From Sphingomonas mucosissima (GTDB lineage Bacteria; Pseudomonadota; Alphaproteobacteria; Sphingomonadales; Sphingomonadaceae): a stretch of DNA of 64,000 nt. Position numbers and translations under genes: made by a program. A model generated the notes under the pieces. That model did no database searches, was not told the origin of the DNA, and saw only the letters and a program-made list of their open reading frames with translations. Position 1 is the stretch's first letter, and each line of letters begins with the position of its first letter. Positions 1 to 64,000 of the stretch are shown in pieces. The stretch spans positions 124,001 through 188,000 of the forward strand of contig NZ_NBBJ01000004.1 of NCBI RefSeq assembly GCF_002197665.1, given 5' to 3'.

Positions 1-432
1 ATGGTGTTGTTCATGGAAGTCTTCGCCTGGGCGACGCACAAATATGTCATGCATGGCTGGGGCTGGGGCTGGCACCGCTCGCATCACGAGGCGCGCGAGG
101 GCGCCTTCGAGCGCAACGATCTATATGCAGTGACGTTCGCTGTGATCGTAATTGCGCTGTTCGCCGTCGGCACCTTGTGGGAGCCGGTCTGGTGGATGGC
201 CTTGGGTATCACCGTCTATGGCGCGATCTATGCCTTCGTGCACGACATGCTGGTACACCAGCGCTTCGGCATGCGCTGGGTGCCGCGCCAGGGCTATCTC
301 AAGCGGCTGCATCAGGCGCACCGGCTGCACCACGCGGTCAAGAGCAAGGAAGGCGGCGTCAGCTTCGGTTTTCTGTTCGCACCCGATCCCAGCCGCCTGA
401 AGCGCCGCTTAGCCGAACGTGTCGAGCGATGA
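1..432 (+). CDS. crtZ: Beta-carotene hydroxylase CrtZ (5' end probably missing)
   Basis: Di-iron membrane hydroxylase that adds 3/3'-hydroxyl groups to beta-ionone rings, giving zeaxanthin or, with the ketolase next door, astaxanthin. The visible 143 residues hold all the histidine clusters of the fatty-acid-hydroxylase fold: HKYVMH (13-18), HRSHH (25-29), HDMLVH (81-86) and HRLHH (107-111), with hydrophobic helices between. Family members are usually about 160-175 residues and begin with another membrane helix. The ATG at base 1 is therefore probably internal and the true start lies left of the window. The stop overlaps the crtW start as ATGA, so the two are translationally coupled. Confidence 0.93.
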   Translation: MVLFMEVFAWATHKYVMHGWGWGWHRSHHEAREGAFERNDLYAVTFAVIVIALFAVGTLWEPVWWMALGITVYGAIYAFVHDMLVHQRFGMRWVPRQGYLKRLHQAHRLHHAVKSKEGGVSFGFLFAPDPSRLKRRLAERVER

Positions 433-1166
433 GCCGGGGTGAGCACAAGGTTAGTGCGCGGCATAGCTTGGTGCTGGCCGCAGCGATCGGCGGTGCATGG
501 GCAGCCGTGCATATCGGCGGCATCTTCTTTTGGCGCTGGAGCCTCAGCACCGCGCTACTGACGCCGGTCGTCATCCTCGCGCAAGCGTGGCTCAGCACCG
601 GGTTGTTCATCATCGCGCACGATTGCATGCACGGATCGCTGGCACCTGGCCGACCCAGGTTGAACAGGATCGTGGGAACGCTCTGCCTCGGCGCCTACGC
701 CGGTTTGTCCTACGGCGCGCTGTTGCCCAAGCACCACGCGCACCATGCGGCCCCGGGCACGGCAAGTGATCCCGATTTTCACGTCGGCGCTCCTCGTCGT
801 GCGCTGCCGTGGTTCGGGTCCTTTTTTCGCAACTATTATACGCACGGGCAGATAGGACGCATCACGGTGGCGGCAATCGTATATCTGCTGCTGGGTGCGT
901 CGCTCCTCAACATCGTCGTCTTCTGGGCGATCCCGGCGCTACTCGCGCTGGGGCAGCTGTTCGTGTTCGGCACCTATCTGCCGCACCGCCATGACGACCG
1001 GCCGTTCGCCGACGCGCATAATGCGCGGAGCAGCACGCTGCAGCCGCTCCTGTCTCTCATGACCTGCTTTCACTTCGGCGCCTATCACCACGAGCATCAT
1101 CTCAGCCCGGGCACGCCGTGGTGGCGGCTGCCCGCGTTCAGGCGCGAGAAGCTAACGCAGCGGTAA
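429..1166 (+). CDS. crtW: Beta-carotene ketolase CrtW
   Basis: Adds 4/4'-keto groups to beta-ionone rings (echinenone, canthaxanthin; astaxanthin together with CrtZ). The 245-residue protein has the three histidine motifs of the membrane desaturase/ketolase fold: HDCMH (64-68), HHAHH (102-106) and HFGAYHHEHH (215-224), between hydrophobic segments. The start was placed at the ATG in the ATGA overlap with crtZ. The open frame runs further upstream, but only inside crtZ. The last 29 bases overlap the convergent crtX. A CrtO-type ketolase is excluded by the short, histidine-motif form. Confidence 0.95.
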   Translation: MSRGEHKVSARHSLVLAAAIGGAWAAVHIGGIFFWRWSLSTALLTPVVILAQAWLSTGLFIIAHDCMHGSLAPGRPRLNRIVGTLCLGAYAGLSYGALLPKHHAHHAAPGTASDPDFHVGAPRRALPWFGSFFRNYYTHGQIGRITVAAIVYLLLGASLLNIVVFWAIPALLALGQLFVFGTYLPHRHDDRPFADAHNARSSTLQPLLSLMTCFHFGAYHHEHHLSPGTPWWRLPAFRREKLTQR

Positions 1167-2400
1167 TGGCGGCAGCTGCGCCGGCTGCGCCGTCCCCGGC
1201 CGCGATCTCGGCGGCTAGGCCGCGCGCGGCCTGCGCGTAGCTTGGCCGATCGATCACGTCCCTCAAAGCGTCAGCGAGCGCGCGCGCGCTGAGCCCGCGC
1301 GGGGATAGCATCCGTCCTGCCCCGACGCGGATGAGCCGGGCGGCGGTTGCGGGTTGCTCGAAGCCGATCGGCAGCGCCACGATCGGCACGCCGGCCGCCA
1401 GCGCATCGAGGACCGAGTTGAACCCGCCATGCAGCACTGCGGCCGAGCAGCGACGCAGCACCGCCGCTTGCGGCCAAAAGGCACGCACCAGCGGATCGCC
1501 CGGCAGCGCGCTTTCCTCTTCCTGCGACAGGCCGCCGGCATGGCCGATCACCGCCCGGGCGCCGATCGCTGCGCAGGCCTCAGCCATGGTCGCGAACAGA
1601 GCGCGACGTGAGCCTTGAAGCGTTCCAAGTGAGCAGAAGATCAACGGTCGCCCATCGTCAGGCAGGTCTGTTTCTTCCGTCTCCTTGGACCGCCACGGTG
1701 ATCCATATAGGAATTCCGGCGGCAATGAGCGCCGTGGATAATCTAGACCGCGCGGGCATTGCGCGACCTGCACGCGCGGCGAAAACCCCTCTGCAAGGCC
1801 CCACACGCGCCGATGCGCCTCGACCACACGGGTGATCGGCCGCATCAGCAGATCGGTCACCGCATATCCGCCTCGGTTCCTGAATCTTCCCCATCGATCG
1901 GTGCGGTAGCGCCAGCCGAGAAAGGGTGGCGGCACGTCGACTTCCCCAAGCAGCGGCAGGCCGGTGATGGCGACGGCATAAGGTAGATTGAGCCTTTGCG
2001 CGATGAGCGGGCCGGCAGGCTCGACCGCGTCCGCCAGCACGGCGGTGACGCCGATCCGCTCCAGCACGGCCGGCCCCTCAGCCAGCAAGCCGTCAGTCAT
2101 CGCAGCGGTTGCGCGGATCATGCGGTTCAGACGAATGGGCCCGTTTGGCGCCACCAAAGTCTGAAGATAAGCTCTGAACGTGGCCTCACCCCCGCTTGGG
2201 AGGGCCACAAAGCCGATAGCTGGGTCCGTCACAAAGCAGCGTGCTGCCTCCATGTGCACCATGGACACGCGCCAGCCCTGGCCGATCAGCTCTCTCGCCA
2301 GAACCTGTAGAGGGTTGAGGTGGCCTGGCAGCGGTGCAGTGATGATGGCGAGGTGCCCTGCCGTCGGAAGACCGTTCTGAAGAGAGCCACTGCCGCGCAT
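1138..2400 (-). CDS. crtX: Zeaxanthin/carotenoid glucosyltransferase CrtX
   Basis: UDP-glucose-dependent glycosyltransferase (GT1 family) that glycosylates the hydroxyl groups of zeaxanthin-type carotenoids. Of its 420 residues, the N-terminal half shows the GHLNP acceptor-side motif (26-30). The C-terminal half carries the nucleotide-sugar signature (LHGGFNS at 323-329, ALPIGFEQP at 342-350). It is convergent with and overlaps crtW by 29 bp. Together with crtZ and crtW this suggests glucosides of zeaxanthin or astaxanthin as end products. Another macrolide-type UGT specificity cannot be excluded by sequence alone, but the neighbours favour CrtX. Confidence 0.9.
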   Translation of the reverse strand: MRGSGSLQNGLPTAGHLAIITAPLPGHLNPLQVLARELIGQGWRVSMVHMEAARCFVTDPAIGFVALPSGGEATFRAYLQTLVAPNGPIRLNRMIRATAAMTDGLLAEGPAVLERIGVTAVLADAVEPAGPLIAQRLNLPYAVAITGLPLLGEVDVPPPFLGWRYRTDRWGRFRNRGGYAVTDLLMRPITRVVEAHRRVWGLAEGFSPRVQVAQCPRGLDYPRRSLPPEFLYGSPWRSKETEETDLPDDGRPLIFCSLGTLQGSRRALFATMAEACAAIGARAVIGHAGGLSQEEESALPGDPLVRAFWPQAAVLRRCSAAVLHGGFNSVLDALAAGVPIVALPIGFEQPATAARLIRVGAGRMLSPRGLSARALADALRDVIDRPSYAQAARGLAAEIAAGDGAAGAAAAITAALASRA

Positions 2401-2552
2401 CTCCGGTCAGCATGACGCAGTGCCTCTTCCGCACGCAAGCGCAAAACACGTCAGCAGCTGTGCTCGACTCAATCAAGCGACCCTTGTCCACACTAGGGGT
2501 GAATGAACGGCGGAAAGCAGAAGGTTTTAAAAAGATTTTGGTGGCAGTGTTT

Positions 2553-2570
2553 GGGCGTTAACGAACGCCC
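2553..2570 (-). terminator. Short hairpin after the DUF72 gene
   Basis: A 7-bp perfect stem (GGGCGTT/AACGCCC) with a 4-base loop begins 7 bases beyond the stop of the minus-strand DUF72 gene. No clear T tract follows on the minus strand, so intrinsic termination is only a guess. Confidence 0.4.
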
Positions 2571-2576
2571 CCTACC

Positions 2577-3377
2577 CTACGTCGCCAACCGCTCGATGAG
2601 CGCCATTGCCGCGTGCGGATTTCTGACCTTCGCGCCCGCGATGAAAAACACAAACGTATCTCGCGGCTTCTTCTCGGGCGACGTCTCGACCACATAGGGC
2701 AACCCCGCCGGAGCACCGCCACCCGCCCAGGTCCCCGCCGCCTCCGCCCAGCCATCGAGCGCCGCCGGGGCGTAGCCAGCGGCCTCATTTTCCTGCGCAG
2801 TCTCCAGCCGCGCATAGACGAAATCGCCCGTTACATCTGCGATCGCGGGATAGTCCGCCGATGCGCCATAAACGATCACCACCCCCGCCTCGCGGCACAT
2901 TTCCACGAACCCTGGCACGGCGAAGCTCTCGTGCCGCACCTGCACCGCGTGGCGCAGCGCTACGCCATCCTTCTCGCGCGGCAACAGCGCAAGGAATGCT
3001 CGGAAATCGGCCTCTTCGAACTTCTTGGTGGCCATGAACTGCCACAGGATCGGCCCAAGCTTGTCGCCCAGTTCCACGATGCCCTGGCTCACGAACTTGG
3101 CGACCGACTCTCCGGCATCCGCCAGCACCTTGCGATTGGTGCAGAAGCGCGACGCCTTCAACGTGAAGACGAACCCGTCCGGCGCCGCCTGCGCCCAGCT
3201 CGCAAAAGTCGCCGGCTTGAACCCGCTGTAATAAGTGCCATTCACCTCGATCGCGGTGACGTGACGGCTGGCATATTCCAGCTCGCGCTTGATCGGCCAT
3301 TTCGCGGGATAAAAGCTCCCGCGCCAGGGCTCAAAGGTCCAGCCGCCAATGCCGACCCGAATCGGTGCATATGTCAT
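2577..3377 (-). CDS. DUF72 (YecE-like) domain protein
   Basis: A 266-residue protein of the DUF72 family, a TIM-barrel-like fold of unknown function found widely in bacteria. The N-terminal family pattern is visible (GIGGWTFEPWRG...FYPAKW, then EVNGTYY), as is the central region rich in aromatic residues typical of the family. The start was placed at the ATG at 3377. The frame is open about 53 codons further upstream, but that extension would read through the antisense of tRNA-Gly (residues resembling GSRVRIPSPAP, a well-known tRNA artefact). No function is assigned beyond the family. Confidence 0.9.
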   Translation of the reverse strand: MTYAPIRVGIGGWTFEPWRGSFYPAKWPIKRELEYASRHVTAIEVNGTYYSGFKPATFASWAQAAPDGFVFTLKASRFCTNRKVLADAGESVAKFVSQGIVELGDKLGPILWQFMATKKFEEADFRAFLALLPREKDGVALRHAVQVRHESFAVPGFVEMCREAGVVIVYGASADYPAIADVTGDFVYARLETAQENEAAGYAPAALDGWAEAAGTWAGGGAPAGLPYVVETSPEKKPRDTFVFFIAGAKVRNPHAAMALIERLAT

Positions 3378-3491
3378 GCGCGCCGTGTAGCAGCCCGCTC
3401 GCTGCCTGGCGAAAGGCACACCGACCCGCGAGGGGAGAACATGCTGGTGCAGGTAGTTGACTGTTCCTGACAGCACCGCTGAGACAGCGAC

Positions 3492-3566
3492 TGGAGCGGG
3501 CGAAGGGATTCGAACCCTCGACCCCAACCTTGGCAAGGTTGTGCTCTACCCCTGAGCTACGCCCGC
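3492..3566 (-). tRNA. tRNA-Gly (GCC)
   Basis: Read on the minus strand this is a 72-nt cloverleaf followed by an encoded CCA. The acceptor stem is GCGGGCG/CGCCCGC (3560-3566 with 3496-3502), the D arm contains AGCTCAGGGGTAGAGC, and the anticodon loop TTGCCAA gives anticodon GCC. The T arm is GAGGGTTCGAATCCCTT. The discriminator is U and CCA occupies 3492-3494. The gene lies between the DUF72 gene and the two-component system. Confidence 0.96.
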
Positions 3567-3706
3567 TCTGGCGTCATTCCCGGAAGAGCTCCGGGCTGGG
3601 TGACGCGCGGCCACTAGCAGCGGGTTTCGAGGCCCGCAAGCCCCAATTGCAACATTCTTGCGAAAGATTGACCGAAGCGGCCCTTACCGCCTACCTCGCT
3701 GCCGAC

Positions 3707-4417
3707 ATGACCGCGCCTACCATCTTGCTCGTCGAGGACGATCCCGCGCTCCGGACGCTCACCACGCGGGCGCTGCAGGAGAACGGCTTCAATGTGCGGC
3801 CTGCCTCCGCCGCGCCAGAGATGTGGCTGGCGCTGGATGCCGGGCCGGTCGATCTCGTCCTGCTCGATATCATGCTCCCGGGCACCAGCGGCATCGATCT
3901 GTGCCGCTCGCTGCGGCAAAAAAGCGACGTCCCGATCATCTTCATCTCGGCGCGGTCCAGCGAAACCGATCGCGTGGTCGGGCTGGAGCTTGGCGCGGAC
4001 GATTACATCGCCAAGCCGTTCGGCGTTCGCGAGCTGGTCGCGCGGGTGCGCGCCGTGCTGCGCCGCCCGGCGCTGGACCGCCGCTCGGGTGAGGGCGACC
4101 AGGGATTGCTGAAGTTCGAAGGCTGGACTGTGAACCTGCCCCGGCGGGAGCTCACCTCGCCGACCGGCGCCTCGGTGGACCTGACGGGCGCGGAGTTCGA
4201 TCTCCTTGTCGCGCTCGCCGATCATTCGCAGCGCGTCATCGCCCGCGAACGCCTTATCGAGCTTTCGCGCACGCGGCTCGGCGACAGTTCGGATCGATCG
4301 ATCGACGTGCTGGTCAGCCGCCTCCGCCGCAAGCTTTCCAGCGCCGGCGAACAAGCACCCATCGTGACCGTTCGCGGCGTCGGCTACATGCTGAACGTGC
4401 CGGTGGAGCGCAGTTGA
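3707..4417 (+). CDS. OmpR-family response regulator
   Basis: DNA-binding response regulator of 236 residues. The receiver domain (1-120) has the acidic pocket EDD (10-12), phospho-acceptor D54 in LLDIMLPG and the conserved lysine in AKPF near residue 104. The C-terminal winged helix (about 135-232) has the OmpR/PhoB signature with the RSIDVLVSRLRRKL recognition region and a VRGVGYML ending. The start was chosen at ATG 3707, because the frame upstream has no domain content and runs back into the tRNA. The stop overlaps the TTG start of the sensor kinase (TTGA). Its targets are unknown; the carbonic anhydrase and SulP genes directly downstream are candidates. Confidence 0.92.
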   Translation: MTAPTILLVEDDPALRTLTTRALQENGFNVRPASAAPEMWLALDAGPVDLVLLDIMLPGTSGIDLCRSLRQKSDVPIIFISARSSETDRVVGLELGADDYIAKPFGVRELVARVRAVLRRPALDRRSGEGDQGLLKFEGWTVNLPRRELTSPTGASVDLTGAEFDLLVALADHSQRVIARERLIELSRTRLGDSSDRSIDVLVSRLRRKLSSAGEQAPIVTVRGVGYMLNVPVERS

Positions 4418-5790
4418 GGCACTGGCTGCCGTCGGTCGGCCTGCTTGGGCAGGTCGTCGCCATCCTGCTCCTCACCATGGTGATCGAATTCGGCGTGTCG
4501 ACCCTGCTGTACGAGCGGGCGAGCGAGTTCTCCGTCCGCGATGACGAGGCAAGGCGGCTGGCCGAGCATCTCGTCATCAGCCGCCGCCTGCTGGAGGATC
4601 GCACGCCAGCGCAGCGTCCGGCACTGGCGCATGAGCTGACGACCGAGCGATACGAAGTGCAATGGGACGGCGCGGCCGGGCTGCCCCCGGCGGTCGAGCC
4701 GGCGCTTGATCCGATGCGCCGCCAGATCGTGGAATGGGAACCCACCCTTCGGACGGGTGACTTGCGGCTTCGCCTCATCTCGCCCGGCCGCAGCTCCAAG
4801 GTGCGCGGGGCGCTCAGGCTGCGTGACGGCAGCTGGCTGCATTTCCGCACCTTGAACGCGGTGGCGCGCCTTGATTTCGCCTTTGAGCGGATCCTGCTCG
4901 GCCTCGTGCCGGCGATCGCGCTGATGGTTTTGGGCGGGCTGATGCTGCGGCGTGCGCTGCGCCCGCTGCGGCGGCTGGCGGAAGCGGCGGATCGCGTCGG
5001 CCATGATCCCGTCGGCGCCGTTCCGGAGGACGGCCCGCGCGAAGTGCGCCGCTTGGTCGGCGCGTTCAACCGGATGCAGGCAAGGATCGGCGCATTGATC
5101 GAGGCGCGCACGCAATCGCTCGCTGCCGTCGGGCATGACCTGCGCACCCCGCTTGCCCGCCTGCGCCTCAGGACGGAAGCGATCGCCAGCGCCGACACGC
5201 GCGAGGCAATCGGTCACGACATTTCGGAGATGGAGGCGATGATCGCGTCATTGCTCGCCTTCCTGAGCGGTGACAGTGATCCAGAAAAGCCGTCCGCGCT
5301 GGATCTTGCCGTCCTGTGCGCAACTTTGGTCGATGATGCGACCGACCGCGGCCATGTGGCGACCTATATTGGCCCGGACCATTTCGAGCTTCGCTTGCGC
5401 CGGTTGGCGATCAAGCGCGCGCTGACCAATCTGATCGACAATGCTTTGAAGTACGGCCAGTGCGCCACCGTGGAGCTCGTGCCGGGCGACGGCATCGTCA
5501 CCGTTCGGGTGATCGACAACGGCCCCGGCGTTCCGGAGGAGGAGCTGGCCCACATCCTTGAGCCTTTTGTCCGCCTCGATCCCGCGCGTGGCCGCGACAC
5601 CATCGGCTTTGGCCTGGGGCTGCCCATTGCCGTTCAAGCGATCAAGGCAGAAGGCGGAACGCTGACCCTTGCCAATCATTCGGAGGACGGGCTCGTCGCG
5701 ATTGTGGTGCTTCCGATCACGCAATTGGCCCTGCCGGACACAAAACGTTACGGCACCGCTGCGGTCCAGAAAGGCGCCTCAGCTATCTAG
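4414..5790 (+). CDS. Membrane sensor histidine kinase (HAMP, EnvZ-like)
   Basis: Sensor kinase of 458 residues paired with the preceding regulator. The first transmembrane helix is at about 8-30, the periplasmic sensor region at about 31-155, and the second helix at about 160-178. A HAMP linker follows. The H-box is AAVGHDLRTPL with phospho-accepting H241. The HATPase domain has NLIDNALKYG, DNGPGVP and GFGLGL motifs. It begins with TTG, overlapping the regulator's TGA by four bases. The short sensor region has no recognisable ligand domain, so the signal is unknown. The carbonic anhydrase starts 28 bases after the stop, suggesting one transcript. Confidence 0.92.
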   Translation: MRHWLPSVGLLGQVVAILLLTMVIEFGVSTLLYERASEFSVRDDEARRLAEHLVISRRLLEDRTPAQRPALAHELTTERYEVQWDGAAGLPPAVEPALDPMRRQIVEWEPTLRTGDLRLRLISPGRSSKVRGALRLRDGSWLHFRTLNAVARLDFAFERILLGLVPAIALMVLGGLMLRRALRPLRRLAEAADRVGHDPVGAVPEDGPREVRRLVGAFNRMQARIGALIEARTQSLAAVGHDLRTPLARLRLRTEAIASADTREAIGHDISEMEAMIASLLAFLSGDSDPEKPSALDLAVLCATLVDDATDRGHVATYIGPDHFELRLRRLAIKRALTNLIDNALKYGQCATVELVPGDGIVTVRVIDNGPGVPEEELAHILEPFVRLDPARGRDTIGFGLGLPIAVQAIKAEGGTLTLANHSEDGLVAIVVLPITQLALPDTKRYGTAAVQKGASAI

Positions 5791-5818
5791 GCTGCTTCTT
5801 ATTTTGGGAGCAGCTTCC

Positions 5819-6517
5819 GTGAACGAACTGATCGGCCGCGTCTTTGACTTCGAAAAGAAGGTCTACGAGGACAGCCGCGCGCTCTACTCGAAGCTCGCGA
5901 ACCACGGGCAGGAGCCCAAGGCGTTGATGATTAGCTGCGCTGATTCGCGCGTGGTCCCCGAACAGATCATGCAGGCACAGCCCGGCGACCTGTTTGTATG
6001 TCGCAACGCGGGCAACATCGTGCCGCCATACGCCACGCAGAATGGCGGCGTCACGTCCACCGTGGAATATGCGGTGCTGGCGCTCGGCATTCGCGACATC
6101 ATCGTCTGCGGCCATTCGGACTGCGGCGCGATGAAGGGGCTGGCCGGCGATCCCGCCGCGCTGGAAACCATGCCCAACGTCGTGGCGTGGCTGAAGCATG
6201 GATCAGCCGCGCGCCAGGTGGTGGATTCAAGCTACACCGATCTGGAAGACGGTGACCGGGTCCGCGCGGTCAGCCTCGAAAACGTCGTCGCCCAGCTGGC
6301 CCACCTGCGCACCCACCCCTCGGTGGCAGCCGGGATCGCCCGCGGCGAGATCGCGCTTCACGGCTGGTTCGTGGACATCCACGCTGGCCAGATGCTCGCG
6401 CTGAACGGCGAGACGGGCCGATTTGAATCGGTGCGCGGCGACCGGCCGCTCCCTGTGGCTCTGCCCGCGGCAAAGCGCCTCGCGGCGGACTTCCTCACGC
6501 AAGAGGCAGCTGAGTAA
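5819..6517 (+). CDS. Beta-class carbonic anhydrase
   Basis: Zinc enzyme interconverting CO2 and bicarbonate, 232 residues. Ligands and active-site dyad are plain: C40-A-D42-S-R44 and H99-S-D-C102-G. The start is GTG at 5819, supported by GGGAG at 5806-5810 with 8-base spacing. The open frame upstream only runs back through the histidine kinase. The stop overlaps the ATG of the SulP transporter by one base (TAATG), so the two are translationally coupled. This supports a bicarbonate-uptake/hydration pair. Confidence 0.95.
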   Translation: MNELIGRVFDFEKKVYEDSRALYSKLANHGQEPKALMISCADSRVVPEQIMQAQPGDLFVCRNAGNIVPPYATQNGGVTSTVEYAVLALGIRDIIVCGHSDCGAMKGLAGDPAALETMPNVVAWLKHGSAARQVVDSSYTDLEDGDRVRAVSLENVVAQLAHLRTHPSVAAGIARGEIALHGWFVDIHAGQMLALNGETGRFESVRGDRPLPVALPAAKRLAADFLTQEAAE

Positions 6518-8061
6518 TGACCCAAGCAGCGGTGGCCCCAACGGCCGACGAGCGGCCGGGTGTATCCGTGCCCTCGATCAAGTTCCTGGGGCGGGATCTT
6601 ACCGCCTCGATCGTCGTGTTCCTGGTCGCGATGCCGCTGTGCATGGGCATTGCGGTCGCGTCTGGCGTGGCGCCGGAGAAGGGGCTGATCACCGGCATCA
6701 TCGGCGGCATCGTCGTGGGTGCCCTTGCCGGCTCGCCGCTGCAAGTCTCCGGTCCGGCGGCCGGCCTCGCCGTTATCGTATTCGAGCTTGTTCGCGATCA
6801 GGGCCTCTCGGCGCTTGGTCCGATCCTGATCCTTGCCGGCGCGATCCAGGTCGCCGCCGGCATCTTTCGTCTCGGCGGATGGTTTCGCGCGATCAGCCCC
6901 GCCGTGGTGCACGGCATGCTGGCGGGTATCGGCGTCCTGATCGTTGTTGGTCAGTTCCACGTGCTGTTCGACGAGCGACCGCTCTCGTCCGGCCCGGAAA
7001 ATCTAGCTGCGATGCCGAGCCGTCTGCTCGGCCTTTCGTCCGATATCCGGGCGACCGAGCTGGCGTTCATGCTCGCGCTGGTCACCATTGGTGCCATGGT
7101 CGGCTGGGAGAAGATCCGCCCCCAGGCGCTGCGGCTGCTGCCGGGCGCGTTGGTCGGCGTGCTGGCGGCAACGATGCTCACCCTGATCTTCGGGCTTGAT
7201 GTGGCGAAGGTCGTCGTGCCCGAATCGATCGTTGCCGCGATTGCGCCGCCCGAAAGCGGGTTCCTCGCGCGCTTCATGGATCCGGCGATCCTGACCGCCG
7301 CCGTCGCCATCGCCTTCATCGCTTCGGCGGAAACGCTGCTTTCGGCCGCCGCCGTGGACAAGATGCACGACGGCGTGCGCACCGATTACAACAAGGAGCT
7401 TCGCGCCCAGGGCGTGGGCAACCTTCTGTGCGGTTTCGCCGGCTCGCTCCCGATGACGGGCGTGATCGTGCGCAGCTCGGCCAACGTTCAGGCCGGCGCC
7501 GTGACCCGCGCTTCCGCGATCCTGCACGGTATCTGGATCCTCGGCTTCGTCGCGCTCCTCCCCTGGCTGCTGCGCGCCATTCCGATGGCATCGCTCGGCG
7601 CCGTGCTGGTGGTGACAGGCTGGCGCCTGGTCAGCCTCAAGCACGCCAAGCATCTGTTCAAGGATTATGGCGTGCTCCCGGTGGCGATCTGGGCCGTGAC
7701 GCTGTTCATGGTGGTCGCAACGGATCTGCTGACAGGTGTCCTAACCGGCATCGCGCTTACCGTTCTGGAGCTGATCCCCAACGCTCGTCGCCTGAAGCTT
7801 AAGGTAAGCGAACAGCGGGATGGCGAGGCGCACGCAATTGAACTCGACGGCGCCGCGACGTTCGTCACGCTTCCGAAGCTCTCCGCCACGCTGGACCGCG
7901 TGCCGTCCAACGCGCCTGTGCGTCTCGACGTGTCGAAGCTGGATGCGGTGGATCACACCACGGCCGAGCTGTTGCGCGACTGGTTCCAGCGTCGCAAGGC
8001 CGCCGGCAACCCGGTGGAGCTGCGCGGACAACGTGGCCGGATTGCCACACTCGCAGCGTAA
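6517..8061 (+). CDS. SulP family anion (likely bicarbonate) transporter with STAS domain
   Basis: Inner-membrane SLC26/SulP transporter of 514 residues. About ten or more hydrophobic segments fill residues 25-425, with the SulP pattern SPLQVSGPAAG near residue 75. A C-terminal STAS-like region follows (about 430-505). SulP proteins carry sulfate, bicarbonate or dicarboxylates. The one-base overlap with a carbonic anhydrase favours bicarbonate, but this is inference from context. A long inverted repeat follows the stop. Confidence 0.9.
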   Translation: MTQAAVAPTADERPGVSVPSIKFLGRDLTASIVVFLVAMPLCMGIAVASGVAPEKGLITGIIGGIVVGALAGSPLQVSGPAAGLAVIVFELVRDQGLSALGPILILAGAIQVAAGIFRLGGWFRAISPAVVHGMLAGIGVLIVVGQFHVLFDERPLSSGPENLAAMPSRLLGLSSDIRATELAFMLALVTIGAMVGWEKIRPQALRLLPGALVGVLAATMLTLIFGLDVAKVVVPESIVAAIAPPESGFLARFMDPAILTAAVAIAFIASAETLLSAAAVDKMHDGVRTDYNKELRAQGVGNLLCGFAGSLPMTGVIVRSSANVQAGAVTRASAILHGIWILGFVALLPWLLRAIPMASLGAVLVVTGWRLVSLKHAKHLFKDYGVLPVAIWAVTLFMVVATDLLTGVLTGIALTVLELIPNARRLKLKVSEQRDGEAHAIELDGAATFVTLPKLSATLDRVPSNAPVRLDVSKLDAVDHTTAELLRDWFQRRKAAGNPVELRGQRGRIATLAA

Positions 8062-8076
8062 AGCGAGTATTGAGAA

Positions 8077-8134
8077 ACACTTTGACGCTATTCAGCAACG
8101 TTAGGTTTTGTTTGCTGCGGTAGCGTCAAAGTGT
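8077..8134 (+). terminator. Long two-part hairpin between SulP and the TorF-like gene
   Basis: A perfect 14-bp inverted repeat (8077-8090 with 8121-8134, arm ACACTTTGACGCTA) encloses a second 6-bp stem (CAGCAA at 8093-8098 with TTGCTG at 8112-8117). The loop is T-rich. It starts 16 bases after the SulP stop. No T tract follows the outer arm, so it is not a textbook intrinsic terminator. It could be a factor-dependent terminator, an RNA-stability element, or, being a perfect DNA palindrome, a protein-binding site. Confidence 0.6.
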
Positions 8135-8220
8135 CCGACCAGCACGCGACCGCTCCCTCGGGGGGAGGAGGAGCGCGGGCGGATCGGAAGCAGGAGGAGC
8201 CTCTGCCAACAGGAGGTTCC

Positions 8221-9069
8221 ATGACGTTACTGAAATACGTTCCCGCCATCATCCTGGCATATCTCGCGCTCCCTGCCGCTGCCCAGAATGCAGAGCCGCC
8301 CAAGCCGATCACGGTCAGCGGCAGTGTCACGCTCGCAAGTGACTACCGGCTGCGCGGCGTTTCCCAGACCGACAAGGAAGGCGCCATCCAGGGCGGCGTG
8401 ACCGTCTCCCACGAAAGCGGCCTGTACGTCGGCACCTGGGCCTCCAACCTTGCCGGATGGGGCACCTTTGGCGGCTCCAACATGGAGCTGGACCTGTTCG
8501 CCGGCTTCAGCACCGAAGTGTCGCCGGGCGTGACGCTCGACGCCGGCCTCACGTGGTACATGTATCCCGGCGGCCTCTCCAAGACCGACTTTGCCGAGCC
8601 GTTCGTAAAGGTCTCGGGCGCGCTGGGCCCCGCCAATCTGCTGGTCGGCGTCGCGTACGCGCCCAAGCAGGAGGCGATCGGCCAGTGGTACAATTCAGGT
8701 GCCGATTATGCGACCGGCATCCCCAACAGCCCCGGCAAGAAGAACGACAATCTCTACGTCTGGACCGACGGAAACGTCGGCATCCCGAACACGCCGCTCA
8801 CACTGAAGGGCCACGTCGGCTTTTCCAAGGGCAACGCCGGGCTCGGGCCGAACGGCACCAGCCCCGCTCCAACCGGCGAATATATCGACTGGTTGCTCGG
8901 TGCCGATTTCGCCATCCCCAGCACGCCGCTCACGCTGTCGGCCGCCTATGTCGATACCGACATCTCGGCACGCGAAAGCGCCTACCTCCAGCCGAACTTC
9001 TCCTCGACGAAGAACGGCAGCTCGATTGCCGGCTCCACCGTGGTGTTCAGCCTGTCGGCCGCATTCTGA
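8221..9069 (+). CDS. TorF-family putative outer membrane porin
   Basis: Predicted outer membrane beta-barrel of 282 residues in the TorF/Gcw family. A signal peptide at 1-21 ends in PAAAQ. Alternating aromatic/hydrophobic strands follow, with the family's N-terminal pattern ASDYRLRGVSQTD and the end motif VVFSLSAAF. The start at ATG 8221 is preceded by AGGAGG at 8211-8216; the frame is open upstream, but that part lacks a signal sequence. It may serve as the outer-membrane gate for the anion system upstream, but this is only positional inference. Confidence 0.82.
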   Translation: MTLLKYVPAIILAYLALPAAAQNAEPPKPITVSGSVTLASDYRLRGVSQTDKEGAIQGGVTVSHESGLYVGTWASNLAGWGTFGGSNMELDLFAGFSTEVSPGVTLDAGLTWYMYPGGLSKTDFAEPFVKVSGALGPANLLVGVAYAPKQEAIGQWYNSGADYATGIPNSPGKKNDNLYVWTDGNVGIPNTPLTLKGHVGFSKGNAGLGPNGTSPAPTGEYIDWLLGADFAIPSTPLTLSAAYVDTDISARESAYLQPNFSSTKNGSSIAGSTVVFSLSAAF

Positions 9070-9168
9070 TCCGGCAGACGCTCCACTGAACATCCTGGCG
9101 GGCCGGGGGGTTTGCTTCCCCCGGCCCGTCACCACATAAGGGGGCGAAAGACTAATCGGGAGCAGCCC

Positions 9169-10080
9169 TTGGCGACGTTGGGAATGAGTGCCGCGGAAAA
9201 GGACGCCGTTCAGGCCTTCCGCCGCGACGTGGTCGATCCGTCGATGACGAAGCTCGTCATTATCGATTTCTGGGCGGAATGGTGCGGGCCGTGCAAGGCG
9301 CTGACACCGCTGCTGGAGAAGGTCGCCGCGGCCTATGCCGACAAGGGCGTGGTGCTGGCCAAGGTCGATACCGACAAGAACCAGTTCATCGCGTCGCAAT
9401 TCCAGATCCGCTCGATCCCCACCGTTTACGCGATGTTCCAGGGCCAGCTGGTGGCGGACCTCACCAACGCCCGCTCCGAATCGCAGCTTCGCGCCACGCT
9501 CGATCAGTTGCTGCGCCAATTGCCGATCGAGGGCGAGGCGCAGTCGCAGGAGGCCGAGCTGGAGCCGCTGATCGCGATGGGCGAGCAGGTGCTGGGCGAA
9601 GGCGACGTGGAACGCGCGCTGTCGCTCTTTGATCAATTGTTCGAAATGGCGCCCGATCATCCCGCCGTGCTGTCCGGCCGCATCCGTGCGCTGGTGGCAG
9701 CAGGCGCGCATGACGAGGCGGAAGCGGCCCTCGCAGCGCTGCCGGCGGAAGTTGCCAGCCGCCCGGATATCGAACGCGCCCGCGCCGCGCTCGCGCTCGC
9801 GCAGTCGGCGCCGCAGGTCGACGATCTGGCCCCGCTGGAGGCGGCCGTCGCCGCCAATCCCGATGATCTCCAGGCGCGCTTCGATCTCGCCAACGCCCAG
9901 ATGGCGGCCGGCAACCGCGATGCGGCGGCCGACGGCTTCCTCGCCATCACCGCGAAGGAACGCGACTGGAACGATGGCGCGGCCCGTCAGCAGCTCCTCA
10001 AGCTGTTCGAAGTGGTGGGGCTGGAGGATCCCTGGGTATCGGCGCAGCGCCGCCGGCTCTCCGCCATCCTGTTCGGATGA
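9169..10080 (+). CDS. Thioredoxin-domain protein with TPR region (CnoX/YbbN-like)
   Basis: Fusion of a thioredoxin domain (about 8-115, active site WCGPC with C39 and C42) to a C-terminal region of helical TPR-like repeats (about 125-300). This is the architecture of the chaperone-associated YbbN/CnoX proteins, which protect proteins during oxidative stress. The start is placed at TTG 9169 because GGGAG at 9158-9162 lies 6 bases upstream; ATG at 9184 is the alternative. The stop overlaps the next gene as ATGA, the first of two such overlaps in this three-gene operon. Confidence 0.88.
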   Translation: MATLGMSAAEKDAVQAFRRDVVDPSMTKLVIIDFWAEWCGPCKALTPLLEKVAAAYADKGVVLAKVDTDKNQFIASQFQIRSIPTVYAMFQGQLVADLTNARSESQLRATLDQLLRQLPIEGEAQSQEAELEPLIAMGEQVLGEGDVERALSLFDQLFEMAPDHPAVLSGRIRALVAAGAHDEAEAALAALPAEVASRPDIERARAALALAQSAPQVDDLAPLEAAVAANPDDLQARFDLANAQMAAGNRDAAADGFLAITAKERDWNDGAARQQLLKLFEVVGLEDPWVSAQRRRLSAILFG

Positions 10081-10694
10081 CGCGGCTTTCCATCTTTCCC
10101 CTGCCCGGCGCCTTGCTGTTTCCGGGCATGCACTTGCCGCTGCATATCTTTGAGCCGCGCTATCGTGCGATGGTGTCCGATGCCATGGCACGCGATCGGC
10201 GGATCGGCATGATCCAGCCGCGCATCATGGAGGCGGGTGCCGGCGACAAGCCCGCGCTCTACGACGTCGGTTGTGTGGGGCGGATCGCCGAGATCGAGAT
10301 GCTCGATGACGGCCGCTCGAATCTGGTTCTCGAAGGATTGTCGCTGTTCCGCGTCACGCGCGAACTCGACGTCACCACGCTGTTCCGCCAGGTCGAGGCG
10401 GAGCTCATCCCCGCGCCCGAGCCCGAAACGCTCTCGCTCGGCTCGCGCGCGTCGCTCGAGATGGAGGCGCGCCGCTTTGCCGATCGCCAGGGCTATGCGG
10501 TCGATTGGGAGGCCGTGTCGCGGCTTGACGATCAGAGCCTCGTCAACGGCATCGCGCAGATCGCGCCGTTCGATGTCGCCGCCAAGCAGGCATTGCTGGA
10601 GGCGCAGGGCATTGCCATCCGGGCGGACCTGATCGTGCAGCTGATGCAGTTCTTCGGACGCCATGACGGCGACGACCGGGTCACCCTGCAATGA
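10077..10694 (+). CDS. LON substrate-binding domain protein
   Basis: A 205-residue stand-alone homologue of the N-terminal substrate-recognition domain of Lon protease, with no AAA or protease domain. The N-terminal family pattern is visible: [14 protein letters not shown], then [12 protein letters not shown]. Such proteins have no firmly established biochemical role. Its placement between a thioredoxin-TPR protein and a Trm112-like protein, with ATGA overlaps on both sides, suggests a protein-quality role, which is inference. Confidence 0.87.
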
Positions 10695-10879
10695 CGATTG
10701 ATCCCTGGCTCCTGGAACGGCTCGTCTGCCCCGTCACGCGCACGCCGCTCACGCTGGACGAGGAAGCGGGCGAGCTTCTCTCCCCCGCCGCCGGCCTCGC
10801 CTACCCCATTCGCGAGGGCGTGCCCGTGCTGCTGATCGAAGAAGCGCGGATGCTGGAGGGCGGCACCACCAGCGAGTGA
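10691..10879 (+). CDS. Trm112 family protein
   Basis: Small 62-residue protein of the Trm112/YcaR family. In other organisms these activate methyltransferases; many bacterial members bind zinc. The pattern [14 protein letters not shown], then [18 protein letters not shown] is typical. Only one cysteine (in VCPV) is visible, so the zinc site is incomplete, as in many alphaproteobacterial members. The start overlaps the previous stop (ATGA). Confidence 0.88.
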
Positions 10880-11114
10880 GCGGCGGCTGCCGGTATGCAG
10901 CCCGGCCCACAACCCAAGCCCCTTTGACGCCGTCACACGATCGCCCCAGGTAGGCTGGGCCTAAGAGCAAAGCGCTGGGATGGCGATGTGCCGGGCACCG
11001 CGGTCTCGGCACCCGCAAACGCGGCCGCGCCAGCACGTCCTCAGCAGCAGGCCGGCCAGCTCGTCTGCCGCGGCACAGCAGGGCACCATCGCCCCGCCAT
11101 GCCACGGCCAATGA

Positions 11115-11630
11115 TCAGTTCAGCACAACCGTGACGGCACGGCGGTTCTGCGCCCAGCTTTCCTCGTCCGAACCCAGCGCCAGCGGCCGCTCCTTGCCGT
11201 AGCTGATCGTCGTGATGCGGGTCGGCGAAACGCCGCGCGCCACCAAGTAATTTTTGGCGGCATTGGCGCGGCGATCGCCCAGCGCCAGGTTGTATTCACG
11301 CGTCCCGCGCTCGTCGGCATGGCCTTCGATCGTCACGCGCACGTTCGGATAGCGCTGGAGCCAGCCGACCTGGCTGTCGAGGATGCCGCGCGCCGTGCCG
11401 TCGATATCATATTGGTCGAGAGCGAAATTGACCGTGTCGCTCGTTACCGAGCGCTTGAAGTCCTCCGACGAGCCCGGGACCACCGTGCCATCGTTCGGGC
11501 CGGTCGTGCCGCCGGTCGACGCAGGCGCTTCACCCGGTGCTGGCGGCAGAACTTCCGGCCGCTTCTTGGAGCAGGCTGCCGTGGTCACCAGCGCCGCCGC
11601 GAGCAGGATCGTGGTGGTCAGTCTCGCCAT
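11115..11630 (-). CDS. pal: Peptidoglycan-associated lipoprotein Pal
   Basis: Outer-membrane lipoprotein that binds peptidoglycan and, with TolB, anchors the Tol-Pal complex during division. The 171 residues comprise a signal peptide with a TTAAC lipobox, a proline/glycine-rich linker, and an OmpA-like domain with the TIEGHADERGTREYNLALG diaminopimelate-binding signature. The start was taken at ATG 11630, with GGGAG about 7 bases upstream; the frame is open a further 13 codons. It is last in the minus-strand ybgC-tolQRAB-pal order. No cpoB/ybgF is seen downstream, where the next 235 bases hold nothing convincing. Confidence 0.96.
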   Translation of the reverse strand: MARLTTTILLAAALVTTAACSKKRPEVLPPAPGEAPASTGGTTGPNDGTVVPGSSEDFKRSVTSDTVNFALDQYDIDGTARGILDSQVGWLQRYPNVRVTIEGHADERGTREYNLALGDRRANAAKNYLVARGVSPTRITTISYGKERPLALGSDEESWAQNRRAVTVVLN

Positions 11631-11676
11631 TTGTGTTCTCCCAGTTTTTGCGAACTTCGAAGCCGTCATAACAGTT

Positions 11677-13098
11677 TTACGGCCGAATCGGACCCCATGA
11701 CGGGTCCGATCCGTCCAGCGGCGTCGGCACCCGCCGCTCGTTCACGCCGGTCAGGTCGACCGACCACAGGTCGGCCTTGCCGCTCCGCCCTTGCGCCGAG
11801 CGATAGAAGATCAGCACGCGGCCATTGGGCGACCAGCTCGGCCCTTCATCGTGCCAGCTGTTGGTCAGGATCTTCTCGCCCGAGCCGTTCGGGCTCATGA
11901 TCCCGACGCGGAAACCACCCGACATGCGCGTGAACGCGATCAGGTCGCCGCGCGGGCTCCACGCCGGCGTACCGTAGCGGCCACCGCCGAAGCTGATGCG
12001 CTGCTGGTTCGATCCGTCCGCATTCATCACATACAGCTGCTGCCCGCCGGAGCGATCGGACTCGAACACGATCCGGCTGCCGTCCGGCGAATAGCTGCCG
12101 CCGGTGTCGATGCCGGGCGAATTGGTCAGGCGTTGTGGTGTGCCTCCGGCAGCGGGCACGCGATACAGGTCGGTGTTGCCGCCCGTTGCCATCGAAAACA
12201 GGATCCAGCGGCCATCGGGGGAGAAGCGCGGCGCAAAGGTGGTGGCGACATTCTGCACCACCAGCCGCTGCCGCCCCGATCCGATCTCATAGACATAGAT
12301 CGCCGGCACGCGCCCCAGATAGCTCATGTACACGATCGACTGCTGGTTCGGCGAAAAGCGCGGGGTGAGCACGATCGACTGGCCATTGGTCAGGAAGCGG
12401 TGGTTGGCGCCGTCCTGGTCCATGATCGACAGGCGTTTGATGCGATTGCCCTTGGGCCCCGTCTCGGAGACATAGACGACGCGGCTGTCGAAATACGGCC
12501 CCTCGCCGGTCAGCCGGGTGTACACCATGTCGGCGCATTTGTGCGCCGCCCGGCGCCAATCCGACGGGGAGACCACGAAACCCTGGCGCATCAGCTCGGT
12601 CTGCGCCGACACGTCGAACAGATAACAGCCGACTGTCAGTGTCCCGTCGCCATTGGCGCGGATATAGCCCTGCACCAGCGCCTGCGCGCCCGTGCCGCCC
12701 CAGTAATCGAACGTCGGCGCCTGCACCTCGGGGAACATGACGGTGCGTAGCTGCGCCGGGGGCAGCGGATTGAAGAGACCGGAATTGCGCAGATCGTTGG
12801 TGACGATCTCGGCCAGCTGGCGGCCGAGGGCATCGGTCGATCCCGCCGCCGTTTGCGCGATCGCCGCCGCCGGCATGAACGGAATGGCGATCGGCATCGG
12901 CGCCGAAATGCCGCCCGTTACGTCGACTTCCAGCGGTCCGCCGGGCGCCTGTGCCGGCGCCACAGCCGCGCCCGCCTGCCCGGGCAGGGCCCTGGCCTGC
13001 GGGGCTGCTCCCGGTGCCACCAGTGGCGTCGGCGGCACGTCCTGCGCGATCACCGGCGCAGCGAGGATGAGGGGGGCCAACAGGGCAAAGCGTTTCAT
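11677..13098 (-). CDS. tolB: Tol-Pal system beta-propeller protein TolB
   Basis: Periplasmic protein of 473 residues linking TolA and Pal. It has a cleavable signal peptide (1-18, ending VIAQ), an N-terminal alpha/beta domain, and a C-terminal six-bladed propeller of WD40-like repeats (repeated FSPDGR, YSPDGS, WSPRGD and WSPNGR blocks). The start at ATG 13098 has GAGGAAG upstream; the frame extends 19 codons further without a signal peptide. It lies between tolA and pal, in the standard order. Confidence 0.96.
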   Translation of the reverse strand: MKRFALLAPLILAAPVIAQDVPPTPLVAPGAAPQARALPGQAGAAVAPAQAPGGPLEVDVTGGISAPMPIAIPFMPAAAIAQTAAGSTDALGRQLAEIVTNDLRNSGLFNPLPPAQLRTVMFPEVQAPTFDYWGGTGAQALVQGYIRANGDGTLTVGCYLFDVSAQTELMRQGFVVSPSDWRRAAHKCADMVYTRLTGEGPYFDSRVVYVSETGPKGNRIKRLSIMDQDGANHRFLTNGQSIVLTPRFSPNQQSIVYMSYLGRVPAIYVYEIGSGRQRLVVQNVATTFAPRFSPDGRWILFSMATGGNTDLYRVPAAGGTPQRLTNSPGIDTGGSYSPDGSRIVFESDRSGGQQLYVMNADGSNQQRISFGGGRYGTPAWSPRGDLIAFTRMSGGFRVGIMSPNGSGEKILTNSWHDEGPSWSPNGRVLIFYRSAQGRSGKADLWSVDLTGVNERRVPTPLDGSDPSWGPIRP

Positions 13099-13243
13099 CG
13101 TCTTCCTCTCACTCGGACGTGCGGCCTGGGTCCATGACGGAGCCACTGCCGCCATTCACGGGCCGAGATGAACGACGCATGTAGCGGCCTTGATCCCGGC
13201 ATAACGGCATTGGCCCGGGGTCGCGAACGGCATCACGCAATCG

Positions 13244-14359
13244 TCACCGCAGCTTCCACTTGAAGTTGATGTTGTTCCACCCGCCGTTGGGGGTGTCGTA
13301 ATATTCAGGCGGCAGCTTCAGCGGCGAACACCCCTTGAACGCCGCGATGCCCAGGTCCTTCACTCGCTGTGCATAACGCTCGTTCTCGCCGGTCACGCCT
13401 GTCTGGCGCACCACCGTTGGCGTCGCCGCCAGCGTGCCATTCTCGTTCAACCGCAGGTTCAGCGTGGTCACGATCTCATTGGCGCCGGGGCCCGGATCGA
13501 CCTGGCGATCGGCGCATGGCTGGATCTGGCGCGCGATCGCCTGCACGATCGAGGCAAGCGCGCTCGCGTCGATCTTCGCCGCGCGCGGGGTCTGGCTACG
13601 GCTCGTCGACGGCTCGCTCGTCAGGCCCTTGAGGAAATCGTCGCCCAGCCGCCCGCCGCGCGGACGCGTGGCGGTGGATTGGCTGTCCGATCCCGTGCCG
13701 CGCGCCTTTGCCGCGGCCGCTGCCTTCGCCTTTGCATCGGCGGCCGCCTTGGCCCGGGCATCGGCTGCAGCTTGGGCCTTTGCCGCGGCTGCCGCTTTGG
13801 CCTCAGCGGCAGCAGCCGCGCGCTTCGCCGCGGCGTCGGCTGCCGCCGCAGCGGCCTTCTGCGCCGCCGCGCGCTCGGCCGCAGGGTCTGGCCTCGGCTT
13901 GGGCGGGGGCTTCGGCTTCTCGACCGGCTTGGGCGCCGGCTGCGGCTTAGGCGGCGCGGGTTTCGGCTTGGGCTCGACCTTTGGCTCGGGCTTGGGCGCA
14001 GGCTTTGGGGGCGCAGGCTTCGGCGGGGCTGGCTTGGGCGCAGGCTCCGGCGGCGCGGGCTTCGGCTCTGGCCTCGGCTGCGGCGGTGCCGGCGCCGGCT
14101 CGGGCGCTGGCTCAGCGGGAGCCGGCGGCGCGGCATCGTCCGGCTCGCCGGTCTCCGGCGCGATCGATTGCGCCGGCTGCTCCACCGCCTGCGGCGCAGT
14201 TGCTTCCAGCCCGACGTCCTTCACCAGGCTGACATCGATCGGCTGCTGCTTCAGCTTCTCCGGATTGGGGGTCGAAAGGAAGCCGACAGACAGCAGGCCG
14301 AACAGGATCACATGCCCTGCGCCCGCTACGCCAAGTCCGACCTTTTCCGCCCGCTCCAT
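13244..14359 (-). CDS. tolA: TolA-like energy transducer
   Basis: Inner-membrane protein of 371 residues transmitting proton-motive force from TolQR to the periplasm. It has one N-terminal transmembrane helix (about 10-28), then a long proline/lysine/glutamate region (about 80-165) of PKPAPP-type repeats. An alanine/lysine-rich coiled coil follows (about 165-220), then a C-terminal TolA/TonB-like domain of about 110 residues. The ATG at 14359 is 6 bases after tolR; a TTG sits one codon upstream. The position between tolR and tolB supports TolA over TonB. Confidence 0.93.
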   Translation of the reverse strand: MERAEKVGLGVAGAGHVILFGLLSVGFLSTPNPEKLKQQPIDVSLVKDVGLEATAPQAVEQPAQSIAPETGEPDDAAPPAPAEPAPEPAPAPPQPRPEPKPAPPEPAPKPAPPKPAPPKPAPKPEPKVEPKPKPAPPKPQPAPKPVEKPKPPPKPRPDPAAERAAAQKAAAAAADAAAKRAAAAAEAKAAAAAKAQAAADARAKAAADAKAKAAAAAKARGTGSDSQSTATRPRGGRLGDDFLKGLTSEPSTSRSQTPRAAKIDASALASIVQAIARQIQPCADRQVDPGPGANEIVTTLNLRLNENGTLAATPTVVRQTGVTGENERYAQRVKDLGIAAFKGCSPLKLPPEYYDTPNGGWNNINFKWKLR

Positions 14360-14365
14360 CAAAGC

Positions 14366-14797
14366 TTACTCGTCGCCGATCGTCACCAGCGCGACGCGGT
14401 TCAGCCCGGCGCGATTGAGCTCGCCCATCACCCGCATCACGCGCCCGTAATCCAGCGCCCGATCGGCGCGCAGATAAACCTGCGGCGGATCGCCCTCGCC
14501 CGCTTGCGCCGCAATGGCATCCAGGCGCTCGCCCAGCGCGTCTTCGCTCACCTCATCCTTGGCGATGAAGATCCGCCCGTCCGCATCCAGCGAGATCTCG
14601 GTCGGCTCCTTGTCCTGGTCCAGCGGCTTGGCGCGGCTGTCGGGCAGGTTCACCGGCACGCCCGCCGTCAGCAGCGGCGCGGTGACCATGAAGATGATCA
14701 AGAGCACGAGCATGACGTCGACGAGCGGCGTCACGTTGATATCAGCCATCGGCGCCCGGCGCCCGCCGGACCGCTGCGAGGGAAGCTGCATCGCCAC
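14366..14797 (-). CDS. tolR: ExbD/TolR family protein
   Basis: Single-span inner-membrane stator protein of the TolQR motor, 143 residues. A short cytoplasmic tail precedes INVTPLVDVMLVLLIIFMV, the transmembrane helix carrying the essential aspartate, and the periplasmic domain follows. A GTG start at 14797 is preferred because GGAAGG lies 8 bases upstream; ATG 14791 is possible. It is separated from tolQ by 47 bases. Confidence 0.95.
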   Translation of the reverse strand: MAMQLPSQRSGGRRAPMADINVTPLVDVMLVLLIIFMVTAPLLTAGVPVNLPDSRAKPLDQDKEPTEISLDADGRIFIAKDEVSEDALGERLDAIAAQAGEGDPPQVYLRADRALDYGRVMRVMGELNRAGLNRVALVTIGDE

Positions 14798-14844
14798 GGC
14801 TCAGCCCTTCCGGTCGTTCAGGATCATGACAACGTGCCCGGCAC

Positions 14845-15533
14845 TCACCGCTCGCGGTCCAGCTGGCGCGACAAGGTCGCGTGGAACCCGTCGGCGAAAC
14901 GGTTCAGCCGCGCTTCGATCCGGTTGATGCCGTGGCTGAAGCGGTTGTACGCAATCACGGCCGGAATCGCCGCGAACAGGCCGATCGCGGTGGCGAACAG
15001 CGCCTCGGCAATGCCCGGCGCCACCACGGCAAGGCTGGTGTTCTGTTCGCTCGCGATGCTGGTGAAGCTGCGCATGATGCCCCACACCGTGCCGAACAGG
15101 CCAACGAACGGCGCCACCGATCCCACCGTCGCCAGCACGTTCAGCCGGTCGGACAATTTGTCGATCTCGGTCGCCACCGCCGCGCCCATCGTGGTCGCCA
15201 GACGCTCGCGCGTACCGGCACGGTCGATCACTGCGCCTTGGGTGGAGCGGCGCCATTCCGCCACGCCCGCGGCGAAGACGCGGGCGCTGGGCAGGTCGTC
15301 CTCCGCGCGCGCCTTGTAAAAGGCGTCCACATCGTCCGCCTTCCAGAAATCGCGCTCGAAAACCTCGGTCGCCCGCCGGGTGCGGCCCAGCTTGCGCCAG
15401 AACATGAAAATGATCGCCCAGGTCCAGATGCTCGCGGCGAGCAGCCCGAACATCACCAGCTTCACCACGATGTCCGCCTGCAGGAACAGGGCAACGGGGG
15501 ACAGCGTGGCAGCGTCGGTATTCAAGAACGGGT

Positions 15534-15537
<4 letters not shown>
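14845..15537 (-). CDS. tolQ: TolQ proton channel subunit
   Basis: MotA/TolQ/ExbB-family inner-membrane protein, 230 residues, with three transmembrane helices: near 20-40, and two in the conserved C-terminal block with VGSVAPFVGLFGTVWGIM and IAEALFATAIGLFAAIPAV. The start is placed at TTG 15537, which overlaps the ybgC stop as TTGA and gives the usual N-terminus NPFLNTDAATLSP. The frame is open 16 codons further upstream, but only inside ybgC. Confidence 0.94.
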
Positions 15538-16001
<464 letters not shown>

Positions 16002-16073
16002 TTCGCCGTTGTTAACCGAAGGTTGCGCCCGCGGGTAGTCCTCTAGACGCGTAGCTCCAGGATGCCGACCGGC

Positions 16074-16961
16074 TCAGTCCTGAAGAACGCCCGAGTCCAC
16101 CTCGATCCACGGAACGCGCCGCCCGACGGCCGGCGCACCGGCGGGGGCCGGGGCCAAGGTCGCCGCTGGTGCACGCACACCGGCAGCAGGTGGGACTGCG
16201 CTCGCCGGCGGCCGCACCGCAGCCGCAGGCGCAGCGCCTGAATTTGCCGGTGCCGCCGCGGGAACCGCCCGCGATCCCGCCGCCGCTGGCGGAGTGACGG
16301 TGGCGCGCGGGGCTGCCGCTGCCGCCGCAGCGACTGGGTATCCAGTGGTCGGTCCCTCCACGCCAGCCGGCACCGCGCCAACGATCGGCGCCGCCGCCGG
16401 CGCGCTCAGCGCGATCATCGGGCGCGGCGCCAGCATCTCGGCAAACGGCGCATCAAGCGTGGGCAGAACGGCCGCGGCAAATGCCTGCAATTCGCCTGGC
16501 GCCAGCCGCTCCGCCTCGGTCAGCGTCGCAACCGCCGCCGTGCAGAACGCCTCGCGGGCCTGCGCTTGCGAAAAGAAATTATAGAGCCGGGTCATCGCAT
16601 CGTCGTAGCGATCCTGCCAATCGCCGCCCCCGGCGCGATATTGCGCCTCCAGCTGGGTTTCGGCGCTCGCCAGCGTCGGCTTGTGCGCGCTGAGCAGGGC
16701 ATTGTAGCGCTGCACGATCGTGGCTTCCTGCGCCCCGCGACAGGCGAGCGCGGCGACGTTCAACGCCACGCGCATGTGCCACACCGTCGCTGCGGGCGAG
16801 AGGCCGCGATTGATCGGCGTGATCGGGGGGGTGACATAAACGGGAACAGGCGCCGGCTCGGGCGGCGGCATCACGACCGCCACTTCCTTCGGCCGTGAGG
16901 CACAGGCTGTCACCGCAGCAATGGCGGCAACGGCGACGATGGCTTGTGTGACGCGTAACAT
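16074..16961 (-). CDS. Putative lipoprotein, proline/alanine-rich C-terminus
   Basis: A 295-residue predicted lipoprotein with a signal peptide whose AVTAC lipobox puts the lipidated cysteine at residue 20. A helical middle domain (about 55-180) contains two cysteines (ALACRG and AFCTAA) that could pair. A low-complexity Ala/Pro/Val tail (about 190-280) ends in a short VPWIEVDSGVLQD segment. A GGAG lies 5 bases before the ATG. I do not recognise a characterised family; it may be a lineage-specific envelope protein next to the Tol genes. Confidence 0.75.
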   Translation of the reverse strand: MLRVTQAIVAVAAIAAVTACASRPKEVAVVMPPPEPAPVPVYVTPPITPINRGLSPAATVWHMRVALNVAALACRGAQEATIVQRYNALLSAHKPTLASAETQLEAQYRAGGGDWQDRYDDAMTRLYNFFSQAQAREAFCTAAVATLTEAERLAPGELQAFAAAVLPTLDAPFAEMLAPRPMIALSAPAAAPIVGAVPAGVEGPTTGYPVAAAAAAAPRATVTPPAAAGSRAVPAAAPANSGAAPAAAVRPPASAVPPAAGVRAPAATLAPAPAGAPAVGRRVPWIEVDSGVLQD

Positions 16962-17135
16962 GGCGGCTCCGTTCTCCCCCGGCGCTCCCGAACAACGCTG
17001 TGCCGCGCATTTGGTGAACGCGAGGTAAAGGATGGTGATCCTTGCGCCGGACCGAGGCCGAGACCGCCGTCAACAGGGCACCAGACGCGCCCGATCGACG
17101 TTGTCCACGCAACCTGGATCAAGATCGGAGCAATA

Positions 17136-18092
17136 ATGGCGGAAACGGAAGCGGCGGGTGAATTGCGCCGGATCGTCACGGAGATCGCCCGCGAGGTCGA
17201 AGCCAATGCGGCCGAGATCGAGCGCGCCGGGGATGCCAAGGAAGAAGGGCTCGCTCCCGGCCCGTTCGGGATCGCGGTGGCGACCATCAACGGCGACATG
17301 GTGCTCGGCGGCGCGGCGGACACCCCCTTCCCCCTGCAAAGCATCGCCAAGGTATTCGCGCTGGAACTGGCGCTGTGCGCGATCGGCGATGACGTGTTCA
17401 AGCGGGTCGGCCGCGAGCCGTCGGGCGATCCGTTCAACTCGATCGTCGATCTGGAGCGAACGGGCGGCATCCCGCGCAACCCTTTCGTGAATGCCGGCGC
17501 CTTGGCAGTGGTCGACATCCTGGTCGAATCGCTCGACGATGATACGCAGGCCCGCGCCGTCGTCGATTTCGTGCGCCATCACGGCCAGCAGGACGAGGTC
17601 GCGCTCAACGAGGAGGTGCTCGCCTCCGAGCATGAGGGCGGCGATCTCAACCGCGCGATGATGAGCTTCATGCGTCACCACGGCAATCTGCGCTCATCGC
17701 TGGACGAGGTGATGGAGGCTTATGTCAAGCAATGCGCCATCATGCTGGATTGCGAGGGCCTCGCGCGGACCGGGCTCTTCCTCGCGCGCACGCGGCGCAA
17801 TCCCCAGGATGAAGAGGCGGATGCGGTGGCGACACGCATGCGCAAGCTGCTCGCGCTGATGATGACCTGTGGCCATTATGACGGATCGGGCGACTTCGCG
17901 CTCCGCGTCGGGCTACCGGCGAAGAGCGGCGTCGGTGGCGGCATCCTCGCCGTGGTGCCCGAAACCGCGGCGATCGCGGTCTGGTCGCCGAACCTCGATC
18001 AGCATGGCAATTCCATGCTGGGCGTGCGCGCGCTGGAAATGCTCGCGCACCGCACCGGCTGGTCCGTCTTCGGCCCGCCCCTGATCGGCTGA
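17136..18092 (+). CDS. glsA: Glutaminase
   Basis: Serine-dependent beta-lactamase-like glutaminase that hydrolyses glutamine to glutamate and ammonia, 318 residues, near the usual length. Catalytic elements are visible: FPLQSIAKVFAL (Ser-x-x-Lys), PFNSI, and the NPFVNAGAL block. An aspartate/glutamate-rich insert (about 135-175, NEEVLASEHEGGDLNRAMM) aligns with the substrate lid. GGAG lies 5 bases before the ATG. It is convergent with the nitronate monooxygenase gene, with a hairpin in between. Confidence 0.94.
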   Translation: MAETEAAGELRRIVTEIAREVEANAAEIERAGDAKEEGLAPGPFGIAVATINGDMVLGGAADTPFPLQSIAKVFALELALCAIGDDVFKRVGREPSGDPFNSIVDLERTGGIPRNPFVNAGALAVVDILVESLDDDTQARAVVDFVRHHGQQDEVALNEEVLASEHEGGDLNRAMMSFMRHHGNLRSSLDEVMEAYVKQCAIMLDCEGLARTGLFLARTRRNPQDEEADAVATRMRKLLALMMTCGHYDGSGDFALRVGLPAKSGVGGGILAVVPETAAIAVWSPNLDQHGNSMLGVRALEMLAHRTGWSVFGPPLIG

Positions 18093-18110
18093 AATGATCC
18101 GCTGAAACGC

Positions 18111-18147
18111 GGCGCGCCCACCCGATCGTCCGGCCGGTGCGCGCGCC
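18111..18147. terminator. Hairpin between convergent glsA and the nitronate monooxygenase gene
   Basis: A 12-bp inverted repeat with one mismatch (18111-18122 with 18136-18147, arm GGCGCGCCCACC) lies in the 64-base gap between two convergent stops. There is no T tract on either strand; the location suggests a bidirectional terminator. Confidence 0.5.
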
Positions 18148-18156
18148 CCTACGCAA

Positions 18157-19194
18157 TCAGGCTGCGCGCGCCTCCAGGGCCTGCGCAGCCTCGGCCATCA
18201 GCGTCGCCAGGATATCGGCGATCGGCTCTTCCTTGGTCACCATGCCGACCGACTGGCCCGCCATCACGCTGCCATGCTCGACATCGCCGTCGATCACCGC
18301 GCGGCGCAGCGCACCGGCCCAATAATGCTCGATCGCCAGCTGCGCCTCGGCCATGGCCACCGCGCCTTCATCAAGCGACTGCGCCACTTCGCGCTGCTTG
18401 GCGGTGAAAAGTTCGCCGCCCGCATTCTTCAGCGCACGCACCGGGATCACCGGCAGGCGCGGATCGATCTGCACGCTCGCCACCGCATCGCGGGCGGAAG
18501 CGCGGATGAACGCCTGCTTGAACTTGGGATGCGCAATCGATTCGGTCGCGCACACGAAGCGCGTGCCGAGTTGGACACCCGCCGCCCCCATATCGAGATA
18601 GCCCGCAATCGCCTCGCCGCGCCCGATCCCGCCGGCGATGAACACCGGCACGTCATTGGCGATCGCCGGCAGGATTTCCTGCGCCAGCACGCTGGTCGAG
18701 ACGGGGCCGATATGCCCGCCCGCTTCCATCCCCTCGATCACCAGCGCGTCGACGCCCGATCGGATCAGCTTTTTCGCCAGCGCCAGCGTCGGCGCAAAGC
18801 AGATCACCTTGGCGCCAGACGCCTTGATCGCCTCCAGCGAGCCCTTGGGCGGCAGGCCGCCCGCCAGCACGACATGGCCCACCTGATGCTTGCCGCACAC
18901 CTCGATCAGCGCCATCAGGTCCGGGTGCATGGTGATCAGGTTCACGCCGAACGGCTTGTCGGTCAGTGCCTTGGTTGCGGCGATCTCGGCATCGAGCAGC
19001 TCAACCGTCATCGCCCCGCACGCGATCACGCCAAAGCCGCCCGCGTTGGACATGGCGGCGACAAGGTTGCGCTCGCTTACCCAGCTCATCGCCCCGGCCA
19101 TGATGGCCACCTCGCTGCCGAGAAACGCCGCGCCGCGCTCCATGCGGCGGGCAAGGCGGGCGGAACCGGAGCGGTCAATGGAGGTATCGTTCAT
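18157..19194 (-). CDS. Nitronate monooxygenase / FabK-like flavoprotein
   Basis: FMN-binding TIM-barrel enzyme of the 2-nitropropane dioxygenase family, 345 residues. Visible elements are the N-terminal GAMSWVSERNLVAAMSNAGG block, the central EGMEAGGHIG motif, and IAGGIGRGEAIAGYLDMGAAGVQLGTRF, the FMN phosphate-binding region. Family members oxidise alkyl nitronates; some related proteins are enoyl-ACP reductases (FabK) or have other substrates. The start was placed at ATG 19194, since 12 further in-frame codons lack family similarity. It is divergent from the YjbQ-type gene. Confidence 0.85.
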   Translation of the reverse strand: MNDTSIDRSGSARLARRMERGAAFLGSEVAIMAGAMSWVSERNLVAAMSNAGGFGVIACGAMTVELLDAEIAATKALTDKPFGVNLITMHPDLMALIEVCGKHQVGHVVLAGGLPPKGSLEAIKASGAKVICFAPTLALAKKLIRSGVDALVIEGMEAGGHIGPVSTSVLAQEILPAIANDVPVFIAGGIGRGEAIAGYLDMGAAGVQLGTRFVCATESIAHPKFKQAFIRASARDAVASVQIDPRLPVIPVRALKNAGGELFTAKQREVAQSLDEGAVAMAEAQLAIEHYWAGALRRAVIDGDVEHGSVMAGQSVGMVTKEEPIADILATLMAEAAQALEARAA

Positions 19195-19232
19195 GCCTGC
19201 GCCGCTACACCGGCGCGGGCGCGGAGACAAAC

Positions 19233-19649
19233 GTGCGGCAACAATCGACCGAACTGAGCATCAGGACGCCTGGCCAGGGCTTGCACGAATTCACCCGTGA
19301 GGTGGTCGCCTGGGTCACCGACACCGGCATCGCCGAGGGCCTTCTCACCCTCTTCATCCGCCACACCAGCGCCTCCTTGCTGATCCAGGAAAACGCCGCG
19401 CCGGCCGCCCGCCGCGATCTGGAACGCTGGATCGCGCGCATCGCCCCCGAATCGCGCGACTACGAACATGACGACGAAGGCCCGGACGACATGCCCGCGC
19501 ACCTGCGCTCCGCCGTCACCGCGACGAGCCTCACGATCCCGGTGCGCGATGGCCGCCCCGCGCTCGGCACCTGGCAGGGCATCTATATCTTCGAGCACCG
19601 CCGCAGCGCCCACCGGCGGCAGGTTGCGCTTCACCTCATCGGCGAATGA
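19233..19649 (+). CDS. YjbQ-family (UPF0047) protein
   Basis: A 138-residue protein of the secondary thiamine-phosphate synthase/YjbQ family. Characteristic blocks are present: LLTLFIRHTSASLLIQEN, DDMPAHLRSAVT, and LGTWQGIYIFEHR, with the conserved histidines. E. coli YjbQ complements thiamine-phosphate synthase deficiency weakly; the physiological role is unsettled. The start codon is GTG at 19233, 38 bases from the divergent start of the nitronate monooxygenase gene. Confidence 0.88.
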   Translation: MRQQSTELSIRTPGQGLHEFTREVVAWVTDTGIAEGLLTLFIRHTSASLLIQENAAPAARRDLERWIARIAPESRDYEHDDEGPDDMPAHLRSAVTATSLTIPVRDGRPALGTWQGIYIFEHRRSAHRRQVALHLIGE

Positions 19650-19731
19650 TGCCGGGTACCGCCCGCGCCATCGGCTGTCCTACAGCGCCCGGCCCGATGT
19701 AAAAGGCAAGGGCACCGTGGAAAGGGGAACG

Positions 19732-19780
19732 GCGAATGTTGAGAGAACCGCGCCAGCGCCTCAACTTTCTCAACATTCGC
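19732..19780. terminator. Hairpin between convergent YjbQ and aspartokinase genes
   Basis: A perfect 13-bp inverted repeat (19732-19744 with 19768-19780, arm GCGAATGTTGAGA) with a 23-base loop sits 12 bases beyond the stop of the minus-strand aspartokinase. The minus-strand arm is followed by a pyrimidine-rich CCCCTTTCC. This is probably a bidirectional terminator. Confidence 0.55.
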
Positions 19781-19791
19781 GCAAAACGCGC

Positions 19792-21048
19792 TTACGCCGC
19801 TTCGTCCGCGTCCAGGCCATAAGCCGTGTGCAGCACGCGCACCGCCAGCTCGGTCTCATCCTCGTTGATCAGCACGCTGACCTTGATCTCGCTGGTCGAG
19901 ATCGCAAGGATGTTGATCCCACGCGCGCCCAGCGTCGAGAACATCGTGCTCGCCACGCCCGCATGGCTGCGCATGCCAACGCCAACGACGCTGATCTTCG
20001 CCACCCGCGTGTCATGCACCAGCTCCTCGAAGCCGATCGCCGCCCGGCCCTGGTTCAGCGTCTCGATCGAGCGCGCGAGATCCGCCGCCGGGACGGTGAA
20101 CGTCACGTCGGTCGATCGCGAGCCGTGCGCGATATTCTGGATGATCATGTCGACGTTGATGTTCGCGGCCGCGAGCGGCTCGAAGATCGCCGACACCGAA
20201 CCCGGCTTGTCCGGCACGGCGGTCAGCGTGATCTTTGCTTCGTTCTTGTCGTGCGCGATGCCGGTGATCAGCTGGCGTTCCACGTCTTCAACCTCCTCTT
20301 CGCCCACGATCATCGTGCCGGGCAATGTATCCGCCATCGGTGCGTCCTCGCCGGTGAACGACGAGAGCACCTGGACGCGGACATTTTCCTTCATCGCCAG
20401 GCCCACCGAGCGCGTCTGCAGCACCTTGGCGCCGACGCTGGCGAGCTCCAGCATCTCCTCATACGTCACCTTGGCGAGCTTGCGCGCGCGCGGCACGATC
20501 CTGGGGTCGGTGGTGTAGACGCCGTCGACGTCGGTGTAGATGTCGCAGCGATCGGCCTTGATCGCCGCCGCCACCGCCACCGCCGACGTATCCGATCCGC
20601 CGCGCCCGAGCGTGGTGACGCGCTTCTCATGCACGCCCTGGAAACCGGGGATCACCGCCACTTCGCCCGCGCCCATGCTGGCAAGCAGCGCCTCGGCATC
20701 AATCGTCTCGATCCGTGCCTTGGCAAAGGCGTCGGACGTGGCGATCGGCAATTGCCATCCCATCCACGATCGCGCCGGCACGCCGATCGCCTGCAACGCG
20801 ATCGCCAGCAGCCCGCTGGTGATCTGCTCGCCCGCCGAAACGACGACGTCATATTCCTTGGCGTCGTACAGCGCGCTCGCCTCGCGGCAGAAATTGACCA
20901 GCCGGTCGGTCTCGCCCGCCATCGCGGAAACGACCACCGCCACTTCGTTGCCCGCCGCCACTTCGCGTTTCACCCGCGCCGCGACCGAGCGAATCCGCTC
21001 GATCCCCGCCATCGAGGTGCCGCCGAATTTCATGACGATGCGGGCCAC
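19792..21048 (-). CDS. lysC: Aspartate kinase
   Basis: Catalyses ATP-dependent phosphorylation of aspartate, the entry to lysine, threonine and methionine synthesis. The 418 residues have the KFGGTSMAG N-terminal kinase signature, the GRGGSDTSAVAVA block, and two C-terminal ACT domains (about 265-340 and 345-418) that bind feedback amino acids. The start is GTG 21048, giving MARIVMKFGG; the frame is open 49 codons further upstream, but that part would run into the divergent ubiG. The start is 52 bases from the ubiG start. Confidence 0.95.
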   Translation of the reverse strand: MARIVMKFGGTSMAGIERIRSVAARVKREVAAGNEVAVVVSAMAGETDRLVNFCREASALYDAKEYDVVVSAGEQITSGLLAIALQAIGVPARSWMGWQLPIATSDAFAKARIETIDAEALLASMGAGEVAVIPGFQGVHEKRVTTLGRGGSDTSAVAVAAAIKADRCDIYTDVDGVYTTDPRIVPRARKLAKVTYEEMLELASVGAKVLQTRSVGLAMKENVRVQVLSSFTGEDAPMADTLPGTMIVGEEEVEDVERQLITGIAHDKNEAKITLTAVPDKPGSVSAIFEPLAAANINVDMIIQNIAHGSRSTDVTFTVPAADLARSIETLNQGRAAIGFEELVHDTRVAKISVVGVGMRSHAGVASTMFSTLGARGINILAISTSEIKVSVLINEDETELAVRVLHTAYGLDADEAA

Positions 21049-21100
21049 GGAAAAACTCTCGAAGCTTGGGGAAAACAGGCGCGCCTGATAGGAGTGGCCC

Positions 21101-21862
21101 ATGGTGGACGCAACTGTAACAACTGATACCGCTCCGTCGGGTGAGCACGGCAGCGTGATCGCGCGCGAGGCGGCGCATTTCGGTGAAATGGCCAAGGATT
21201 GGTGGGATCCACGCGGTTCGTCGGCGATGCTCCACCGGCTGAACCCGGTGCGCCTGCGCTACATCCGCGAACAGGCCGATCGGCATTTCGATCTCGATCC
21301 GCACAGCTTCACCCCGCTCGCCGGCAAGACCGCGCTTGATGTCGGCTGCGGCGCCGGGCTGCTCGCGGAGCCGCTGAAGCGTCTGGGCGCAGCCGTCACC
21401 GGCGTCGATGCCGCGGCGGAGAATATCGCCGTCGCCCGCGCGCACGCCGCCGCCAGCGGGCTCTCCATCGATTACCGCGCCGGCGGCATCGAGGCGCTGG
21501 CGGGCGAGCAGTTCGATCTCGTCACCTGCCTCGAGGTGATCGAGCATGTCGCCGATCCGGCAGCATTCGTGGCCGGGCTGGCGGGGGCGCTGGCGGACGG
21601 CGGCCTGCTGATCCTCTCCACCCCCAATCGCACGCCGGTATCGCGCCTTGCGATGATCACGCTCGCCGAAGGCACCGGTCGGATCCCGCGCGGCACGCAT
21701 GATTGGGACAAGTTCGTCACGCCCGAAGAGCTTGGCACCATGCTGACGCGCGCCGGCCTGACGGTGCGCGACACCCGCGGCATCACCTATTCCCCCACTG
21801 GCGGCTTCAGCCTCTCGGACTCGCTCGCGCTGAATTACCTGATCACGGCAGTGCGCGCCTAA
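21101..21862 (+). CDS. ubiG: Ubiquinone biosynthesis O-methyltransferase UbiG
   Basis: SAM-dependent methyltransferase performing both O-methylation steps of ubiquinone synthesis, 253 residues. It has the GEMAKDWWDP N-terminal block, SAM motif I LDVGCGAGLLAEPL (about 77-90), and the UbiG-specific end region TVRDTRGITYSPTGGF. AGGAG lies 7 bases before the ATG. A diverged copy of part of its 3' end lies about 280 bases downstream at 22031-22070. Confidence 0.95.
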   Translation: MVDATVTTDTAPSGEHGSVIAREAAHFGEMAKDWWDPRGSSAMLHRLNPVRLRYIREQADRHFDLDPHSFTPLAGKTALDVGCGAGLLAEPLKRLGAAVTGVDAAAENIAVARAHAAASGLSIDYRAGGIEALAGEQFDLVTCLEVIEHVADPAAFVAGLAGALADGGLLILSTPNRTPVSRLAMITLAEGTGRIPRGTHDWDKFVTPEELGTMLTRAGLTVRDTRGITYSPTGGFSLSDSLALNYLITAVRA

Positions 21863-21953
21863 AGCGCAACCCGCCCCCACCCCGTCGTGCCGGGCTCCAG
21901 GGCGCCGGGAAGGCAGAAGCTGGAGGAGCGAGCGAGGTCACCCGTGGAACTCT

Positions 21954-21979
21954 GGATCCCGGCACAAGGCCGGGATGAC
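21954..21979. repeat. Palindromic intergenic repeat, copy 1
   Basis: A perfect 8-bp palindromic stem ATCCCGGC/GCCGGGAT with loop ACAAG sits in the 542-base gap between ubiG and the S9 peptidase gene. It is preceded by GGAGGAGCGAGCGA at 21922-21935. The same palindrome in opposite orientation occurs at 22167, and a close relative lies next to pheT. No other gene is convincing in this gap apart from the ubiG-like fragment. Confidence 0.75.
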
Positions 21980-22030
21980 GCAAGGAGTGCTGCTGATCAG
22001 CTCATCCGACCCTTACGTCCGGCGCGCTCT

Positions 22031-22070
22031 CGCGCAGGACTAACGGTTCGAGACACGCGGCATCAGTTAT
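22031..22070 (+). pseudogene. Fragment resembling the 3' region of ubiG
   Basis: About 40 bases read AGLTVRDTRG in frame before a 2-base deletion, matching the UbiG C-terminal region encoded at 21749-21790. Five of the six early differences fall at third codon positions (for example GGC to GGA, CTG to CTA, CGC to CGA), as expected if the copy diverged as coding sequence before decaying. It could be the tail of a replaced ubiG allele. The short length limits confidence. Confidence 0.5.
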
Positions 22071-22166
22071 CCTAGGTCGGGCGGCGGCACCCGTTCCACC
22101 TCGCCACACTGAGGTGTCTGATCACCCCGGTGCGCGGCCCAAGCGCAACCTACGCCTACCCACGCC

Positions 22167-22196
22167 GTCATCCCGGCCTTGTGCCGGGATCCATGG
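22167..22196. repeat. Palindromic intergenic repeat, copy 2
   Basis: Inverted copy of the 21954 element: ATCCCGGC/GCCGGGAT with loop CTTGT (stem 22070 block of the core at 22170-22177 and 22183-22190). It is followed by the same GGAGGAGCGAGCGA word at 22216-22229. The palindrome is flipped relative to copy 1 while the flanking word keeps its orientation, so the composite is more than a simple inverted pair. Confidence 0.75.
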
Positions 22197-22404
22197 TGCC
22201 GCGGGGGTAGAGGTCGGAGGAGCGAGCGACGGTGCTTCCACGACGCGATCCCGGCGCAGGCTGGAAACGCTAGCGATGTGAAAACGGGCATCAGGGCACA
22301 TGCAGGGCGTATCTTCGCTTTACCGACGCCCCAAAGAAACCCGCCCCCGCTTGCGCACAGCCGCTGTTCGCGCTTCATACGCGGCACCACGCCGGAGTAA
22401 CCCA

Positions 22405-24498
22405 ATGCGCCGTCTCGCTTTCCTTCTTGCCTGCACCACCGTTGCGCTCCCCGCGCTCGCCCTTCCCGCAACAGCGCAGCAGCAATCGAACGCCGCTCCC
22501 GCGGACGGCCCCAGCCGCACCTTCACCGGTAACGACCTGTTCGGCCTCTCCATCGCCGCCGATCCGCAGATCAGCCCTGACGGCCGCACGATCGTCTATG
22601 TCCGCCGCACCGGCGACATCATGACCGATCGAATGCAATCCTCGCTCTGGCTGATCGACGTCGCGAGCGGCAAGCAATCGCCCTTCGCCACCAACGGCTC
22701 CAGCCCGCGCTGGTCGCCTGACGGCACGCGCGTCGCTTATGTCGCCACCGATGGCGATCGTTCGCAATTGTTCGTCCGCTGGGTCGCGACCGGTGCCAGC
22801 GCCCGCGTCACTAGCCTGCCCGGCGATCCCAACAGCCTGTCCTGGTCGCCCGACGGCACCCGCCTCGCCTATGTCGCCAAGGTCGCTGGCGAAGCGACCA
22901 AGCTCGGCAAGGCGCCCGCCAAGCCCGAGGGCGCGAAATGGGCCGAGCCGCTCGAAGTGATCGACCGTGTCACCTATCGCAACGATGGTCCCGGCTATCG
23001 CAAGCCCGGCTACAGCCATCTGTTCGTCGCCGCGGCGGATGGCGGCGCGGCGCGCCAGCTCACCTTCGGCAATTTCGACGATGGCGGCCCGCTATCGTGG
23101 AGCGCAGACGGCCGCACGATCCTCTTCTCCGCGATCCGCGGTGCCGATGCCGAGCGCCAGGTGATGAACTCCGAGGTTATCGCCGTTGACGTCAATTCCG
23201 GCGCGATGCGCACGCTCACCAGCCGCGACGGCCCCGATGGCGCCCCGCGCTTCTCGCGCGACGGCAGCCGCATCGCCTGGATCGGCTTCGACGACCAGCG
23301 CCGCGCTTATACCAATGCCGAGCTCTACGTCGGTGACGCAAACGCTGCCGCGCCGCGCTCACTCACGGCATCGCTTGATCGTTCGATCGAGGACGCGCTT
23401 TGGGCGGACGACGGCCGCGCGCTTTACGCCAGCTATGATGACAAGGGTCGGCGCAAGATCGCGCGGGTCGGCCTCGACGGCCGTTCCACGGTGCTGGCCG
23501 ACAATCTCGCCGGCGGCGGATTGGACCGCCCGTACACCGGCGGCGATTTCTCCGTCTCGCGCGGCGGCACGATCGCCTACACCGGCGGCGACGCCTCGGC
23601 CCCGGCCGACGTCTGGGTGTGGAGCGGCGGCAAGCCGCGCCGCCTGACGAACCTCAATCAGGTGCTCACTGCGTCGAAGACGCTGGCACCGGTGCGCAAG
23701 GTCGCGGTGACGGCGCCGGACGGTCGCCCGATCAACGCCTGGCTCGCGACACCGCCGGGTTGGCAGCCCGGCACCCGCGTGCCGCTGATCCTCGAAATTC
23801 ACGGCGGCCCGCATTCGGCTTATGGCCCGATGTTCGCCACCGACGTGCAGCTCTACGCGTCGGGCGGTTATGCGGTGCTGTGGACCAACCCGCGCGGCTC
23901 CACCTCCTATGGCGCCGAATTCGCCAATCTGATCGACAAGAATTATCCCAGCCAGGATTACGACGATCTGATGGCCGCGGTGGACGCGACGATCGCCGAA
24001 GGGGTGGCCGATCCCAACAACCTGTTCGTCACCGGCGGCTCGGGCGGCGGCGTGCTGACCTCATGGATCGTCGGCAAGACGAACCGGTTCAAGGCGGCGG
24101 CGACGCAGAAGCCGGTGATCAACTGGATCAGCGAATCGCTCACGATGGACAACACGCTGTTCACGTCGCGCTACTGGTTCACCAAGCTGCCGTGGGAAGA
24201 TCCGATGGGCTATTGGAACCGCTCGCCCCTGAGCCTCGTCGGCAACGTCAAGACACCGACGTTGGTGGTGGTCGGCAGCGAGGATTATCGGACGCCGGTT
24301 TCGGAGAGCGAGCAATATTATGCCGCGCTCCAGATCGCCAATGTCCCCACCGCCTTGGTCAAGGTGCCGGGTGCCAGCCACGGCGGCTTCACCAGCCGCC
24401 CGTCGCAATCGGCGGCCAAGGCCAGCGCTATCCTCGCCTGGTTTGATCGTTATCGGAACGCGGCACCGCCCGCAGCGGTGGCGACGCCCACCAACTGA
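22405..24498 (+). CDS. Secreted S9 family (prolyl oligopeptidase) peptidase
   Basis: Serine peptidase of 697 residues with a signal peptide (1-25, ending PATAQ). An N-terminal TolB-like beta-propeller has repeated SPDG blocks (ISPDGRT, WSPDGTR, WSADGRT, FSRDGSR). A C-terminal alpha/beta-hydrolase domain follows from about residue 430, with nucleophile motif GGSGGG, an aspartate in GSEDYRTP and a histidine in GASHGG. It probably releases dipeptides or oligopeptides from peptides in the periplasm or outside. GGAG lies 7 bases before the ATG. Confidence 0.93.
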   Translation: MRRLAFLLACTTVALPALALPATAQQQSNAAPADGPSRTFTGNDLFGLSIAADPQISPDGRTIVYVRRTGDIMTDRMQSSLWLIDVASGKQSPFATNGSSPRWSPDGTRVAYVATDGDRSQLFVRWVATGASARVTSLPGDPNSLSWSPDGTRLAYVAKVAGEATKLGKAPAKPEGAKWAEPLEVIDRVTYRNDGPGYRKPGYSHLFVAAADGGAARQLTFGNFDDGGPLSWSADGRTILFSAIRGADAERQVMNSEVIAVDVNSGAMRTLTSRDGPDGAPRFSRDGSRIAWIGFDDQRRAYTNAELYVGDANAAAPRSLTASLDRSIEDALWADDGRALYASYDDKGRRKIARVGLDGRSTVLADNLAGGGLDRPYTGGDFSVSRGGTIAYTGGDASAPADVWVWSGGKPRRLTNLNQVLTASKTLAPVRKVAVTAPDGRPINAWLATPPGWQPGTRVPLILEIHGGPHSAYGPMFATDVQLYASGGYAVLWTNPRGSTSYGAEFANLIDKNYPSQDYDDLMAAVDATIAEGVADPNNLFVTGGSGGGVLTSWIVGKTNRFKAAATQKPVINWISESLTMDNTLFTSRYWFTKLPWEDPMGYWNRSPLSLVGNVKTPTLVVVGSEDYRTPVSESEQYYAALQIANVPTALVKVPGASHGGFTSRPSQSAAKASAILAWFDRYRNAAPPAAVATPTN

Positions 24499-24611
24499 TC
24501 GTGCAACCCGCCGCCGCGCCCCGACCACCGGCGCGGCGGCAGTTCCTGCGCACAGGTTGTCGCGCTCATGTCGGATTGCACGCCAGCTGTGTTGGCGATA
24601 GCGTTGCCGCC

Positions 24612-24818
24612 ATGCGCAACCGCCGACAGATCGCCCTCGCCGTTGGCGCACTCTCGCTGGCAGCGCTCGCGACGTTCGATCCGCCGACAGCCAACGTGCA
24701 GATCCTGACGCATGACAGCCGCGACGCTGCCCCCGCGCGCTTCCAGGCCGCGGTCGACCTCGGCCTCGCCAGCGCCTCGATTCTGGTGACCTGGACGGCC
24801 GAACGATTGGCCCGCTGA
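24612..24818 (+). CDS. Small predicted exported/membrane protein
   Basis: A 68-residue ORF with a basic start (MRNRRQ) and hydrophobic segment (7-22), followed by a hydrophilic middle and a second hydrophobic stretch (about 48-60). I do not recognise the family. It is included for the signal-anchor pattern and codon use like its neighbours; no strong ribosome site is seen. The following 285 bases up to xseB hold nothing I can support beyond a possible promoter. Confidence 0.5.
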   Translation: MRNRRQIALAVGALSLAALATFDPPTANVQILTHDSRDAAPARFQAAVDLGLASASILVTWTAERLAR

Positions 24819-25103
24819 ACATCATCACGGCGCCAGCGAAAAGCGGAAAGGCCAATTCAGGCCGCCAACAGGCCAACAGTGCGTCAGAAGCGGCCAAACC
24901 GAAGCCATCGAGGTCTGTGCAGAGGCCGCGCTCCCACCAACCGTTTCGAGCACCGTGCCAGATTCACGACGCGGCGCCCGGATCAGGACAGCGCGTGATC
25001 GGCTCCTCCCGCTGGAATCAATGTCCAGAAACCTATCGCCGCAAACGAGCGCCAGCCGTCCGTATCCTTGACCCCTGGCCGTGGCGTGGCCCATAGCGCG
25101 CGC

Positions 25104-25340
25104 ATGGACTACCCCGTGGAGAGCCTGACGTTCGAGGCCGCGCTCAAGGAGCTCGAGGCGATCGTCGCACGCCTCGAATCCGGTGACACCCCGCTGCAGG
25201 ACGCGATCGAGCTGTACGAGCGCGGCAATGCGCTTCGCGCCCGATGCGCCGAACGCCTCGATGCCGCGCAGGCTCGGATCGAAGCGATCCGGCTCGACGC
25301 CGACGGCCGCGCCGCCACCGCGCCGTTCACCGCCGGATGA
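25104..25340 (+). CDS. xseB: Exodeoxyribonuclease VII small subunit
   Basis: Small subunit (78 residues) of exonuclease VII, which degrades single-stranded DNA. The XseB pattern is clear: LTFEAALKELEAIVARLESGDTPL, then the AIELYERGNALRARC helix. The stop overlaps the ispA start as ATGA. A possible -35/-10 pair (TTGACC at 25068-25073 and CATAGC at 25092-25097) would put the transcript start at or next to the ATG. Confidence 0.93.
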   Translation: MDYPVESLTFEAALKELEAIVARLESGDTPLQDAIELYERGNALRARCAERLDAAQARIEAIRLDADGRAATAPFTAG

Positions 25341-26233
25341 GCCCCTCCCCGGCGCTTGCAGCGGCGCTTGCCGACACCGCGCGTGAGATCGACGCCCGCT
25401 TCGACGCGCTTCTCGCCGTGCCGGACGATCCACGCGCCGACCTGTACCGCGCGATGCGCCACGCCGCGATTGACGGCGGCAAGCGGTTGCGCCCCTTGCT
25501 GGTCTTTGCGACCGCGCGCCTGTTCAATTGCGACATGAATTGCGCGGGCCGGGTCGCGATCGCACTGGAGGCGATCCACGTCTATTCGCTGATCCACGAT
25601 GATCTGCCGGCCATGGACAATGATGATATGCGCCGCGGCCGGCCCACTGTGCACAAGCAGTTCGGGGAGGCGACGGCTATTCTTGCCGGCGATTGCCTCC
25701 ACGCACTGGCGTTCGAAGTGCTGTCGGACCCCGCGACCCATCCCGATCCGTTCGTCCGCGCCGAGCTGGTGCTCGATCTCGCCCGCGCGGCCGGGCCCGC
25801 GGGCATGGCCGGCGGGCAGATGATGGATCTGGAGGCCGAACGCGCCAGCTTCGACCTGACTACGGTTACGCGACTCCAGGCGATGAAGACGGGCGCGCTG
25901 ATCATGGCCGCGGTGGAGGCCGGCGCGATCCTTGGCCGCGTTCCGCCTGAGGGCCGGACTCATTTGCGCGGCTATGCTCGCGACGTGGGCCTCGCCTTCC
26001 AGATCGTCGATGACTTGCTGGATATCGAAGGCGACGAGGCGCTCGCCGGCAAGAAACTGCGCAAGGATGCCGGCGCTGGCAAGGAGACCTTTGTCTCCCT
26101 GCTGGGCGTGGAGCCGGCGCGCGAACGCTGCCGACTGCTCGTCGACCAGGCGATTGCGCATCTTCGCCACTACGGGCCGGAAGCGGACCTGCTCCGCGAC
26201 ATTGCCCGTTTCGTGCTGCAAAGGGATCATTGA
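25337..26233 (+). CDS. ispA: Farnesyl (polyprenyl) diphosphate synthase
   Basis: Trans-isoprenyl diphosphate synthase of 298 residues making farnesyl diphosphate, the precursor for carotenoids, quinone tails and undecaprenyl lipid. The first aspartate-rich motif is DDLPAMDNDD with the two extra residues typical of bacterial FPP synthase. The second is DDLLD in QIVDDLLDIEGD. GGKRLRP and LIHD blocks are present. The start overlaps the xseB stop (ATGA); coaD follows 2 bases after the stop. Confidence 0.93.
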   Translation: MSPSPALAAALADTAREIDARFDALLAVPDDPRADLYRAMRHAAIDGGKRLRPLLVFATARLFNCDMNCAGRVAIALEAIHVYSLIHDDLPAMDNDDMRRGRPTVHKQFGEATAILAGDCLHALAFEVLSDPATHPDPFVRAELVLDLARAAGPAGMAGGQMMDLEAERASFDLTTVTRLQAMKTGALIMAAVEAGAILGRVPPEGRTHLRGYARDVGLAFQIVDDLLDIEGDEALAGKKLRKDAGAGKETFVSLLGVEPARERCRLLVDQAIAHLRHYGPEADLLRDIARFVLQRDH

Positions 26234-26235
26234 TC

Positions 26236-26742
26236 ATGACCACTCGCATCGGCGTTTACCCCGGCACCTTTGATCCGATCACGCTTGGACACATGGACAT
26301 CATCCGGCGCGGCGCGAAGCTCGTCGACCGCCTGGTGATCGGTGTGACGACAAATCCATCGAAGAGCCCGATGTTCAGCCTTGAAGAGCGGATGGCGCAG
26401 GTTGAGCGTGAGTGCGCCGGACTGGACGCCGACATCCGCGTGGTCAGCTTCGATCTTCTCCTGATGGACTTTGCGGAGCGCGAGGGCGCCAGCATGATCG
26501 TGCGCGGGCTGCGCGCCGTTGCCGACTTCGAATATGAATATCAGATGGCAGGCATGAACCAGCAGTTGAATGACCGGATCGAAACTGTCTTCCTGATGGC
26601 GGACGTCGCGCTCCAGCCGATCGCCAGCCGGCTGGTAAAGGAAATCGCCATGTTCGGCGGCGAGATCGGCAAGTTCGTCACCCCAGCGGTGCGCGAGGAA
26701 GTGGTCGCACGCGTGGCCGAGACGGGGCGACGCGGGCGATAA
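26236..26742 (+). CDS. coaD: Phosphopantetheine adenylyltransferase
   Basis: Fourth enzyme of coenzyme A synthesis, making dephospho-CoA from phosphopantetheine and ATP. The 168 residues have the nucleotidyltransferase signature GTFDPITLGHMDII near the N-terminus, IVRGLRAVADFEYEYQMA in the middle, and ISSR-like PIASRLVKEIA. The ATG at 26236 is preferred over TTG 26230 because AAGGGA lies 9 bases upstream of it. It sits in the xseB-ispA-coaD operon. Confidence 0.95.
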   Translation: MTTRIGVYPGTFDPITLGHMDIIRRGAKLVDRLVIGVTTNPSKSPMFSLEERMAQVERECAGLDADIRVVSFDLLLMDFAEREGASMIVRGLRAVADFEYEYQMAGMNQQLNDRIETVFLMADVALQPIASRLVKEIAMFGGEIGKFVTPAVREEVVARVAETGRRGR

Positions 26743-26859
26743 AACCGACGTTCGGGGCAGCGGAGACGGCGCCGCGTTGATGGCCGCGCTAGGCGCAGTT
26801 CAGTTTGGCGCAAGGCGCGATCTAGTTTAGGGCCCCGATCAAATGATTTGGTTGGGAAG

Positions 26860-27558
26860 ATGATGCGGTTTGTTGGAATGATCGCGATGCTGGCAGCGTT
26901 GCTGGCGGGGCCAGCCATGGCCCAGGACAAGGCCCCGGAAACGCAGGCGACCTCAACCGCTTCTAAGCAGCGATACACGCCGCCGCCGACGACCGATCTC
27001 GAAAATACGTGGCTTCTCGATCTGTCGACCGGAGGCCGCGTCTCCATTTGGCTCCGCCCGGACGTGGCACCCGACATGGTGCGGCGGATCAAGAATCTCA
27101 CCCGTCGGAAATTCTATGACGGCCTGACCTTTCACCGCGTGATCGACGGCTTCATGGCGCAGGGCGGTGATCCGAAGGGTGACGGCACCGGCGGATCGGA
27201 CCTCCCGGACGTGAAGGCTGAGTTCAATTACCTGCCGCACGTGCGCGGCTCCGTCGCCGCAGCCCGGGCGCAGGACGAGAATAGCGCCAACAGCCAGTTC
27301 TACATCATGCTGATGCCGCGCCTCAGCCTCGACGGGAAGTACACCGTGTTCGGCCGCGTGCTGCAGGGCATGCAATATGTCGACGCAATCGAGAAGGGCG
27401 AGCCGCCGGCGAACCCCACGCGTATTCTCCGCGCCTATATCGCCGCCGACAATCCGCCCGCTTACCAGGCCGCTCCTGTCACGCCGCCGCCGTCGTTGGA
27501 CGCCCCGGCAACGTTGCCGAGCGCTAAGCCGTCTGCCAGGGCAAAGCCGCGCCGCTGA
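26860..27558 (+). CDS. Exported cyclophilin-type peptidylprolyl isomerase
   Basis: Periplasmic proline cis-trans isomerase, 232 residues. A signal peptide (1-22, ending GPAMAQ) is followed by a cyclophilin domain (about 45-205) with FHRVIDGFMAQGGDPKGDGTGG and NSQFYIML, which hold the active-site Arg and Gln. A proline-rich tail (about 210-232) follows. The start is ambiguous between the tandem ATGs at 26860 and 26863. Its place 117 bases after coaD suggests a separate or readthrough transcript. Confidence 0.9.
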   Translation: MMRFVGMIAMLAALLAGPAMAQDKAPETQATSTASKQRYTPPPTTDLENTWLLDLSTGGRVSIWLRPDVAPDMVRRIKNLTRRKFYDGLTFHRVIDGFMAQGGDPKGDGTGGSDLPDVKAEFNYLPHVRGSVAAARAQDENSANSQFYIMLMPRLSLDGKYTVFGRVLQGMQYVDAIEKGEPPANPTRILRAYIAADNPPAYQAAPVTPPPSLDAPATLPSAKPSARAKPRR

Positions 27559-27736
27559 TCTTAATGGGGGAGCGCGACAAGCGCGGCACTGCTCGCGTGG
27601 TGCCAGCTTGCGGCAGCGTGCGGCTATAAGTCGGTCAGGCCTGACCACGGGACGACCAAGAGAGCCGATCTGGCCTAAGCTTCGTGGCGCCCCGTCGACA
27701 AACCGCATCGCGGCTCATCAGCGCGCCGGACCCGGG

Positions 27737-28330
27737 TTAAGCGCGCGAACTAAGCAAACCAGCCGCGACCGTCAGCGCGGCGCCCGCCGCGGCGAAGGCG
27801 ATGATCATCAACAGCCCGTCCTTCACCAGCAGCGCCATACCGAACGCCGCAATCGCAGCCATCGGCGCCGTGGTGGCGAGCGGCAGCAGTTCGAGCGGCG
27901 GCACCGCAAGCGTCAGCACCAGGATCGCCACCGCCGCTACCCGCACCATCGGCCCCTTGGTGAGCGCCGGGAGTCGCCCGTGAAACCACCTGTCCATCCA
28001 CTTGGCGACGGGCCTCACCTTCTTGACGGCCTTTTTCACCTTTTCAGAATTGGCCGAGCGGTTCGCCAGGAAGCCGGGGAGCCAAAGATGCTTTCGGCCG
28101 AGCAGCATCTGCACCGCGGTCAACACGATCACCAGGGCGAGCAAGGTCGGCAGGCCCGGGATCGAGCCTACCGGCGAGATATCGATCAGCGGGATAATCA
28201 CCAGAAATGGCGCGTAGCTACGATTGCCGAACGCCTCGATCGTCCGTCCGAGCGACACCTCGTCCTCATCGTCCGCCAGTTCCTCGATCCGGTCGAGAAT
28301 GTCGCCGACGCTATGCGGTTCATCTGCCAT
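27737..28330 (-). CDS. ExoD-family membrane protein
   Basis: A 197-residue member of the ExoD family, named after a Rhizobium gene needed for exopolysaccharide production and nodule invasion. It has the cytoplasmic N-terminus GDILDRIEELADDEDEVSLG, then the IPLIDISPVGSIPGLPTLLALVIVL block, and two or more C-terminal hydrophobic helices. The molecular function of the family is unknown. The start was placed at ATG 28330; the open frame continues 21 codons further without family similarity. Confidence 0.85.
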   Translation of the reverse strand: MADEPHSVGDILDRIEELADDEDEVSLGRTIEAFGNRSYAPFLVIIPLIDISPVGSIPGLPTLLALVIVLTAVQMLLGRKHLWLPGFLANRSANSEKVKKAVKKVRPVAKWMDRWFHGRLPALTKGPMVRVAAVAILVLTLAVPPLELLPLATTAPMAAIAAFGMALLVKDGLLMIIAFAAAGAALTVAAGLLSSRA

Positions 28331-28399
28331 CCGCTGCTGAACGGAGCGAGGATACGACGGTTCCGCTTCCGTAACATCTCGTCGCCGCCACAAACAAAC

Positions 28400-28427
28400 G
28401 GCCGCGGCACCCGTGGATGCCGCGGCC
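28400..28427 (-). terminator. Intrinsic terminator of katG
   Basis: A 10-bp perfect GC-rich stem (28400-28409 with 28418-28427, arm GGCCGCGGCA) with an 8-base loop is followed on the minus strand by GTTTGTTTGT. It lies 23 bases past the katG stop. Confidence 0.8.
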
Positions 28428-28449
28428 CCTGTGGCTTTCTAGGCTGCGA

Positions 28450-30723
<2,274 letters not shown>

Positions 30724-30824
30724 CTAGGCCAATGACGGACGGTTGGAAGCGACATAAATTCGTTAGAAACAGCAAGGAAATCGATCAACCTTGCCAATCA
30801 AAGCGCGTGCGGTCGATTAGTGCC

Positions 30825-31412
30825 CTATGCGGCAAGCCCGCTGGCACTTGCCTTGAGCGCATTCTCAACCACCGGCAGCAAGTGGCTCACTACCGCCTGG
30901 ATCGCCGCCCAATTCGGGTGAATGCGGTCGGCAAGCACCATGGCAGGGTGCCCGAGAACACCTGCCGGAAAGAAGCTGGCGAGGGCCGCGCCATGTGCCG
31001 CAGCCACTTCGGCATGAATGGTGAGGTAGGCGCCGGTTCTGGCCTGCAAGAACGGCGGTGGCTCAAGCGTCGTGAGTAGTACGCGAATGCCGCAGCGGCC
31101 GAACTCGGCTAGGATGGCATCAAGGTTCGTGCGCGTCTGCGCAGGAGCGAGGCCCCGCAAAACATCGTTGGCGCCGATCTGTACAATGGCGAGATCCGGA
31201 CGCGCAGTCAGTCGTGTCAGCACGCCCGGCAAGCGCCGAAGCGCATCGGCGCTGGTGTTGCCCGACACGCCGGCATTGATCACCCGCGCACCACCAAATC
31301 GCTCACCCAGGCGACGCTGTAGCTGCGCTGGAAAGCTGTCAGCGGCAGAAAGGCCGTAGCCGGCGACAAGGCTGTCGCCAAAGGCAAGAACAAGCGGGAC
31401 GTTGGTCGGCAT
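30825..31412 (-). CDS. GDSL/SGNH arylesterase (TesA-like)
   Basis: SGNH hydrolase of 195 residues. Block I is AFGDSLVAGYG (catalytic Ser), block II is the glycine in VSGNTS, block III is IGANDVLRG, and block V is DRIHPN (Asp and His). It resembles arylesterase/acyl-CoA thioesterase TesA. No clear signal peptide remains with the ATG at 31412; a longer frame (from 31475) does not add a convincing one either. Substrates are probably short aryl or acyl esters. Confidence 0.9.
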   Translation of the reverse strand: MPTNVPLVLAFGDSLVAGYGLSAADSFPAQLQRRLGERFGGARVINAGVSGNTSADALRRLPGVLTRLTARPDLAIVQIGANDVLRGLAPAQTRTNLDAILAEFGRCGIRVLLTTLEPPPFLQARTGAYLTIHAEVAAAHGAALASFFPAGVLGHPAMVLADRIHPNWAAIQAVVSHLLPVVENALKASASGLAA

Positions 31413-31512
31413 CACCAACAAGATAGTGATCCGCGGCGCTTTTTTCAGGCCCGCAGGCCAGAGAAAGGTGCCCAATCAGGAGCGGGGCGGCCAGGCCGCG
31501 CCGCCTGCCGGA

Positions 31513-33543
31513 TCAGTTGGCCGCGCCGCTCACCGTGGGTGCGGCAGCGAACGGCTTGATCCCGAACTCGGGATAAACCTCTGCCGGATAGTAGAAGGTG
31601 CCATCCTTCACGACCATCGCGATGCGCTTGATCGCCTTGAAGTCCTTGGTGGGATCACCTGGCACCAGGAAGAAATCTGCCAGCTTGCCCTTCTCGACTG
31701 ACCCGAGCGTCGCATCTTGCCCCAAGTATTTGGCCATATCCCACGTGGCGCGGGTCAGGATCTGCGCCGGCGTCATGCCCACCTGCTGATACAGTTCCAG
31801 CTCCCGGTGGAAGGTAAAGGAGCCGCCCGTATCCGTGCCCGGCACGATCATTGCGCCGCGCTCGTTCAGCATCCGCACCGTCGCAACGATCTTGTCATAG
31901 GCACCCCGATACGCCGCATCGTCACCCGGTGCGCTGGTATCGATCCACGCCTGCTTCAGCCCGCGCTGCGCGCCGATCGGCAAGTGATCGAAATAGTCCG
32001 CCGCACCCGGCGCCATCTGGCCGTCACGATTGAGCAGCAGGTTCTCGTGGATGCCCAGCGTCACGTCGATCGGCGTCTTGCGCGCGGTGACCAGCCCCAT
32101 CGTATGCTGCACCCGCTCGCTGTTGAGGTCGAGCGACGGGAGCCGCTTAAGGGCGGTCAGGCGAAACAACGTGCGCGTGTCTTCCGCCGGCTTGATCACC
32201 CACTGCAGCATGAACTGGTTGATATGGGTCATCTCGTCGAAACCGGCCTCGATCATCTGATCGGCGGTGGCGAACGCGGGCACATGGCCGGCGACCTTCA
32301 AACCGCGCGCATGCGCTTCCTTCACCAGTGCGGGAATCCATGCCGGATTCATGCTGTTGTATGATTTGACGCCCCAGTAGCCGCCGTGATCGGCATACCA
32401 GCGAACCGCCGCCACGGCTTCCGCTTCGCTGTTGACGAGGATGCCGTTGTTGGCGCTGAACTGGCTCTTGCCCTCGATAAAGCCGGCGCGAACGATCCGC
32501 GGCCCGGCGATCACACCGCCGTCGATGCGCTCGATCAGCTTGTCGAGCACCGCATTGTCATTGCCCATGTCGCGCATGGTGGTGACGCCGGCGGCCAGGT
32601 TCAGCAACGCGCCTTCCTGCCCGGTATGGGCGTGCATCTCGTACAGGCCGGGAACGATGGTGCTGCCAGCGCCGTCGATCACCACTTCGCCCTTGCCGCC
32701 CTTTTTCGACAAAGGATCGACACGTACGATCTTGTTGCCGGACACCAGCACCGACGCTGGCGCGCCGAGCTTGCCGGTTTTGGAGTCGAACACCCGCACG
32801 TTACGGATGCGCACCGTGCCGGGGTAGCGGTGCGCCACCTTTTTGTTGATCGCGATGAACCGGTCAGTGGACCATTGCGCCGCCAGCGTCTTCAGCCGCT
32901 CCGCCTCATCCTCATAGCCCGCGCGCACGATCACTTGGCGGGGCGAGACGCTGGCAAACAGCTCGCCCTTGTCATCGAGCAACACCGTGTCGGGCGTGGT
33001 CTCGATCCCGCCAACGTCATAGCGTGTCACAGTCAGCGGCCCGCTGGCGCCGTTCACCGTCACCGCTTCGCCCTTCGTCAGCGTCAGCGTGCCGCCCGGC
33101 AGCGCGGTAAGAGTGGTGCCGCCAGCCTTCATGATCGCGCGGGCGTAGAGCCCCGTCGCCCAGGGGCTCCCGCTCTGCGCGACATAGACCGCCGGTACCG
33201 CGGCGTTGGCCGCGCCTTTGCCGGTCGCGTCCGTCCAGGTCGCGCTCCCGCCCTGGCGCGCGAAATGCTCCTCCACCTTGGAGCCGAACGTAGTCGTCCC
33301 GTTGATGTCCCAGGCGACCGGCAGCCCCTTGGCATCAAGCTGCAGCGTCTCCTTCATCGTCGGGCCGCGGCCGTTGTTCTTGTAATCGAAATCGATGGCC
33401 GTGCGGTCGCCCTGCACGTCGGCATTCAAATGGCCGACGTTCTTGCCTCCGAAGATCACGCTGTAGCGCTGCATTTCCGCCGCAGCATTGGTGGCGAGCG
33501 ACAGGGCGAGCGCAGCGATTGCTGCCGAAGAGAGAAGCTTCAT
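31513..33543 (-). CDS. Secreted amidohydrolase with extra N-terminal domain
   Basis: Metal-dependent hydrolase of 676 residues. A signal peptide (1-22) is followed by an unusual beta-rich domain (about 24-240), then an imidazolonepropionase-like amidohydrolase domain (about 243-655). Metal-site residues can be seen: H304 and H306 in MHAHTG, K393 in GVKSYN (candidate carboxylated Lys), H420 in AGHVPA, H440 in MTHINQ and D571 in PGTDTGG. The substrate is unknown; peptidase- or lactonase-like roles are known in the family. The start is ATG 33543, since the frame upstream lacks a signal peptide. Confidence 0.87.
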   Translation of the reverse strand: MKLLSSAAIAALALSLATNAAAEMQRYSVIFGGKNVGHLNADVQGDRTAIDFDYKNNGRGPTMKETLQLDAKGLPVAWDINGTTTFGSKVEEHFARQGGSATWTDATGKGAANAAVPAVYVAQSGSPWATGLYARAIMKAGGTTLTALPGGTLTLTKGEAVTVNGASGPLTVTRYDVGGIETTPDTVLLDDKGELFASVSPRQVIVRAGYEDEAERLKTLAAQWSTDRFIAINKKVAHRYPGTVRIRNVRVFDSKTGKLGAPASVLVSGNKIVRVDPLSKKGGKGEVVIDGAGSTIVPGLYEMHAHTGQEGALLNLAAGVTTMRDMGNDNAVLDKLIERIDGGVIAGPRIVRAGFIEGKSQFSANNGILVNSEAEAVAAVRWYADHGGYWGVKSYNSMNPAWIPALVKEAHARGLKVAGHVPAFATADQMIEAGFDEMTHINQFMLQWVIKPAEDTRTLFRLTALKRLPSLDLNSERVQHTMGLVTARKTPIDVTLGIHENLLLNRDGQMAPGAADYFDHLPIGAQRGLKQAWIDTSAPGDDAAYRGAYDKIVATVRMLNERGAMIVPGTDTGGSFTFHRELELYQQVGMTPAQILTRATWDMAKYLGQDATLGSVEKGKLADFFLVPGDPTKDFKAIKRIAMVVKDGTFYYPAEVYPEFGIKPFAAAPTVSGAAN

Positions 33544-33687
33544 CGTCTGGTGGTTACGTGTCCGGTCGCACACACGCAACAAGCTGTCGTGCGCAGCCAT
33601 GCCTGGAACAACGCCGGGCATAGACTCTTCTAATGCCCACGACCGGCCGGTAGACGGCCGTTAACAGCGGATATTGCGGAAGAAGAC

Positions 33688-35433
33688 GTGGCCGAAAAGG
33701 ATCCTGAGAACACCATTATTGACGTCGAAGGTAACGGCCAAAGTGCTGGCGTTCCGGCGGAAGGGGCGATGGACGTAGGGGCACACGAGCCGCTGGGGAT
33801 CAGCAGCGACGGCAAACGGCACTGGCGCGAAAGCACCATCACCGAACCTGGCCTCGACAGCCGTGGGAACGTCTTCTTCGCGGCGATTGAGATGACGCGG
33901 ATGCCGATGATCCTCACCGATCCGCATCAGCCCGATAATCCGATCGTCTTCGCGAACAAGGCCTTTCTCGACCTGACCCTGTATGAAGAAGAGGAAGTGC
34001 TCGGCCGGAACTGCCGCTTCCTCCAAGGTGCCCGGACCGATCCGGAAAGCGTCACGGCATTGCGCAAGACGGTAGCCGCGAAAGAGTCGATCGCGTTGGA
34101 ACTGCTGAACTACAAGCGCGACGGAACACCGTTCTGGAACGCGGTCTTCATCGGGCCGGTCTATGACACGACCGGCAACCTGCTCTATTTCTTCGCCAGC
34201 CAGCTTGACGTCTCCCGTCGACGGGAGAGTGAGCGCTCCTATCTTCAGGCACAGAAGATGGAGGCTGTGGGCCAGCTCACCGCCGGGTTAGCACATGATT
34301 TCAACAATTTGCTTCAGGTGGTGAACGGCAATCTAGAGCTCGCCGCGGCGCGCAGCTCTGATGATCGCGTGCTGCGCTATCTGGAAAGCGCGCGCTCGGC
34401 GGCGGAGCGCGGCGCGAAGCTGACGGGCCAGTTGCTGGCGTTTGCGCGGAAGACGCGGCTTGATCCGCGGCTGGTGGATGTCAGCGAATGCCTCAACAGC
34501 TTCGCCGACGTGATGGAGAGTGCACTCGGCAAGAAGGTGGAGCTGCATTTCAGCCTGCGGCGGGGACTGCCCAAGGCCCTGCTGGATCCGCAGCAATTCG
34601 AGATGGCAGTCCTGAACATCGCCCTCAATGCCAAGGACGCCATGCCCACTGGCGGCGTGATCGAGCTATCGACTGCCCGCCTGAAACTAAACGGCGACGC
34701 CGCCGCGCGCGGGCTGACCCCGGGCGAATATGTCGCGGTGCAGGTGCGGGACGAAGGCGAGGGCATGACGCCCGAGGTGATGGAACGCGCGATCGAGCCG
34801 TTCTTCACCACCAAGGGCGTCGGCAAGGGAACAGGCCTTGGCCTCGCCATGGCCAGCGGCTTCGTGCAGCAGTCGCGCGGACGTTTGGAGATCGAAAGTG
34901 CGCCGGACAAGGGAACTACCATCCGGATGCTGTTCCCCGTCGCCGCGCGCGATGCGCGCGATCTTCCGCCGGAACCCCAGCAAAGCAGCAAGCCGTCCTC
35001 GAACCAATCGGGCGCTCACATCCTGGTGGTTGAAGACAGTCCGGAAGTCCTCGCTCTCGCGCGCGAGATTCTGGAGGAGGTCGGCTATCAGATCACCACC
35101 GCCGAAACGGGCGAAGAGGGCCTTGCGTCCTTCCAGGCCGCTCCAGAGGGATCGATCGATCTGGTCTTCACCGATCTCGTTATGCCCGGCGGGATCAACG
35201 GCATCGTGCTGGCGCAGGAGATCGCCAGGATCGCGCCCGACGTGCCGGTGCTGATGACAACCGGCTATAACGAGGAACTCGTTGCGGAAGGGCCGCTGCG
35301 CAGCGGGCTCGACGTGCTTGGAAAGCCTTATCGCCGCACCGATCTGCTCGACCGTGTCCGTCAGGCGCTGAATCGCAAGGGCGACGGCGGCCCCCGACGC
35401 AACGCGTCCGACTATGGCGCAGCCGAGGAGTGA
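33688..35433 (+). CDS. LOV-domain hybrid histidine kinase (predicted blue-light sensor)
   Basis: A soluble 581-residue protein. The N-terminal PAS/LOV domain (about 65-175) has the flavin-binding signature GRNCRFLQG with photoactive C109, plus the NYKRDGTPFWN block. The kinase follows with H203 in GLAHDFNNLLQ (HWE-unlike, NtrB-type), N-box NIALNAKDAM (310-319) and GTGLGLA. A C-terminal receiver domain (about 443-562) has phospho-acceptor D496 in VFTDLVMPGG. Blue light would form a flavin-C109 adduct and change autophosphorylation. The GTG start has GGAAG upstream. The output regulator is unknown. Confidence 0.93.
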   Translation: MAEKDPENTIIDVEGNGQSAGVPAEGAMDVGAHEPLGISSDGKRHWRESTITEPGLDSRGNVFFAAIEMTRMPMILTDPHQPDNPIVFANKAFLDLTLYEEEEVLGRNCRFLQGARTDPESVTALRKTVAAKESIALELLNYKRDGTPFWNAVFIGPVYDTTGNLLYFFASQLDVSRRRESERSYLQAQKMEAVGQLTAGLAHDFNNLLQVVNGNLELAAARSSDDRVLRYLESARSAAERGAKLTGQLLAFARKTRLDPRLVDVSECLNSFADVMESALGKKVELHFSLRRGLPKALLDPQQFEMAVLNIALNAKDAMPTGGVIELSTARLKLNGDAAARGLTPGEYVAVQVRDEGEGMTPEVMERAIEPFFTTKGVGKGTGLGLAMASGFVQQSRGRLEIESAPDKGTTIRMLFPVAARDARDLPPEPQQSSKPSSNQSGAHILVVEDSPEVLALAREILEEVGYQITTAETGEEGLASFQAAPEGSIDLVFTDLVMPGGINGIVLAQEIARIAPDVPVLMTTGYNEELVAEGPLRSGLDVLGKPYRRTDLLDRVRQALNRKGDGGPRRNASDYGAAEE

Positions 35434-35435
35434 TC

Positions 35436-35450
35436 GCCGGCCGAGCCGGC
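35436..35450. terminator. Short GC hairpin between convergent genes
   Basis: A 6-bp stem GCCGGC/GCCGGC with a 3-base loop, flanked by TGAT and ATCA outer matches, lies in the 19-base gap between the LOV kinase stop and the stop of the small minus-strand gene. It is a candidate bidirectional terminator. Confidence 0.4.
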
Positions 35451-35452
35451 CG

Positions 35453-35734
35453 TCAGATCACATCGGGCAGCGGCGCCTTGCCATCAGAACGCGCGACGTA
35501 CAGCACTTCCGCGCAATGATCGTTGGCCCAGGCCAGGCCGGCGGATTCCGCATCGTCATAGGTCTGATAAGGATCGCCGCCGACCAGTGACACCGATTCG
35601 TCGGAATCGGCATCGCCACAGCCGAACAGCACGGACCCGTTCAGCTGGAAACGCCCGTCTTCCAGCTCCTGTATCCTGATACAATCGCGGTCGCTCGGCG
35701 CCGGCTCACCCGCCGGCAGTTTTTTGATGTCCAT
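35453..35734 (-). CDS. Small acidic conserved-looking hypothetical protein
   Basis: A 93-residue acidic cytoplasmic protein with no signal peptide or membrane segment. Its start is well supported by GGAGG 5 bases before the ATG. Two cysteine-containing stretches (FGCGDADSD and DHCAEV) are visible, with a tyrosine/aspartate-rich middle. I do not recognise a family. It sits between the LOV kinase and the UV-damage endonuclease. Confidence 0.7.
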   Translation of the reverse strand: MDIKKLPAGEPAPSDRDCIRIQELEDGRFQLNGSVLFGCGDADSDESVSLVGGDPYQTYDDAESAGLAWANDHCAEVLYVARSDGKAPLPDVI

Positions 35735-35775
35735 GGCGTCCTCCAGAGTTTGCGGGGGCAGAACGCACGAACCGG

Positions 35776-36936
35776 TTATTCCGCCGCCATCAATCCTTCG
35801 TCCACATCGGGCTCTTCGTCGGCGCTGACGCCATCATCCAGCCGCGCCTCGTCAGCGGCAAAGTCCCCCGCATCCTCTGCCGTGATCCCGAAGCGCGCCG
35901 CCACGTCGGGCGCGTAGCGCAGCAGATCAGGCCGCAACCGCAGCAGGCTGAGGTCCTTGGCTTTGCCTTCCATCATCACGTCAAAGAACAGCCCCTCCGC
36001 CATCCGCATAAAGGTGGCGAACTCGAAGGGGTTGGTGAAATCGGCGTGCCCGGTCCAGATCGGCGGGCGCAGCACCATCTTTACCCGCGCAGTGGCCTTC
36101 ACCGGCGCCTTGAGCACCTCCCCCTTCGGTGCCCGTCCCTTCCCGGCCATGGCATCCGCGCGCTGCTTGGGCGTGATTTTCTGCTTCACCTCGCGCATCT
36201 CGGTCCGCGGCGAGGAGAAGTGGATCTTGGGCCGCACTCCGGTGGGCCAAGTGGCGAGGAAGCGCTCCAGCGTGTCACGCATGTCCAGCCGCTCGGGGTT
36301 GAGGCACCAGAAATGCTGATAGTCGAAGATCAGCCTCACGCCCGTCCGCTCGTGAATCCACAGCGCGTCCGCGGCCGAAAAACGAATGTCGTCATTCTCG
36401 AGAACCAGCCGTCGCTTCACATGCTCGGGGCATTGCTCCCACCCCTCGATCCAGCGCGCGCGGCTCGCCTCGTGATCGTCATACACGCCGCCGACATGGG
36501 TGATCATCACCGCTTCATCGTCCAGCTCCATCCGGTCCAGCATTTCGGCCTGGCTGGAAAGATCCCATATGCTCTTCTTCGTCAGCTCGGGATTGGGGGC
36601 GTTCAGCAGCACATATTGTGACGGGTGGAATGACAGCCGGATGTCATACGCGCGGGCCTTGGCGCCAAAGGCGCGCAGCTCCGCATCGCTTTCCGCCACC
36701 ATGTTGTGAAACTGCGGCATCTCCGGATGCGTCGCATAAGGCGCGATGTCCGACGACAGGCGGTACATGTCGAGCTTCTTGCCGTGCAAATAGTCCAGCA
36801 CGTCGTCGAGCAACTCCAGCGAGCATTTGAGGTGCGGGTTCTTCTGCCAGCGGCGCGTGTCACCCGATTTCAGCTCGGGCTTGCCCATCACCTTCACGGG
36901 GAAACCAAGGCGGAGTGGACGGCTGTTATCGGTCAT
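35776..36936 (-). CDS. uvsE: UV damage endonuclease UvsE
   Basis: TIM-barrel endonuclease that nicks DNA 5' of UV photoproducts, an alternative to nucleotide excision repair. The 386 residues contain the family blocks RLGFPVKVMG at the N-terminus, YRLSSDIAPYATH, LSFHPSQYVLLN (metal-ligand His), ITHVGGVYDD, LENDD and FDYQHFW. The C-terminal 60 residues are very acidic and look like a tail beyond the barrel. The location next to a LOV photoreceptor is suggestive but unproven. Confidence 0.93.
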   Translation of the reverse strand: MTDNSRPLRLGFPVKVMGKPELKSGDTRRWQKNPHLKCSLELLDDVLDYLHGKKLDMYRLSSDIAPYATHPEMPQFHNMVAESDAELRAFGAKARAYDIRLSFHPSQYVLLNAPNPELTKKSIWDLSSQAEMLDRMELDDEAVMITHVGGVYDDHEASRARWIEGWEQCPEHVKRRLVLENDDIRFSAADALWIHERTGVRLIFDYQHFWCLNPERLDMRDTLERFLATWPTGVRPKIHFSSPRTEMREVKQKITPKQRADAMAGKGRAPKGEVLKAPVKATARVKMVLRPPIWTGHADFTNPFEFATFMRMAEGLFFDVMMEGKAKDLSLLRLRPDLLRYAPDVAARFGITAEDAGDFAADEARLDDGVSADEEPDVDEGLMAAE

Positions 36937-37059
36937 GAAGCACCTGCCCGTGGGGAATACGGCGGCCGTGCGCGAGAATTCGGCTGATCATGACGCTTCA
37001 ACGCCGCGAATGCCGGTCGAGGTCCGTGCGCAGCGCTGCCCGTTTGTGCAGCCGCGGGT

Positions 37060-38055
37060 CTAGTCCACCAGCATCCGGGACATGGCAGGGCTGAACCATT
37101 CGACCAGCCCTTCGCGCTGGCGGATCAGTGCCCGCGCCGCCAGGTTGTTCGTCTCTGCCAGCGCCTTCATTGCCGCAGGATCCGCCACGCTGAGGGCGGT
37201 GGCCCAGGCGTCCGCCAGCATCGCGGAGCGATGAACAACACTGACCGACAGCGCATGAGCCATCGGCTTCCCGGTGCGCGGATCGATCGTGTGGCGCCCA
37301 CGGACATAGTCCCCGGACGTCGCAATGGCACATTGGTGCAGCGCAAGCCGCAGCGGCAGCGCGAGCGAACCGGGCAATTCCAGATCAACCCACCACGGAT
37401 CCCCATCAGGCCGCATGCCGCGCCCGACGAACTCCCCGCCGATCTCGACAAGGCTGTGTCCGATCCCGCGCCCCGCCAGCAATGCGGAAAGGCAATCGAC
37501 GGCATACCCTTTGGCGATTCCGGAAAGGTCGAGCCGCACGTCCGCCACGCGTTGCAACCGCCGCGCCGCGGGATCGAAGCGCAGCTGCTGCCATCCGCCA
37601 AGATGCAGGGCCGCGGCAACAGCATCCTCCGTCGGCGGTGCGTCGACGGGCTGAGGCCCGTATCCCCAAAGATCGACAAGGCGGCCGAGCGCCGGATCAA
37701 AGGCGCCATCGGTCGCTGCCGCCACGTCCAGCGCCTCGCCGATCACGGCTGCAAAATCCGCCGGCAGCGACATCCACTGTCCCACCGGCGAGCGGTTGAA
37801 CGCGCTGATCAGCGAGTCCGCCGCCCAATGGCTCATCTGGGAGACAAGCTGATCCAGCCTGCGCTCGACCGCCTTCGCAACGCTATCTACGTCGCAAGCG
37901 GCAGGCGTCGCAAACATCGCCCGCCAGCGCGTGCCCATCGTCGCGCCGCCGAGTTCGACCATCGGAAGATCGGAACGCCACCCGCCAAGCGCGGCCGGAT
38001 CGATCTCCGGCACGAGCAGCCTTGGCTGTCCCTTGGACATATTGGGCGGCACCAA
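37060..38055 (-). CDS. apbE: FAD:protein FMN transferase ApbE
   Basis: Attaches FMN covalently to a Ser/Thr of extracytoplasmic target proteins using FAD as donor. The 331 residues show the ApbE pattern MGTRW near residue 40, then GAFDPALGRLVDLWG, LDLSGIAKGYAVD and VEIGGEFVGRG, and a C-terminal SVVHRSAMLADAWATAL metal-binding region. There is no clear signal peptide. The start is uncertain (TTG 38055, GTG 38052 or ATG 38040). It ends an operon of PepSY, DUF2271 and DUF4198 genes, whose DUF2271 product carries a matching target motif. Confidence 0.93.
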   Translation of the reverse strand: MVPPNMSKGQPRLLVPEIDPAALGGWRSDLPMVELGGATMGTRWRAMFATPAACDVDSVAKAVERRLDQLVSQMSHWAADSLISAFNRSPVGQWMSLPADFAAVIGEALDVAAATDGAFDPALGRLVDLWGYGPQPVDAPPTEDAVAAALHLGGWQQLRFDPAARRLQRVADVRLDLSGIAKGYAVDCLSALLAGRGIGHSLVEIGGEFVGRGMRPDGDPWWVDLELPGSLALPLRLALHQCAIATSGDYVRGRHTIDPRTGKPMAHALSVSVVHRSAMLADAWATALSVADPAAMKALAETNNLAARALIRQREGLVEWFSPAMSRMLVD

Positions 38056-38063
38056 TTTTTAGA

Positions 38064-38930
38064 TCAGGGTGCCGGCACCTCAAGCGTGGTGGTGAAGGTC
38101 ATGCGCCGTTCGGTTGCGCGCGGCGTGCTGGCCTTCGCGTCCATGGTCGTGGCGCTCATCCAGTACATGCCCGGCACCGCCCACTTGATCCGCAGCACTC
38201 CGTCGGCGCCGGTCGTCAGTTCCTGAACCTCTTCGCTCTCGCGGAACTTCTTTGATCCGGGAACCACCGTCACCGTGACACCCGCGGCCGGCTTGCCATC
38301 AATCAGGAAGCGGAACTGGCCTTCTTCATCCGATACCAACGCGCTCGGGTGGGTGATCGGCTGCATCTCCAACCCTTTGCCGGTCGGCTTGAAGACCCCC
38401 TCGCTGGGCGCACCTGCGGTGACATAGATCGCGTTCGCGCCCATCACCTCCGTCAGCTTCACCTCAGTCGCACCCGCGGGAATTTCGGCCGGTGTAGCCA
38501 CGCTCTGTACCCGCGGTGCGCCCTGCGGCGCGCCTGCGCCAGCTGCGGGCGGCGGGCCGCGGCGGCCGCCGACGCGCCAGGTCTCGCCATTCAGTTTGAA
38601 GCGGCCCATCACCGACGACATCTCGGTGCCGATCTTCCACGTCCCCGGCTTGTCGACCTTCACGTCGAAGGTCGTGCGATGACGCCCTGTGGCGGCATTC
38701 TCGATCGCGCCCATGGTGCCGTCCGGCGCCCAGACCTTGATCTGTGCCGGCTGCATGGCGACGTGATCGGGATAGAAGAGGTCGTTCGAAATCGCCGCAT
38801 CGACCGTCACATATTGGTTGGTGTCGGACAGCGTGGTGGTGGACGGCAGCAGCCACTGGCGGTGCGCCATGGCAGGGGCGGCGAGCGTGGCCGCACCGAG
38901 GGCGGCGAGCAGGACGGTCTTCAGGCGCAT
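38064..38930 (-). CDS. DUF4198 domain periplasmic protein
   Basis: Secreted protein of 288 residues with a signal peptide (1-22, ending APAMA). The mature protein begins HRQWLLPS, a pattern typical of DUF4198 proteins, and ends in a carboxypeptidase-regulatory-like beta-sandwich (about 200-285). It has no cysteines and one glycine/proline-rich linker near residues 120-145. The start is ATG 38930 because AGGAAG lies 6 bases upstream; the in-frame TTG at 38945 overlaps the previous stop. DUF4198 proteins are often linked to metal uptake; here it probably partners the flavinylated DUF2271 protein. Confidence 0.88.
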   Translation of the reverse strand: MRLKTVLLAALGAATLAAPAMAHRQWLLPSTTTLSDTNQYVTVDAAISNDLFYPDHVAMQPAQIKVWAPDGTMGAIENAATGRHRTTFDVKVDKPGTWKIGTEMSSVMGRFKLNGETWRVGGRRGPPPAAGAGAPQGAPRVQSVATPAEIPAGATEVKLTEVMGANAIYVTAGAPSEGVFKPTGKGLEMQPITHPSALVSDEEGQFRFLIDGKPAAGVTVTVVPGSKKFRESEEVQELTTGADGVLRIKWAVPGMYWMSATTMDAKASTPRATERRMTFTTTLEVPAP

Positions 38931-38941
38931 GATGATCTTCC

Positions 38942-39412
38942 TCAACGAACGGTGACGGAGCCAAGCTCGGTGCTGCCGGTTGCGCTACCGCCCCGGCCCG
39001 GAACCGTGATCGGCACGCGTACCAGCTCCCGGCCGCCGGTTTCGCGCGCGGCCTCGACATTCAGCACATATTCGCCAGTGGGCAGGTTCTTGGGCAGCGG
39101 GATCTGATAGGTGCCCGGCGCGCGGGTCGCGCCGCTCACGCCATCCGCGGGCAGCTTCAGGCTGCGCCCGCCCTTGCGCCACCAGCTGCGCAGATCGGCC
39201 AGCCACTTGGTGCCCGGCTCGGCGCCGCCCTTCTTCACATCATACCAGACGAATACGGTGCGCGCCGGCCCGCCACTGACGGGCTCCAGCCATCCCGCGA
39301 CATACGGCCGGTGATATTCGGCCACTTTCAGCCGCGGTACCGTGACGCTCACCGTCTGGGCGGTGGCAGGCGCGCTCACCGCGCCGGCAAGAAGCAGATA
39401 GGCTGGGCGCAT
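38942..39412 (-). CDS. DUF2271 protein, predicted flavinylated electron carrier
   Basis: Secreted protein of 156 residues with a signal peptide (1-19, ending APATAQ). The motif D90-GVSGA-T96 matches the Dxx(S/T)GAT consensus that ApbE modifies, so T96 is the predicted FMN-attachment site. A tryptophan-rich stretch (LADLRSWWRK) precedes it. Family studies associate DUF2271 with PepSY membrane proteins and ApbE. It likely shuttles electrons outside the cytoplasmic membrane; the acceptor is unknown. It lies 18 bases after the PepSY gene. Confidence 0.88.
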   Translation of the reverse strand: MRPAYLLLAGAVSAPATAQTVSVTVPRLKVAEYHRPYVAGWLEPVSGGPARTVFVWYDVKKGGAEPGTKWLADLRSWWRKGGRSLKLPADGVSGATRAPGTYQIPLPKNLPTGEYVLNVEAARETGGRELVRVPITVPGRGGSATGSTELGSVTVR

Positions 39413-39430
39413 GAGTTCGCGAACGCTCCT

Positions 39431-40138
39431 TTAGTGGATCAGGAACAGAGCCAGCAGCAGCGGCACGATCACGCTCGTGGCAACTAAAGGCCAGGTGGAT
39501 GGACGATGGCGGGCGTGAAGCTGCAGCAGCAGCAGCCCGGTCAATGTGAAGACGATGCACAGGATGGCAAAGGCATCGATGAACCAGAACCAGGCGTCGC
39601 CCGTGTTGCGGCCCTTGTGAAGATCGTTGACGTACGAGATCCAGCCGCGCCAGGTCGTCTCCGCAGTGATGGCGCCGCTTTCGCGATCGATGCTCACCCA
39701 GCTGTCACGGCCCGGCCCCGGCATCGCGACATAGACCTCCTCGTCAGACCATTCGCCCGGCCGTCCCGCCGGATCGATCGTCACGGCGTCGGCGACAGCC
39801 TGCGCGACGGCCGCGGGAAGCGGTGCATTTGCCGCATGGTCACCGCGCAATTCGGCGAGCCGTGGGGGCGGCAATGTCGCCGCGGCACGCGTCACCTGCG
39901 GTTCCGCCCCGATCGTTGCGGCGTGGTTCAGCGTGATGCCGGTGATGGCGAATAGCAGCATGCCGGCCAGCGACACGGCGGCACTGACCCAGTGCCACAT
40001 GTGCAGCTGCTTCAGCCAGAACGCGCGAACCTTCTTGCGCGGCTTGGCAGGCGCGACCCGGCGCGGCGCCGCAGGCATTCGCGGCATCTCAAGCGGCAGT
40101 CGCTGTTCGCCCGTCACTTCCACGTCGCCGGCCTGCAT
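39431..40138 (-). CDS. PepSY-associated transmembrane protein
   Basis: Inner-membrane protein of 235 residues. A basic cytoplasmic N-terminus is followed by the QLHMWHWVSAA helix (about 44-72), a periplasmic PepSY-like region (about 75-175), then NDLHKGRNTGDAWFWFIDAF and two C-terminal helices (about 185-205 and 213-233). Histidines in QLHMWHW and NDLHKG could ligate heme, as in ferric-reductase-like PepSY proteins. It is the first gene of the ApbE operon, so it probably delivers electrons across the membrane to the DUF2271 flavoprotein. Confidence 0.88.
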   Translation of the reverse strand: MQAGDVEVTGEQRLPLEMPRMPAAPRRVAPAKPRKKVRAFWLKQLHMWHWVSAAVSLAGMLLFAITGITLNHAATIGAEPQVTRAAATLPPPRLAELRGDHAANAPLPAAVAQAVADAVTIDPAGRPGEWSDEEVYVAMPGPGRDSWVSIDRESGAITAETTWRGWISYVNDLHKGRNTGDAWFWFIDAFAILCIVFTLTGLLLLQLHARHRPSTWPLVATSVIVPLLLALFLIH

Positions 40139-40187
40139 GCCCGTCCCATCCGTGCCGCTGCATTCAGCGGCTGGGAGTGCGGCTAGA

Positions 40188-40212
40188 GCAATCGCGAATA
40201 ACTCGCAACAGC
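40188..40212 (-). promoter_or_regulatory. Iron-box-like palindrome upstream of the PepSY operon
   Basis: A GCGA-ATAAC-TCGC palindrome (40194-40206) within flanks GCAATC and CAACAGC lies about 50 bases upstream of the PepSY start. Read on the minus strand, TTGCGAGTTATTCGCGATTGC resembles the Fur/iron-response boxes I know from sphingomonad TonB-receptor promoters. The match is by eye only. Confidence 0.4.
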
Positions 40213-40261
40213 AAACCTGCCTCCTCTACCGGGCACGCAGATCCGGCGATCGGCAATCAGG

Positions 40262-42931
40262 TCAGCCCGAGTTGCGCAGCGCGGTCGCGATGGCGTTGAT
40301 CGACAGGAGGATGCCCTCGGCGATCCGCGCATCATCTTCACCGGCACGGTGCCGCCGCATCAATTCGATCTGCAGCAGGTTGAGCGGCTCGATATAGGGC
40401 AGGCGCAGGCGGATCGAGGCATCAAGGCTCGGCTGCTTCTCCAGCAGGCGCGATTGCCCCGTCACTTCCAGCAGCGCATCATGCGTGATCTGCCAGTCGT
40501 CCCGAATCCGCGAGAAGATGCGCCGACCAAGCTTCTCGTCCTCGACCAGGCTCGCGTAGCGCTCGGCAATGCCCATGTCTGATTTGGCGAGCACCATTTC
40601 CATGTTGGCGAGCGTAGCGGCGAACAGCGGCCAGCCTTCCGCCATTTCGGCGAGCAGCGCCTTGTCCTCGAACGCCGCGATCGCCTGGCCCACACCGTAC
40701 CAGCCCGGCAGCATCACCCGCGCCTGCGCCCAACTGAACACCCAGGGAATCGCGCGCAGGTCCTCGATCCTGGCGGACTTCTTCCGGCTGGCCGGGCGGC
40801 TGCCGATCTTGAGCCCGGAGATCTCGGCGATCGGCGTCATCTGCCGGAAGAAGGTGTTGAACCCTTCCGTGCCGTACACAAGGTCGCGATAGGCTTGGAA
40901 GGCGGCGTCAGAGAGCCGATCCATCGCGCCGGCGAAGCTCTCGTTCTCGGCATTGGACAGCGGCGCCGGCGACAGGCTGGCGAGCAGCGTTGCCGAAGCC
41001 ATCGCCTCCAGGTTGGTGATCGCGCTTTCCCGCGTGCCGTATTTGCCGGCGATCACCTCGCCCTGTTCGGTGATGCGGATTCGGCCCTGCACCGTTCCCG
41101 GCGGCTGCGCGCGGATCGCGGCAAAGCTGGAGCCGCCGCCGCGTCCCACCGCGCCGCCGCGGCCGTGAAACAGCTGCATGCCAACGCCCGCCGCCTCGAA
41201 CACGGGCTTCAGCGCGGTCGACGCCTTGGACAGTTGCCAGGTGGACGTGAGGTAACCGCCGTCCTTGTTGGAATCGGAATAGCCGATCATCACTTCCTGA
41301 TGCCCGCGCGCACGGGCGATCGCGGCGACTTCGGGCAGGGCGAACCAGGCGCGCATGATGCCCGGCGCCGCCTCCAGATCGCCGATCGTCTCGAACAACG
41401 GCACCGCCATGACATGCGCTTTGGGCGGATCGCCGGGCACGTAAAGGCCGACTTCCTTCAACAGCAGATGTACCTCCAGCAGGTCGCTGACCGAGGTACA
41501 CATGGAAACAATATACTGCCGGATGCAGGCAGGGCCGTAGGTCGCATGCGCCTCCGCGGCCGCCGCGACGATCGCCAGTTCCTTGGCGGTCTCTTCGGAA
41601 TAGGTGATGAAGCGGCTGGTCAGCGGGCGCGCGGTGGCGAGTTCGCGGTTCAGCAACGCGACGCGCTCTTGCTCGCTCAACGCGGCGTAATCGGTACAGA
41701 CGCCAGCGCAGGACAGCAATTCGCCGACGACCCGCTCGTGTACGGCGCTGTTCTGGCGCAGATCAAGCGTTGCCAAGTGGAACCCGAACACCTCGACGGC
41801 ACGGATCAATCGTCCGATCACGCCTCCGCTGGCCAGCAGGCCGCCGCCCGCCGCCGATAGCGCGCGCGCCATGGCGACCAGATCGGCGCGCAACGCACCC
41901 GGATCGGGATACGGCTCCGCATCGCGCGCCGCCGGCCGCGGCGGGCGAGTGCCCACCAGCTTGCGATAGGTCGCCGCCAGTCGTGCGTAGATCCCCGACA
42001 GCGCACGGCGATATGGTTCGTCGCGGCGGCTTTCGGCGTTGTCCCCGCTCGCTTCGGCCAGCGCGATCACGGCAGCGTCCACGGGAGCATGTTCCGCCGA
42101 GATCGACAGTTCAGAGCCCAGCGCGTGCAGCTGATCGAGATAATAGCCGATCGCCGCGCCCGATGCCTTGCCCAGCGCAACCTTCAGCGACTCGGCGGTG
42201 ACGTAGGGGTTGCCGTCACGATCGCCGCCGATCCAGCTGCCCGGCCGCAGGAACCCCGGCACCCGCTGCCCCATGGCGCGGTCCCACCGCTGGTACAGCG
42301 CCGGGATGACGGGGAGGAAGACATCGCGCAGGTAACTGAGCGCGGTTTCTACCTCATCGGTCACGTAAAGCCGCTCGCGGCGAAGCACGCGCGTCTGCCA
42401 CAGCAGCGCGACCTGGCGCACGATCGCCTCGTCGATCCGGTCGCCGTCGGGCGTTTCCTCCGCGCCGGTATCGCGCAGCGCCATCAGCTCGGCGATCCGA
42501 TTGCGGTGGTCGATCATGCTCTTGCGGCGCACTTCGGTAGGGTGCGCGGTCAGCACCGGCGCGATCAGCGCCTGGTCGAGCAGGGCGAGTACCGCATCCC
42601 GGTCGATCCCCTCCCCTGCGAGTCGCTGAACCGCCGAGGCGACGTCCGCGCCCTCTTCCGCCGTGATCCCCTGCCGATCCTCCGCCAGATTGGCGAGCAT
42701 GGAGAACAGCATAAAGCCGCGGACAAAATCGAGCGTCTCGTCGAGCGACAGCGCGTCCAGGTGATGGTCGACGGCGATGCCGGCGCCGCGATGTCGTTCC
42801 ACCGAGGCGGATCGGATGGCCTCGGTGGCGGCGAACAACCGCTCCCCACCCAGTGCCCGGATCACGTCGCCCAGGACGCGCCCGAGATAACGGATATCAT
42901 CATTGTTGGTGATCGATGGAAGCGCGCTCAT
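40262..42931 (-). CDS. ppc: Phosphoenolpyruvate carboxylase
   Basis: Anaplerotic enzyme fixing bicarbonate on PEP to give oxaloacetate. The 889 residues have the catalytic histidine motif VLTAHPTEVRRKS in the first third, the FHGRGGAVGRGGG loop with the catalytic arginines in the second half, and a C-terminus ATALRNSG (the conserved end is usually xxxNTG; here the last two residues are S-G). The ATG at 42931 gives the family N-terminus; an in-frame TTG at 42967 overlaps the previous gene's stop as TTGA. No strong ribosome site distinguishes them. Confidence 0.96.
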   Translation of the reverse strand: MSALPSITNNDDIRYLGRVLGDVIRALGGERLFAATEAIRSASVERHRGAGIAVDHHLDALSLDETLDFVRGFMLFSMLANLAEDRQGITAEEGADVASAVQRLAGEGIDRDAVLALLDQALIAPVLTAHPTEVRRKSMIDHRNRIAELMALRDTGAEETPDGDRIDEAIVRQVALLWQTRVLRRERLYVTDEVETALSYLRDVFLPVIPALYQRWDRAMGQRVPGFLRPGSWIGGDRDGNPYVTAESLKVALGKASGAAIGYYLDQLHALGSELSISAEHAPVDAAVIALAEASGDNAESRRDEPYRRALSGIYARLAATYRKLVGTRPPRPAARDAEPYPDPGALRADLVAMARALSAAGGGLLASGGVIGRLIRAVEVFGFHLATLDLRQNSAVHERVVGELLSCAGVCTDYAALSEQERVALLNRELATARPLTSRFITYSEETAKELAIVAAAAEAHATYGPACIRQYIVSMCTSVSDLLEVHLLLKEVGLYVPGDPPKAHVMAVPLFETIGDLEAAPGIMRAWFALPEVAAIARARGHQEVMIGYSDSNKDGGYLTSTWQLSKASTALKPVFEAAGVGMQLFHGRGGAVGRGGGSSFAAIRAQPPGTVQGRIRITEQGEVIAGKYGTRESAITNLEAMASATLLASLSPAPLSNAENESFAGAMDRLSDAAFQAYRDLVYGTEGFNTFFRQMTPIAEISGLKIGSRPASRKKSARIEDLRAIPWVFSWAQARVMLPGWYGVGQAIAAFEDKALLAEMAEGWPLFAATLANMEMVLAKSDMGIAERYASLVEDEKLGRRIFSRIRDDWQITHDALLEVTGQSRLLEKQPSLDASIRLRLPYIEPLNLLQIELMRRHRAGEDDARIAEGILLSINAIATALRNSG

Positions 42932-42963
42932 GCTGCCATGCTGCAACGCGTCACGCACCGCCG

Positions 42964-43371
42964 TCAACGCGCAGCTTGACCAGGTCCGGCACCTTGTTCT
43001 GCGGCACGACGCTCGCGATACGTTGCCCGCTCCTCGCTCGTCAGCGTGCCGTCCTTGTTCAAATCGTTGCGATCGAACCAGTCAAGCATCAGGTCGCCCC
43101 ATTCCTGCGGGCTCAGCGCCCCATCCCCATCGGTATCGCCACGCGCGATCATCGGGCGCAATCGTTCCGGTAGCTCGTCGGCCGTGATACGGTCATCACC
43201 GTTCACGTCCAGCCGATGGAAGCGGCGCTCGATCTCGCCGCCGAAATCCAGCCGGGAGGTCACCGTGGGTGGCGTATAATTTTGGGCAGCGCCGTTCTCA
43301 TGTTGCTCTTCGCGCGTGCCACAGGCTGCCAGCAGCGAACCACATGCTGCCAGCATCATCAACGATCGCAT
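42964..43371 (-). CDS. EF-hand calcium-binding lipoprotein
   Basis: A 135-residue predicted lipoprotein. The signal peptide has an LLAAC lipobox with C17. Three EF-hand calcium loops follow: DVNGDDRITADE, DTDGDGALSPQE and DLNKDGTLTSEE, each with acidic residues at positions 1, 3, 5 and 12. It is exported, so it would bind periplasmic or outer-membrane calcium. It directly precedes ppc, whose possible TTG start overlaps its TGA. Its function is unknown. Confidence 0.85.
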   Translation of the reverse strand: MRSLMMLAACGSLLAACGTREEQHENGAAQNYTPPTVTSRLDFGGEIERRFHRLDVNGDDRITADELPERLRPMIARGDTDGDGALSPQEWGDLMLDWFDRNDLNKDGTLTSEERATYRERRAAEQGAGPGQAAR

Positions 43372-43393
43372 CCCCGGTTAACCTCCCTCAAGA

Positions 43394-43963
43394 TCAGGCC
43401 TCGAGCTCAACGTCCCAGTAAAGCCAATCGTGCCATGTTTCGTGGAGATAGTTTGGCGGGAAGCTGCGGCCATGCTCCTGCAGGTGCCAACTGGTTGGGC
43501 GGATCGGCTCGATGTGCAGCGGCATGCCCGCCTGGTTGGGGGTGCGTCCGCCCTTGCGCAGATTGCAAGGCGAACAGGACGTAACGACGTTTTCCCAGGT
43601 CGTGCGCCCACCTTGTGCGCGCGGCACGACGTGATCGAACGTCAACTCGCGAACATGCCTGCCGCAATATTGGCAGGCGAAGCGATCTCTAAGGAACAGG
43701 TTGAAGCGCGTGAAGGCGGGAAATTGTGACGGCTTCACATATTGTTTCAGCGCAATCACGGACGGCAGCCTGATCGACTGCGTGGGACTTCTCACCTCGC
43801 GCTCATAATGGGCGACAATATCAACCCGGTCGAGAAACACTGCCTTGACCGCCGTCTGCCATGGCCAGATGCTGAGCGGATAATAAGACAAAGGCGTATA
43901 GTCGGCGTTCAGGACGAGCGTCGGGCATGCGTCCGGATGGCGGATCAGATCGGGATGGAACAA
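43394..43963 (-). CDS. HNH endonuclease family protein
   Basis: A 189-residue protein with a C-terminal HNH domain. The zinc knuckle is CQYCG and CSPCN, and the core is LTFDHVVPRAQGGRTTWENVV. The N-terminal NADYTPLSYYPLSIWPWQTAVKAVFL is typical of a widespread chromosomal HNH protein of unknown target. No methyltransferase or other defence gene lies beside it, so a restriction role is unlikely. Confidence 0.92.
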   Translation of the reverse strand: MFHPDLIRHPDACPTLVLNADYTPLSYYPLSIWPWQTAVKAVFLDRVDIVAHYEREVRSPTQSIRLPSVIALKQYVKPSQFPAFTRFNLFLRDRFACQYCGRHVRELTFDHVVPRAQGGRTTWENVVTSCSPCNLRKGGRTPNQAGMPLHIEPIRPTSWHLQEHGRSFPPNYLHETWHDWLYWDVELEA

Positions 43964-44062
43964 GCGGGTCCCCCTTCGATACCGTGTCTCGGCGCGGTGT
44001 CACGCCAAGCGATGACGCCATGATGACAGCCGGCGAATCGCCGGGTCAAGAGGAGAGGATAT

Positions 44063-44854
44063 TTGACCGACACTGTTATCTATGACGTCGCTGATCATGT
44101 TGCGACAATAACGCTCAATCGTCCGGAACGCCGCAACGCGCTGAACTGGGATGCCTATGCCCGGCTGGAGGCGGCATTTCGGCGCTCGGTGAGCGATGAG
44201 GAGGTGCGCTGCGTGATCGTGACCGGCGCGGACCCGGCCTTCTGCTCCGGCGATGACGTGGCGGAAATCATGGCAGGCCCCGATTCCTTCACCGCACGCA
44301 AGGCGCCGCCCGTCGTGCGCCACCAGCCCACGCCTGCGGCGATGGCGGCGCTGGAATGCGACAAGCCGGTGATCGCCGCGGTGAACGGCGCTGCCGTCGG
44401 ATGGGGCATGGAGCTGGCGCTATATGCCGACATCCGAATCGCATCGGAGAAAGCGAAGTTCGCGGAGCTGTTCATCAAGCGCGGCCTCGTGTGCGATGTG
44501 GGCGGCTTCTATCGGCTGCCCTCCATCGTCGGCCCCGCAAAGGCGGCAGAGCTGCTGTTCACCGGCGACGTGATCGATGCCACCGAGGCGGCGCGTATCG
44601 GCTTGGTGCGCGAAGTCGTGCCACACGATGAGTTGATGGCAAGCGCCCGGGCGCTCGCCGCGCGGATCGCCGCCAATCCGCCGCTGGCGCTACGCTACAT
44701 GAAGGAAGGCCTTCGCCGCGCCGCCTACGGCGACCCACGCGACCTTGGCGGGTGGGCAATCGAGATAATCCGCCGTTTGATGACGACCGAGGATCACAAG
44801 GAAGGCGTCGCTGCCTTCATGGAGAAGCGCGAACCGGTGTTCAGCGGGCGCTGA
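44063..44854 (+). CDS. Enoyl-CoA hydratase/isomerase family protein
   Basis: Crotonase-fold protein of 263 residues. Features are NRPERRNALNWD near the N-terminus, the CSGDDVAEI oxyanion block, AAVNGAAVGWGMELALYADIRIAS (second oxyanion block), and FIKRGLVCDVGGFYRLP, which carries no typical Glu-Glu dyad; the residues here are Leu/Cys/Asp, so the exact reaction is uncertain. The start is TTG 44063, with AGGAG at 44051-44055. Confidence 0.9.
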   Translation: MTDTVIYDVADHVATITLNRPERRNALNWDAYARLEAAFRRSVSDEEVRCVIVTGADPAFCSGDDVAEIMAGPDSFTARKAPPVVRHQPTPAAMAALECDKPVIAAVNGAAVGWGMELALYADIRIASEKAKFAELFIKRGLVCDVGGFYRLPSIVGPAKAAELLFTGDVIDATEAARIGLVREVVPHDELMASARALAARIAANPPLALRYMKEGLRRAAYGDPRDLGGWAIEIIRRLMTTEDHKEGVAAFMEKREPVFSGR

Positions 44855-44987
44855 CCGAGGGCGCGCGAACGGGTAAAGTCCCCAGCGTCGGCAGCGCCGC
44901 GCAGCATCGGGCGGTCAGCGCAAAGCGACACCGCTGCCAAGCGACACAGGCTTGCCCCTCAGCACTCGCCTGTACACATGCCGGGGC

Positions 44988-45818
44988 GTGATCGTCACCC
45001 GCTTCGCCCCCTCGCCTACCGGCCGGCTGCACCTCGGCCATGCGTATAGCGCGATCCTCGCGCATGATTTCGCGCGCCGCCAGGGCGGTCGTTTCCTGCT
45101 GCGGATCGAAGACATTGACGGCACGCGCAGCCGCCCGGAACATGTCAAAACGATCATCGCCGATCTCGCTTGGCTCGGCCTTTCCTGGGACGGCGACGTC
45201 GTCCACCAGTCGCAGCGTCTCTCCGCCTACGCCGGGGCGCTCGACCGGCTGCGCGAGATGGGTCTTCTCTATCGCTGCTATTGCACGCGGGCAGAGATCG
45301 CCGCAGCAAGCCTGTCCGCTCCGCACGGCGCCGAGCCGATCTATCCCGGCACCTGCCGTGTGCTGACCCGGCAAAATGCCGAGCGCCCGCATTGCTGGCG
45401 CCTCGACATGGCGCGCGCCACGGCCATCGCGGGACCGCTCACTTGGCAAGATCACGGCCGGACGATCGTTGCCGACCCGCTCACGGCCGGCGACGTTGTG
45501 CTCGCCCGCAAGGACGCGCCCGCCAGCTACCATCTCGCGGTCACCGTCGACGATGCATGGCAGGGCGTGACCGATGTGGTGCGCGGGCAGGATCTGTTTG
45601 CTGCCACCCATGTTCACCGCCTGCTCCAGGCGCTGCTTGGCCTGCCGACGCCCGCCTATCACCACCACCGCCTCCTTACCGGGCCCGACGGCGTCCGGCT
45701 CGCCAAGCGCCACGGCGCACCGGCGCTGGCGGCCCTTCGCGAAGGGGGTTCGAATGGGCTGGCGCTTGCGACGGAACTGCGCGTCGGACGGGTTCCCATC
45801 GGTGCCACCGATACCTAG
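44988..45818 (+). CDS. gluQ: Glutamyl-Q tRNA(Asp) synthetase
   Basis: Truncated GluRS-like enzyme (276 residues) that attaches glutamate to queuosine 34 of tRNA-Asp; it lacks the anticodon-binding domain. The HIGH-like HLGHAY motif, the FAPSPTGRLHLGH block, the zinc-site CYC...YPGTC region, and the RLAKRHG (KMSKS-like) motif are visible. The start was placed at GTG 44988, giving MIVTRFAPSPTG. Confidence 0.92.
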   Translation: MIVTRFAPSPTGRLHLGHAYSAILAHDFARRQGGRFLLRIEDIDGTRSRPEHVKTIIADLAWLGLSWDGDVVHQSQRLSAYAGALDRLREMGLLYRCYCTRAEIAAASLSAPHGAEPIYPGTCRVLTRQNAERPHCWRLDMARATAIAGPLTWQDHGRTIVADPLTAGDVVLARKDAPASYHLAVTVDDAWQGVTDVVRGQDLFAATHVHRLLQALLGLPTPAYHHHRLLTGPDGVRLAKRHGAPALAALREGGSNGLALATELRVGRVPIGATDT

Positions 45819-45827
45819 ATTAGACGC

Positions 45828-46064
45828 ATGCAAACCTTCCTGATCATCCTCCTCGTTGCGGCGCTGCTTGCGACGCTGGTCGCGCTCGTGCGCGGCATTG
45901 TCGCATTCCTGCAGAGCGCCAGTGCGGAGGCGCGGGGAACCGGCACCTCCGGGCCGACGCAGAGCCAGCTCAAGTCGAACAAGATGATGCAGCAGCGGAT
46001 CCTGTTCCAGGCGCTGGCCGTCATCATCGTCGTCGTGCTGCTGTTCTCCGCCGGGCGCACCTGA
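45828..46064 (+). CDS. Twin-transmembrane protein, HIG1-like
   Basis: A 78-residue protein with two hydrophobic helices (about 3-28 and 58-75) and a basic/polar loop SQLKSNKMMQQRIL between them, the pattern of alphaproteobacterial HIG1-domain proteins, some of which associate with respiratory complexes. It starts 9 bases after gluQ. Confidence 0.8.
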   Translation: MQTFLIILLVAALLATLVALVRGIVAFLQSASAEARGTGTSGPTQSQLKSNKMMQQRILFQALAVIIVVVLLFSAGRT

Positions 46065-46070
46065 TCGTCG

Positions 46071-46086
46071 GCGGCGCGCGCGCCGC
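46071..46086 (+). terminator. GC palindrome followed by TTT
   Basis: A 16-base perfect palindrome GCGGCGCGCGCGCCGC followed by TTTG lies just past the stop of the twin-TM gene. The loop would have to form within the palindrome, so the stem is short. This is a weak candidate terminator. Confidence 0.35.
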
Positions 46087-46223
46087 TTTGATGAACCAAA
46101 AGGCTGACCGTTGGTTAAACCTTGATCGAGGTTAACGGATGGTCGACGGGGCAAACTCCGCGTGCCGTCCTTGCCCGTGCGCGCTTGCGCCGCGGCGATC
46201 ATGATGGAAGGCTACGACAGTAG

Positions 46224-47477
46224 ATGCAGCCGCGCGAAGCCGCCTTGCCCGATGATCTCGCCACTCGCTTTGGTCAGGTCCGATCGCTGAGCGAAGCACT
46301 TGCCGCGCCGTTGAGCGACGCCGACGCCACCGTCCAGTCGATGGACGATGCCTCCCCTGCCAAATGGCACCTGGCGCATACCACCTGGTTCTTCGAGACC
46401 TTTATTCTGCGCGATCACGTGCCCGGCTATCGGCTGCACGATCCGCGCTTCCCGTTCCTCTTCAACAGCTATTATGAGGCCGAGGGACGCCGCCACGCGC
46501 GCGGCCGACGCGGCATGGTGACCCGCCCGACCTTGGCCGACGTGAAGGCGTATCGCGGGGCCGTGGATGCCGCGCTGATCGCAGCCTTGCCGTCGCTTGA
46601 CAATGCAGCGCGCGGCTTGGTGGAGCTTGGCTGTCATCATGAGCAGCAGCATCAGGAATTGCTGCTGACCGACGTGCTCCACCTGTTCTCCGAAAATCCG
46701 CTTGAGCCGGCCTTGTGGTCGCCTGCCCCGAAGATCCCCGTGGCAGTGCCCGACGCTATCGGCTGGATCGACCATGACGAAGGCGTGGTCGAGATTGGCC
46801 ATGACGGTCGCGGTTTCGCGTTCGATTGCGAGGGGCCACGCCATCGCACGTTGCTCTCGCCGCATTCTCTCGCCGACCGCACCGTTACCAATGGCGAATG
46901 GCAGCAATTCATTGCCGACGGCGGCTATCGCGAGCCGCGCTGCTGGCTGGCCGATGGCTGGGCGTGGCTGCAACGTGAGGGAATTCATGCCCCGCTCTAT
47001 TGGGAAGACCGCGACGGCGTCTGGACCCGCTTCGGGCTGGACGGCCGCCGGCCGATCGATCCTGCCGCGCCGGTGACGCATGTCAGCTTCTATGAGGCGG
47101 ATGCCTATGCCAGCTGGGCCGGCGCGCGCCTTCCCACCGAGGCGGAATGGGAAGCGGCAGCTGCCGCCTACGATCCGCGCGGCGGCAATCAGCTTGATGC
47201 CGCCAGCGCGGTTGAGCCGCGGCCAGCGGAGGGCAGCCCGGCGTTCTTCGGCGACGTGTGGGAATGGACCGGCAGCGCCTATCGCCCGTACCCCGGCTTT
47301 GCGGCGGCCGATGGCGCCGTCGGCGAGTATAACGGCAAGTTCATGAGCGGCCAGTTCGTGCTGCGCGGGGGATCCTGCGCGACGCCGCGGGGCCATGCGC
47401 GCGCCTCCTACCGCAACTTCTTCTACCCCCATCAGCGCTGGCAATTCACCGGCGTGCGGCTGGCCCGCGATCGCTGA
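46224..47477 (+). CDS. egtB: Ergothioneine biosynthesis sulfoxide synthase EgtB
   Basis: Non-heme iron enzyme that joins a thiol donor to trimethylhistidine (hercynine). The 417 residues comprise an N-terminal DinB-like domain with iron ligands H52 (KWHLAHTTWF), H139 and H143 in CHHEQQHQE, and a C-terminal FGE-sulfatase domain (about 180-415) with GGNQ/GDVWEWTGSAY and the RGGSCATPRGHARASYRNFF end. It precedes egtD on the same strand. No egtC or egtE is next to it. Confidence 0.94.
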   Translation: MQPREAALPDDLATRFGQVRSLSEALAAPLSDADATVQSMDDASPAKWHLAHTTWFFETFILRDHVPGYRLHDPRFPFLFNSYYEAEGRRHARGRRGMVTRPTLADVKAYRGAVDAALIAALPSLDNAARGLVELGCHHEQQHQELLLTDVLHLFSENPLEPALWSPAPKIPVAVPDAIGWIDHDEGVVEIGHDGRGFAFDCEGPRHRTLLSPHSLADRTVTNGEWQQFIADGGYREPRCWLADGWAWLQREGIHAPLYWEDRDGVWTRFGLDGRRPIDPAAPVTHVSFYEADAYASWAGARLPTEAEWEAAAAAYDPRGGNQLDAASAVEPRPAEGSPAFFGDVWEWTGSAYRPYPGFAAADGAVGEYNGKFMSGQFVLRGGSCATPRGHARASYRNFFYPHQRWQFTGVRLARDR

Positions 47478-47544
47478 CACCACCCCGCACGGCGCAAGGG
47501 CAAATGCTCGGCGACGAACGACGGCACGAACAGGAAGGACGCCC

Positions 47545-48522
47545 ATGCTGAAGCAGGAAATGGAGGACGGCCAGGCCTCCCTCGCCGACCCGCAGTTCCG
47601 TGCGGATGTGCTGAATGGCCTGGCGCTTCGCCCGCGCGCGATGCCCGCCCGCTGGTTCTACGACCGGCGCGGCTCGGACCTGTTCGAGGAAATCACCCGG
47701 CTGCCTGAATATTATCCGACGCGCACCGAGACCGCGCTTCTCCAGCGGATCGCGCCCGAGCTTGCTGGTCACATCCCCGCAGGCGCCGCCGTGGTGGAGT
47801 TCGGCTCCGGCTCGTCGACCAAGACGCCGCTGGTGCTCGATGCCGTGCAGCCCAGCGCCTATGTGCCGATCGACATTTCCGGCGACATGCTGCGCGAATC
47901 CTCGCGCATCGTCTCGGATCGCTATCCCGGCCTTCTCGTGCTCCCGTTCGAAGCGGATTTCACGCGGCTGGTCGATCTGCCGCGCACCATTGCGAACGCG
48001 CCCAAGCTCGGTTTCTTCCCCGGCTCGACGATCGGCAATCTGATCCCGCGCGCCGCGGTGGATCTGCTGCGCGCGATGCGCGGTTCGCTGGGCGAGGGCG
48101 CGCGCCTGCTGATCGGCATGGATCGGATCAAGGACGAAGCCGTGCTGGTCCGCGCCTATGACGATGCGGCGGGCGTGACGGCAGCGTTCAACTGCAATCT
48201 CCTCGCCCGCATCAATCGCGAGCTGGACGGCACCATCCCGCTCGACGCCTTTCGCCACCGCGCGATCTGGAACGACGATCGCGCGCGGATCGAGATGCAC
48301 CTGGAGGCAACGCGCGATGTCTCGTTCGAGGTCGAAGGCCGCCCCTTCTCGATCCCCGCCGGCGAGACCATCCACACCGAAAACAGCCACAAATATGGCC
48401 CGCGCGATGCCCGCATCCTGTTGCGCGCTGGCGGCTGGACGCCGTTGACCGAATGGACCGACCCCGACGGCCTGTTCGCCGTCATCCTTGCAGAAGCGCA
48501 GCCGGAACGCTTCGCCCCCTAA
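47545..48522 (+). CDS. egtD: L-histidine N-alpha-methyltransferase EgtD
   Basis: SAM-dependent enzyme that trimethylates histidine to hercynine, the first ergothioneine step. The 325 residues contain RWFYDRRGSDLFEEIT near residues 36-51, LPEYYPTRTE, and VVEFGSGSSTKT (SAM motif). FFPGSTIGN and the C-terminal IHTENSHKY also match the EgtD family. The ATG at 47545 is preceded by AGGAAGG. The egtB-egtD pair makes a coherent two-gene ergothioneine unit. Confidence 0.95.
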   Translation: MLKQEMEDGQASLADPQFRADVLNGLALRPRAMPARWFYDRRGSDLFEEITRLPEYYPTRTETALLQRIAPELAGHIPAGAAVVEFGSGSSTKTPLVLDAVQPSAYVPIDISGDMLRESSRIVSDRYPGLLVLPFEADFTRLVDLPRTIANAPKLGFFPGSTIGNLIPRAAVDLLRAMRGSLGEGARLLIGMDRIKDEAVLVRAYDDAAGVTAAFNCNLLARINRELDGTIPLDAFRHRAIWNDDRARIEMHLEATRDVSFEVEGRPFSIPAGETIHTENSHKYGPRDARILLRAGGWTPLTEWTDPDGLFAVILAEAQPERFAP

Positions 48523-48539
48523 ACGGCGCCTCTCCTATC

Positions 48540-48564
48540 CCTGCGCCGGTTGGTCCGGCGCAGG
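48540..48564. terminator. Hairpin between convergent egtD and kynU
   Basis: A 10-bp perfect stem CCTGCGCCGG/CCGGCGCAGG with loop TTGGT lies between the egtD and kynU stops (48-base gap). It has no T tract, but its strong stem and convergent position suggest a bidirectional terminator. Confidence 0.65.
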
Positions 48565-48570
48565 CGCGGG

Positions 48571-49809
48571 TCACGTCACCGCCGCGCGCGCCGCATAGGC
48601 CGGGTCACGCCAGGCTCCAGCCTCCATCACCGCCGCGATGATCTCCACGGCACGCCAAACATCCTCATGAGACGTGTACAGCGGCGTCAGCCCGAGCCGC
48701 AGGACATTGGGCGCGCGGAAATCGCCGACCACCCCGTGCGCGATCAGCGCCTGGCAGATCTCCCAGGCATGTTCATGCGCCACGCTGACGTGGCTGCCGC
48801 GCGCCGCCGGATCGCGCGGCGTGACCAGGGTAAAGCGAGCCTCGCCGCACCGCTGCTCGATGCCGGCAATCAGCAACTCGCTCAGCGAGCGGCTCTTGGC
48901 CGTCACCTCCGCCATGGTAACCCCGGCGAAACTATCCAGCCCCGCGTCGAGCGCGGCCATGCCGAGGATCGGCGGCGTACCGCACAGGAAGCGCTTCATG
49001 CCCTCTGCCGGGGCATAATCGTCGCCAAAGTCGAACGGCGTTTTATGCCCCATCCATCCGGTCAGCGGCGAGCGGAGCCGTTCTTGCCAGCGCCGCGCGA
49101 CATAGAGGAATGCCGGCGCGCCCGGCCCCCCGTTCAGATATTTGTAGCCGCAGCCAACCGCCAGATCCGCGTCACAGCCGCCGAGGTCGACCTCCACGCC
49201 GCCAGCGCTATGGCTCAGATCCCACAGGATCAGCGCGCCCGCCGCATGCGCTGCCGCCGTAAGGCTGGCCATGTCGAGCTTCGCGCCGGTCTTGTAGTGA
49301 ACATGGGTAAGCACCACGACCGCCGTGTTGCCGTCGATCGCCGCCGCCATCTCACCCGCCGGAACCGTTCGTACCCGCCGCCCCGGCAACACTTCCGCGA
49401 CGCCCTGCGCGATATACAGGTCGGTCGGGAAATTGCCCGGCTCGGTCAGGATCGTCGTGCGCCCCGGCTGCGCCAGGCACGCAGCAGTGATCAGCTTGAA
49501 CAGATTGGCGGAGGTGGAATCGGCTACGATCACCTCGTCTTCGCCGGCGCCGATCAGCGGCGCGATGCGGGCGCCCAGCCGCGCCGGCGCCTCGATCCAG
49601 CCATGCTTGTTCCAGCTCGCGATCAGGTCCGAGCCCCACTGTTCCTCGACCGCCGCCGCAACCCGCGCCGGCGCATCTCTCGGCAGCGCGCCCAGCGAAT
49701 TGCCGTCGAGGTAGATCAACCCCTCCGGCAGCGTGAAGCGCGCGCGGCAGGCACGCAGCGGATCGGCCATGTCCATCGCCTGGACGGTGGCGAGATCGGG
49801 CCAGTTCAT
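48571..49809 (-). CDS. kynU: Kynureninase
   Basis: PLP enzyme cleaving kynurenine to anthranilate and alanine, 412 residues. The family blocks YLDGNSLGALP, ADSTSANLFKL and ILWDLSHSAGG are present, as is VGCGYKYLNGGPGAPAF with the PLP lysine in GYKYLNGG, and GWMGHKTPFDF. The start is ATG 49809, overlapping the kynA stop by one base (TGATG). The N-terminal open extension into kynA is discarded. Confidence 0.95.
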   Translation of the reverse strand: MNWPDLATVQAMDMADPLRACRARFTLPEGLIYLDGNSLGALPRDAPARVAAAVEEQWGSDLIASWNKHGWIEAPARLGARIAPLIGAGEDEVIVADSTSANLFKLITAACLAQPGRTTILTEPGNFPTDLYIAQGVAEVLPGRRVRTVPAGEMAAAIDGNTAVVVLTHVHYKTGAKLDMASLTAAAHAAGALILWDLSHSAGGVEVDLGGCDADLAVGCGYKYLNGGPGAPAFLYVARRWQERLRSPLTGWMGHKTPFDFGDDYAPAEGMKRFLCGTPPILGMAALDAGLDSFAGVTMAEVTAKSRSLSELLIAGIEQRCGEARFTLVTPRDPAARGSHVSVAHEHAWEICQALIAHGVVGDFRAPNVLRLGLTPLYTSHEDVWRAVEIIAAVMEAGAWRDPAYAARAAVT

Positions 49810-50633
49810 CACAGCACGGCCCTCACGGTCAGCAATTCGGGAAAGAACACTTGGTCGATCACGCGCGCCAGGTACGGCACGCCCGCGGTACCGCCAGTGC
49901 CCCGCTTGAAGCCGATCACCCGCTCCACCGTCTTCAGATGCCCGAACCGCCACAGCTGAAAGCGGTATTCGAGGTCAACCAGCTTCTCGGCCAGCTCATA
50001 GAGGTTCCAGTAACGCTCGGGCGATGCGTAGATCTCGCGCCAGCACGCCTCCACCCCGGGCGATGCTTCATACGGCTTCGTAACGTCGCGCGTCAGCTGT
50101 TCCTCCGGAACGGGCAATCCGGCGCGCGCGAGCGCCCGGAGCGCCTCGTCATAAATGCTTGGCTGTTCCAGCGCGTCCTGCAGCATGGCTTGCAGAGGCG
50201 GCGCATCGGCGAACACGCGGACCATGGCCGCGTTCTTGTTCCCCATCAGGAATTCCATCGCGCGATATTGGTGCGACTGGAAGCCGGAGCTTGAGCCGAG
50301 CTTGCCGCGCATCGCGGAATAATCGGCCGGCGTGATCGTCGCCAATATTTCCCAGCTGCCGATCAATTGCTGCTGCACCCGCGCCACGCGCGCCATCATC
50401 TTGAACGCGGTATCGAGCCGATCCTCGGCAATCGCGGTGCGCGCCGCCGTCAGTTCATGCAGGCACAATTTCATCCACAATTCGGAGGCCTGGTGGATGA
50501 CGATGAACAGCATCTCGTCATGCGTCTCGGACAGCGGCGTCTGGCACGCGAGAAGCGCTTCCAGCCGAAGATAGCCGGCATAGGTCAACTCGCTGGCCTG
50601 GGTCTCGGCGGAAGGATCAGAGCGTTTTTCCAT
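49809..50633 (-). CDS. kynA: Tryptophan 2,3-dioxygenase
   Basis: Heme enzyme opening the tryptophan ring to N-formylkynurenine, 274 residues. The N-terminal LTYAGYLRLEALLACQTP, FIVIHQASELWMKL and GSSSGFQSHQYRAMEF blocks are typical, and a conserved His suitable for heme ligation lies in the C-terminal RFGHLKTVER region. It is coupled to kynU by a one-base overlap. Kynurenine formamidase (kynB) is not adjacent. Confidence 0.95.
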   Translation of the reverse strand: MEKRSDPSAETQASELTYAGYLRLEALLACQTPLSETHDEMLFIVIHQASELWMKLCLHELTAARTAIAEDRLDTAFKMMARVARVQQQLIGSWEILATITPADYSAMRGKLGSSSGFQSHQYRAMEFLMGNKNAAMVRVFADAPPLQAMLQDALEQPSIYDEALRALARAGLPVPEEQLTRDVTKPYEASPGVEACWREIYASPERYWNLYELAEKLVDLEYRFQLWRFGHLKTVERVIGFKRGTGGTAGVPYLARVIDQVFFPELLTVRAVL

Positions 50634-50839
50634 GACACTGTTCCTAGCGCGATTGGCCGCGCAGGCGCAGCCCGTTCGTTGACCAAGCCATTCTCCGCCG
50701 TCCTATTTCTCCGCCTCCCCGGCCATACTGCGTTTATTGTGCACCCACGATTGCCGGCGAGGGAACGCCCTTCTTAGGCTGCGGGGCGAGGATGACGCGG
50801 CTGATGACAGTCGTATGCTGCAACCGCTAAGCATGAGTC

Positions 50840-51169
50840 ATGGATTATGTCGGATTGAAGAGCGCTGTTGCGAGCATGTTCGAAAGCGGCAGCGACACCA
50901 TCGCGCATATTCATGGGGGCATGGCCGTGCTCATGCTGGCGCGGCTGATCACGCGCCGGTCGCTGGCCACGCCCGTGCCACTTGCCTGTGTCGTGGTTCT
51001 TCAGGTGATCAACGAATGTGTCGACCGGTACAATCATGGATCCTGGCGGTGGCCGGATACGATCGCTGACACGGTGAACACGCTGTTCTGGCCGACCGTA
51101 TTGTTCGTCGGTCTTCGCCTGCGCCGCCTTCGCGAAAACCCACCGGTCGTCACGACGAAGCAGGTCTGA
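50840..51169 (+). CDS. Small membrane protein, distantly VanZ-like
   Basis: A 109-residue protein with two to three predicted helices (about 20-40, 44-62, 80-98). The NECVDRYNHGSWRWPDTIADTVNTLFWP stretch, cut here in two parts (NECVDRYNHG and RWPDTIADTVNTLFWP), spaces Glu, Asp and Asn residues much as VanZ-like proteins do. The similarity is weak and no function is assigned. It is divergent from kynA; the 205 bases between hold no other feature I can support. Confidence 0.6.
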   Translation: MDYVGLKSAVASMFESGSDTIAHIHGGMAVLMLARLITRRSLATPVPLACVVVLQVINECVDRYNHGSWRWPDTIADTVNTLFWPTVLFVGLRLRRLRENPPVVTTKQV

Positions 51170-51183
51170 AAGAGCGCCCGGCG

Positions 51184-51211
51184 CCCGGCGCGCCTATCAA
51201 TGCGCGCCGGG
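51184..51211. terminator. Hairpin between two convergent small genes
   Basis: A 10-bp perfect stem (51184-51193 with 51202-51211, arm CCCGGCGCGC) with an 8-base loop lies between the stops of the VanZ-like gene and the small exported protein. It is probably a bidirectional terminator. Confidence 0.6.
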
Positions 51212-51231
51212 AACGCGCCGTTCAGGACGCC

Positions 51232-51552
51232 TTATTCCGGCTCCACCCTCACGCTCGGCCGGCGATTGATGATCACGCCGCGCTCGGCCATCTCTTTCGC
51301 AAAGTCATGTCGCGCATCGGCGACTTCGCGGCGATACTCGGCCCATGCGTCTACGCGATCCGCCGGATCGTCGGCACGTGCAAGATCCTTGCGTAGCTCG
51401 CGCCGCGCTTCGCTCAGGTCGGTCTTGTAATCCAGATAATGTGAATTGCTGTCGTCATAAACAGCGCCGCGGAAAGGCTTGTCACCGGCATAGGCCGGCG
51501 CCGCAGCAACAAGCGGAATACTGGCCGCGGCCAGAGCAATGATGATCTTCAT
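51232..51552 (-). CDS. Small exported hypothetical protein
   Basis: A 106-residue protein with a signal peptide (1-22, ending APAYAG). The mature part is highly charged and helical (repeated Glu/Arg/Asp/Lys, for example SEARRELRKDLARADD) and probably forms a coiled coil. I do not recognise the family. Ribosome site GGAGG lies 4 bases before the ATG. Confidence 0.7.
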   Translation of the reverse strand: MKIIIALAAASIPLVAAAPAYAGDKPFRGAVYDDSNSHYLDYKTDLSEARRELRKDLARADDPADRVDAWAEYRREVADARHDFAKEMAERGVIINRRPSVRVEPE

Positions 51553-51715
51553 ACGCCTCCTCCAATTACTTCTTTCGGAGGATCGATTAAACGGGGATCT
51601 GCATCATCTGGTTCCATCGCATCGGGTCCTGAGCGGCGAGAGCCCGGATCAATTGCGTGTTTACTCTGCGCTGACTTCCACCACCAAGAAAGGCGGAAGG
51701 CGGAAAACGCGATCT

Positions 51716-53050
51716 TCAACGGGTCATACGACGACGATCCTCGGCATCGAGCGCGCTCAGCGACAATCCCCTGCTTTCCCGCATGAACATCGCCGCGATC
51801 AGGCTGATGGCAGCGCTGGCGCTCACATAAATGGCGAGCGGCATCCAATCGTCATACGCCCGCAGCATGGCAGCGCCGATAAGGGGCGCCCAGGAACCGG
51901 CGACGATTGCCGTCACCTGATAGCCGAGTGAAACCCCGGAATAGCGCATCCGCGTCGGGAACATCTCTGCCATGATCGCCGGCTGCGGTGCGTACATGAT
52001 GCCGTGCACCACCAGCCCGGCCATGATCGCCGCCAGCATCGTGACGGTGTCGCCGGTGTCGAACATCGGAAATGCCGCGAAGGGCCATCCGATGGCGAGT
52101 GCCGCCCCCAACAAATAGACCGGGCGGCGTCCGAACTTGTCCGCCGCGGCGCCGACGATCGGAATCACGAGGACATGGAGCAAATGGCCGAGGAACAGCA
52201 GCCCGAGGATTCGGCTGGTCGCAATGCCGCGATGAGCCAAATAGGTGATCGAGAAGGTGACCACCATGTAATACAGGATGTTCTCGCCGAAGCGGAGTGC
52301 CATGGCGTTGAACACGGCTCGCGGATACCTGCGGAATACCTCCACGACACCATGGCCGGTATCGGCGCCGCGCTCCACGTCCTTGCGAGCGGCATGGAAA
52401 AGCGGCGAGTCGCTCACTTGCGTGCGGATGTAATAGCCGATCGCGATGATGATGACCGACAGCCAGAAGGCGACGCGCCATCCCCACGCCAGGAATGCTT
52501 CCTCCGACAGAAAGGTGGAAAGCAGAAGCAGCACGATCGTCGCCAGCACGTTGCCGAGCGGCACGCCCGCCTGCGGAAAGCTGCCCCAGAAGGCGCGGCT
52601 GCGATTGGGGCTATGCTCCGTCACCAGCAGCACCGCGCCACCCCATTCGCCGCCAAGCGCAAAGCCCTGGATGAACCGCAACGTCACCAGCAGGGCCGGC
52701 GCCCAATAGCCGATGGTGCCAAAGCCGGGTAGGCAGCCCATGAGGAACGTCGACGCGCCGATCAGCACCAGGCTGAATTGCAGCAGCGACTTGCGCCCGA
52801 TCCGATCCCCGATGTGGCCGAACACCACGCCGCCGAGCGGCCGCGCGATAAAGCCCACCGCGTACGTGGCAAAGGCCGCGATGATGCCGTCGAGATCGTT
52901 GCCCGATTGGGGAAAGAACAGCTTGCCGAAAACCAGCGTTGCGGCCGTGCCGTAAAGAAAGAACTCATACCATTCGACGATGGTGCCGGCCATCGATGCA
53001 CCGACCACCTTGCGCAGATGGGACAGGTCGGCCCGGTCTTCGTGTTGCAA
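51716..53050 (-). CDS. MFS transporter of the metabolite:H+ symporter (MHS) type
   Basis: Twelve-helix major facilitator of 444 residues. The MHS-type N-terminus GTIVEWYEFFLYG, the loop 2-3 motif GHIGDRIGRK, the loop RFIQGFALGGEWGGA, and the matching second half with DKFGRRPVYLLG are visible. Family members carry alpha-ketoglutarate, proline, betaine, shikimate or citrate; the substrate here is unknown. TTG 53050 is preceded by AGGGGAAGAGAG. It is divergent from a TetR gene that may control it. Confidence 0.9.
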   Translation of the reverse strand: MQHEDRADLSHLRKVVGASMAGTIVEWYEFFLYGTAATLVFGKLFFPQSGNDLDGIIAAFATYAVGFIARPLGGVVFGHIGDRIGRKSLLQFSLVLIGASTFLMGCLPGFGTIGYWAPALLVTLRFIQGFALGGEWGGAVLLVTEHSPNRSRAFWGSFPQAGVPLGNVLATIVLLLLSTFLSEEAFLAWGWRVAFWLSVIIIAIGYYIRTQVSDSPLFHAARKDVERGADTGHGVVEVFRRYPRAVFNAMALRFGENILYYMVVTFSITYLAHRGIATSRILGLLFLGHLLHVLVIPIVGAAADKFGRRPVYLLGAALAIGWPFAAFPMFDTGDTVTMLAAIMAGLVVHGIMYAPQPAIMAEMFPTRMRYSGVSLGYQVTAIVAGSWAPLIGAAMLRAYDDWMPLAIYVSASAAISLIAAMFMRESRGLSLSALDAEDRRRMTR

Positions 53051-53216
53051 CTCTCTTCCCCTCCAGCGCGCCGCAATGCCGTCACACTACGCGACCTGCC
53101 GCCGACTTAGATCGCCGGCCGCGCCTTGCCCAGCGCCTGCCGTCTTCGCCTCCGCTCGCCTCAATCATGCGGTTCTGGGAAGGGTTGAACAGATGAGGCC
53201 GATATGCTGGCGCAGT

Positions 53217-53242
53217 GGTAACGTTCGCGGCCGAACCCGACC
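53217..53242. promoter_or_regulatory. Candidate operator between MFS and TetR genes
   Basis: The sequence has the symmetric form GGT-n3-GTTCG-n4-CGAAC-n3-ACC (26 bases), with every arm base paired. It sits in the divergent gap, about 170 bases from the MFS start and 90 from the TetR start. TetR-family repressors usually bind such palindromes in this position. Confidence 0.5.
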
Positions 53243-53294
53243 AACCCTGGACCACCGGCACCCCGGCAAATGTATCATCGCGGCCGACCGGTGG

Positions 53295-53322
53295 GGGACA
53301 CTTCCGGCAAATCGCCTATAAT
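53295..53322 (+). promoter_or_regulatory. Promoter-like -35/-10 before the TetR gene
   Basis: A perfect TATAAT (53317-53322) stands 16 bases after GGGACA (53295-53300). It would start transcription at about 53329-53330, exactly at the preferred ATG, implying a leaderless message. Confidence 0.4.
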
Positions 53323-53329
53323 GCGGGAT

Positions 53330-53911
53330 ATGGAGAGGGTTGAGCCACCGAGCCGCCGCCGCGCGCCGCGGCGCGATGCGCAAGAACGACGCGAGGCGCT
53401 GATCACCTCTGCTCTCCTGTGCTTCACCGCCGAGGGCTATCGCGTCCCGCTCGATACGATTGCTGAGCGCGCAGGCGTGGGGCGCGGCACGCTTTACCGG
53501 AATTTCAAGGATCGCGACGCGCTCGTGTTGGCGATCCTTTCGCGCGAAGCAGACCGGCTGGACCAGAGCATCGACCCCAGTCGACCGCTGGTGAATATTC
53601 TAACGGATTTCGTGCGGGGCGCAGCAGTTGCATCATCGATTTTCGCCCGGATCGCTGCGGATCTTCAACTGGATGAAGCAAACCGAGCAGGGCTGGAAGC
53701 GCTAAGCCACAGGCTTCAGGGGATCTTGGAACCCGCTGTCCGCGCGGCGCAGCAGCGCGGCGAGATCGCCGGGTCCGTCACCCCGCGCGACATCGTTTTC
53801 ACGGCCCGCATGGCCAGCGCGGTGATGCTGCCATTCCTGAGCGAGGACGAAGTGGCAGAGCAGGTCAGCGCCGCATTCCGCTTGCTGTTTGACGGCTTGC
53901 GCCCGCGCTAA
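53330..53911 (+). CDS. TetR/AcrR-family regulator
   Basis: A 193-residue repressor. The N-terminal helix-turn-helix (about 17-62) includes ITSALLCFTAEGY, then LDTIAERAGVGRGTLYRNF, the TetR recognition region. The C-terminal ligand-binding half is helical. No clear ribosome site precedes the ATGs at 53321 or 53330; 53330 fits the promoter-like sequence as a leaderless start. Divergent from the MFS gene, it likely regulates it. Confidence 0.9.
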   Translation: MERVEPPSRRRAPRRDAQERREALITSALLCFTAEGYRVPLDTIAERAGVGRGTLYRNFKDRDALVLAILSREADRLDQSIDPSRPLVNILTDFVRGAAVASSIFARIAADLQLDEANRAGLEALSHRLQGILEPAVRAAQQRGEIAGSVTPRDIVFTARMASAVMLPFLSEDEVAEQVSAAFRLLFDGLRPR

Positions 53912-53958
53912 TCGCTAGTGCGCTCCAACCGACCACGCTCTGCGACTACGGTACAGCT

Positions 53959-54570
53959 TTACAGTCGCGGTCCCGCTACGGCGCGAACCGCTTGCTTCGG
54001 CTTTTCGTCGATCAGCTTGGCAATCGCTGGGGTACGCGTGTCAGCCCTCGCATAGTCCCTGGCGGACATACCGGCGACATTGTCGGTCTGATCGGGGTTC
54101 GCGCCGACTGCCAAGAGGCTACGCACGAGCGGAAGGTCCCGCTTTTGCACCGCGCGGATCAGCGGCGTCTCGCCGCCGCCATTGCCAAGGTTCGGGTTGG
54201 CCTTCGCCGCCGCCAGAATGTCGACCAGCGCGTTCTGACCATATTGCACCGCCAGCAACAGCGGCGTGTCGCCGCGGCCGTCGCGCATGTTGGGATCTGC
54301 GCCACGCGCCAGCAGGAAGCGCAGATAGGTCGCGTCGCCGCGCTTCACGACGATGTGCAGCGCACCTTCGCCGGTCGTAATGTCGCGGGCATTGACGATG
54401 CGCTGCCCCGGCTGATCCAGCATCTTCACGACTTCATCGCCGCTCGATTTACGAACAGCTTCGAGGAATTTGTAACCCTGCGACTGCTGCTGCGCAGCGG
54501 CGGGCAGCGCCACAAGGATAAGTAAAGGGGCGAACAGGCGGCGAAGCGTCTTCACAGGCAAACGATCCAT
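53959..54570 (-). CDS. Exported ankyrin-repeat protein
   Basis: A 203-residue protein with a signal peptide (about 1-27, ending LPAAAQ). Three to four ankyrin repeats (about 62-185) follow, with GEGALHIVVKRGDATYLRFLLARGADPN, DTPLLLAVQYGQNALVDIL and ETPLIRAVQKRDLPLVRSLL patterns. It mediates protein contacts in the periplasm; the partner is unknown. It is convergent with the TetR gene. Confidence 0.88.
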   Translation of the reverse strand: MDRLPVKTLRRLFAPLLILVALPAAAQQQSQGYKFLEAVRKSSGDEVVKMLDQPGQRIVNARDITTGEGALHIVVKRGDATYLRFLLARGADPNMRDGRGDTPLLLAVQYGQNALVDILAAAKANPNLGNGGGETPLIRAVQKRDLPLVRSLLAVGANPDQTDNVAGMSARDYARADTRTPAIAKLIDEKPKQAVRAVAGPRL

Positions 54571-54616
54571 CTGGTGGTTGCAGCGCTCGATCTAACAGAT
54601 CAAGGCTGCCGGTGCC

Positions 54617-55198
54617 ATGAACGTCCGTGCTTTTGCCTGGCTCGCGCCACTCGCCCTTCTTGCTTGCTCGCCAGACCAGTCTCCCGCGGCTCCACCGCTT
54701 GAGGGGGCAAGGATCGGCGGCTCCTTTGCCTTGACTGATCAGGACGGAAAGCGCCTGTCCGACTCAGCGCTCGCTGGCCGGTACCGTATCATGTATTTCG
54801 GCTACACATTCTGCCCCGATGTCTGCCCCGTGGACGTCCAGAACCTGGCGGCAGGGCTGAAGCTCCTCGAACGGAGCGCCCCGGCGCTCGCGAAACGCGT
54901 CGTACCGGTGTTCATCACCATCGACCCCGAGCGTGACACCTCGCCCGTTCTGAAGCAGTTCGTCTCGGCCTTTCACCCGCGCATGATTGGCCTGACTGGG
55001 ACGTCAGAAGAAATCTCCAAGGTGGCCAAGGAGTTCGCGATCTTTTATCAACGGGGAAAGGGCACAGCGGACGGATATATGATGGATCACAGTCGCCAGG
55101 CCTATTTGATGTCGCCCGACGGCAAGCCGCTCGCCCTGCTGCCGCAGGACGGGACACCCCAGGCGATCGCTGACGAAATCAAGCGCTGGGCGAAATGA
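54617..55198 (+). CDS. SCO1/SenC family lipoprotein
   Basis: Thioredoxin-fold copper protein involved in cytochrome oxidase CuA assembly, or a redox protector. The 193 residues comprise a signal peptide with lipobox LLAC (C17) and a mature Sco domain with the CPDVCP motif (C66, C70) and H158 in MDHSRQ, the third copper ligand. The stop overlaps the next ATG (ATGA). Confidence 0.93.
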   Translation: MNVRAFAWLAPLALLACSPDQSPAAPPLEGARIGGSFALTDQDGKRLSDSALAGRYRIMYFGYTFCPDVCPVDVQNLAAGLKLLERSAPALAKRVVPVFITIDPERDTSPVLKQFVSAFHPRMIGLTGTSEEISKVAKEFAIFYQRGKGTADGYMMDHSRQAYLMSPDGKPLALLPQDGTPQAIADEIKRWAK

Positions 55199-55626
55199 CG
55201 CGCTTTTGGGAAGACACGCCGCTCGACAAGCTGGACCGCGGACAGTGGGAGGCCCTTTGCGACGGCTGCGGCAAATGCTGCCTCCACAAATTGGAAGACG
55301 AGGAAACGGGCGAGCTCTTCGCGACAAACGTCGCCTGTCGATTGCTAGACCGGCGCAGCGGCCAGTGTTCCAATTATCGGCACCGGCACGCCTATGTTTC
55401 CGAATGCGTGCGCCTGTCGATGCGCAACGTCGATGCGATTAAGTGGCTGCCAAGCACCTGCGCATACCGGCTGAGGCTGAACAATGAGCCGCTCCCCGAG
55501 TGGCATTATCTGAATTCCGGCGATCGCGATGCTGTCCACTGGGCTGGCGAATCGGTGCGAGGGTGGACGATCAGTGAGGACGATGCGGGCGAACTGGAAT
55601 ATCACATGACCGACCGGCGGTTGTGA
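55195..55626 (+). CDS. YcgN-family cysteine cluster protein
   Basis: A 143-residue member of the YcgN/YkgJ (CxxCxxCC) family with a cysteine cluster near the N-terminus (LCDGCGKCCLHK) and further cysteines in VACRLL, GQCSNY, SECVRL and STCAYR, likely binding zinc or iron-sulfur. The biochemical role is unknown. It is translationally coupled to the Sco gene (ATGA). Confidence 0.92.
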   Translation: MTRFWEDTPLDKLDRGQWEALCDGCGKCCLHKLEDEETGELFATNVACRLLDRRSGQCSNYRHRHAYVSECVRLSMRNVDAIKWLPSTCAYRLRLNNEPLPEWHYLNSGDRDAVHWAGESVRGWTISEDDAGELEYHMTDRRL

Positions 55627-55669
55627 CCGCCAGACGCGTCACACAGCCACGCTCAATGCCCGGCCGCTC

Positions 55670-56356
55670 GTGATCGAAGACGTTGAGATTGTTCGCCACC
55701 CAACCGCCCGGCGGATCAAGCTGGCGTTCGATCCTGCCAGCGGCCGGTTCCGGCTGACGGTTCCAAAGCGCGCCTCCGGCACCAAGGCACTCGCCTGGGC
55801 GGCGGAGCATCAGGAATGGATGGCCGCACAACGCGCCGCGCTGCCGAATGCACACCCGTTCGCGCCGGGCGTGCGGATTCCGTTTGGTGATGACTCATTG
55901 TTGATCGATTGGCACGAAGGCGCATCGCGCATCGTGCAACGCGTGGGCGATCGGCTGGCAATTTCTGGTCCGCCATCCACGGTGCCGCGTCGGGTGGAAG
56001 CTTGGTTGCGGCGCGAGGCGCTCCGCCTGCTGGAGACGGATACCAGCTTCTACGCGGCCCGGGCGGGCGTCCGTGTAGACCGAGTGACGATTGGTGACCC
56101 TCGCAGTCGCTGGGGAAGTTGCAGCAGTGCGGGCGCCATTCGCTACAGCTGGCGCCTGGTGCTCGCGCCGACTGAGGTGCGCAAGGCGACTGTAGCGCAC
56201 GAGGTGGCGCATCGCATCCACATGAACCACTCCCCCGCCTTTCACGCGCTGGTTGCAACGCTATACGGCAGTGATCCGACCCCACATCGCCAATGGCTGC
56301 GCACCCACGGCGCCCAACTTCACTGGTACGGCCGTTCATCCACTAGCGGGGGCTGA
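55670..56356 (+). CDS. YgjP-like zinc metallopeptidase
   Basis: A 228-residue YgjP/SprT-like (DUF45) metallopeptidase with the zinc motif VAHEVAHRIHMNHS (HEVAH with a later His) in the C-terminal third and the preceding RSRWGSCSSAGAIRYSWRLVLAP block that is diagnostic of the family. The start is GTG 55670. The last 37 bases overlap the convergent PBP1A gene. Confidence 0.92.
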   Translation: MIEDVEIVRHPTARRIKLAFDPASGRFRLTVPKRASGTKALAWAAEHQEWMAAQRAALPNAHPFAPGVRIPFGDDSLLIDWHEGASRIVQRVGDRLAISGPPSTVPRRVEAWLRREALRLLETDTSFYAARAGVRVDRVTIGDPRSRWGSCSSAGAIRYSWRLVLAPTEVRKATVAHEVAHRIHMNHSPAFHALVATLYGSDPTPHRQWLRTHGAQLHWYGRSSTSGG

Positions 56357-58446
56357 GGTCGTCTGTCGCGGCGAGGCTCGCGAGCCGCGTCCCGCCCGGT
56401 AACACGGTCGATCCAATCCTGATCAAGCCGCTGTGCCGGCGGCGGCGCAGGCGCTGCCTCCTCGTCATACCCTTCTGGAACCGGCCGCTCGGCGCGGGGC
56501 GACGGCCGTTCGATGCCCCGGCCATAACTCTCTTCGGGGACCGGCACCCCATCGACCGCCACAGGCGCGCCGGTCTCATCCAGGAACACACTGTTGTCGG
56601 GTTCGCCGAAATAACTCTCCTCGTCCGGTTCGAGCTGCCATTCCGGGAGGGTCACTTCGGTCTCGAACTGCTCGATGGGCCGCTTTGCCACCGCCTTTGC
56701 CATGAACTGGGCAAACGCACGTGCAGGCGCAGCACCGCCCTGCAGGCCACCGATCGGCTTGGCATCATCACGCCCCATCCAGACGCCCGTGGTGAGGCCG
56801 GAAGAGAAGCCAAGGAACCAGCCGTCCTTGGATGACGAAGTGGTACCGGTCTTGCCCGCCACCGGACGGCCGATCTGGGCTGCGCGGCCAGTGCCGGTGT
56901 TCACGGCCGTCTGCAGCAGATCCGTCATCTGCGCCGCCACATAGGGTGCGACGAGCACACGGCTGCGATCCACCTCCTGCTGGTAGATCACTTCATTGTT
57001 CGCCGTGACCTTGGTGATGCCATAGGGCGTTATCGCCACGCCCTTGTTCGCCACGCTGGCAAAGGCGCGCGTCATGTCGATCAACCGGACGTCTGACGTG
57101 CCAAGCACCATTGAGGGCTGCGTGTTGACCGGGGACGTGATCCCAAAACGGCGCGCCATGTCCGCAACGGTGGTGAAGCCAACCTGCTGCCCCAACTTCG
57201 CCGCCACCGTGTTGAGCGAATAGGCAAATGCCGTGCGGAGGGTGACCTGACCCGAATAGCGCCGCGAGCTGTTGCGTGGGCTCCAGCCACCGATCGTGAC
57301 CGGCTCGTCGACCACCGTCGACTCCGGCGTCATCCCCGCTTCCAGAGCCGCCAGGTAGACGAACAGCTTGAACGCGGAGCCGGGCTGGCGCTGCGCCTGC
57401 GTGGCACGGTTATAGATCGACGAGACATAATCCTTGCCGCCGACCATGGCGCGCACGGCGCCGTCGCGATCGAGCGCGACCAGCGCGCCCTGTGCCCCGG
57501 CCGGCGAATTCGCCCGAACGGCGGCATCGGCCGCCCGCTGCATATCGAGGTCCAGCGTCGTCCAGACTTCGAGCGGGCGCTCCGTTTCGTCGATCAACAA
57601 TTCGAGCTGCGGCAACGCCCAGTCGGTGAAATAGCGCACGCTGTTCTGCTTGGGCTCGGGCGCGAGCTTGACCGCGTTGGGATCGGCCGTCTGCGCTTCT
57701 CCGGGGCTGATGTCACCGTTCTCGGCCATGACACGCAGCACGACCTGCGCCCGATCAACCGCGGCCTGCGCATCGGCCGTGGGCGAATAATTGGATGGCG
57801 CCTTAACCAGCCCGGCAATGATCGCCGCCTCGCTCAGCGACAAGCGATTGGCGCCGTGGCCGAAGAACTTGCGTGATGCGGCGTCGATCCCATAGGCGCC
57901 GCCGCCGTAATAGACCTTGTTGAGGTACAGCTCGAGAACCTCGGCCTTGCTGAACTTGCGCTCCATCGCGAGCGCCAGGATCCACTCGCGGAACTTGCGA
58001 CCGAACTTCTTCTGATTGTTGAGGAAGACGTTACGCGCGAGCTGCTGCGTGATGGTGGATCCGCCCTGCACCCAGCGTCCACGATCAAGGCGGACCTTGA
58101 CCGAGCGGGCAACCCCGATCGGATCGACGCCGATATGAGTGTAGAAGCGCTTGTCCTCCACGGCGACGGTGGCGTCCCGCATCACGCGGGGGATGCGGTC
58201 AAACGGCAGCCATTCGCCATAGCTCGGGCCGATGGAAACCAGCACCGTGCCATCCGCGGCGTGCACCCGGATCATCTGGCCATTGGGGGAGGATTTCAGC
58301 TCCTCGAACGAGGGCAGCTGCGCACGCGCGATGTAAACCGCGGTCACAAGCGCACCAAGCGCCAGCACCGCGAGCGCGATCATCACCTTGATCGTGATCG
58401 ACAGGCGACGGCGCCAGGGCGAACGGGGAGCAGGGGCGCGGGCCAT
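56320..58446 (-). CDS. Penicillin-binding protein 1A
   Basis: Bifunctional peptidoglycan synthase of 708 residues: an N-terminal signal-anchor helix (about 17-40), a glycosyltransferase-51 domain with catalytic E97 in AVEDKRFYTHIG and GGSTITQQLARN, then a transpeptidase domain with PGSAFK (catalytic Ser), SLN and KTGT motifs. The C-terminal 100 residues are proline/acidic-rich and look disordered. Its 3' end overlaps the convergent YgjP gene by 37 bases. It is the classical class A PBP. Confidence 0.95.
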   Translation of the reverse strand: MARAPAPRSPWRRRLSITIKVMIALAVLALGALVTAVYIARAQLPSFEELKSSPNGQMIRVHAADGTVLVSIGPSYGEWLPFDRIPRVMRDATVAVEDKRFYTHIGVDPIGVARSVKVRLDRGRWVQGGSTITQQLARNVFLNNQKKFGRKFREWILALAMERKFSKAEVLELYLNKVYYGGGAYGIDAASRKFFGHGANRLSLSEAAIIAGLVKAPSNYSPTADAQAAVDRAQVVLRVMAENGDISPGEAQTADPNAVKLAPEPKQNSVRYFTDWALPQLELLIDETERPLEVWTTLDLDMQRAADAAVRANSPAGAQGALVALDRDGAVRAMVGGKDYVSSIYNRATQAQRQPGSAFKLFVYLAALEAGMTPESTVVDEPVTIGGWSPRNSSRRYSGQVTLRTAFAYSLNTVAAKLGQQVGFTTVADMARRFGITSPVNTQPSMVLGTSDVRLIDMTRAFASVANKGVAITPYGITKVTANNEVIYQQEVDRSRVLVAPYVAAQMTDLLQTAVNTGTGRAAQIGRPVAGKTGTTSSSKDGWFLGFSSGLTTGVWMGRDDAKPIGGLQGGAAPARAFAQFMAKAVAKRPIEQFETEVTLPEWQLEPDEESYFGEPDNSVFLDETGAPVAVDGVPVPEESYGRGIERPSPRAERPVPEGYDEEAAPAPPPAQRLDQDWIDRVTGRDAAREPRRDRRPQPPLVDERPYQ

Positions 58447-58538
58447 CGAAGCGCCTTGTGGGATAGAAGCTTAGGCGGGGCTTAACAAGATGGACGATGC
58501 GCCGCGCCGACCACGGACGGAACGGCGCGTGCGATCGC

Positions 58539-58934
58539 TCAGCCGCGTGGCTGAAAGTCCAGGCTGACCGAGTTCATGCAATAACGCAGGCCAGTCGGCG
58601 GCGGACCATCGGGGAAGACGTGGCCGAGATGGCTGTCACACCGGCCGCAGCGCGATTCGGTCCGCACCATGCCGTGGCTGATGTCTCGGTGATCCGTCAC
58701 GACCTCGGGCGAGAGCGGCTGGGTGAAGCTGGGCCAGCCCGAGCCGGAGTCGTACTTGTCGGCGCTGTCGAACAATTCCAGCGCGCAGGCGGCGCAATGA
58801 TAGATGCCGTCCGCCTTGTAATCATTGTACTTGCCGGCGAACGCCCGTTCGGTGCCCGCCTCGCGCAGCACATGATATTGTTCGGGCGTAAGCCGTTCTT
58901 TCCACTCGGCTTCCGACAGATTCAACTGATCCAT
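58539..58934 (-). CDS. msrB: Peptide-methionine (R)-S-oxide reductase MsrB
   Basis: Reduces methionine-R-sulfoxide in proteins, 131 residues. The zinc site CAAC and CGRC, the CDSHLGHVF block, and the catalytic cysteine in [10 protein letters not shown] are visible. The start is ATG 58934; an upstream extension in the same frame has no family similarity. A GGAG lies 11 bases upstream. Confidence 0.94.
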
Positions 58935-58992
58935 GGGCGACTGATCTCCGTGATTGGCCCTGCATCTGGGTTCGCGGAGAAGGCAGCGCAAG

Positions 58993-59877
58993 TCAGTCGT
59001 TGGACCAGCGCGCCCAGATGGCGGTGGGAAGCACGAGGCCGCGCGCTTCCTCGCGCACGCCAAGCTCGCCGCATTCCACGGTGCCGGGCAGGTCGGCGAA
59101 CGCCTGGCGCAGCATCTCCCCAATCGCGAGCGCGGACATGCGCACGGCGTAGACGGTGAGGAACAGCGCGCGGGAATTGCCGTCGAGCAGCTGGCGGCAA
59201 TCGGCGATCAGGCCGGGGAGATGCTCCTCCAGCCGCCAGATCTCGCCATCCGGGCCGCGGCCGTATTTGGGTGGATCGAGCAGGATCGCGTCATAGCGGC
59301 GGCCGCGGCGCACCTCTCGCGCGACGAACTTGGCCGCATCCTCGACGATCCAGCGGATCGGGCGGTCGGCCATGGCCGAGAGGCGGGCGTTGGCGCGTGC
59401 CGCCTCGACTGACTTCTTGGACGCGTCGACATGGACCATCTTGGACCCCGCCGCCGACAGCGCGAGCGTGCCGACGCCGGTATAACCGAACAAATTCAAC
59501 GCCTCAGGCTCGGGAACCCCGTCCAGCCGCTCGCGCAGCCAGGACCAGACCGGCGCCATGTCGGGGAAGAAGCCGAGGTGGCGGAAGGGCGTGTTCTGCG
59601 CGGTGAAGCGCACGGCGCCAGGGCCGACGCCCCAGGCGAGCGGCCAGCCATCGCGCGGCACCGGGCGGCTGTAATGCCACTGGCCGCCGCCATCCTCATC
59701 GCTGCCGGGGATAAATTCTCCGTGCGATTTCCAATCGTTATCGGCCGGCGCCCAGAGCGCCTGCGGCTCGGGGCGAATGAACCGATAGTCGCCGTAGCGC
59801 TCCAGCTTGCGACCATGGCCGCAATCGACGAGGCCATAGTCGCCCCAGGGTTCACCAATAAGCGTGTCGAGTTTCAT
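58993..59877 (-). CDS. Class I SAM-dependent methyltransferase (RlmI-like)
   Basis: A 294-residue protein with the C-terminal methyltransferase domain of the RlmI/RlmK group: [18 protein letters not shown] (SAM motif I, about 127-144), [18 protein letters not shown], and [11 protein letters not shown] (catalytic DPPKYG). The N-terminal region lacks an obvious PUA domain. The probable target is 23S rRNA or another nucleic acid. The start overlaps the next gene's stop (ATGA). Confidence 0.9.
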
Positions 59878-60749
59878 GGGAGGAGCGTTACCGCCATGTT
59901 GATGGACTTGGAACCGCCGGGCGGGACCAGGAAGACGCCGGGTTTGTCTGCAAATTCATCGGCATAGCCCTCCGGATCGGCGATACCGTGCCACGGCTCG
60001 ACGCAGATGTAGCGGGCGCCGGGCTTGGTCCAGATGCCGAGCATCGGGGTGTCGGGGAAGTCGATTTGCAGATGGGGACCACCGGGGGCGCCGTACGTGA
60101 CGCTGGACGAGCGGACATTGTCCCACACCAGGGCGTCGTGCGCGAATAGTTCGTCGGCGAGGTGAAGCGTGCGGCCGTCCAATGGGGACGGGAGCGAACC
60201 GGCCTTGATCGTTCCGTCATCGGCGATGGGTCGGATGCCATCCGGCTCATCTTGGCCGAATGTGATATTGTGCTGGCCTCTTTTTGCGCCGCCGGGCAGC
60301 GGCCAAGCGAAAGCGGGATGAAAACCGAAACTCGCAGGCATTTCGTTTACATTCGGATTGGTGATCTCGATTTCGGTTTTGAGCGTCGCGCCGTCCAACC
60401 GGAAGGTCGCGTCGAGCGTGAACGCGAAGGGATAATGGACGCGCGTTGCATCGCTGTCCTGCAATCGGAAGGTGGCGTGCGTGGGGCCGTGGTCGATCAG
60501 CGTGAACGGCAGGCGGCGGGCGAAGCCGTGCTGCTTCATCGGATACTCCCGGCCGTGGATGCGGATCACTTCGCCCGCTGGCTTGCCGACGACCGGGAAG
60601 AGCAAGGGCGCGCGGCCGGTCCAGAAGGCAGGGTCGGCATCGGTCATCAACTCGCGGCCGGCGGCGTCCTTCAGCGAGGAGAGCTCCGCGCCGAGCGGGT
60701 TGATCGCCGCCGTGAGGTGATCGTTCGCGATGGTGATCCAGTCGGTCAT
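59874..60749 (-). CDS. Aldose 1-epimerase family protein
   Basis: A 291-residue protein of the galactose-mutarotase fold, of the YeaD/LacX-like branch. Features include GAELSSLKDAAGRELM, PLLFPVVG, FGFHPAFAWPLPGG (catalytic His candidate) and CVEPWHGIADP with the Glu-Pro-Trp motif. It probably interconverts anomers of a hexose or hexose-phosphate. It is coupled to the methyltransferase gene by an ATGA overlap. Confidence 0.88.
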   Translation of the reverse strand: MTDWITIANDHLTAAINPLGAELSSLKDAAGRELMTDADPAFWTGRAPLLFPVVGKPAGEVIRIHGREYPMKQHGFARRLPFTLIDHGPTHATFRLQDSDATRVHYPFAFTLDATFRLDGATLKTEIEITNPNVNEMPASFGFHPAFAWPLPGGAKRGQHNITFGQDEPDGIRPIADDGTIKAGSLPSPLDGRTLHLADELFAHDALVWDNVRSSSVTYGAPGGPHLQIDFPDTPMLGIWTKPGARYICVEPWHGIADPEGYADEFADKPGVFLVPPGGSKSINMAVTLLP

Positions 60750-60774
60750 GCTCGATCCTAAGCCATTCCGTGAT

Positions 60775-60790
60775 CCCCGCGCACGCGGGG
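60775..60790. repeat. CCCCGCG-CA-CGCGGGG palindrome
   Basis: A 7-bp perfect stem with a 2-base loop lies between the epimerase gene and pheT. It resembles the shorter relatives of the 'GTCATCCC...GGGAT' repeats in this window and could act as a terminator or as a repeat unit. Confidence 0.55.
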
Positions 60791-60804
60791 ACGACGAGTT
60801 TGCG

Positions 60805-63171
60805 TTACCCCCGGAGCGTCGCGCCCAGCTTGCCGGCGGCGGCGACGACCTTGTCGGCGATCGCCTTCAACTCGGCTTCGACGAACGCCTTGTCGCCCGG
60901 TTGGAGCACGACCTCGACCGCCATCGAGGTTTCGCCGTCCTTGGTGAAGACGTCGAACACGCGGGCTGAGACGATCGCGGCCTTGTCCGCGCCCTTCACC
61001 GCGCGCGCCAGCGCGTCGGCGGCAACGCCGTCGGGCACCAGGAAGGCGAAGTCGCGGCGGACGGCCTGGAGCGCGGGCGGCGTATAGGCCGGGCGCATGA
61101 AAACGGCGGAACGTTTGGCGGGAATCGCATCGAGGTACAGCTCCACCGCAGCGACGCCGGCGTTGAGATCGAACGCGCGGGTGACATTGGGGTGGAGGAT
61201 GCCGAAGGCGGCGAGCACCGTCTTTGGCCCCAGCCGCAGCGTGCCCGACTGACCGGGATGCCAAGCCTCGCCCGCTTCCCCGAACACCTGCAGGTTATCG
61301 ACCGGCGCGCCGGCGGCGGCGAGCAGTGCCAGCGCCTCTGCCTTGGCGTCAAACGCGTCGAAGCCTTGCGCCTTGCCCGACTGCCAGCCGCGCACACGGC
61401 GCTCACCGGCGAGGACGAGGCTGAGCGTCGGGCGCTCCTTGTCGGCGAGATAGCGGCGGCCGATCTCGAACAGGCGGATCGTGCCGGCACCGCGCCGCAC
61501 GTTGCGCGCGGCGGCGGAGAGCAGCCCCGGCAGCAGCGACGGGCGCATGACCTTCAGGTCCTCGCTGATCGGATTGGCGAGCGTGAAGGCACCGCCACCG
61601 AACGGCGCGGCCTCGCCTTCCGAGATGAAGCTCCACGTCACCGCTTCGTCGAGGCCGCGCGCGGCGGCGGCGCGGCGGACGCGGCGTTCCAGCTTCTGCT
61701 CCGGCGTGGCGGTGGGCGTGGCGACACCCGGCGCGCGCGGCAGCGGAACCGAGGGGATATTGTCGATCCCCTCGATGCGGATCACTTCCTCGACCAGATC
61801 GGCAGTGCCGTCGATATCGCGGCGCCACGTCGGCGGGATCACCTGCCAATCGTCGCTGACGGTGAAGCCGAGCGACAGGAGGATCGCGCGCTGCCGCTCC
61901 GGCGCGACGGCGAGGCCGCCGAGCGTTTCGGCGCGGGCCGGATCATAGGCATAGCTGCGCGTGCCCAGCGGCGGCTCACCGGCGCGGGTGATTCCGGTCG
62001 GCTGACCACCGCACAGGTCGAGCACGAGGCGCGTTGCAATCGCGAGGCCATCGTCGAGAAACGCCGGATCGACGCCGCGTTCGAACCGCTGGCGCGCATC
62101 GCTCGTCAGCATCAGCTTCTGGCCGGTGCGGGCGATATGCTCGGGATCGAAATAGGCGCATTCGATGACGACGTCGTTGGTCGTGTCGGATACGCCAGAT
62201 TCCTCGCCGCCCATGATGCCGCCGATGTCGTGGACATGGGCGTCATCGGCGATGACCGTCATCGTCTCATCGAGCGTGTAGGTCTTGCCGTTGAGCGCAA
62301 GGACCGTTTCACCCGCCTTCGCCTTGCGCGCGACGAGGCCGCCCGACAGCTTCGCCTTGTCATAGACGTGCAGCGGGCGGCCGAGATCGACGGTGATGTA
62401 ATTGGTGATGTCGACCAGCGCCGAAATCGGCTTCTGACCGATCGCGCGCAGACGCTTGGCGAGCCATTCGGGCGCCGCGCCGTTGCTGACGCCGTTCACG
62501 CCCTGCGCGAAGAAAGCCGGGCAGCCGGCGGGGTCGTCGGTGCGCACGTCGGGGCCGGGGCCTTCGCCCGCAACCGGCTCCACCGTCAGCGGCTTCAGCG
62601 TGCCAAGGCCCGCGGCGGCGAGATCGCGGGCGATGCCGCGCACGCCCATGCAATCCTGCCGATTGGGGGTGATCGACACGTCGATGACGGGATCGTTGAG
62701 GCCCGCCCATTCGGCATAGGTGGCGCCGACCGGCGCATCGACGGGCAGTTCGATGATGCCGTCATGATCGTCGCCCAGCTCCAGCTCGCGGGTCGAGCAC
62801 ATCATGCCGTTCGATTCGACGCCGCGGATCGCCGCGACCTTCAGCACCATGCCGTTGGCCGGGACGGTCGCGCCGGGCATGCCGAACACGCCGACGAGGC
62901 CCGCACGGGCGTTGGGCGCGCCGCAGACGACCTGCAGCGGGCCCCCTCCGTTCACATCGGCGCCGGCATCGACCGACAGCACCTGGAGTTTGTCAGCCTG
63001 CGGGTGGCGCTCGGCCGTCAGCACCTTGGCGATGCGGAAGGCGGCGAGCTTCTCGCCGGGGTTCTCGACCCCCTCGACCTCGAGCCCGATGCGGGTGAGG
63101 CCGACGAGAATGTCGTCGAGCGACGCGTCGGTCGCGAGGTGTTCCTTGAGCCAGGAAAGGGTGAATTTCAT
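60805..63171 (-). CDS. pheT: Phenylalanine-tRNA ligase beta subunit
   Basis: Beta subunit of the alpha2-beta2 PheRS, 788 residues. It starts MKFTLSWLKEHL, then a tRNA-binding OB domain (about 40-150, HPQADKLQVLSVD), B3/B4 editing and B5 domains, a core, and a C-terminal ferredoxin-like anticodon-binding domain (about 695-788). It follows pheS on the minus strand, with a 218-base gap that contains an inverted repeat pair. Confidence 0.97.
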   Translation of the reverse strand: MKFTLSWLKEHLATDASLDDILVGLTRIGLEVEGVENPGEKLAAFRIAKVLTAERHPQADKLQVLSVDAGADVNGGGPLQVVCGAPNARAGLVGVFGMPGATVPANGMVLKVAAIRGVESNGMMCSTRELELGDDHDGIIELPVDAPVGATYAEWAGLNDPVIDVSITPNRQDCMGVRGIARDLAAAGLGTLKPLTVEPVAGEGPGPDVRTDDPAGCPAFFAQGVNGVSNGAAPEWLAKRLRAIGQKPISALVDITNYITVDLGRPLHVYDKAKLSGGLVARKAKAGETVLALNGKTYTLDETMTVIADDAHVHDIGGIMGGEESGVSDTTNDVVIECAYFDPEHIARTGQKLMLTSDARQRFERGVDPAFLDDGLAIATRLVLDLCGGQPTGITRAGEPPLGTRSYAYDPARAETLGGLAVAPERQRAILLSLGFTVSDDWQVIPPTWRRDIDGTADLVEEVIRIEGIDNIPSVPLPRAPGVATPTATPEQKLERRVRRAAAARGLDEAVTWSFISEGEAAPFGGGAFTLANPISEDLKVMRPSLLPGLLSAAARNVRRGAGTIRLFEIGRRYLADKERPTLSLVLAGERRVRGWQSGKAQGFDAFDAKAEALALLAAAGAPVDNLQVFGEAGEAWHPGQSGTLRLGPKTVLAAFGILHPNVTRAFDLNAGVAAVELYLDAIPAKRSAVFMRPAYTPPALQAVRRDFAFLVPDGVAADALARAVKGADKAAIVSARVFDVFTKDGETSMAVEVVLQPGDKAFVEAELKAIADKVVAAAGKLGATLRG

Positions 63172-63250
63172 GGGTTTCTCAATCCGTCGCCCCGGCCGAA
63201 GTGGGGGTCTTGTGAGCTATCGTAGGTCGTGTGGTCGCCAAGGTCACGCC

Positions 63251-63278
63251 GTCACCCCGGACTTGATCCGGGGTCCAT
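63251..63278. repeat. Palindromic intergenic repeat in the pheS-pheT gap, copy A
   Basis: GTCACCCCGGACTTGATCCGGGGTCCAT is an imperfect palindrome of the same family as the repeats at 21954 and 22167. An inverted near-copy lies at 63315-63344. The gap holds no convincing gene. Confidence 0.75.
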
Positions 63279-63314
63279 CGCGCCGCGAACGCATCGAGGT
63301 CGGTGTGCGCGGAA

Positions 63315-63344
63315 CCATGGATCCCGGATCAAGTCCGGGATGAC
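63315..63344. repeat. Palindromic intergenic repeat in the pheS-pheT gap, copy B
   Basis: Inverted near-copy of the element at 63251 (CCATGGATCCCGGATCAAGT then CCGGGATGAC). The two units face each other about 36 bases apart and could fold into one long hairpin in the transcript. Confidence 0.75.
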
Positions 63345-63389
63345 GTGGTGAAGTAAGGCGCCGTCGCGGTTCAAGCCTCAGCGTGCCGA

Positions 63390-64000
<611 letters not shown>

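Follow-up and report, generated by a model that had tools for sequence, protein, structure and literature searches.

In a 64,000-nucleotide stretch of the Sphingomonas mucosissima genome (contig NZ_NBBJ01000004.1; hereafter the window), a PepSY membrane protein, a DUF2271 protein, a DUF4198 protein and ApbE are encoded side by side by four genes on the minus strand, and this set raises the questions of which acceptor such a predicted flavin-based relay would serve and on which side of the membrane its flavin would be attached. The transcription and regulatory unit should include, besides the four genes, a Fur-type candidate operator ahead of the PepSY gene, which the first-pass annotation of this DNA had overlooked. 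The features are the following:

40191..40209, no strand assigned: candidate Fur operator GTTGCGAGTTATTCGCGAT (minus-strand reading), de novo palindromic motif, 23.6 bits
39431..40138, minus: PepSY_TM_like_2 membrane protein, 235 aa (Pfam, conservation, hydropathy)
38942..39412, minus: DUF2271 protein, 156 aa, predicted flavinylation substrate (Pfam, conservation)
39125..39127, minus: T96 codon, predicted FMN acceptor in D90-GVSGA-T96 (Thr in 81/81 rows)
38064..38930, minus: DUF4198 protein from its likely ATG (Pfam, alignment, structural model)
38862..38864, minus: His1 codon of mature DUF4198 (80/80 rows)
38763..38765, minus: His34 codon of mature DUF4198, candidate second metal ligand (99% of 80 rows)
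37060..38055, minus: ApbE flavin transferase, 331 aa from TTG 38055 (Pfam; in-frame TAA upstream)
38008..38022, minus: RLLVP N-terminal ApbE motif (in 62/77 loci; ordered in the model)

Gene order, predicted flavinylation site and published relatives

All four products score above the Pfam cut-offs, with E-values of 5.4e-77 (PepSY_TM_like_2), 3.9e-39 (DUF2271), 4.9e-48 (DUF4198) and 3.5e-69 (ApbE). The genes are as tightly spaced as the first-pass annotation had described them, with gaps of 8 to 23 bases: 18 between PepSY and DUF2271, 11 between DUF2271 and DUF4198 (to ATG 38930), and 8 or 23 between DUF4198 and ApbE, depending on the ApbE start that is chosen. In the window the operon is flanked by ppc and uvdE, and the comparison of gene order that the annotation had proposed finds the order PepSY-DUF2271-DUF4198-ApbE conserved in 73 of 80 relatives.

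The predicted flavinylation motif of DUF2271, already pointed out at D90 to T96, reads ADGVSGATR; when the protein is shuffled 20,000 times, 15 of the products contain the pattern D..[ST]GA[ST]. The acceptor Thr is invariant among the aligned proteins (the window and 80 loci), and [ST]GA[ST], which is SGAT at 93-96 in the window protein, is present in 73 of 81 rows; the eight rows without GA ahead of the Thr count against the reading preferred below. The genome encodes one DUF2271 and one ApbE, and a search of it for an FMN_bind protein returned none. DUF2271 bears, as judged by eye, a Sec-type signal peptide, and no consistent twin-arginine motif of the kind used in Tat export was seen, also by eye, in the sphingomonad N-termini. 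A few gammaproteobacterial DUF2271 proteins start with MRR. Another DUF2271 is flavinylated by its own ApbE, and a Thr-to-Ala change abolishes the modification (Meheust et al., 2021; PMC8238504), in line with the prediction that the window protein is likewise flavinylated and receives its electrons from a PepSY carrier in the membrane.

In the PepSY protein, hydropathy delineates three hydrophobic segments (51-69, 187-205 and 216-234), and five conserved histidines (49, 72, 174, 208 and 235) are distributed over both membrane faces, where they may ligate haem. The PepSY ferric reductases FoxB, HiuB and VciB likewise combine a PepSY membrane protein, conserved histidines and an iron context, but the present protein has three hydrophobic segments and a separate predicted flavinylated partner. 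PepSY genes adjoining iron-responsive receptors in Alteromonas have been read as permeases (PMC7190382), and the window protein could by analogy be an inner-membrane siderophore permease rather than an electron carrier; this is very improbable given merely three hydrophobic segments, the five conserved histidines, and the fact that the protein is conserved together with a flavinylation substrate and ApbE. A PDB sequence search with the PepSY and DUF2271 proteins gave zero matches up to an E-value of 1.

The first-pass annotation had regarded both the gene set and its electron acceptor as uncharacterised. As to the set, this does not hold: it is catalogued in PMC8238504, where DUF2271 occurs in 2833 and DUF4198 in 1500 of 3220 PepSY-like clusters, and a Caulobacter homologue has been studied (PMC3751524, PMC12004947). 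As to the acceptor, a proposal already exists, ferric iron, from the iron reduction suggested for such clusters (PMC8238504). The PepSY-like flavinylation system likewise clusters a PF16357 PepSY protein, a DUF2271 with [ST]GA[ST], DUF4198 and ApbE (PMC8238504), and in the window a PF16357/PF03929 protein is found together with DUF2271 and ApbE, with [ST]GA[ST] and with a signal peptide on the target. Caulobacter CC3059-CC3063 (CCNA_03155-03159) has the same order of PepSY/transporter, DUF2271, DUF4198 and ApbE genes; it is Fur-repressed, with Fur binding seen by EMSA (PMC3751524), and transposon insertions in it lower fitness in EDTA (PMC12004947). Its fifth gene, for a flavoprotein reductase, has no counterpart at this locus, where uvdE stands in its place; a cytoplasmic flavodoxin-type reductase is absent at the window operon and lies near just 12 of 75 relatives.

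The Fur-type operator and the proposed reductase

The 19-bp candidate operator lies 53-71 bases upstream of the PepSY ATG and is the best-scoring site in the window, the next reaching 12.0 bits. The underlying palindrome, ATTGCGAATcATTCGCAAT, was found de novo in 71 of 79 upstream regions, the other eight promoters being without it, and its log-likelihood is 687 against 37-43 in three shuffled sets, a comparison in which the search imposed a palindrome and the shuffled controls had fewer seeds; one shuffled window scored 18.2 bits with the motif. In the same genome the motif occurs 59 bp ahead of bfd-bfr (22.7 bits; genes identified by Pfam) and, at 27.4 bits, 274 bp ahead of feoB, and four of the seven pattern sites were not linked to iron genes. 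Genes for Fur, FeoB and PKHD hydroxylase are found in the genome. Among the 75 relatives that have the complete set, 47 have TonB-receptor-like ORFs within 8 kb of the operon, 49 have PKHD and 25 have TonB; next to the window operon no iron gene was seen, and a scan of 10 long window ORFs turned up no TonB receptor. The operon is probably switched on under iron scarcity.

These observations point to a Fur-controlled assimilatory reductase of ferric iron, or of a ferric chelate, of the known PepSY-like flavinylation kind, a reading to which we give a probability of roughly two in three. Besides the DUF2271 rows without GA, the points that weigh against it are the promoters without the motif and the limits of that motif search, the pattern sites not linked to iron genes, the lack of an iron gene next to the window operon, the missing flavodoxin-type reductase and the leaderless ApbE. 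At low iron, Fur would leave the operator and the four genes would be expressed; T96 of DUF2271 would receive FMN from FAD through ApbE. Electrons from a donor in the cytoplasm or from quinol would run through the three-helix PepSY protein, whose histidines on both faces are positioned as if to bind haem, and reach FMN-DUF2271 at the periplasmic face, DUF4198 would present or receive the metal via its N-terminal His site, and Fe(II) would enter the cell via FeoB. The basis in this genome and its relatives is gene content and order, the acceptor Thr, the operator, His1 and His34, the iron-gene neighbourhoods, and the presence of Fur and FeoB; from homologues come the flavinylation of a DUF2271, the repression by Fur and the EDTA fitness effect seen in Caulobacter, and nickel binding by another DUF4198. 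From these we infer haem ligation, the electron path, iron as the acceptor, the role of DUF4198 and the site of ApbE action.

The candidate DUF4198 metal site

For DUF4198 the longest ORF opens at TTG 38945, and a start at ATG 38930 is more likely. The protein has a signal peptide followed, at the cleavage site we infer, by a mature N-terminal His, as in His-brace DUF4198 metalloproteins, that is conserved in every aligned row, as His34, which may correspond to His18 of the Ideonella protein, nearly is. Its structural model superposes on the Ni-bound DUF4198 of Ideonella (9gcb) with Z 14.3 and an rmsd of 4.5 over 208 aligned residues, the first mature residue aligning with chain residue 1, His in both. 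The fold is also shared with Zcp (9mhi-9mho), but identity to these proteins is 14-17% and the operon context is iron rather than nickel or zinc.

That other DUF4198 proteins bind nickel or zinc counts against the iron reading. The same relay might serve nickel, zinc or copper, or DUF4198 might just shuttle a divalent metal, as could be argued from the Ideonella protein, which binds Ni2+ through His1 and His18 (PMC12537917), from the Zcp structures with zinc, copper or cobalt, which are the closest solved relatives, and from the change of CC3060/CC3061 in a Caulobacter zur mutant (PMC4176598). We consider this unlikely: the operator motif also precedes bfd-bfr and feoB, the relatives' neighbours often include TonB receptors and PKHD, Fur binds in the Caulobacter EMSA (PMC3751524), and Ni2+ and Zn2+ need no reduction.

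An ApbE without a leader

Two exported proteins and ApbE had been described in the first-pass annotation; export signals are indeed present on DUF2271 and DUF4198, and it had escaped notice that ApbE has no signal peptide. The ApbE domain superposes on Vibrio ApbE (6nxi) with Z 39.0 and an rmsd of 1.9 over 299 residues, and H250 and D277 are invariant, as expected of a T-fold ApbE domain with conserved FAD/Mg residues. Its start may be TTG 38055, GTG 38052 or ATG 38040, and no hydrophobic stretch that could be a signal or lipoprotein signal lies between the upstream stop and the domain; a further upstream start adding a leader is excluded by the in-frame TAA at 38061-38059. In 15 relatives the open frame before the domain is at most 45 residues, none hydrophobic above 1.9. 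A read-through or frameshift fusion with DUF4198 is ruled out, the relative frame varying among loci (51, 19 and 4 of 74).

A permissive hydropathy detector, in a count that left out three duplicates and matches below 30 bits (hence one fusion), finds no signal in 95 of 106 non-fused ApbE relatives, and flags 121/121 DUF4198 and 115/126 DUF2271 proteins, six of the 11 DUF2271 misses being ApbE fusions. Among the 11 flagged ApbEs four have signal peptides by eye, six are the N-terminal motif itself and one is ambiguous. A stricter cut of 1.9, which separates less cleanly, is passed by 77/79 DUF4198, 42/80 DUF2271 and 5/77 ApbE proteins. The RLLVP motif sits where secreted ApbEs carry their signal peptide. 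In the tree, the four ApbEs with a leader group together with support 0.95, next to 84 leaderless sequences with support 0.70. A single loss of the leader was not retained as its history, since the leaderless L044 branches outside, and the leader may instead have been gained.

The lack of a leader, in the window and in most relatives examined, differs from the system of PMC8238504 as described there, where the available text does not discuss it, and among the matches listed in a literature search none concerned a leaderless ApbE with an exported substrate. Tentatively, and at less than even odds, we propose that a stably leaderless cytoplasmic ApbE, marked by an ordered N-terminal R-[VI]-[LA]-[VI]-P segment, flavinylates DUF2271 before Sec-type export, which would give a periplasmic flavoprotein from cytosolic FAD without FAD export, the DUF2271-ApbE fusions regaining a leader. 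The cytosolic ApbE of Klebsiella also lacks a signal peptide, but its substrate, fumarate reductase, is cytosolic (PMC12052999), whereas here the sole predicted substrate bears a signal peptide. That precedent, with the missing leader, would fit an ApbE that is not the partner of DUF2271 and modifies a cytoplasmic protein or merely splits FAD; this is quite improbable in a genome that has a single ApbE, a single DUF2271 and no FMN_bind protein, with the acceptor Thr invariant and with a signal-peptide-truncated DUF2271 and ApbE having worked together in E. coli (PMC8238504).

The gene set itself was already known, and the operon is one more, now well-placed, member of a widespread iron-assimilation system whose chemistry is yet to be reconstituted. 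It joins two literatures, on flavinylated PepSY clusters and on N-terminal-histidine DUF4198 metalloproteins, in one testable electron path. The unexpected point is a flavin-attaching ApbE without the export signal that its target DUF2271 bears; if pre-export flavinylation is true, a cytoplasmic ApbE would be an exception to the accepted rule that location pairs ApbE with its substrate, and a Sec substrate would bring a covalent flavin across the membrane.

Gene set, flavinylation motif and distribution

The four closely packed minus-strand genes described by the first-pass annotation are present in the window, and Pfam assigns their products to PepSY_TM_like_2 (E-value 5.4e-77), DUF2271 (3.9e-39), DUF4198 (4.9e-48) and ApbE (3.5e-69). 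The operon and the other features of the window are the following:

33688-35433, PAS-histidine kinase-receiver hybrid with the sequence NCRFLQG, which we take to be a LOV blue-light motif
35776-36936, UvdE-type UV endonuclease (Pfam), directly downstream of the operon
37060-38055, minus strand, ApbE
38064-38930, minus strand, DUF4198 protein, taken from its probable ATG start
38942-39412, minus strand, DUF2271 protein
39431-40138, minus strand, PepSY protein
40191-40209, candidate Fur operator
42964-43371, small EF-hand protein with a lipoprotein-like leader (signal peptide)
44844-47546, minus strand, a pair of long ORFs, of 453 and 444 amino acids, with zero Pfam matches at 1e-5

The DUF2271 protein reads ADGVSGATR, with D90 and the predicted FMN acceptor T96 at the residue numbers originally proposed. 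The genome (3.58 Mb, 16 contigs) encodes a single ApbE and a single DUF2271 protein, and no FMN_bind protein was found in it, so that DUF2271 is the sole substrate, of the two families tested, for the sole ApbE. Public genomes were scanned with DUF2271, and the best 80 of 107 loci, nearly all from Proteobacteria with sphingomonads predominating, were used for comparison. The window order of all four genes recurs in 73 of the 80, and the acceptor Thr is conserved in 81/81 DUF2271 rows (the window plus the 80 loci); [ST]GA[ST] is present in 73 of these rows, the other eight reading DGVSGPT, DGVTSTT (twice), NGVTSAT, NGVTAPT, DGVTGPT (twice) and DGLSSPT. The distribution of the system is patchy: DUF2271 occurs in 19/147 genomes sampled within the order; above the family cut-off it is found in 11/240 of the class sample and 43/299 of the phylum sample, and at E 0.001 in 25 and 47 of them, respectively.

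Where the complete four-gene set is present (75 loci), ORFs within 8 kb include PKHD-type hydroxylases (49 loci), TonB-dependent-receptor-like proteins (47), TonB (25) and flavodoxin-type reductases (12); no TonB receptor was found among the ten long window ORFs scanned. The ppc gene lies upstream of the operon in the window and in five close relatives, with uvdE downstream in four of these relatives, and the two genes flank the operon in several Sphingomonas. The gene set had been thought uncharacterised; this does not stand, as the gene combination, DUF2271 flavinylation and an iron proposal already appear in the accessible part of a published study (PMC8238504), and the accessible parts of two others report regulatory and fitness data for the Caulobacter operon CC3059-CC3063, which has the same gene order (PMC3751524, PMC12004947). 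Neither a leaderless ApbE with an exported substrate nor N-terminal-His DUF4198 chemistry tied to a flavinylated PepSY system was found in the literature searched, which included few subscription papers.

A candidate Fur operator upstream of the PepSY gene

Of the 79 sequences lying upstream of a PepSY gene, 74 remained after dereplication, and a motif search constrained to palindromes gave ATTGCGAATcATTCGCAAT from these. Its log-likelihood was 687; three shuffled sets, run with fewer seeds and iterations, reached 43, 37 and 37. The motif reaches at least 13 bits in 71 of the 79 upstream regions, the eight without it belonging to the relatives' loci L081, L085, L096, L098, L101, L119, L121 and L123. 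The site in the window (40191-40209) scores 23.6 bits, the next-best window site 12.0, and the best sites in shuffled windows 18.2, 11.0 and 12.9. A whole-genome consensus search gave ten matches in seven places, versus two for the reversed control; one place is the present operon, another is 59 bp before a bfd-bacterioferritin pair, and for the other five of the seven no link to an iron gene was made. When the feoB and PKHD loci were scanned separately, a site of 27.4 bits was located 274 bp ahead of feoB and one of 17.0 bits at the PKHD locus. Because motif sites lie near iron genes, Fur is encoded in the genome and the corresponding Caulobacter operon has a promoter to which Fur binds (PMC3751524), we strongly infer that the motif is a Fur operator.

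ApbE without a leader

The window ApbE carries no leader: back to the in-frame stop at 38061, its domain is preceded solely by a hydrophilic stretch that includes RLLVP (38008-38022); a frameshift fusion and an upstream start were each tested and rejected. A permissive detector flagged a leader in 121/121 DUF4198 and 115/126 DUF2271 proteins and none in 95 of 106 non-fused ApbEs, four of the 11 flagged being signal peptides by eye; a stricter cut left the ranking unchanged, with a larger overlap for DUF2271 (42/80). The same permissive detector flagged a leader in 5/5 ApbE-DUF2271 fusions, although GA has been lost from the motif in all four whose full sequence was read (L035, L037, L039 and the L041 group). 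Fusion of the two proteins into one leader-bearing chain is seen at L035, L037, L039, L040, L041 and L131, with a site close to DGV[ST]RPTR, in which the Thr is kept and GA lost. The short N-terminal motif of ApbE, found in 62/77 loci, is modelled as an ordered strand (pLDDT 95.9) and lies outside the aligned range of the 19 ApbE-family structures listed, whose alignments start at model residues 20-27.

Location controls ApbE function, according to the accessible part of a review, which also notes that in Klebsiella the known ApbE of the cytosol acts for an enzyme of that same compartment (PMC12052999). Since DUF2271 and ApbE without signal peptides are functional in the E. coli cytosol, as the accessible text reports (PMC8238504), modification of DUF2271 before export is chemically possible. 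At the DUF4198-ApbE junction, 42/76 loci (L103, L114, L083 and others) have the sequence CTGA, in which a CTG in frame with ApbE runs into the DUF4198 stop; an ATG is never placed in this way. Since neither ATG nor GTG is available there in some loci, CTG may be the ApbE start codon, or the overlap could instead be due to GC-rich final codons.

PepSY, DUF4198 and a proposed route to iron

Hydropathy marks three hydrophobic segments in the PepSY protein; its N-terminal tail is basic and it has a large acidic loop, so that an N-in, C-out topology is suggested. Its histidines 49, 72, 174, 208 and 235 are 96-100% conserved, at positions compatible with putative haem sites at either face of the membrane, an arrangement reported for FoxB (PMC11334425). 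The protein ends in the conserved His 235, and 69/78 relatives likewise have His as their C-terminal residue.

In DUF4198, His is first after the inferred cleavage site in 80/80 rows, two of which (L099, L105) represent a gene copy located away from the operon, and His34 and His172 are conserved at 99% and 91%. The structure model (pLDDT 90.4) aligns with Zcp 9mhj (Z 19.4, rmsd 4.8, 218 aligned) and with the Ni-bound Ideonella DUF4198 9gcb (Z 14.3, rmsd 4.5, 208 aligned, residue 1 on residue 1), in which Ni2+ is bound via His1 and His18; the accessible part of that report makes no mention of PepSY (PMC12537917). A natural guess is that the putative metal site, in these Fur-type operons, is for iron.

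The flavoprotein reductase of the Caulobacter operon is missing here. In the most likely mechanism, low iron would lift Fur repression, FMN would be attached to T96, electrons would pass through the PepSY protein to FMN-DUF2271 and from there to ferric iron, perhaps on DUF4198, and the Fe(II) would be taken up via FeoB.
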